Assembly (NCBI GenBank): GCA_025526915.1
Contig: JAHLKH010000239.1
Location: 1 to 34,258, forward strand
Direction: 5' to 3'
Source of the DNA: Entophlyctis helioformis
Taxonomy: Eukaryota; Chytridiomycota; Chytridiomycetes; Chytridiales; Chytriomycetaceae
DNA length: 34,258 bases
Part shown: positions 1-34,258 of the stretch, in pieces
Layout: each line of letters starts with the position of its first letter
How positions within the stretch are numbered: position 1 is the stretch's first letter
Notes under the pieces: generated by a model
Seen by the model: the letters and a program-made list of their open reading frames with translations, nothing else
What the model was told of the DNA's origin: nothing
Databases searched by the model: none
Program-made: the position numbers and the translations under genes

Positions 1-192
1 AGGCAAGCATTCGCGATAGGAGTACACGCCACGGGCTGGACGCTGTCTGGTGCATCCTCCGCCGCTCGCCACCGCGCCACGCCACCACCCCGCTACACCG
101 CCACGCCGCAGTCCCTTTGCGGCCAACCTGCACGCCCCCCCGCATTGCAAGCCCACAAACACGCTGCACAGACACACGGCCAGACGAGGCGC

Positions 193-248
193 TGTGTCTG
201 TCCGTGTGTCTGTCCGTGTGTCGTCTGTGCCGTGTGTCTGTCCGTGTT
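193..248. repeat. Degenerate TGTC/CCGTG simple repeat
   Basis: Repeats of tgtctgtccgtg with small changes. It makes frames in both strands look open but carries no coding signal. Confidence 0.7.
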
Positions 249-1373
249 TGAAGAGAGTCGATCGAGTCGGCTGCTGGTGACGCAGCGTGTGTTGATCACG
301 TTGCTGATGGTTGGTGGTATAGGTGCTGGTATAGGTTGGTGGTTGCAAGTGGGCGGCTGCATGCTTTGCAGGCGGACGGATGGTCGTGGCTGCCGTGTTT
401 GCTTGCCTGCTTTGCATCGCGTGCATGATCTGGCGTGGATCGCCGACGCTAGAGGGGCGACACGAGCAAGAGCGATGCAGATGCAGCGATGCCGCTGCAG
501 CGAGAACGGCACGAGCGAGAACGACGCGGACGCTGGGGAAGATACGAGCGAGACCGGCGCAGATGCAGCGAGAACGGCGCAGCGAGAACGATGTCGCAAG
601 GCCGGCGGCGACAGTCACGGTCACACGGCTCCTGGTGCAGCGACCTGCTGGTTGTCCCATCAACGGAAGCGGCGACGCTCGCCCACGGCAGGTCGCTGCG
701 TCCAGTGCGCCAGGTGATGCAGCGTGGTTGCATGCTCGCCTGGATGTGTGCGGCGTGCGGCGTGCGGCGTGTGGTCGCTTCGTCGGCTTGAACCTGCCGG
801 CACTGCTGGCTTGCCGGTCAGTGCCTGCATGCCTCGAATGGCCGCCCATCGCATCGTGTGCACGGCCAGACTGACTCATGCATCGGTTGGTTGCTGTGGC
901 TGTTGATGGCGGCACGGTGCACGAGGAGTCGCCGTTCGCACGCTGCTGCGCTGCTGGGATTGGCTGCCTCGCGGATCCACACTCGCTCGCCGTTTGGCCA
1001 GCCGCAGAGGGGCGATCTTGGCCGCACGACGCGCAGCACCACGAGTGAGATCTGTCGGCGTGATCGCGCCTTGGCTGTGATAATGGTTGCGGCGTGTCGT
1101 CTGCTGACAAGGACGGATCTGAGCAGGACCTGACAGGGATTGCAGGTCTGTCTGTGTGGCAAGGTGAGCGAGCGATTGACAGGTGGATGTGTGGATGTGT
1201 GAATGGATGTGTGGATCGATCCATGACAATCAAGCAAGCCAGCATGTTTGGTATCGGGAGAGGTTGCTTACCAGTGTGGCTGCATCGAGTGCGGACGGAT
1301 ATGCCCGCCTGTGCAATTCGGTCTTGGATGCCATGCGTCTGACCTTGCGTGTGTTGGGCTGGCCGACTGGCGG

Positions 1374-1412
1374 GACTGACCGACTGACTGACTGACCGAC
1401 CGACCGACTGAC
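1374..1412. repeat. GACT/GACC tetranucleotide array
   Basis: About ten consecutive 4-bp units alternating gact and gacc. It is a simple sequence repeat in DNA with no supported gene. Confidence 0.8.
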
Positions 1413-2399
1413 CAACAGGGCGTGGAAGTCGCTGGGAGTGGATGCTGTCAAATGCTGCCAAGTGCTGATGTGCCGTCACCGCGGCAGTGTCAACGAGCGT
1501 TGCTTCTTGTTGAGAAGCCGGACAGAACAGCCGCAGGAAGGGAGAGCGTGGGCGAGTCTGGCTGGCTGGCAAACGTGGCAAGGCTGGCGGTGGCTCGACA
1601 TGGCGGCCGGTGTGTGTCTCTGGTGGCTGCTGCGGCTCTGGCACTGCAGTGGTTGAGTGCACAACGAGCGAGTGCACAGCGAGCGAGTGCCGCCAGAGCC
1701 GCTGCAGGTGCGTTTCGAACCAAGTCGCTTGATGTTGGACAGGCTGCGGACGGCTGTGGTCGGTGGTCGGTGGTCGGTGTTCATGGGTCGGTGGTTGTGC
1801 TAGTGCGGCTGCTGAAAGACGACGGCTGCTGCCGTCGTTGCTTCTGCTGCTCTGTGCGCCATCGGATCCCTCGCTGCTGGGCTTGTGAAGCCGTTGCCCT
1901 GTGATGCTGCGTGAGTGCGCGCGTGCACCGTTGGTTGAGGCGAGCAGGGCAAGATCGCATCGGCGTCTTTGTCGTGGATCGACACCTGCCGAGCCACCAT
2001 CCAGCACAAGCCATGACCCGCCTGCATGCCGTTTGTCGGTGTCTTTTGGTCATGCACTTTGTCGATGATGAATGAAGACTGCCAAGACACCAGCGCTTGT
2101 CCGTGGCATGGGGCTTGGCTCGGAGCGTCCTGCAGCCAGTCCGCGAAGACAGCCGAAACACAACCAAAAGACCGTCGAAACACACCACGCATATGGACAC
2201 TTGGCAAGAGGCGGCTGATTGCTGACTATGTGCAGACATCGCATCCTGCGTGCATTGTACGTGGCTGCTGCTGCTGCTGCTGCTGCGTGAACGGAATCTG
2301 TTGTTGCTGTGTTGGCGTGGCGCTGCGATCGCTGAGAGTGCCGCATCGGCTGTTGCTCGCCTTGCCCACAGCAGACATGCCGCTTGAATGTGACTGGCA

Positions 2400-2873
2400 T
2401 TGCGTCTTGCTATCATGGCCAAGACACGCACGCCAACCCTTCCACGCCACAGGCACCGACCCGATGCCATTCACAGCAGAGCCACGGTCCCGCTGCAAGT
2501 GCTCTCCATTGACAGCAAGCCAGCAGCAGGAGCCAAGCCTTCCACGCCACGATGCCTTTCCATCAGCACCAAGAACAGCCAGATCGCGACTCTGCAAGAC
2601 ACGCTCCAAGACAGCCTTCAAGTCGACCTTCTTGAGCGCGCTCTCTGGGACATCCGCAGCAGATGGTCGCATGGACGCTGCTCGACGACGACAGACTGCA
2701 TGTCCGCCAGTCTGCCTCCAGATGCAACGATCCCTGAGACTCCGCCATGCAACAATGGGCAGCCGCAGCTGGCCGTCAGCGTCGTGGACAGCCAGACCCG
2801 TGCTCGCCAGGCGTGGAACTGCCACAAGCGCTGCATCCACCACAGGGGCGGCTCGAGCAGCAGCGGCTCGTGA
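2400..2873 (+). CDS. Doubtful ORF, unknown
   Basis: Open frame of 157 codons starting at ATG. The middle part has a less biased composition than other frames in this region (for example LQVDLLERALWDIRSRW), which is why it is mentioned. There is no recognisable domain, signal peptide or membrane segment. A minus-strand frame over the same bases (VDLKAVLERVLQSRDLAVLG) looks equally protein-like, so strand and reality are both uncertain. It could be one exon of an unrecognised gene or chance in GC-rich DNA. Confidence 0.12.
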   Translation: MRLAIMAKTRTPTLPRHRHRPDAIHSRATVPLQVLSIDSKPAAGAKPSTPRCLSISTKNSQIATLQDTLQDSLQVDLLERALWDIRSRWSHGRCSTTTDCMSASLPPDATIPETPPCNNGQPQLAVSVVDSQTRARQAWNCHKRCIHHRGGSSSSGS

Positions 2874-3379
2874 CAAAGGGCCGCAGACCATCACGGCCCA
2901 GAGAGACCAAGGCAGAGGACGCTCTTTATTCAAAGCACATGCAGCAAACCGCACACAGATACAGCACGTCTCTGTCTGTCGCTGCACAGCAAGCATCCAG
3001 CAGGCAGGCAGCAAGCAGACAGCAAGCAGACAGCACAGCAGGCAGCACAGCCGGGCAGAATGTGCAAGGGCCGCACAGGTCACAGCGGCATGGGAAAGCC
3101 GCTGCTCGGTGTGAGGGTGCGGCCCTGGAGTTGGTCTGGCAAGCATTTACTGTCACGGCAGCGATCTGGCTCCACCGCCGTGTGAAAAGGTCTTGCGTCC
3201 ATGGCGGCTCTCTGTCCGTCCACAGAACAGGGCCGAGCACCGCAGACGGCACGGCCCGCACTGCTCGGCCTGGTTCTGCAGCAGCGAGTGCGGCGAGTGG
3301 GTTTGTGTCAAAGAAAAAACAGCCGCTTCTTTTGAAAATGAATCCTCGAAATGAATCCTCGAAATGCCAGCACGACGCT

Positions 3380-6188
3380 TCAAGCAGCGAGCCAGTCGGC
3401 GGAAAAGGCGTCCAGCCAGGCTCGCGAGCCGTTGTTGGGAGCTGCCTCGACGCCAATCAGCTTGGCAAGCATCTGGTACACCTCGGTGTTGGCAAACGAT
3501 GGAATGCGCGCCGTCCCGTCCAGCGGGCGCTTGAAGGCACTTCCGTGCGCAAGGAAGAGTGCCTGCATCTCGGCATCCGAGTTGTTGTATCCATGCATGC
3601 CCTTTGGGAACGGACGGATGCTGCGGATCAAACTCGCGGCGGCTCGGCGCAATAGACCAGTCCTGCCCATCACATGCCGGTCAGCGGTCTCCTGTCCCAA
3701 CCGCAACAGCAGAAACACGGCGTGGCAGTCTCTCATTTACAGGATCTGCCACCACTAAGATGGGTGCGATGCGATCAGACTGCTGGAAGTGGTATTCGCT
3801 TGGCACCTGGGATCGCAGGAACGTCTTAAAGTGGCCGTGCGCGCTTGCACCGTCCGCCAGTTGCTTCAGCACAGCCTCTGCTTGGCTCGATCGGTTAGTG
3901 ACTTTGTGACAACGACCATGCTGGCTGCAGAGTGCAGATGGATGGATGGATGGATGGATGGATGGATGGATGGATGGATGGATGGATGGATGGATGGATG
4001 GATGGATGGATGGATGGATGGATGGATGGATGGATGGATGGATGGATGGATGGATGGATGGATGGATGGATGGATGGATGGATGGATGGATGGATGGATG
4101 GATGGATGGATGGATGGATGGATGGATGGATGGATGGATGGATGGATGGATGGATGGATGGATGGATGGATGGATGGATGGATGGATGGATGGATGGATG
4201 GATGGATGGATGGATGGATGGATGCACATACCCTGAGTCACAGTCGTGGGATACACGCTCCACACTGGCCCGTTGACCAGAGTGCGGATCGAGTCCAGGT
4301 TGACATAGTCGTCCAAGAATATGACACGGTCTGTGGATGTGTCGGCCATGCCATGGTCACTGACAATGATCAGATTGACCAGATCGGCAATGTGGCGCGC
4401 TTCCAGAAGCCGGTGCAGCCGGCCAATGGCATTGTCCACGCGCTGCAGTGCGCTTGCGACCAGGTCCGAGTGTATGCCGCCCGTGTGCCCTGCACCGTCG
4501 ACATCCGAAATGTACAGCGACAGGAACGACGGACGCTGGCTTCGCGGGAGATCCAGCCACGAGACAACGTGGTCAATCTTTTCGTCCAGCGACATGCTTC
4601 CGTTGTACTTGAGCCAGTGAGTCGGACGCACTCCCTGGCATGGCACGGGTGAGATGGATCAAGCAGCCAGGCAGTGGATGCTGGTGCCACCCACTCTGAT
4701 CTCGGCTTCCGAGCCAGGCCACATGCACGTGGCCGCACGCTTTCCTTGCTTGACGGCAGTCACCCAGATCTGCAGCGCAATGCCAACGCCACTGTGTTAG
4801 CCACACACCCCGTTGACCGCCGCCCTCGGATCGCCGTGCAGCCCTCGGATCGCCAGACAGCCCTCGTACGCCAGACAGCGCGACACGACTTACAGGCTCG
4901 CCGCCATTCCACCAGTAGCCATCCGCGTTCATCTCTGGATTGGTGTACTCAAAGGCGCTCTTGCGGATGGGATCGTAGTACGTGTTCCCCACGACGCCGT
5001 GCGACTCGGGGTATAATCCCGTTACGATCGTGTAGTGGTTTGGGAACGTGACCGACGGAAAGGCTGGCTGCATGCCGACCGCACGCACGCCCTGCCGCGC
5101 CAGCCGGTTCAAGTTGGGGGTCAAGCCGCGGTCCAGGTAGTCTGGCCTGAAGCCATCCAGCGACACCAGAATGACCGTGTGGCGCAGCTCGTTGAGCAGC
5201 GAGCGTGTGTCGTCGGACGGCCAGCCACCAGGCCGTGCCAGCAATGCGACGCAGAGGACGGCAACCAGCAGCACAGCGGCGCAGATGCCAACCGCCGACC
5301 GGCTCAGACACGAGCGCAACACGGTGCTTGCTGGAGACGCTGCCCGCTTGCGACGGACGCGACGGTCTTGCTGCGATGGCTGTGCCGCGCGGCTGCCAAG
5401 CGAGATCCAGCCCGATGCCCACCCGCCCTGTCGCGGCTGCATCCAGCCCGAGGCACCGTTGCTGTACATGTAGTCGCCCTCTCCCTCGTATTCTCCCTCA
5501 TAGTCGCCCTGTGCGTCGTCGCCATCGTCACCATCGTCGCCGTCGCCGTCGTAATCGCCGCTGCCGTGCTGATCGTCGCGGTGTGTCCAGAGCGAGTCCT
5601 TGGCGAGCCTGTGGTGGTGGATGCCCAGAGAGGCGGGCCGTTGCCGCGGCGTCGACATGGGCGTGAGCGTGCCGTCCAGCGACCGCAGGCGTCGGTGGTG
5701 CGTGTGGGCGACGTAAGGAAAGCAGCCGATCGAGGCCGGGTCAGAAGCCAGACAGCCCCCGCCAGCCGCGATGGAGTCTGGCGCACACGTCACTCGCCCG
5801 CCCACTTACATGCTTGCCTTGCCCGGCGTCGCTGCATGCGCCAGCGCTGCACGTTGAGGGCGACCGTCTGCTCGCCGCTCGTGTGGCCAAACGCACCGTA
5901 GCCACCGTAGCCACTGTAGCTGTCATAGCCGCTATTGCCGCCATAGCTGTCACCGACGCCGAGCAGGTGCGGATGTGCGCCGTGCTGCTGGCCGTCGTCG
6001 GCAACCGTCGTCGCCGACAGCGCAAACAGCATCTCCCGCGAGAGGATGGTGGGCGATGGCGAGCGGTGCGGCCGGCTGCCGGGCGACAGCTCGATAAAGT
6101 GCCCTTCGTCGCCGTCGGGCTCGGGCAGAGCGCCAGGCCCGCGCGGCCCGCCTGCTGCTGAGCCAGGGCCGGCGGCTGGTGGCGTCAT
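3380..6188 (-). CDS. Ectonucleotide pyrophosphatase/phosphodiesterase (ENPP family), type II membrane protein
   Basis: Hydrolyses phosphodiester/pyrophosphate bonds of nucleotides outside the cytosol (family knowledge). Proposed exons, from the start: 6188-5810, 5777-4894, 4769-4695, 4634-4232, 3877-3741, 3691-3380; all phases agree and give about 729 residues. Seen: a long acidic Gly/Asp-rich N-terminus, one hydrophobic anchor near residues 288-307, then the alkaline-phosphatase-fold domain. Metal-site Asp lies in [11 protein letters not shown], nucleophile Thr in [21 protein letters not shown], and further ligands in DVDGAGH, IVSDHGM and [24 protein letters not shown] is restored exactly by the 60-bp intron 4635-4694. 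Introns are 32, 124, 60, 354 and 49 bp; the 354-bp one carries the GATG microsatellite. The start is uncertain: a TATAAAAG 156 bp upstream supports 6188, but that needs a 32-nt intron, and an in-frame ATG in exon 2 near 5660 is the alternative. Confidence 0.88.
3937..4224. repeat. Perfect (GATG)72 microsatellite inside an ENPP intron
   Basis: 288 bp made of 72 uninterrupted gatg units. It sits in the proposed intron 3878-4231 of the phosphodiesterase gene. A 4-bp unit gives a 12-bp codon period with no stop on either strand, so spurious frames (MDGW and HPSI repeats) run through it. Confidence 0.97.
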
Positions 6189-6344
6189 GCAAGAGTTGGC
6201 AGCAAGAGTTGGCAGCAAGTGATGCCGCGCGCTTTCCAAGCCGCGTTTGCCGCGTTTGCTTCGACTTTGGCTTCGTTCGCCTGGCTGGTGGCAGGCAGGT
6301 GGCAGGCAGGCAGGTGGCAGGCAGGTGGTGGCATAGATACGTCG

Positions 6345-6352
6345 CTTTTATA
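6345..6352 (-). promoter_or_regulatory. TATA-like box upstream of the phosphodiesterase gene
   Basis: TATAAAAG reads on the minus strand two bases after the MFS stop codon and about 156 bp upstream of the proposed ENPP ATG at 6188. Position and strand suit an ENPP promoter placed in a 165-bp intergenic space that also holds short ggcaggtggcag repeats. Confidence 0.45.
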
Positions 6353-6353
6353 G

Positions 6354-7988
6354 TCACACGGTGCACCGGCGGTGGAAGGCCATGGCGAGCGGCGCACACA
6401 GCAGCAGCACGGCGCCAAGCAGCTGCATCTGCACAAGGAACCCGTATCGCTCGTACAGCAGAGACCCTGCAATCGGCCCAACGAGCATGCCGCCAGAGTA
6501 CGCAACATTGTACAGGGCGTACGCCGTCCCAAACCCGTCTCCGCCGCGGGCATGCACAAAGTCGGCCATCTCGGGCATGGCCGGCGTGAGCGCGACTGAG
6601 CTGGCCAGCCCAAACACACCGAGAGCCACCACCATGACGTACAGGCTGCCCGTCATGGCAATCAGTGGCGACGAGACGGCAAACACAAGCGTGCCAAACG
6701 CCGTCACGTTCTTGCGGCCGTACTTGTCGCTGATGTATCCTGCCCATGTGCACCCGACCATGCTCGGCAGCACGATGCACATCCACAGGCTGCCAACCAG
6801 CGACGGCGACGCGCCAAAGTCGCGTGCGAGATACAGCGGCAGTGTTGGCTGGATGCCTGCCAGCACCGTTGAGTTGGCCACCACGCAGACAAGAGTGACA
6901 ACGATCTGCGGGTCGCTCAGCAGGTCGACCATGGTTGTCGGATGGCGATCGCCTGTGGGGCGGCGTGGTGCAGATCCAGAGTCTCTTGCAATGGACGTTT
7001 GCACTTGTGCTTCAGCGTCTGCTGCTGCTGCTGCTCCTTCAACCGGATCCAGACCAGATGAGCCGATGCCGAGTAGCGATCCGTTTCCATGGCCCAAAAG
7101 AGGCGTCTGCTCATTCGCAGCGACTGCCAACACAGGCGGCGAGTCCAGCATCCCACTCGAGGCGAGAGCGGCACAGTCCACAGGCTCGTCGTAGTTGAGC
7201 GACCAGGCAGTTGGTCGGATCAAGAGACGTCCAGCCAGATCGACGAGAACAAGGCCGGCGCAGAACAGGAACGGCGCTGTCTCGCCAAGAAACTCCAGCA
7301 GGACGCCGCCCAGAGGCGGGCCGACTACGGATCCGACCGTGTTGGCCATGAGCACGCTGCCCATGATCGTGCCCAGCTTGTCGTGCGGGAAGACGTCAGC
7401 GAGCATGCAGAAGCCAAGCGTCCAAGACACGCCGCCCGAGATGCCCTGGCCCATGCGAGCCAGGAGCAGATGCGTGAACGACGTGCCGTATGCAAACAGC
7501 AGCGTCGTCAGCAGCAGCCCAATAAGGCCGAGCACCATGGGCATCTTGCGGTTGCCCAGCCTGTCCGACAGAATGCCGATGGTGGGTGCGATGAGGATCA
7601 GGCCGGCGGCATGTGCGGAGATGAGCACGCCCAGGCACTCCTCATCAAGCCCCAGCCGGTCGACGATGATCCGCGGCAGAGTCGGGATGACAACGCCGTA
7701 GACGGCCATGTCGGTGAAGAGCGCAAGGGCGACGACCAGCACGACGGCGTAGCTGGAGCGACGGAAGGCTTGCAGTGCAGCCATGAGCGAGCGCTTGGCA
7801 TGGCGAGGCGGTGAATGCGGCCGAGTGGCTGTGATGATGACGCTGTGCTGTTGCGGTTGTTGTTGGTGCTGCTGCTGTTGTTGTGGTTGTTGATGCTGCT
7901 GTTGTGGTTGGTGCTCGCCAGACAGTGCAGCACCGGCAGCACCGGCGTTGGCCACCACAGACACCGGCACGGCACCGTGGGCGTCCAT
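6354..7988 (-). CDS. MFS transporter, vesicular amine transporter (SLC18/DHA1)-like
   Basis: Single-exon gene of about 544 residues predicted to be an H+-coupled antiporter for amines or drugs in an organelle or plasma membrane (family inference; substrate unknown). About 12 hydrophobic segments form two halves joined by a hydrophilic Ala/Asp/Pro-rich loop. Seen: motif-A-like GILSDRLGNRK after TM2 and GYISDKYGRKN in the second half, antiporter motif-C-like SVVGPPLGG, and VAYSGGMLVGP near TM11 as in vesicular amine transporters. The N-terminus has a glutamine/histidine-rich stretch. I place the start at 7988 because the frame open to 8129 would overlap exon 1 of the divergent COX23-like gene; only 51 bp then separate the two ATGs. 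Confidence 0.82.
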   Translation of the reverse strand: MDAHGAVPVSVVANAGAAGAALSGEHQPQQQHQQPQQQQQHQQQPQQHSVIITATRPHSPPRHAKRSLMAALQAFRRSSYAVVLVVALALFTDMAVYGVVIPTLPRIIVDRLGLDEECLGVLISAHAAGLILIAPTIGILSDRLGNRKMPMVLGLIGLLLTTLLFAYGTSFTHLLLARMGQGISGGVSWTLGFCMLADVFPHDKLGTIMGSVLMANTVGSVVGPPLGGVLLEFLGETAPFLFCAGLVLVDLAGRLLIRPTAWSLNYDEPVDCAALASSGMLDSPPVLAVAANEQTPLLGHGNGSLLGIGSSGLDPVEGAAAAADAEAQVQTSIARDSGSAPRRPTGDRHPTTMVDLLSDPQIVVTLVCVVANSTVLAGIQPTLPLYLARDFGASPSLVGSLWMCIVLPSMVGCTWAGYISDKYGRKNVTAFGTLVFAVSSPLIAMTGSLYVMVVALGVFGLASSVALTPAMPEMADFVHARGGDGFGTAYALYNVAYSGGMLVGPIAGSLLYERYGFLVQMQLLGAVLLLCAPLAMAFHRRCTV

Positions 7989-8039
7989 CAATTCGATTCG
8001 GAACTTTGCGGCCAAGTCATCGTCTTCCAGCAACTCACA

Positions 8040-8512
8040 ATGGGCGCATCCCAATCGTCCGACCTGCCGTCCATGGACTCGTTCTGCTCCAAGCTGGCCA
8101 TTGCCAGCAAGAAGTGCATGAACGAGCACGACTTTGACAGGTGGGCTAGGCTGCTGCTCTGCTGCTGCTGCTGCTGCTGCTCTCGTGCTGCTGCTCTATT
8201 GGCGTGCTGCACAACTCGCATCGCTCACACATGGCTGACGTCCATGGCATCGCTTGCAGAGAAAAGTACCGCTCGGCCTGTGTGCAGCAGTTCCGAGACT
8301 ACCGAGACTGCAAGCAGCGCTGGGTACGTGGCTGCCTGTCTGCCTGTCCGCCCTGTCTGCCTGTCTGCCTGCCTGTCTGTCTGCCCTGTCTGCCCTGTCC
8401 GTCTGCAAGATCTCGGCCACTCACCGTGCTTCGTTGGCAGCACGACCTCAAGCGGCAGATATTGAGCGAAGGTGCATCCGCAGCACAGGCACCGCCGCAG
8501 GCAGACAAGTGA
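8040..8512 (+). CDS. COX23: COX23/CHCHD7-like twin CX9C mitochondrial protein
   Basis: Small coiled-coil-helix-coiled-coil-helix protein of the mitochondrial intermembrane space, linked in yeast to cytochrome c oxidase/copper handling (family knowledge). Exons 8040-8140, 8260-8323 and 8441-8512 give 78 residues with consistent phases. The twin motif is CSKLAIASKKC and CVQQFRDYRDC, each Cys-X9-Cys, separated by MNEHDFDREKYRSA. The intron at 8141-8259 contains a CTG run, and the one at 8324-8440 is a TGCC/TGTC-rich array. The protein is too short and too split for a simple ORF search. The assignment to COX23 rather than another CHCH protein rests on the DREKY-type spacer. Confidence 0.8.
8324..8440 (+). 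repeat. TGCC/TGTC array filling a COX23-like intron
   Basis: Most of this 117-bp intron is a degenerate tgcctgtctgcc array, similar in style to other intron-borne simple repeats in the window. Confidence 0.6.
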
Positions 8513-8667
8513 ACCCCCTGGTGCACCCTCAACCTCACCCGCAGCTTCACCAGCCATGCAACAATGGCTCTCATTCGATTCATTCCTCTTGTTGTACTCT
8601 TGCCCATCGATCCATCTCTGTGCGATCCATCTCTCTCTGCCGCTTGCATTCATCCGGCCATTGATCC
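8513..8667. other. Convergent intergenic spacer
   Basis: 155 bp between the stops of the COX23-like gene (+) and the TCP11/Sok1 gene (-). I see no gene or clear polyadenylation signal. Confidence 0.5.
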
Positions 8668-11138
8668 TTACTTCTCAGCCAATACTGCGCTGGCGTGTGG
8701 CGACTCGGCGCCCACCGTTCCTGCCATAATGTCCTCGAGAATGGCGCCGTACACCTTGCCGAAAATGGCACGATTCAGCTCGCCAACCTTGCGGATACGC
8801 ATGCCCAGCTCCGACACCTCCTTCTCCAGCTGTGCCATGCCGTGCTTGCTGAGCATGTCCTTGTCAACGGCTCCCTTGACGACCACCTGCTTCAGATTCT
8901 CGCCGACGCGCTTCTGGATGAGATCGTAGAGCTTGCTGTCTGGTGCGAGCGTCTTCTCCATCATGTTGCTCAGCATGTCGCGCTCGTTATCGGCAAACGG
9001 CTTCCCGCGGATGCCGCCCGATATGTGCGCAACTTGCAATGTAATGTGCGACATGGTCGTATCCGAGTCGTTCAGCAGCACCCACAGACTGCTCTTGGCC
9101 TCGCGGAGATGCTCGTTTGTGCATCGCGGCCCTGCCGCCTGGCGGAACAGAACGAGCAGCGATGACAGAATCGTAATGTCCTGCCAGTCGTTGTAGAACG
9201 AGATCAGCCGGCTGGTGTCCATGCGGAGCGTCTCAGGCACAATGTTGCTTTCTGAAAACCGATGAGCCTGCAGTATGATTTGCTGAAGCGCGTCCGCAAA
9301 CCAATCGGACGACTGCAGATTGCCATGATCATGCCCAGCCTCTGTGCCGCCGCCTGCGCCGTCTGTCTTGGTGGCAGCTGTGCCAGCTTCTTTGCTTGAC
9401 GCGCCGCTGTCTGCCCCAACTCTGGTGGCAGCACCAAACGTTTCGAACGCTTGCTTGAGCCATGCCTTGGTGGCGTCCAGCTCCACCGAGCCGTCACCGT
9501 ACTGCGCCTTGAACCATTTCCACTCAAACTCGACGGCGTGCTCGATCACGTATGGTCTGAGTCGCGTCAGCTGATGGTTGGCATAGTCCTGGACGACCGT
9601 CATCCCAACAGTGTCGCGTTCCAAGGAATGCGTGTCAGCAAGTGCCCATCAGCCTGTCCAGCCTGTCCAGCCAGTACAGCCAGTACAGCCAGTACAGCCA
9701 ATCACGGTCCAGAAAAGCTGTGTATGCACCTACCAGCTTCATGAGCTCCAAAATGTCAAAGCAAATACGCAGTGTCTGCACAATCTGGCCTTGACTGCAC
9801 GCCTCGACCATCGAGTCGACCAGACTGTCACGGATAGGTGCGCAGTTGGTCTTCATGAGCTGCGACAAGTACGCAATGAGACTGATGGGATTCATAACGC
9901 CATGGTCAATCTGCTGTGCAATCAGATTGACGTCAATATTGGCATCAATCTCGTCCTTGATGTCCGCGCCGTTGGGAAGCAGCTCGACCAGAATTGCGCG
10001 GACTTCGGCCAGAAGGAGTGGCACGCGGTACATGTAGCCCTGCGAGACCTCATCTTCGACTTCTTCCCAATACACGTCGGCCTTGGACTTGCGCTCGTCC
10101 TCTTGCTCGCTCTCAACGTTGGGCTTGAATTGCAGGTCTGGATCAAACACGAGATCGTGGCGTAGCTGGGCATTTGTGAGAATCTCGTCGAGCTCAAGCT
10201 CGCGCAGGGTGAATCGCGTGACGGGAGGAAGCAGGTTAAGAAGCTCCATGTATGTAAAGTCGTCGGCTTCCATCAGCAGCGTCGATGACAGAGACTTGCT
10301 ACGCCGAATGGTGGATGCGAGCGACTCGCGACGCAATCCGCTTGGCGACGGATGCACCGTCTCTTGGCCCACCTGGAAAATGTCTGATCCACGCCGCGTC
10401 TGTCCCTTGACCGGCGAGCTGCCAGACTCCATGTCGGACGGGGCGTCTGCCATTGGCGTGCGGTCAATGCTGCTTGTTGGACTTTCGACTGGCATGCTCA
10501 CTTGCATGTCAGCCACCTCGTACTCGTCGTCATCGCCCTTGAAGCGAGAGTCGACCTCGACCCCCAAGCCGGCCATGAGCTGCGTCTTGTGCAGCATGGA
10601 TCGGCCGCTTGTGTGGCTTGTCGCAGACTTGGCTGGGCTGCTGGTGTCGTCCACGTCGGATTCTCCATACTCGGCAATGGTCTGTGGCTGTGAGTACATG
10701 GTATCCTTGACCATGTCCACAATGCTCTCGGAAAACGCCCGACGGAGCTCGAGAAACTTGCGCAGCTTGTGCATCAGCATGACGCTGTGTGCATGCTCAA
10801 CAGCCGCGCTCGATCTCTCTTGAGTGCGGCGGACAAGCATCTGGCGCTTGAGGCTTGCAGCCGTCATGGTGTACTCGTGCTTGGCCTGGATCTGAAGCGA
10901 CTGCAGGCGGTCGCGCTGGCGCTGAAGCATGACTCTGCATCGCACATTTTCGGCATTCCTGCGAAGACGTGTCTTGCGTTCTTGCATCAGCTGGTTGCGT
11001 TGTGCAGCTGCGCGCGATTGGTCGAGAGAGATTCGCTGCCTCAGCTCTTGCGGCGATGGCCGTATGCTGGAGCTGCGAATCCTTGGGAAAGAAATGAGCG
11101 GCGTGACCAAGGGCCGCACATTCGCCACTTGGTTGTGT

Positions 11139-11189
<51 letters not shown>

Positions 11190-12409
11190 GAACGCTGGCT
11201 CTGTGTTGCAGCTGGTGCATCCACGAGTTTGGGAGATTTGCTGGCCGATGCCTGCAGATTGGCTGATGGCGATGTTGGTGGCTTTCGCATGCTGGTCTCG
11301 GACAGGGTCTGCTGCATTGGCGAGGGGACTGGCATGGACGCGGAAGACGGCGTCTTGACAGGTGTCGAGCCAGAGGGTGATCGCAGAGCAGGCGGGAGGA
11401 GACTGCGAGGGCTGGAGTCGGTTACCTGAATTGGCAGAGAGTTGATATGGTCGAGAATGGCCGACGGGGTGCTGGGAGAAGCCTTGTCTGGGCTGAGCAG
11501 GCTCACGAAAAACGCGACCGAGCCCGGCTTGCGCATGATTATCTGCCCAAGGAATCCTAGTGCAAGCGGAGAGGCGCGTCCAGGAGACTTGGCTGGAGAG
11601 CCTGGCTTGGCAGACTGCAGCGAACCAGCAGCAAGAGCCGCAGAAGGCGTTACGGACTTGGCCGACGTGGAACCCGGCGGCTGGGACGATGTCGCAGACG
11701 CATACCCGTGAGAGCGAAGCATGGCGGCTGCTGGTGTAAGCTGCTGGGCATGGTGCTGCATGACTGGGTTTGACATGGCCGCATTGGCTGGCACTCCCGA
11801 TCCCAGAGCCCCGCCAATCGACGCCTTGCGCGCCAGAGACGACGATGTATCAATAGCAAGCTGGTGGGTCAACGAGTGTCCAGATCCGGATCCAGATCCA
11901 GATGGGGCATTGTGCTGCGGCGCTGTTGCAGCTGTCACGGCCGACAAAGACGACGGTGCGGGATTGGGCATAATTGCAAATGCAGGCAGTGTGGATGTCG
12001 CGCTTGTTGACAACGACGACGCGGTGGAGGCTGACGAGGCTGTGAAATGCTGGTGATGGCTCGGCTGTTGCGGTTGAGGAAGGGGCTGCTGCTGCTGCTG
12101 CTGGATCAGGCTGTGGCTCAGCGATTGCTGCTTGCGCAACGCTGATGTGGGCAGTGGCGGTGTACCAGAGCCACCAGCACCAGCTGATGCATTCGATCCA
12201 GGTGAAGACAAGACATCGCTGTCCTGGATGGGCTGCAAGGCGTGCGCAGCAGAAGCAGCAGCATCGATCGCTTGCGCCTGTGCATGCGTCTGCGCCTGGG
12301 CCTGTGCCTGGGCCTCGGCAGCCTCCATAACCTGCGATTGGACCGGCGGCTGCGATACAGGTGGATGCTTCTTTTGCATCTGGGACGAGAGCGTCATTTC
12401 CGCCTGCAT
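8668..12409 (-). CDS. TCP11/Sok1-family protein
   Basis: Fungal Sok1 and animal TCP11 proteins act in cAMP/protein kinase A related signalling (family knowledge). Two exons, 12409-9734 and 9588-8668, give about 1198 residues. The first half is disordered: Ser/Pro/Ala-rich with polyglutamine at 11141-11188 and elsewhere. A charged helical stretch follows (QERKTRLRRNAENVRCR to KLRKFLELRRAFSESI), then the TCP11 domain with LRHDLVFDPDLQFKPN and VYWEEVEDEV. The 145-bp intron 9589-9733 joins DILELMKL to DYANHQLTRLRPYVIEHAVE, the conserved family junction. The intron contains 10-bp gtacagccag repeats. The start at 12409 is the first ATG of the long frame; a non-coding or short upstream exon cannot be excluded. 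Divergent from cyclin C. Confidence 0.85.
9653..9700. repeat. 10-bp tandem repeats in the TCP11/Sok1 intron
   Basis: Repeats of cctgtccagc and then gtacagccag, open in frame on both strands (YWLYWLYW on minus). They lie within the proposed 145-bp intron. Confidence 0.7.
11141..11188. repeat. (CTG)16, polyglutamine tract on the minus strand
   Basis: Sixteen perfect ctg units encode a pure glutamine run in the disordered part of the TCP11/Sok1 protein. It is a likely length-variable site. Confidence 0.9.
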
Positions 12410-12570
12410 ATCAAACCATTACCGGCTCGATTCAGCAGACTGAATGGACGGCCAGTGGACGACGCACATCTGTGAGCATGCCACCTACAGGAATGTAGTC
12501 CGTCAGGCTGATTGGGAGGATCAATACAATGTATTGGTGGCCCCTCGAGATGGCCAGATCGAATGCGGGT

Positions 12571-12596
12571 CACGTGGTGGCACGTGGTGGCACGTG
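12571..12596. promoter_or_regulatory. Three CACGTG palindromes spaced 10 bp apart
   Basis: CACGTG occurs at 12571, 12581 and 12591 in the 276-bp divergent promoter region, about 90 bp before the cyclin C ATG and 160 bp from the TCP11 ATG. CACGTG is the core site of bHLH factors such as Cbf1/Pho4/USF types (known). One-helical-turn spacing would place bound dimers on the same face of DNA (inference). Confidence 0.6.
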
Positions 12597-12685
12597 ACTG
12601 GTGTGGGGCAGACAGCAGGCAATTTCGTGATTTCCCTGCGCCGGCACCTGATTGGTCGGCTGGCTTCCCTCGATCATCATCGGCC

Positions 12686-14053
12686 ATGTCAGCGAACCTA
12701 TGGGACTCGACACAGGCGTAGGATCCTTGCGTATCTCCGCCGGAAGTGGACGCAATGATGGACTGACTCTGCTCTGCTCTGCCACTGGTGCGCAGCTGCC
12801 AATGGCTGCTGGACCGCCAGACGCTTGCTGCGTTACGAACAAGAGACTTGGAACGCTTCTCTCACGACGAGTTTGTGCTCCTGACGTTGCACTATGCCAA
12901 CAGTCAGTCACTGCAAGCCATCTACTGTCTGGCGCTGCCAAGTGCTGTTGTACTCACGCCGTTTCTGCCATGGCTGGATGCCCCAGTTATCCAGAGAGTG
13001 TGCCGCAGGCTGCAAGTGCGCCAGCATGTTGTTGGAACTGCGCTGCTCTACTGGCGCAGATTCTTCACAAAGCAAGTCTGCCTGTCTGGACGGATGGGGC
13101 TGCACCAGTAGACGGCGCGTGGTGTCTGACCGAGATGCCTTGATGAATGTGGTCCAGGAATGCGCTCATGGACATTGACCCATACCTTGTGGCGGGCACG
13201 GCCGTGTATGTGGCGTGCAAGATCGAAGAGTGTCCCCACCACATCAAGAACGTCGTCAACGAGATGCGAAACTGCCTTGGAGGTGGGTTCCGAGCCGAGC
13301 CGTCCATCTGCACAATGCTGCAGACAAAGAAGTGGTCTGACAACGATGCCAGCGGAGGCATTTCCGTACGAGGCGGCATCGATCGCCGACTTTGAGTATT
13401 ACTTGCTCGAAGAGCTCGAGTTTTCTCTTGTTGTGTTCCACCCGTACCGTTCAATCCAGCAGTGAGTGTTCCCTCACGCAGTCGCAAGCTTGGGCCACAT
13501 CTGACGTCTTGGATCCCAACCAATGATTCATTGTGGCTTTCCCGGCAGATTCCTGGCAAGGCTTGGACTGGTCAAACCCTGTCTGCAAACAGCATGGTTA
13601 GTGTATGCAACCGCCCATGGGCGATCGCCAGCGACGATGCGGAGCGATGCTTGCCAACAGCATGCTCACCAAATCAGCACCAACGCGACAACCGTTCACA
13701 GGTACATTGCCAACGACGCATACCGCACAGATCTGCTCCTTCTCTATCCACCGTATATGATTGCATTGGCGGCCGTGTACATGGCTACATGCATCACCGA
13801 CTTTTCAGGCAATGGATCTGCATCGCAAGGCCAAGGTGCAGTGAGTTCTGCCGCAGCACAACCCTTGGGAAGCAGCCAGTTTGCCGAAGTCAGGGCCTTT
13901 TTCTCGAGTCTCAATGTCGATATGCGAGACATTCTGGCCATTACCCAGGACATTTTCAGTCTGTATCGAGTCTGGGAAACATACACAGACAATGGCATTG
14001 CTGGCATTCTCGATCGGCTTGGAGTGCCCAGTGCACCAGCAGCCAAGGCCTAG
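12686..14053 (+). CDS. Cyclin C (Mediator kinase-module cyclin, Srb11/Ssn8)
   Basis: Partner of CDK8 in the Mediator kinase module, acting on RNA polymerase II transcription in the nucleus (family knowledge). Seven exons: 12686-12717, 12796-12902, 12987-13071, 13158-13282, 13353-13461, 13549-13596, 13702-14053. All phases close and give 285 residues, the usual cyclin C length. Seen: MSANLWDSTQACQWLLDRQ like the cyclin C start, IIQRVCRRLQVRQHVVGTALLYWRRFFTKN for the first cyclin-box helices, VACKIEE, then FEYYLLEELEFSLVVFHPYRS and the second fold with LLYPPYMIALAAVYMA and LNVDMRDI. Introns are 70-105 bp; the third (13072-13157) starts with GC, not GT. A Ser/Gln/Gly-rich insert lies in the second fold. 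Confidence 0.93.
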
Positions 14054-14240
14054 GGGAAACTACGTAAGCACAGAGCATGGCACCTTGTAGGTATTTAAAG
14101 AAGCGCTTGAATGAAAAAAGGAGTAAATAAGGCATGCTTGGCCAAGTTGCAACGCTTTCATGACCAATGCGAGAGACGAGTGCATGTATGTACAAAGTGG
14201 CAAAGCATGCATACGCGGCGCGAAGTGCTTCGCGCCATAA
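14054..14240. other. Convergent 3' spacer with a 20-bp perfect palindrome
   Basis: This is the space between the stops of cyclin C (+) and the Myb-like gene (-). AT-rich gagtaaataagg near 14121 may serve cyclin C 3' end formation. At 14217-14236, ggcgcgaag-tg-cttcgcgcc forms a 9-bp stem with a 2-base centre, four bases beyond the Myb-like stop codon. Confidence 0.6.
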
Positions 14241-16223
14241 CTACTCGTCACGGCTCTCCAAAAGGTTCCGTAGGCGCTCCAGCTCTTGCCGGACGTCGTC
14301 GTAGCGCTGCTTGACCTCTTCCTTCCAGTTTCTAATCTCTGCACGCGCCAAATCGCCAGGTGGCTCCATGGCCAGCAGCATAGAGTTGATTCGGAAAAGG
14401 TCGAGCTCCATGATGGCACGACGCGCCTTGAATTCTTGGCGCTGGATCAGGCCCATGACGTCATTGCTCTTGGGAAGCAGAGAATGCAGCGCAGGCAGCA
14501 TAGGAGACGGCGAGACAGACATGGCCAATGACATGGCCGACAATGGCGTTGCCGGTTGCTGCTGATTGAGGTAGGGTGGCGGCGGTGGAGGCGGCGGCGG
14601 AGGAGGAGATGAGGCTGTAGGCAGCGCTGAAGGTTCCAGCATGTCAAGGCCCAGATCTGGATGACTGCTCTCTGCAGCAACGTGTCCCATGTCAAATGCC
14701 GAGTCTGATGCTGAGGACGAAAAGGGTGCACCAGATCCGACTACAGCGAAAAGACTGCGGTTGGCACGCTGGACTTCGGTCCACGTCTTGAGGCGCTGGA
14801 TTTCCAGTTCGGCCAAGACCTGCTTGGTGCGCAATTCCTGGTCCTGGAGAGCAAGGAGCTTGGCATGAAGCGAATTGCCCGAATTGGACGATGTGCTTGC
14901 GCGTGAGCGTGGCGACACATCAGCGTCCAAGCCGCCAGCAAGGCCCGTGGACACGGATTGGAGGCCCTCGTCTGCGTCTTGTTCTGCCGAGCGGTCCGCA
15001 CCGTGACATGCCGGCCTGAGCCTTGCTGCATCAGCCAAATCGCCGGTGGCGCCAACAGCAATAATGTCCAGGGCAGACGTCTCTGGCCTGTGCTTTGGCA
15101 AATCAAGTGTTGCATTGGCTGGCAGCTCGTTGGCTGAGGCGTCCGCGTGCAGCACCTGCCCTCCGGGAAACGCAAGCGGCATGGTCGAGGATGCCGACCC
15201 TGGCGCGTCGTCCATGTTGCCGCCTGCGGCCCCAGAGAAGGAAGACAGATCGGCCATGTGCATGGATGGGGACAAGTCTCCAAACGACGACATGGATGCC
15301 AGAGAAAGTGAGAGCGAGGATGCCGACGGCATGGTGGCCATGATCGAATCTGCGAACGTGGCAGAGGTTGGAGATGCTTGGTGACGGCCTCGCTTAAGCT
15401 GATCCAAGACGACTTGCTCAAGCGTAAAGTCAGAGTGCTTGCGAAAGACGGCATGCATGGGCTCGAAATACTTGCAGACGCTCTTGAGTTGCGACATTGT
15501 GAGCTGCTCGCGTTTGCGTGCTGAGCGGGTCGCCTCTTTAAGAAGACCGACGGCCTCGTTGTACGACTTGATGAGCGTGTCTGTTTTGTTCTTGATCTGG
15601 ACCGGCGACTTGTTGCCGAGGATTGCGGCGATCTCGCGGTACGAATGTGTCTTGAATCTGGACGACCACCTCGCAAAGTTGTCATTGTCGCTCCACCAGG
15701 TGATCAGCGTGAGGATCTCGTCCTCTGTCCATTTGGCGTAGAACCGGCCCTGGCCCTGGCCTTGTGCTTGTGCTTGCACATGGGTTTGCGACTGCTGCTG
15801 GTGCGGCTGCATGATGGCCCCCTGGCCTATATGCCGAAATGGGGAGTCAACGACGGGCGACGTGCTGGCAGCGTGTGCATCCGCACCAGATCCAACCGAG
15901 GCGACCGCGGGTGTGGCGGCGGCCGCGGCAGCAATGGCTGAAAAGGGCATCTGGAGCGCCAGCTGCTGGTGGATGTGGTACAGCGGGTTGGTGGGCGGCA
16001 ACAGCGACTGGGCCATGTTGGACAGGCCGAGCGTCGAGGAGGATCCCTGCTGCTGCTGCTGCTGCGCTATGAGACCATTGGTGTTGCTGTCGATAAAGTC
16101 GTCTGGCATGAAGCCCAGCATCTGGTCCTCGAACGTGTGGCCGTACGGACTAGAGGCCAGAACATTGGCGCTGCTTGCTGACGAGGCCATGGAATGCAAA
16201 CTCGGCTGTTGCTGTAGCTGTAA

Positions 16224-16254
<31 letters not shown>

Positions 16255-16340
16255 TGTTGCTGCTGCTGCTGCTGGAGAGCAGCTATTGCTGCAACAATGC
16301 CGGCCTTGCCATCCATTGCGGCAGTTGACGACACCTTCAT
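14241..16340 (-). CDS. Myb/SANT-like DNA-binding protein with polyglutamine
   Basis: Probable transcription factor or chromatin protein; targets unknown. Single exon of about 699 residues from the ATG at 16340 (the frame is open to 16496, but the earlier Met lies in less protein-like sequence). Seen: polyglutamine near the N-terminus (16225-16274), then a Myb/SANT-like trihelical domain of W-W-R spacing (WTEDEILTLITWWSDNDNFARW, then REIAAILGNKSPVQIKNK). A Ser/Ala-rich middle follows, with a proline run before YLNQQQ and a C-terminal charged helical region (RNWKEEVKQRYDDVRQELER). A single Myb repeat followed by a coiled coil resembles fungal Myb/SANT-like proteins. No frame break is seen. Confidence 0.72.
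16225..16274. repeat. CTG/TTG run, polyglutamine on the minus strand
   Basis: Nearly pure ctg with a few ttg units encodes the N-terminal glutamine run of the Myb-like protein. Confidence 0.85.
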
Positions 16341-16541
16341 TTTTTGGCCGATATTGATACAATTACCAAGGATTTTGGAGTTAAATTCGACCCAAGAGGC
16401 GACGGATGCAAGCAAGCACATCACACGATGCAAGGTTCGAGTCAGCAACGAGCATGCCACGACAGGCGGGCGAGGCACATCCAACAAGCATCTCACCTTC
16501 TATTGAAGTGACCCGTTAGGTCGATCGGGAGGTTCCCCGAT
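16341..16541 (-). other. Fanzor 3' flank with a terminal hairpin; candidate guide-RNA region
   Basis: 201 bp between the Fanzor stop and the Myb-like start. On the minus strand ATCGGG-GAACCT-CCCGAT (16541-16524) forms a 6-bp stem with a 6-base loop directly after the stop codon at 16542-16544. TnpB and Fanzor guide RNAs usually come from the 3' end of the gene and the adjoining element end (established knowledge), so this is where a guide RNA would be expected. No expression evidence exists in the sequence, and the Myb-like promoter must share the space. Confidence 0.3.
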
Positions 16542-19500
16542 TCAAAGTGTTGTTGTTGGCAGACATGGCAGCATGATCTGATCCCATGAGGCCACATGCG
16601 ACTTGAAGGGAAGCAGATCGGGTGACGGAGGCTGCTGGACGACAGGCTGATCAGGCGGTGTCACGAGCAGCATGATGTGATGTTGTGCACGCCACTGGAT
16701 GGCAGTATGCATTGCCGCGATGCTTTTGAGGTACTCTTGCGTGGCTGGATTGCTGTCAGGTGGCGTGTGCGTCAAGTAGAGCGGTCGTTGTCCATAGAGC
16801 AGATGCCACAGTGCGACCATCCCGATGTTGGTGGCTCCAAGCACGTCGCGGTGGTAGACGGTCGTGCAGTCTGTGCACTCGTAGCGTCGCAGGTTGGTGC
16901 GGTTCTCGTATGGGATCCTCTGCTTGCACTGCGGGCACATCTGGCTGGTCAGGTTCTCGTTGCAGCGGTAGATCTGTGTGTGTGTGTGTGTGTGTGTGCA
17001 GGATAGTGTGTCAGTTGGTGCACAGATGGATGGATGAATGGATGGACAGCGTGGCATCAGACGCACATAGGCATATCCAGACGACCGCAGATGCCTGATG
17101 AGAAACCTCTCAAACACAGCGTGCCGGCCACCTTGGCCTGTAAAGTCGATGCCAAATGCCCACACAACGGGAATGTCCTTCTCTGGGTTGCTGACAGGGC
17201 GGCCTTGAGATGCACGAGATGCGCGCTTGCCAGTGGTCGATCCTGCCAGCTTCATGATGCCCTCAAGAGCGTTTCCGCGAATAGACGTGCTGTTGCTGCG
17301 CTTGGTGAACCGCTTGGCCTTGACCTTCTGTGGAATGTCATGCCATGCCGTTCAGTGCAATCAGCAGGCAATCAAGCAGCATGGCGGCTGTGTCAATGGG
17401 CATCCAGAAACAGAGAAAACGTACCCGTGCATTCAGGAATGGCGTGCAGTACGCACGGCAGCGCAGATCCCAAAAGGCTCTCTCGCCAGGCTTGACGTTT
17501 GGATCGGCATGCTTTGCTGTCTTGAATGCAATGGCCGCCTGGATGTCGGCTGCCTTGGCATATCGATTGTTGAGCCTGGCACAGGAGGCAGGCACTGTGA
17601 GTTGATCAGGTCAAGAGTGCGCGTGGCAGAGTCATTGCATGCATACCAGTCCTGATAGATGCGCTCAGCATGTGCCATGCCAGAGGAGAGCACGTAGTTG
17701 GACTCGAGGGTATAGGTGAAAGTTGCCAGATCGACCAGCATGCTGGACGCGCCATACATGTACCGCTCGCCCCAATCAATGCCAACAATACGCACAAACC
17801 GGTAGCCCTTGTTGGTGAACAACTTGTTGGCTTTGACAATGTTGAGCATTCGCTGCGAGGCGTAGAAGCTGAGCTTGCCCTGTCATGCCATGACATGAGT
17901 GAGGAATGTGCAATGCATGTGCACCAATGCACGAGGTTGGCATGCAAGTGGCTTACAGGATTGGTCGCTTTTGGCTTGGTGGCTGATGGGTCGGCAGGAT
18001 CGGCAGCTGTGGATGGCATGTCAGTTGGTGTGGACAACAAGTGTGCGTCTGGATTGGCACAGCAACTCACATTCGCCATCCAAGTGATCGTGCCCATCAT
18101 GCCCATCATGCCCATCATGCCCATCGTCATCATCATCATCATCATCATCATCATCAGGCATGCCATCAGCAAGGCTGGGCTGCTCGCCTAAAGATGCCAT
18201 GTTGGAGCATGCAGATCAAGGCGGCAGTCAGAACCAATGTGTGCACCAAAGCATTCAAGCACGCCACATACTGCGAGGCGACTCTGGACGGTCTGTGCGA
18301 TAGTCCAGCGCCAATTGAAAGATGCTGTATCCGTCCGTCCGGAAGCTGCCCACCGCGGTCGGTTTGCTTGGACTTGCAGGAGGAAGACCATCGATCACGG
18401 CGTCTATAAACTCCTGGCGCTCCTTGCCAACCAGACCCTCGTGCTCAGCCAGTTGCATCGCATCAGCAATGACTGCGTCATTTGCTTGGACCTGCTCAAA
18501 CACCTCCTTGTCGGCCTCGTCTGGCGTCTGATAGCGGCCTTTCTTGGGGCGGAGGCTGGGAAGGAGTATGTTGAGGATACAGAGCTCCTTGCCATTGCTG
18601 AACGCCTTCTTGATCGTCCTGTTGGATGACGCGAGGCCCAAGCTGGCTTTTTGGTAGTCTTGGATAAAAGTGGAGTGTTAGCATCATATCATACAAACAT
18701 GGCATAAACAGGCAGTGCGACCGACTGAGTACAGCAAGGAGCTGCAGTCGCAAGTATGCCAAAGCAGCACTTTGCTCGCCACGGATGCGATCATCACTAC
18801 TCCCCATCACCGCCCAAAAGAGCGTTGTCTCGGTGATGAGGATGAAGGGATCGCGGCTGGCTGCTTGCGGGCACAGCTTGTTTGTCGTGCCAGCAAGCTT
18901 GGACAGCTCGTAAAAGATCACAATCTCTGACCGAGACACATCAGGCACAAGCATCTTGAGCTCATGCAGCTCTTGCGGGACTGTATCAATACCGCTGTCC
19001 TCAGTGGCCAAGGAAGAGCTGGATGCCGCGTCCTTGGTGGTGGTGGCCTTCCTGCCCCGTCGCTTCTTGGGCCTGCCGCCTTTGTTGGCTGACGAAGAGG
19101 TGGACCGGCCCCGCTTGAGACTTGAGGTGGGAGGAGCAGTATCCAAAGTGGCCAGCGGTGTGGCGTCCTCGATCGCTGGTGGTGTAGCGTCCTTGGCAGC
19201 CTTGGCAGCAGCAGCCTTGGCGGCCTTGGCAGCCTTGGCGGTCTTGAAAAGTGCCGCAATCCACACTCTCACATCCTCAATGGATGCACTGGGCATCATC
19301 TTGAGGGCCGCAGTGACGGCCAGCTCAGACTGGCTAGAGATGTAGTGCCGCGCGAGCATGCCACACACATCCCTGGCCAGATTGCTGTAAATGTCATGCC
19401 TTGCATCCGCGCAAAGGCTGCCATCAAGCCTGTAGGGCAAGACAGCCTCCATAGTGCCCGCGTGCACAGCGTCTGCCGTCTGTGCACTTGTGTGCATCAA

Positions 19501-21288
19501 GGCCGACAGCTCTGCATCTGCCTGCACCACGGCTGACAGGATCGCGTTGGCCTGGATTGTCACCGTCTGCTGCGTCGCGTCCATCATGTCGACATCCATC
19601 GTGACTGCTCGCATCGTGTCCATCTGTGCCATGTCCATCATGGCTGCTTGCCGCGCGTCTTTCTGGAACGCGTCGCTGTGTGCCGTGGCCGCCTGCTGCA
19701 TTGCATCAATCAGTGACATGTCCATCAGCATTGTGCACGTCTGCATCATGTCCATCTGTACCGTGTCATCCTGCAGCTTGGCTGCATTGGTTTGCAGCAC
19801 CCTCCGCGTCCAGGTGCGATGGATCGTCATTTGTATGACTGTTACAATCCAGGAGTGGATGGCATGCTTGGTCGCTTGCGGCTGCACCATCATGCTGTCC
19901 GCCAGGACATAGCCAAGATGGCGCAGCAGCATGTCCACAGCACCGCCTCCACCTGATATACTGCTGGTGAGGGCCATAAGCAGCTCATTTGCTGATGGAA
20001 CTGCTGCTGCTGGTGGTGGTGGTGGCGGCTGGATGGCTGAAGACGAAGCGCCAGTGCTGCTGGCTGCTGTTGGCTGATTGTGCACATCATGCTCGTCCTG
20101 GATGCATGGGTCGTCAGGCTGCACAGGCAGCTCGGGCTCGTCGTGCTCGTCCTGCTCGTCCTGATCGTCCTGCTCGTCGTGGTCCTCGTGCTCGTCGACG
20201 TCGCCATGGATGTTGGGTTGCTTGGCAATCTTGGCAGTATCAAAGGCGCAGATCTTGAGAGCCGTGTCACTCTCGAGAGTCACCAAGCTGCCATAGCGAG
20301 GGATCTTTGTGTCGCTGCTGTGCGGGCCGGTGCCGTACATGTGCCAAACAATGATGCCCTGCTTGTGAATGCATCCACCTGACAAGAGCGTCGCGCTCTC
20401 GTCCTCATCAAAGTCCTCGGGGTTGACATAGTAATACTGCGTCATCTTGCCTTGGCTTGCCTCCAGGACACAGTACTCCAGAGGCAGAGGCGCGTCTGCA
20501 TTCAGCTTGACCAGATCCGCGACCATGGCGCCAATCAAGGCAAGGGCAGCACGCCACAAGCCGGCCGTGAAATAGTAGACTGTGAGGGTGGTGTCATGGC
20601 TGATTGAACTGGGTGTCTGCTCGGCGAGTGGTGTCTTGGTTTGGGGCCCAAAAAACTTGGTGTTTGCGAGATCGCATGACTGCATCTCCTGCATACCACA
20701 CAAGTCAGCATCCACAAAGCCAAGCAAACAGAGCAGCATGCCGATCAAACCCCATACCGCCATTTTGACAATCTGCTCAGGGCGGCTGTGTGCATTGCCT
20801 TTAGGTCTTGGCTGTCCTTTGGGATAGGTGGCCGCGGCAAGTGTCATGACTGGCATCGCAATCATGCGGCCGAGCTTTGCAAGCTTCTGACGAGTTGCCA
20901 CTCGACTGCCAGCAACCCATCTGTGGCATGACACACGTGTCAGCAAGCACATTCAAGGCACATGACATGCCATATGTCGCATACGCCTTCTTCTTGCCAA
21001 CAGTTCCAGCCTTGCGAGCATGCAGGCCTGACTTCTTCTTGTTCTCTCTGATGATCTCCTGTAGTGTGACCTTCTCTTTTTTCTTGGCACGCTCCTTTGT
21101 GTGTGCAGCCCGCTTGGCTGCCGTGAATTGGAATGGCGCCTGTGACGGTTGGATGCAGCATCAGGCGTCCATTCCAAGTGCACCAAACACAGCCATAATC
21201 GCCAATAGTGCACCAAACTCACCGTCGTCTCAGTGTCAGCAAGATCGCCAACAGGAAAGGTGTAACGGATGCCGCCGCAGTCCCGTGG
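16542..21288 (-). CDS. Fanzor (eukaryotic TnpB homologue, RuvC RNA-guided nuclease family)
   Basis: Fanzors are RNA-guided DNA nucleases carried by eukaryotic mobile elements (known). Exons: 21139-20985, 20920-20758, 20688-18726, 18658-18272, 18187-18071, 18006-17957, 17879-17647, 17575-17425, 17327-17067, 16973-16542; phases close to 1303 codons. Core seen: SFRTDGYSIFQLAL, RuvC-I VGIDWGERYMYGAS (Asp at 17775-17777), RuvC-II Glu in CNENLTSQMCPQC (16956-16958), zinc ribbon CPQC...CTDC, RuvC-III YHRDVLGATNI (Asp at 16845-16847). All three acidic residues are present. The long N-terminal part (about 760 residues) is disordered and acidic, with an AT-hook-like GRPKKRRGRK, and could be a fused or separate gene. 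A further exon 21288-21223 fits in phase but begins after an in-frame TGA with no ATG, so the 5' end is missing or unresolved. Confidence 0.85.
16976..16998. repeat. (TG)n run at a Fanzor intron acceptor
   Basis: The dinucleotide run sits just before the AG acceptor of intron 16974-17066 and acts as its CA-type 3' tract on the minus strand. Confidence 0.75.
18099..18156. repeat. CAT/CCCATCATG repeats coding an Asp/Gly-His-Asp tract
   Basis: The minus strand reads about ten Asp codons followed by four Gly-His-Asp units within the Fanzor exon 18187-18071. This acidic, histidine-bearing insert lies between the TDGYS region and RuvC-I. Confidence 0.7.
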
Positions 21289-21298
21289 TCACGTGACC
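21259..21298 (+). mobile_element. Solo or degraded element terminus matching the XPG-element inverted repeat
   Basis: ggtgtaacggatgc (21259-21272) is identical to the outer 14 bp of the 22214-24840 element (there from 22215). As in that element it is followed by a ggtcacgtga motif, here as ggtcacgtgacc at 21287-21298. The in-frame TGA that closes the Fanzor-linked exon lies inside this motif. It may be the edge of a related insertion that removed the 5' part of the gene. Confidence 0.45.
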
Positions 21299-21353
21299 TG
21301 CTGGCATTGATCTGGACGCGCCTCGCCCGGACTTGGCTTGGCCCTGTTGTTGT

Positions 21354-21471
21354 AGTTGTATCCAGCCGTAAGCCTGTATACTCACTGCCCTCTGCCACCA
21401 GGTCGGTGCCTGAGTCTCAATGAAGTTGTATCCAGCCGTAAGCCTGTATACTCACTGCCCTCTGCCACCAG
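21354..21471. repeat. 48-bp direct repeat, period 70 bp
   Basis: Identical 48-bp blocks at 21354-21401 and 21424-21471 with a 22-bp spacer. Each block ends in ctgccaccag on the plus strand and reads ctggtggcag...gtgagtatac on the minus strand, that is, an exon end plus a donor-like site. Confidence 0.9.
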
Positions 21472-21539
21472 ACGGCCAGCCGCTCTCGACGAGGACAGTT
21501 ACAAAAGGTCTTGGAGCATGCCAGTGCTGCGAAAATGTT

Positions 21540-22213
21540 GTTGGACAACTGTGGTGGCTTGGGCAGCGGTGGAGGAGGACCAACCTGTGGAGTGGGATGG
21601 TGAGCAATCGCGCCAAATCATTCCATGCACATGCAGTCAGTGGAAGTCGAGACGCACTGCACTTTGCTCAATGATGGACTGCAGCAGGGCGACGGCCTTT
21701 TGGCGCTGATTGATGAGTGTCGGAGGTTTGGCGTTTTCTGGATGTGGACCTATGGGGTGCTCCAGGAAATACAGCCAGGCTGAGGCCTTGTCGTGGATGG
21801 CAGCGACAATGGATCGCGGTGCAACTCGCGTGGTCATCCTGCCGTGGTACTTGACTTTCTGCGTCTCTGTGTCCAGTACTATGCATTCAACACAAATGGA
21901 TCTGTGAGTGGATGCTGTTGAATCATTTCAATGCAATCAACACCTACTGGGAGTGGATGTATGCCGGTGGGATGCGCATGGCGGATTGGCAATCTTGTCC
22001 AGCTGCGTCTGCATTCTCATTGCTGCATTCTGTCCAGAAGCAATGGATCAAGTCAGCCGCATTCAAAATCAGCAAATGCACGTGGTGTGATAGCAACAGC
22101 ATGCATTCAAGCCATGCAAACATACCAATGCGCGATAGATTGGCTCATCTGCTGGGAGGAGCTTAAAAATGCCATCTGCTCCAAGAAACTGCTCGCCGGC
22201 AATCTGCAGCAGC
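21540..22213 (-). CDS. Coding fragments of an unknown gene, left of the XPG element
   Basis: Three minus-strand stretches look like exons. 22213-22126 (LLQIAGEQFLGADGIFKLLP, ending at gtatgt) begins directly at the element edge. 21901-21658 (VLDTETQKVKYHGRMTTRV to INQRQKAVALLQSIIEQ) lies between tcacag and gtgcgt. 21584 downward (GPPPPLPKPPQLSNNIFAAL) starts after ccacag, in phase with the previous one. I do not recognise a family. A plus-strand frame around 21912-22166 rich in Trp is also open and could be the real one. The fragments may be the 5' half of the Fanzor locus or a separate gene; no start codon was found. Confidence 0.3.
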
Positions 22214-22559
22214 TGGTGTAACGGATGCTCGGTCGCGGTCACGTGATCCACGTGACCCACGTGACCGGACAGACATTGTCGGGCCGCACTGGCCGCTCTG
22301 GTTTCCCCCGTTCTTGCAGTCGTCTGCCCGCCCTTCCTCGCGTGCACACATACTGACCCGAGAGACCAGGTCTGTGCTGCCTCCCAATGAAGAGTCGTCT
22401 GCCCGCCCTTCCTCGCGTGCACACATACTGACCCGAGAGACCAGGTCTGTGCTGCCTCCCAATGAAGAGTCGTCTGCCCGCCCTTCCTCGCGTGCACACA
22501 TACTGACCCGAGAGACCAGCCGGCAAGTCCGTCTGGCGGCCCAGTACTACAGCTGGGCA
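22214..22559 (+). repeat. Left terminal inverted repeat
   Basis: Runs from the outer terminus through CACGTG at 22240, 22249 and 22258 (9-bp spacing), then about 2.7 units of a 75-bp tandem repeat starting near 22317, then gcccagtactacagctgggc at the inner edge, which is itself palindromic. It is inverted relative to 24570-24840. Confidence 0.88.
22317..22521 (+). repeat. 75-bp tandem sub-repeats within the left arm
   Basis: The unit begins gtcgtctgcccgcccttcct and ends cccaatgaaga. Two full units and a truncated third are present here; the right arm has one full unit and a truncated one. Copy-number difference alone explains the 75-bp length difference of the arms. Confidence 0.88.
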
Positions 22560-24443
22560 CTTGCTGCTTTGCAGATGGCCGCCAGGATGTTGCGATGCGT
22601 GACAGCATTGTAGCTACTCGCAAGGCGGTTGACTGTGCACCTGATGATGGTGTCGAGTGCCACATGGCAACCCTTCACCTCATCAAATGCAGCATCCAAC
22701 CGCCTGTTGCCAACAGTGCTGCTGACAAGCTGCTCAACCCTGCCACGCGTCAAGTGGACAAGCTGGACGCCGTTCTCAGCCTGCTGCTGCTGCTGTGCAG
22801 TATGGCTCAAGCAGCATCCATCCATCAAGCACCTGCACAATAACAAGATCGCAGCATCAGAAACAGAATCTCAGTGTCAGTTTTGCCAGAAACGCCACAG
22901 ATTCCATGCATTCATACTTCATTCCAACAGATGGAGTCGTGTTGACATCCATGTGGTTGGTGTGGTTGGCTTGAGGCTCAGATCTGTGCAAGGCATTCAA
23001 TTGCGTCAATGCCATCATGTCCATGACATCCTTCAAGAATAAACATACCTCGCGACGATCGGTGCTGTGATTGCACCAGCAGAGGCCCCAACATCATTCC
23101 GGTTGACAAAGACTTCAAATGCGTTCTTGAATGACTGCACGAGGCTCTCATCACCATTCTTGACCAGCTCCTCGATGTACGCGTCCTTGATGGTGTCCAT
23201 GAACGCCTTGGCCTCGTTAGGAGTCTCGAGTATTGCGCAGAGCTGGGCCGCCTTGATGTTGAGCTCTTCAACCTTGGCATCAAACCGCGCATTGACAAAC
23301 TTGACCGCGGCGGCGAGTCCTGGCAGGGACTGCAAGCAGAATCACGCATGTAGACAAAGAATGGCATGTGAGTGATGGCAGATACTACAAAACAGGCGCG
23401 GCAACTCACCATGGTCATTGCGGCCAAAAAAGTCTGTCCTGGACAGTGCAGCGACCAGCTGGCATGCTCCAGCAAAGTCGCGCACACCCAAGACAGATGC
23501 CATGGTGGCAAGCCCACCATGGTTGTAGGATCGCATCTGCACAAGCTGCCCATGCTCCAAGTGCGTCAAAATGACCGCACAGTGCCCAGCACAATGAGCA
23601 ACCAGATCAGAGTCATTGGAGACAACGACAACTGGCTTGTCACTGTCACAAAATGGAGACTGTGAGCCATCAACTACAGCAGAAGAATGCAAGGCGATCT
23701 AACCTGGACTCGCGAACATGGCGGGCGATGCAACAGTCTGCTTCATAATCACACCAGCAGACTGTGCATCCCTTCTTTTTGCCAGCCAGCTCACTGAGGG
23801 CCACAACGATGTGCTGTTTGTCTGTCTGCGTCAACGTGTAGAACCTGTTGAGGGCATACATCTCGTCCCTGATGGCAAGCAGCAGAAGATAGTCAGCATG
23901 GCAGCCACACAGTACAGAGTAGCAAACTTACTTTGAAAGTGATCCCGTCTGCTGATACTCTTGGCGGCGGAACGCATACCGCAGGACCTTGACCACCGCA
24001 TGCAGCATCTTGAGTGCGCGGCTGTGGTGCACGATCTTTATACCTGCGTCTCCGCGGCGACCATCCACATGGAATTTGATGGTGTGGCCGTCGCCGACTG
24101 ACGCCATGAACAGCTGAAAAGCTGGCTGGACGATGTCCTTCCAGCTGTCAATGGAGTCGGGCATGCTGATGGCGGCTGTGGCGACTAGCTGCGAGAAGAA
24201 GACGCTTAGCACGTCAACGTGCAGCATCCCGCTGAAGTGGGTGGTTGCGGCTGTTGTTGTTGCGGCTGTTGCTGTTGCGGCTGTTGCAGTCTGCTGTTGC
24301 GGCGGCGGCTGTTGCAGTGGCGGCTGTTGTGGCAGCAGCTGTTGCAGCATAGCCTGCAAGACCTGGCACAGGGTCCAGGCAGCACTGTAGACACATACAG
24401 CCCTGCCTAGCTTGAGCACCCTCAACAAGCCGGCGACCGTCAT
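22547..24443 (-). CDS. XPG/FEN1-like PIN-domain nuclease carried by the element
   Basis: Structure-specific DNA nuclease superfamily (family knowledge); role here unknown. Exons 24443-23932, 23868-23718, 23659-23410, 23319-23049 and 22832-22547 join in phase to 489 residues. MTVAGLLRVLKLG resembles the MGxxGL start of XPG proteins; an ATG at 24509 would add 22 residues. A Gln/Ala/Thr-rich insert precedes MLHVDVLSVFF (first Asp), then FHVDGRRGDAGIK with HHSRALKM. XPG-I motifs are CDYEADCCIARH and VVVVSNDSDLVAH, followed by the helix-hairpin region TDFFGRNDHGLAAAVKFV. The acidic residues expected for metal binding are mostly present. The H3TH junction is restored only by using the acceptor at 23320. 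The stop codon lies inside the left inverted repeat. The last exon has no known domain. Confidence 0.78.
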
Positions 24444-24569
24444 GCTGCTGCGTCTGTATCTGCGTTTACGAGAAAAGAATCGGAGCGTCTGGCGGAGTTG
24501 AACTTTCATTGTCGACACAGACAGAGAGCGAGTGGATAGAGAGCGAGCATCCAGGCACTCGCCGTCCAC

Positions 24570-24840
24570 TGCCCAACTGTAGTACTGGGCCGCCAGACGG
24601 ACTTGCCGGCTGGTCTCTCGGGTCAGTATGTGTGCACGCGAGGAAGGGCGGGCAGACGACTCTTCATTGGGAGGCAGCACAGACCTGGTCTCTCGGGTCA
24701 GTATGTGTGCACGCGAGGAAGGGCGGGCAGACGACTGCAAGAACGGGGGAAACCAGAGCGGCCAGTGCGGCCCGACAATGTCTGTCCGGTCACGTGGGTC
24801 ACGTGGATCACGTGACCGCGACCGAGCATCCGTTACACCA
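24570..24840 (-). repeat. Right terminal inverted repeat
   Basis: Inverted copy of the left arm with one 75-bp unit fewer, the same three CACGTG sites at 9-bp spacing (about 24791-24814) and the same outer end gcatccgttacacca. Confidence 0.88.
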
Positions 24841-26076
24841 ACAGCCATCAAGGGAGCAGCGAGCACAGCCAACAGCCAGGCGTTCAAGATGCGGTCATGT
24901 GTTGCTGGCACAGTCATTGATGTGAATGCCACTCAGTGCGCAGCTCGACATGCACTGTGCAGTGTCACTTTGCGTGTCATGAGCTGCATTGCAGCGAGCC
25001 CCTCTCCAAGTGTCGTCTTCTCAGTCAATGCCCCATTGCATCCATCAATCGTCCTGATATGTGTCTGCATTGTGACCCAGTGCGATGCAGTTGGTGTTGC
25101 CTGACTGGCCAGCTAGTCCGTGGACAGGTTGGCCGTTGACGCACTGCCTGCATCGCCGCTCTGCTCTGGATCGTCCTTGTCAACAAGCACAGTGCATGCA
25201 AGACTGGGATCGTCAGGGTCTTCGCCATTATCATCGTCGTTGTGGTTGTTGAATGAATCAAGAGTGCTTGGTCTGTCTGGCCACTCCAATTGCTGCTCAG
25301 TGGGTCGCATCCAAGATGCCATCGCACCAAGTGCAATGTGGCCAGACACGCCTGCCAGCACTCGCGTCCTCCTCACCAATCTCGTCTGGATCAGTGTCGT
25401 CGAGTGTGCTGCTCGTTGAGTGCGCTGCCACTGTCGAGTTTGGCGTCCAAGTCGGCATGCCAATCCAGCTATCCAGCAAGCAGTTCCTGCAGCCAACTCC
25501 AAGGATCGGTCCATTGAGCACATCTCAGTGGCTGCTCATCTGCTGCTGCTGCATCCCATGTCGCAGTCGGAATGCACCAGGCAGCTCAGTCCTGCGATGC
25601 CAACGCTCTCGCTGTCCTCTTGAACAACAGCCAGATCGCCCTGTTCACGGCCGTCTTGCCGACGTCCCTTGCTGTTTGGAGCCATCAGACATGCACGCAG
25701 TCAGTGCCAAGACCACACAGACACGGCCGTCAGACTGCTGTGCCGTCATCGTCAACAGGCAATGGAGCATGCCTGGACAGACAGCGAGTCAACGCACCCG
25801 CTTGCCTGTCTGCAGCCTGCCTTCTGTCCGCCCGCCTTGTTGGGCACGCCTCTCAGACGGCCACGACCACGCTGCTCTGCTGCATGGCCTGCTGCATGGC
25901 CTGCTGCATGCCACCTTGAGCAGTGAGCCTCACAGTCTCCCCTGAAGGACTCGTCCAGCAAGCGAGTGTTGTCCCATATCCGTGCTGTCGCCTGCGTCGT
26001 CGCCGTCGTCGTCGTTTGGCTCGTTGTTGCTTGTGTGCAGTTGGGCGGCAAGTGCAGCAGCGTCTGGATCTGGCAT
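24841..26076 (-). CDS. Coding fragments of an unknown acidic protein, right of the XPG element
   Basis: An ATG at 26076 opens MPDPDAAALAAQLHTSNN followed by an Asp-rich stretch up to about 25933. Further protein-like minus-strand pieces follow: GRRQDGREQGDLAVVQEDSE (about 25672), STLDDTDPDEIGEED (about 25390), EQQLEWPDRPSTLDSFNNHN (about 25280), TEKTTLGEGLAAMQLMTRKV (about 25000) and HDRILNAWLLAVLAAPLMAV, which runs to the element edge at 24841. Splice sites between them are not settled. No family is recognised. The fragments end exactly where the inverted-repeat element begins, and similar fragments resume at 22213, so this may be the 5' part of an interrupted gene. Confidence 0.3.
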
Positions 26077-26265
26077 GGCGCGTTGCTGCTGTGCTCGCAT
26101 CGCGCAGTGTCTGCACCGAGCAAGGGCTCTCTAGATCGACCAATCACAGCGATTCCACCAGGGGTAATGGTATGAGAACCGGGCCGCGCTTCAGCAACAG
26201 AGGCGTCTGCGCTGGGTCTGGCTGGCCCGACATTCAGATGCGGTGGGAAGTTGGCCGCACCGAGT

Positions 26266-29200
26266 TCATTCAAACTTTGGCTTCTTGGCTGTCGTGGTGT
26301 CCGCCGCTGCCTTGCGCTTTGCTGCGAGCCCTGTTCCAGCCGTGCCTCCCACGTTCAGTCCAAAAGCGACACGAGTGCGGCCCTGCGAGGGGAGGGTTGC
26401 CCGTCCATCGTTGGACGACCCTGCTGCTAATGCCGTGCCTGTTGCCGTCGATGCTGTTGCTGCCGCCGTAGACAACGGTGCAATACCGGTCGTCGCCACA
26501 GACGCAACCGGCGCAGCAAAGACGATCGTAGAAGCGGCGATGGCATCCGATCCGGCTGTGGATGGGTCGTGGTGGGTCTTGGTGTCCTTGGTGTCCTTGC
26601 CGCTCTTTCCTTTGCCTTTGCCAGATCCAGTGCTGGACGACTTCTTGCCAGACGCGTCGATTGCAAGAACAGCAGCCAGAGGCGCCGCGCTGTTCCCAAC
26701 AAACGTGTCAGCCATCTGCCTACACCTCCACGGCAGGTCGATGCGCATGCAACTTGTTCAATGCACACTGCCCCACCTGCGGTTGCCGACACTCAGCGTG
26801 ACATGGGCTTGCCCCATTGTGCGAGTACGCTCACTCAGCGCACTTGCCATTCCCAGCGGCGTGTCTGCGCTGCTCATTTGCTTAAACCGCTGCTCCTCCT
26901 CGATCTTGCGAAGCTTCTTTTCAGTCTTGTTCTTGCCCGAGTGGATGCCATGGAATCTGTGCGTGAGTTGCACCCATGCCTATCCCAGCGCAACAGCAAT
27001 CATGTCTTGATTAGCAGCTGCAATCCGCACTTTGCCTCGCGGGTAAACAAGCATTACAAAGCAGCATGTGCATGCATACCTCCTTTGTGCTCAGCTCGCG
27101 TCCGTACTCGTCATGGTACTTGAGATCCACCTGAGGAACATAGTTCTTGAACCGCTCCTCAAGCTCGCGCACTCGGATACGCTCAGCCTGCATCTCCGCG
27201 CGCTCCCTCTCGCGCTCTTCTTCCTCGTCGTGCATACCACGCGATCGGCCCTTGGATGACGATCCCCCTGCACCTGTCTCCTGTCGGCGTCGTCTTTCCC
27301 GGTCGAGCTCGGCTGCCCTCAGTGCATCGGCACGCTTCTTCTCCGCCAGCCAATTCTGCCTTTGTTGCATCTGCTCGTCCCTCCTCCTCTCCTCCTCTGT
27401 CATATGGTGGACCAAACCCTTCTTAGACAGCAGCGCCATGGTTGCGGCCATTCCCATTGACACCAGAGGCTCTGCCTCAATAGGCCCTTGACCCTCTTCG
27501 TCCCCAGCTGCGTCTCCCTCGGTGTCATCGACAATGTTGTCCACCTCGCCCTCCTCCCGGCCGCCATCCAGCCAAACCGAGCCTTCAAATGGCATGGCCA
27601 CATCTCGATCGGCAGTGTCTGTACGATCGCCGTCTGCCGCCGCCGCTCTCCATCCACCAACCGCCTTGGCTCCAGTGCGGTTGGTGGTGTTTCCAGAAGC
27701 CTCGCCGATGTGGTTCGCGGTGGTCTTGGACGATGCAGAAGTGGAAACGGCTTCGAGCGCACGCACGAATTCGGTTGTGTCCGATATGACGAGACCCCCT
27801 TGGTTGCTGCTGTCCGCCTCCAGAGCCTGGTCTACCTTGGATGCCAAGTCACGCATCCGCTCGGCGAGTTCCTGCGCGTCGGCCACGAGCCTTGCATTGG
27901 TCGCTCTCCGACGCGACCTCGCTAGTGCTTGCTGCAAATCGTTGTCATCAACAAAGTTGACGTCGTCGACGTTGGCCTTGGCGTGGCTGTTGGCAAATGT
28001 GGCCGCATTGGATTGGTGGTCGTCCTCCACGTCCATGGCATCCGCTCCATCGACACCTTGGCCGCTCTCGGCTTCGTCCTCGTCGTCGCCGTAATGGAGC
28101 TGCTTACGTGCTGTTGAGCGCTTGCCCTTGGTGTCCTTTTTCTTGGTCTTCTTGGGCTTCTTGAAAGCCACCAGCTCGTCCTTGGTGTAGTAGTCGACCA
28201 TCTCGCGATTCTTTTCGTACGAAAGCGACACGGCATTGGCGCGCATGGCCTCGGACACGTTGCGCTTCTCGGCGTTAATGCTCTCAACGTCCACCTTGCC
28301 CTGCTGTCCGAGTGTGAATCCAGACTTTTCGTCATCTTCGTCGTACTGATAGAGAATGTTTCGTTTTCCACCATGGCTGTCGTCATCGTCGCCGTAGCCT
28401 TGGTACTTGCGAGGCTTCTTCTTGTTCTGGATGTTCTTTTGCGTTCGCTCATGCTCGGCGAGAGACACCGACAAGAGTTCATCGCCCTCCTCTTCGTTTT
28501 CGGCAATCGTCGTGTCCTTGAGAACCAGAATCGCCTCGCCGCTCTGTGCGACGTCGTCCAAAGCGTGCCCAACACGTAGTCCGGCGAGATCGGCTGCGTT
28601 TGTGTTTGAATAGAGAGTGCCAATAACAAGGCCCAAGCATAGCAATCGATTAGTCGCTGCATTGCATTGCCTCCAGGGGGTTCTCAGCCATGCACATCCA
28701 AGGCTGGCCACGATGGATCATTGTCCATGACAAGCCTCGTCCGACAGGGACTCACATGCGTCGTAGTCTGTGTTTCCCGCCGTGTCCTTGGGCTTGCTGC
28801 GAGCGGCAGCTTTATCGCGCTTGCGGGCCTTGGACGCGAGCTCCTTGGACTTCATCCTCTGGACCCATGCAAGCGGACTGTCATCTGCATCGTCTTGATC
28901 GGAAGCATCTCCAAGACCCTTGCCGGCGAGCTTCTTGTTGCGCAGCGCAGCCTCCTTCTCTCTGTTTGGTGAACGTGCACGTCAGTCGAACACAGTCGAA
29001 CACAGTCGATGACAGCTCAGCAGGCGCCATCTGGCTCCATACAGCAGCAGCAGCAGCAGCAGCAGCACTTGTCGCCACCTACTTTTGGATGGTCTCCAGA
29101 AGCTGCTTGCGGTCGCGCTTCTTAGCCTCCTCTGCTCGGTGCTTCTCGTAGTTGGCCTCGGCCGTCTGCTCCTGCGTTGTGCCGCCAACACGAAGAGGAG

Positions 29201-29348
29201 GCAGCCCCAGCGACAGCCGCAGCCTGTTGGTTTCGTCTATCGACAATGACACCTCCTCGCCACCGCCGTCCTGGTCGTCCGCTGTTTCTCGGCCTTTGTC
29301 CTTGTCTAGACACCACACAACCGCACGCAGGCCGCCCCGCCAGCACAT
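26266..29348 (-). CDS. SNU66/SART1, U4/U6.U5 tri-snRNP protein
   Basis: Spliceosomal tri-snRNP component needed for pre-mRNA splicing in the nucleus (family knowledge). Exons 29348-29083, 28962-28756, 28593-27080, 26979-26777 and 26719-26266 give about 880 residues. Seen: SLSIDETNRLRLSLGLPPL at the N-terminus, DLAGLRVGHALDD, NILYQYDEDDEKSGFTLG, TKDELVAFKKPKK, DEYGRELSTKE joined to AWVQLTHRFHGIHSGKNKTEKKLRK, then KQMSSADTPLGMASAL. The C-terminal tail is Ala/Thr/Ser-rich and ends in a basic KKPKFE. Exon 2 needs removal of one base in the AAAGGG run at 28918-28923 to keep LAGK-GLGDASDQ in frame. The start at 29348 is the only Met in the first open frame and is uncertain. Divergent from BCP1. Confidence 0.88.
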
Positions 29349-29488
29349 GCCCTCGAGTCAGTTCTCTGCCGCACCAGCGAGTCCAGTCTGATCTTTGCCT
29401 GATCTCACCACGCATTTCCAAACGCGCAGGCAGGTCGGCGGCCTGCCCGTTCAACGCCTTGAATGGCAAGACTTCTTGGGCTGACTGG

Positions 29489-30976
29489 ATGGCTGGCTCC
29501 GTGCGGATGCTGCAGGATTCGAACCTGATGGAGAACAAGGTTCAGACGCGCAGTGCTGCCCGTGCGGCACTTCCAGCGACTCGCAGCAAAGGAGCTCCCA
29601 AAGCGAAGCCAACGCCAACACCGGCTGCCGGTGTCGCCAAGAAAAAGGCTGGCACGACGACTGCAGTCTCCAAGGGCAAAGCGGTCGCATCGCCCAAGCC
29701 CAACAGCAACGATAAGGGAAAGTCCAAGGCCGAGCCGGCCACCAACATGACAGACGAAGTCGCTGATGCAGACAGTGGCGCTGGTCGCAAGCGACGTCGC
29801 GCTGCAAAAGACGACCACGATGATGATGATGAAGACGACGATGACGACGACGATGAAGGCGGCGAGAACGACACCATCGATGTGGACTTTGACTTTACCG
29901 ATCCCAAGGAGATTGACTTTCATGGCATCAAGTCACTCATCCGCCAGACGTTCGCCGAAGACACGGACAAGCTTGACTCGTCTGCTCTTGCCGATCTGGT
30001 CATTGGCCAGCCACACTTTGGGACAGTTGTCAAAGTGGACGATGGTCTGGATCCATACGCCTTGCTGACGGTCCTGAATCTCACTGAGCACCAGGTATGC
30101 CGAAACGGCAATCCCACAAAGGAGAATCCAAATGGCCATTTGCTGACCATGGGCGAGGACAACGTTTGTATACAGAAAGTTGAATGCATCAGTCAGATTT
30201 CTGCCTATTTGCTTGAAAAAGTCAAGAAGCACACAGATGCCAGCGTTCGCCTCAAGGAGGTTCTGTCAAACCCAACGGCCCATGTTGGCCTCGTGCTCAA
30301 CGAGCGTCTCATCAACATGCCGCCTCAGCTGGCTCCTCCGCTCTTCAAGATGCTTGCGCAAGGCATCCAAGACGCGGTCGATGATGTGGGTGTTTGCAAG
30401 TGAAGAGCGTGTGTCAACTTCAGAGCCACGCCCAACTCAATCCCACTGATTCGCCCACGCGCTGTACATCTGTCATGGCATATCAAAGGGCGTGCCGTTC
30501 AAGCTGGGCAAACTGATCTTCATCTCCAAGGTGTACCGCGAAGTGGAGTCTACAGTGGATCAGGAGATGGAAGACGAACAAGAGCAGGAAGGTGCCGTTG
30601 GCTCAAGTTCGGGCAAGGCCGACGCAGTCAAGTCGTCAAAGAAGAAAAAGGCCAAAAAGGCCAGCGAGGTCAGCACTGCCTTGCTTCTATTGGCTGTATC
30701 GCGGGCATGTCCGAATGTGGTCGGCTGATGACATGTGCCAAACTGTGCATTTGACTGTTGAAGGACGCATCTGTGCAGTTCTATTTTCAGCCAGAGGACG
30801 AGATCATTGAGCGACATGCCGAGCTCAAGGTCGACTTCAAGCTGCCCAACCAGCAGTCGAGTGATTCGCGTCGCGCATTCAATGACTATGGCATTGATCC
30901 GTCGCGCCGCATCATGGTGCTGCCGTTCAGCAAGCTCCCTCAAGTGATCAAGGAAATGGAGGAGATGCTTGTATGA
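29489..30976 (+). CDS. BCP1: BCP1/BCCIP-family protein
   Basis: In yeast Bcp1 is a nuclear chaperone/export factor linked to Rpl23 and Mss4; BCCIP is the animal form (family knowledge). Exons 29489-30094, 30176-30385, 30489-30668 and 30764-30976 give about 402 residues. Seen: a Lys/Ala/Pro-rich N-terminus, an acidic run (29818-29868), then IDVDFDFTDPKEIDFHGIKSLI, DLVIGQPHFGTVVKVD, DPYALLTVLNLTEHQ joined to KVECISQISAYLLEK, then LFKMLAQGIQDAVDD, GKLIFISKVYREVEST and FYFQPEDEIIERHAELKVDF. A Lys-rich loop replaces the usual spacer. The start is the first reasonable ATG; ATGs at 29507 and 29528 are alternatives. The first intron is 81 bp with no stop, so the frame reads through it. AATAAA at 31012 lies 36 bp past the stop. 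Confidence 0.9.
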
Positions 30977-31011
30977 TGCGCATACGCTTTCTGCCGCGCA
31001 CGAGAAATCGC

Positions 31012-31017
31012 AATAAA
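31012..31017 (+). terminator. Polyadenylation signal of BCP1
   Basis: AATAAA 36 bp downstream of the BCP1 stop, in the 137-bp convergent space before the SEN1 stop. Confidence 0.6.
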
Positions 31018-31113
31018 TATGCTCCCCAGCATCTTCTTCATTTGAATGTACACCATGCCCAGCCCCAGGCATGATCCAGTCAGCATTGCTGTCGTTGGGC
31101 CAGCATGAGATCG

Positions 31114-34100
31114 CTAGTCCTGTCTTGCCCGTTTCTGATCTCGCGAGTCGTGTTCCGCAGCCATGCCGTTCTTCGAGGTCGTTGCGCCTGGCGCTGTGTA
31201 CGGTTGGCGGCCGTGACGGTCTTGGTCCTCTCTCTTTGAGGAGCTGCCTCGCGACTGGCCCGAGCCTGGACGCTTGCGTCCATCGCCATCATCGCGACGC
31301 ACACGACTGGCCGACCGGTCCTGCCTGCCTCTGCTCCCACTCGCGTGTCTATCACTGTTCCGACTCCGGTTCTCGTTCCCATTGCTGCCAGCATTGCCTC
31401 CGTCACCTTGACGGCTCCGGCCAGTCCTGTCTTCGCCGTCATTTCCAATCTGCTTGTTCCGAGTCTTTGGTGGCTCTCTTGCCGAGTTCTTGTTCTCCTT
31501 TGAGCTGCTTTGGCCAGCATCGGGTCCAACAAGGTTGGTAAAGTCATGCTTGCCGCTGACGTGTAGGTCGCCAGATGTAATCTAGCATATTCAAGAGGCG
31601 TCGCATCCAGCAATGCATATGTGTGAGCAGCGACAAGACTTTCGGCAACAGGCCTTGGAGGCACATCAGCTCACCTTCAGGCACATGTTTCTGTCTTTGG
31701 CGTTGTTGATCAGCTCACGCCAGACGAGATTGGTTCCCAACGAGGCGACGTTTCCAAGGATGATCAGCGAGTGTCTTGCACGGGTCAGGGCCACGTTCTG
31801 CGAGCAGTTATCAAGCCCCAAATTGCCAAATCTAGAGTCAATGAGCTGCACTTCAAAGAATCATGGTGTGATGGACATGCACGCACCATTCGGCGGACAT
31901 CGCTGATGAACCCCACTCCGCGATCTGGTGCATATGCAGACAAAGCAAGACCATGGTGTTTGAGCAACAGAATGAATAAGCCGAGCGTGGGGCAGCAAGC
32001 AGCTGTTGCCGAGAGCAGAACAGGCAAGCGTAGCAATGCAACCAAATGCTGTAAACGCCGTTACCTTTGCTTGCACGGACACAGCTCAAAATAATAATGT
32101 CCTTCTCCTGACCTTGAAACCCATCAACCTGTTTGCAATGCATTCCTATTAGCCCGACCTGGGGCATACCAAAAGACAGCCATACGGCCAACGGACACCA
32201 TGCCTACCGTGTTGATATCAATCGCATCCAGAATCGCTCGTCCAAAATGGGCAACAAACACGTCCTTGAGTTTGCGGACTTGCAGCTTGTAGAACGTAAT
32301 GACTATCAACACCCCAACACGTCAGCCAACGGCGGATTGCATGGTATTGCGACTGGCAGCAAACAAGCTTACTTCCAATGCGAGAGCCAAACTGATCGTG
32401 TGTTCAACGCGTTGTCCGCCAACAAACAACGATCGCACAAAGCGGCGATGTGCATGAGAAAGAGTAAGCAGTCTGGAAAAATGGTGCGGATGAGTGGCAG
32501 GAGACTATGGCTTACCTGCAGGTTAGGAAACGCAGCGCACAGCTTCTTGACAAGAAGGACGCACGCCAGTGCTTCTTCAGTGTTGAACAGCGATTTTCCA
32601 TAGCCAGTCTGCTCTCTGCCCTGGTGCAGATCCAGCAGTCGATATGGCGCAAAGAGCTGCGTATTGTGCCAGACCGCCGCACATGTTTTGTCGAGACCGT
32701 CGGCATCTTTGAGCTCAGAGTTGTAAAAGTATTCACTGGGAAACTGGGAAATGTGTGGATGCATGCGGTACTGAATGCTGCAAGTACCAAGTGCCGATCG
32801 TGTGCAGGTTGTTAGCATGATCAGTGCGAGGCGTTGGCTGGCATCCACTAAACATCGCACCGTTCCATTCATCCTCAACGGCATACCTGAGCAGATGAAT
32901 CGATTCCTTGCAGCTCTTCATAAGGCGTTGGAACAAGCTTTGCTCGTACGAATAGTCCTGGGCGAGCTGTGACACGACGGTTGGTGGCAGCTGGTTGGGA
33001 TCTGCACATTCGGGGATCGCCCAGCATGTCAGGCTGGGTACCTTGGGAGCAATCGCCCCAAAACACATTCGGCGGCACGATTCGGCAGCTTACCGCCAAC
33101 CATTATGCACTTGGTGGCGCCATAGCGAAGCGGAATAAGGCAGCTGAGCTCGGACAGACTGGCAAGCCTCGTCAATAATAACCTAGCCGTTGCAGGTCAG
33201 GGATCGACAGGGATGAGCAACAGAGACCTGCGAAAGGGCGTGAAAGCAACAGGACCACTTCGTCGTACCGTCTCAAACTTGCATTCTTTCGTATCGGCAA
33301 ACAAGTCGTGGCCAGCTCCGCTGAGCGTGGTCAGAACCACATCTGCCTCTGCCAAGATTTTAACCCGGAGGTTTCGCTTGGCTCTGTCGAGATCTGCCGA
33401 GCTTTCATCTTTGGCAGACGACTCCTCGCCCACGAGCTTGTGCAACGCGGCGAGGCGTGCACCAATCTCTTGGAAACGGCGCGTAAAGTCCTGGTCGGCG
33501 TTTGCTGCATCGGTTTCCAAGGCTCTCAGATTCTCCCGCTCTGCTTTAACTGGGCCATCTCGCGTCGATGCTCGTTGCGGCTGGCGTCCGAAACAAGCAG
33601 GCGTTGATCGGCATTCTGGTAGGCGGTGTCGGTCCTGAGTCGCTCTTCGACGAGCGAGTCCTGGCCACGATCCAAAAAAGTCGCAATGGTGAGTGGTGAA
33701 ACAATACAAGTTTAGCAATCATGCAAGCAGTGTATCTCTTACCAATGTTACGTCCATCACATCGCTGTGAATAGCGCTCGTGCCAAACACGCACAATCTT
33801 GGGCTGGAACATCTGTCCTTTCGCGTTCAAGATGCCTTCCTTGAGACGCCTGACAATCTCGTCAATGGCAGCGTTACTTGGTGCGCAGCATAGAAGACGA
33901 CGCTTCGAAAGGAGACGGCAGTGATGCGAGAGATGGCTGCATCAGTCCGCGCTGCCCATTGGCGAAGCCATGGTTGCCAATCGCATTCAGGCCCATCGCA
34001 GTAGGCCCAGTTGTGGATGCGCCAGGAATGGAGATGGGCGTCGACGTCCGCTGCCAATGCACCAATGAGGACCAAGAATTGTTTTGCGTCTTGCCGGTGC

Positions 34101-34258
34101 CAGGAGGTCCTTGGATCAAAACAAATCCCGAACGCTGCTCGATGGCTGCTGCGATCGCGGTGGCCTGCGGTACATTGACTTTGAGTGTGCGCTGATACTC
34201 TGCCACCTTGGACTTGTCCGGTGCCGGCGCGGCTTGGACTGTATGGGCTGGAGAAATC
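31114..34258 (-). CDS. SEN1: SEN1/senataxin-type superfamily 1 helicase (5' end outside the window)
   Basis: RNA/DNA helicase acting in transcription termination and R-loop removal (family knowledge). Exons: 34258-33743 (partial), 33660-33269, 33182-33094, 33001-32887, 32777-32516, 32391-32373 (19 nt), 32302-32208, 32128-32065, 31924-31887, 31797-31675, 31581-31114. Motifs in order: Walker A GPPGTGKT, Ia CAPSNAAIDEIV, AEADVVLTTLSGAGHD, II VIIDEACQ, III VGGDPNQLPPTV, IV region SIQYRMHPHISQFPSEYFY, IGIITFYKLQVRKL, V VDGFQGQEKDIIILSCVRAS, VI NVALTRARHSLIILGN. The tail is Arg/Asp/Ser-rich and disordered. Exons 1-3 contain at least five single-base frame breaks (about 34088, 34073, 33786, 33545, 33152), while the later exons are clean. 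Either these are sequence errors or the 5' part is decayed. Confidence 0.87.

Follow-up and report, generated by a model that had tools for sequence, protein, structure and literature searches.

A contig of 34,258 nucleotides from Entophlyctis helioformis (C239; hereafter the window, whose position numbers are used throughout) encodes a core that resembles those of Fanzor nucleases, and the locus raises the question of what gene and what element this core belongs to. Fanzors are eukaryotic relatives of TnpB and Cas12, and their role in the life of transposons is unsettled. A first-pass annotation had described an intact-looking gene at 16542-21288 with nine introns, in which about 760 residues of acidic sequence precede the core. 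Our analysis favors a different reading, to which we give roughly two chances in three: the window contains a single, interrupted copy from a ~9 kb transposon family with terminal inverted repeats (TIRs), and an 18-exon frame likely encodes one predicted protein of ~1,985 residues that joins a FEN1/XPG-like domain to a Fanzor-like nuclease.

The Fanzor-like core and its transposon

The spliced minus-strand protein matches the Pfam family Cas12f1-like_TNB (E value 6.4e-11; 42.7 bits against a cut-off of 26.3), and this profile search places its C-terminal part with TnpB/Fanzor nucleases, as anticipated by the first-pass annotation from an Asp-Glu-Asp triad and a C4 ribbon. The conserved motifs are IDWG (17780), the Glu of ENLTS (16958), CPQC (16937), CTDC (16877) and HRD (16853). 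These residues match the TnpB/Fanzor superfamily pattern D-X(125,275)-[TS][TS]-X-X-C4 zinc finger-X(5,50)-RD (PMC3627910), with spacings of 188 and 5. The Glu lies six residues before the zinc ribbon (E-NLTSQM-CPQC), which is the place of the alternative catalytic Glu of Fanzors ahead of the first CxxC (PMC10711439), and the TDG motif of the Fanzor1 WED domain (PMC10711439) is present as RTDG at 18338 and likewise in P0001, P0002 and C176. In contrast, RuvC-I reads DWG in the window, P0001, P0002 and subfamilies D and E, and not the DPG that is nearly exclusive to Fanzors (PMC10711439); we therefore use the label ‘Fanzor-like’. A PDB search with the core alone returned two matches confined to the TNB part (E 0.14 and 0.94), and none was returned when the core was used as a profile.

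The core sits in a 9.8-kb element (16346-26185, gene on the minus strand), delimited by mapping edges across copies and inclusive of three nested mini-transposons. Its left edge falls at 16342-16349 in 14 of 15 subfamily A copies and at 16365 in C58. End comparison and genome pattern matching define inverted ends of ~22 bp, which are GGCCGATATTGATACAATTACC on the left (16346-16367) and GGTAATGGTATGAGAACCGGGCC on the right (26163-26185). With one mismatch tolerated, the TIR pattern matches the genome 98 times in forward and 102 times in reverse orientation, and a reversed control gave 0 matches. Target duplications of 8 bp flank seven of the 11 family members tested (mismatched-pair control, 0 of 110; C198 lacks one readable end and was not usable), so that the hallmarks of a cut-and-paste DNA transposon, TIRs plus a target duplication of fixed length, are found together in those seven elements, the window copy, which has no 8-bp duplication, being excepted.

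Forty copies of the C-terminal exons were scored, including that of the window, and the remaining copies are 87-95% identical. Across the 29.6-Mb genome, 150 of 205 candidate TNB domains were scored, these 150 lying above the Pfam cut-off and three of them having an internal stop. The window gene is a repeat, far beyond chance. The right-end block (24838-26162) shares 92% identity with subfamilies B and C, and a convincing coding signal is absent from it; a 230-aa plus-strand ORF at 25253-25945 was rejected as a protein gene, given frame ratios of 0.40-1.15 and frame-breaking indels in four of five copies. We regard the window element as a real and novel variant among Fanzor-bearing transposons, with a biochemistry that is predicted.

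How such an element moves is a separate matter. The ORFs scanned for a transposase, which are part of those of all copies, yielded nothing except a sub-threshold zinc-ribbon match. This result favors the view, compatible with the fused-protein reading and given somewhat less than even odds, that the element is a non-autonomous passenger: an outside transposase would recognise its GGCCCG ends, and the nuclease fusion would be cargo or a selfish retention device. A Fanzor element described in Spizellomyces, which has inverted repeats and one ORF (PMC10432273), speaks for the same view. However, the same gene is carried by subfamilies A, C, D and E, and by B up to the end of its contig, and its frame is constrained, so the gene does something that is selected; moreover, the few of ~200 ends that were followed inward revealed no transposase-bearing partner with matching termini.

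The reading frame and its interruptions

In the other copies, a single frame of 18 exons runs from an ATG at 24509 to 16542 on the minus strand and encodes about 1,985 residues, in the order predicted FEN1/XPG-like 5′-nuclease domain, long linker and Fanzor-like nuclease. About 1,450 residues thus precede the last 540, and not the ~760 proposed earlier. The introns seen previously are real, but the model has 10 of them within 16542-21288 and 17 in the whole gene.

Exon 1 (23932-24509) comprises the start codon, a low-complexity arm and the first nuclease strands, with HVD at 24221 and HVDG at 24071; it mostly agrees with the NCBI model P0003, which splices out a short piece. Exon 2 (23704-23868; YEAD motif at 23747) is diverged in several A copies and was read in P0004, and exon 3 (23410-23642) carries NDSD (23617) and RTDFF (23440) of the FEN1/XPG-like domain. 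These are followed by exon 4 (23049-23319), exon 5 in two parts (22550-22832, reaching a stop codon at an insert edge and preceded in P0003 by one extra small exon; and 22126-22209, termed 5b), exon 6 (21944-22029), exon 7 (21658-21901), exon 8 in two parts (21504-21584 and 21223-21255), the lysine-rich exon 9 (20985-21139) and exon 10 (20758-20920). Exon 11 (18722-20688) encodes the long linker and ends at a GTCGCA donor at 18721 that is present in 16 of the 16 sequences shown. The frame continues through exon 12 (18272-18642) with the TDG motif, the Asp/His-rich exon 13 (18071-18187), exon 14 (17957-18006), exon 15 (17647-17879) with GIDWGERY of RuvC-I, exon 16 (17425-17575), exon 17 (17067-17327) and exon 18 (16542-16973), which holds the catalytic Glu, the zinc ribbon, the RuvC-III Asp and the stop codon.

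With indels bridged, this frame is nearly stop-free in 11-18 copies per exon. Thirteen of the 17 introns have GT-AG borders throughout the copies scored (3-15 for each intron), and three further introns have them in 12/13, 13/14 and 13/15 copies. The intron between exons 11 and 12 needed an alternative donor, GTCGCA, the donor first assigned being present in two of 15 copies. Most linker exons are kept at the protein level in four other subfamilies.

The window copy itself is broken by the three mini-transposons, two of which lie within exons and bring in-frame stops, and the gene is therefore not intact here. The one in exon 5 (22217-22549; flanking repeat CAGCTGG) corresponds to a gap of 0 in all 14 other copies that have both halves. 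The one in exon 8 (21262-21503; 242 bp, flanking repeat AAAGGT) is missing from 15 of 16 such copies; the remaining copy, C58, aligns poorly at this site because another insertion starts nearby. The third lies upstream of the start codon (24578-24837). Translation of the window copy would stop at the first exon insert, after about 520 residues.

NCBI lists P0003 on this contig as a separate 520-aa protein ending at that stop codon, which would fit two adjacent genes in the same direction, one FEN1-like and extending from 24509 to roughly 21.6 kb, the other Fanzor-like with its start somewhere in exons 9-11. Also consistent with two genes, an option raised by the first-pass annotation, are a weak sliding-window codon signal at 21.0-22.2 kb, omega values of 0.30-0.87 and once 2.09 in exons 5b-9, and ATG codons in exons 10-11. 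However, the insert edge that forms the P0003 terminus is missing from 14 of 14 other copies. The model frame has no stop codon in exons 5b-10 (12-16 copies counted per exon), all introns between exons 5b and 11 are bounded by GT-AG in each of the 11-15 copies scored, and parts of exons 5-10 are matched at the protein level in subfamilies B, C, D and E. The frame evidence thus does not support separate genes, which we consider unlikely.

Searches for homologues in a collection of 5.8 billion proteins, which considered only candidates sharing words with the query, returned E. helioformis proteins only (2 and 4), and a long-protein query returned none. P0006, a chimeric annotation, was excluded from one of the comparisons. 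Viral contigs yielded 60 pattern stretches, none of them a relative.

The N-terminal domain and the linker

Six acid positions of the N-terminal domain are invariant in five of five subfamily sequences, and a further one is conserved in four of them, although these sequences are otherwise only 39-77% identical to the first. The pattern consists of HVD, HVDG, EAD, NDSD and a late Asp (D224), positions that we take to be the metal-binding sites of FEN1/XPG enzymes. A late acid of the D224 type is typical of FEN1-like enzymes. All five sequences match XPG_I_2, the first with 17.3 bits against a curated cut-off of 24.2; because this score is below the family cut-off we use the label ‘FEN1/XPG-like’. 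In a low-confidence structure model, the predicted order of strands and helices is of the FEN1/XPG type and the Foldseek ranking favors that superfamily. In its predicted strand-helix order, acid pattern and Foldseek ranking the domain resembles the FEN1/XPG/Exo1 superfamily (Pfam XPG_I_2, 5_3_exonuc_N). It differs in scoring below the curated thresholds, in being joined to a predicted RNA-guided nuclease within a mobile element, and in matching no solved member by sequence: a PDB search with the nuclease part alone found nothing, and as a profile it found only ribosomal proteins (E 1.5 and up).

The same data bear on whether this domain could be a catalytically dead fold of the PIN/NYN type that binds RNA or structured DNA. 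Weak NYN_YacP matches also occur in the profile search, HVNG takes the place of HVDG in subfamily D, at the second acid, and the structure model that favors FEN1/XPG is of low confidence. The six invariant acids, D224 included, in sequences so diverged argue against a dead fold, which we judge improbable. The fused extension reported earlier is supported, but it is not a simple acidic or AT-hook arm, and the likeness at its N-terminus is to FEN1/XPG-type nucleases and not to an accessory DNA-targeting domain.

Exon 11 comprises a weakly conserved, predicted beta-rich stretch, acidic and helical low-complexity parts, and a basic patch. Its fold model has a mean pLDDT of 41.1 and no Foldseek matches under E 1. 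The AT-hook-like GRPKKRRGRK of the window reads TKPKRQRRRK in B, GGVAKKVRVGK in C40 and TATKKPCGER in C, and is gapped in D; the AT-hook reading is rejected, and the string is a basic patch only.

A candidate guide RNA, the proposed mechanism and known systems

Between the stop codon and the left end lies a conserved non-coding block of ~195 nt (16347-16541, minus strand), a candidate guide RNA (omega RNA scaffold) identified by copy alignment. Mean column identity is 83% among the 38 distinct copies aligned; C58 contributed no left block. In 13 copies, the continuous match to the window starts at 16348 and stops at 16550-16559. The evidence for a fold is weak, with an energy z of -0.14 and a single covarying pair in which both partners change, so that an RNA role for the block is something we infer. 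Rfam returned nothing at the gathering score.

If the fused-protein reading is correct, the 3′ end of the transcript, from stop codon to transposon end, would serve as the scaffold of a guide RNA, with the neighboring host sequence supplying the guide. The Fanzor part might then cut an unoccupied or just-vacated site, and the tethered FEN1-like domain could trim 5′ ends or flaps at this break, thereby biasing repair toward restoration of the element by copying. To move, the element would depend on an outside transposase or on some further activity of the fused protein. It is considerably less probable that the fused protein, as the only protein of the element, achieves self-contained transposition, its Fanzor half finding and cutting the site under the guidance of RNA from the element end and its FEN1-like half processing strands in place of a transposase. 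Least credible by far is an intact Fanzor whose long extension is acidic and bears an AT-hook: its core and zinc ribbon are real, but its start at 21288 lies inside the exon 8 insert, its AT-hook string is not conserved, and exons 5 and 8 hold in-frame stops.

Fanzor1 elements of eukaryotes (PMC3627910, PMC10432273) share with the window family the C-terminal D-X188-[TS][TS]-xx-C4-RD core, whose spacing falls in the published range, the Glu six residues before the ribbon, the TDG motif, many copies, and inverted-repeat ends around an element that yielded no transposase; DWG in place of DPG sets the family apart. SpuFz1 has 638 residues in a single-ORF locus of roughly 2.1 kb, whereas the window family has about 1,985 residues, 18 exons, ~9 kb and an in-frame FEN1/XPG-like domain. 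The IS4-type elements known from Ectocarpus and its virus carry Fanzor1 genes, and one of them, ESvi-1B, also has target duplications of 8 bp (PMC3627910); however, an IS4 transposase was not found here, and host and ends differ, the ends not having been compared letter by letter.

No report of a FEN1-like/Fanzor fusion was found in the open-access literature, which takes in only a minority of subscription papers and preprints. A chain of two nucleases would point to events after the cut, such as end processing and repair choice, and the fusion family offers a natural two-nuclease architecture for testing. With 150 scored TNB domains in 29.6 Mb, compared with 42 full or partial Fz loci reported for S. 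punctatus, E. helioformis also offers ample material for studying how Fanzors serve the elements that carry them.

A Fanzor-like core at the end of a long gene

The draft genome of the chytrid Entophlyctis helioformis comprises 29.57 Mb in 482 contigs, and the window is one entire contig (C239, 34,258 bases). A Pfam profile search of the joined minus-strand exons found the Cas12f1-like_TNB zinc-ribbon domain (TNB; 6.4e-11, 42.7 bits versus a cut-off of 26.3), and after splicing the core reads IDWG, a Glu six residues ahead of CPQC, CTDC and HRD. The first-pass annotation had proposed a RuvC core with a CPQC/CTDC zinc ribbon, and these results bear it out; judged by its sequence, the Fanzor/TnpB-type core is genuine. 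The Glu position agrees with Fanzor active sites as described in two papers (PMC11423790; PMC10711439). Upstream of the core motifs there is also a TDG motif, a Fanzor1 feature. In contrast, the DWG at RuvC-I and the 183 residues between RuvC-I and the Glu depart from Fanzors, and we therefore call the core Fanzor-like. Two E. helioformis database proteins, P0001 and P0002, match it.

Other copies show an 18-exon frame that begins with an ATG at 24509, ends with a stop at 16542 and encodes a predicted N-terminal FEN1/XPG-like nuclease, a linker and the core. The long N-terminal extension noted earlier is thus present as a frame, but it is longer than had been claimed. A third E. helioformis protein, P0003, is the 5′ coding part of the window's own gene; relative to our exons 1-5, the NCBI model has one additional small exon and one additional splice.

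The window copy itself is interrupted by three mini-transposons, one ahead of the start codon (24578-24837), one within exon 5 (22217-22549) and one within exon 8 (21262-21503). Both exon inserts introduce in-frame stops, so the gene is not intact as first supposed, and the 5′ end previously placed at 21288 falls inside the exon 8 insert. Among other copies with both exon halves, the exon 5 insert is missing from 14 of 14 and the exon 8 insert from 15 of 16; the sixteenth (on contig C58) has a different insertion nearby. All three mini-transposons are nested in the larger element and carry GTGTAACGGATGC at one end, and two contain 75-bp tandem units. Relatives lie within other elements on C262, C58 and C69.

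Evidence for one reading frame across both predicted nucleases

We counted stops in 18 other copies or fragments by comparison with the window exons, with indels bridged. In-frame stops were confined to a mosaic copy, C40 (one each in exons 11 and 18), exon 18 of C293 (one) and a spurious edge alignment of C249 (one), whereas shifted frames held hundreds (pooled, 11-18 copies per exon). Most copies also have frame-breaking indels, many of a single base, which may reflect decay or assembly error; C60, C293 and C249 are the worst affected, and C237, C75 and C198 have few.

Omega, calculated in the model frame against subfamilies B and C, was 0.17-0.42 for exons 1-5a, 0.30-0.87 for exons 5b-9 (2.09 in one short exon), 0.33-0.63 for exons 12-14 (1.65 in one 50-nt exon) and 0.40-0.46 for exon 15. 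Exon 11, compared with B only, gave 0.38, and exons 16-18, compared with C only and at low divergence, gave 0.58-1.00. Constraint is thus clear in the two nuclease parts as far as exon 15, and weaker in the linker and last exons. Each junction between exon 5b and exon 11 is GT-AG in every copy scored (11-15). At the protein level, B and C match parts of exons 5-9, subfamily D matches exons 5, 7 (E 0.09), 9 and 10, and subfamily E matches exons 5, 7 and 9. Frame, splice sites and these matches together suggest that the linker is coding.

The introns flanking exon 2 were scored in only three copies because several copies of subfamily A, the window-copy family, have a diverged exon 2. NCBI proteins, P0004 among them, read through that diverged form and contain the same motifs. 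In a divergent class with 45-48% identity to P0003 (G000:C298:21443, C125:42069, C50:75685, C130:38109, C1:136947, C53:37000 and C13:8913), the match is unbroken across the exon 1-exon 2 boundary, as if the intron were absent; each of these seven members has a TNB domain ~6 kb downstream.

Linkage was scored for 38 exon 3 matches of the nuclease domain, picked among the matches listed, against 150 scored TNB domains of 205 candidates. TNB lay downstream on the same strand, at 5.7-13 kb, in 25 of the 38, upstream in none and on the other strand in two. The 13 misses include copies with aligned core exons (C24, C60 and C122) because the TNB list covers 150 of the 205 candidates.

In the mechanism that we consider most likely, each step of which is inferred, the protein would act at the break left after the element's movement, or at an empty site, where the Fanzor half would cut, the FEN1-like half would trim, and repair would thereby restore the element. 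A passage of PMC11071296 briefly refers to viral genes as 'Fanzor flap endonuclease homologs' and describes no fusion there.

The element, its ends and a candidate guide RNA

The C-terminal exons are present in 40 scored copies including the window's, the remainder at 87-95% DNA identity. The element (16346-26185, minus strand) has a left edge common to 14 of 15 fetched A copies and a right edge at 26185. The two edges carry inverted ends of related sequence (GGCCCGATATTCATACAATTACC; complement of GGTAATGGTATGAGAACCGGGCC). A pattern for these ends gave 98 and 102 genome matches, the reversed pattern none. Flanks were sought for 12 elements and both obtained for 11; an 8-bp target duplication (at least 7 of 8 bp) was found in seven of the 11 versus 0 of 110 mismatched pairs. 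The window copy lacks one, as do C60, C140 and C69 (6 of 8). Contig C26 has the window's neighbourhood without the element; identity is 99% across 4.8 kb to the left and 3.8 kb to the right, falling to 92-98% near the junction. Because some 25-30 bases differ there, no duplication is visible for the window copy itself.

Between the stop codon and the left end, the block at 16347-16541 has a mean column identity of 83% across 38 distinct aligned copies and is a candidate guide RNA. In thirteen copies the unbroken match to the window stops at 16550-16559, just inside the stop codon, and in four of these exon 18 shows one further short match. By eye, the block holds a near-invariant ATCGGG-n-CCCGAT hairpin, present in the window's own fold and absent from the alignment-consensus fold, and a second hairpin with a variable loop length. 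The block's fold is not better than shuffles (z -0.14), and only one predicted pair in the alignment has changes on both sides. A terminal transposase binding site would explain the conservation as well. The ORFs scanned contain no transposase domain except a sub-threshold zinc-ribbon match in TNB.

At the other end, a block at 24838-26162 shares 92% identity with subfamilies B and C, against ~70-77% for their coding parts, and it adjoins unrelated sequence in some copies (C168 and, twice, C25). Recombination or conversion of ends is our guess for this pattern. C60, C36 and C122 (stretches L020, L022 and L024) have their left flank in common, which places these three at a site that is duplicated or repeated; C60 has no target duplication.

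In the window, the element lies on the 5′ side of a 752-residue ORF with a Myb/SANT-like domain (14241-16499, minus strand; PF13837, 9e-7), a neighbourhood that C26 shares without the element. The window also contains a GATG microsatellite of 72 perfect units (3937-4224). A 985-bp derivative (G000:C35:164494-165478) retains only the last exons between its two ends, resembling an internal deletion, and the C69 element reaches 13.9 kb with an inserted retroelement-like ORF (L071:1114-4836, minus strand; 1,240 residues, gag-protease-RT by eye).
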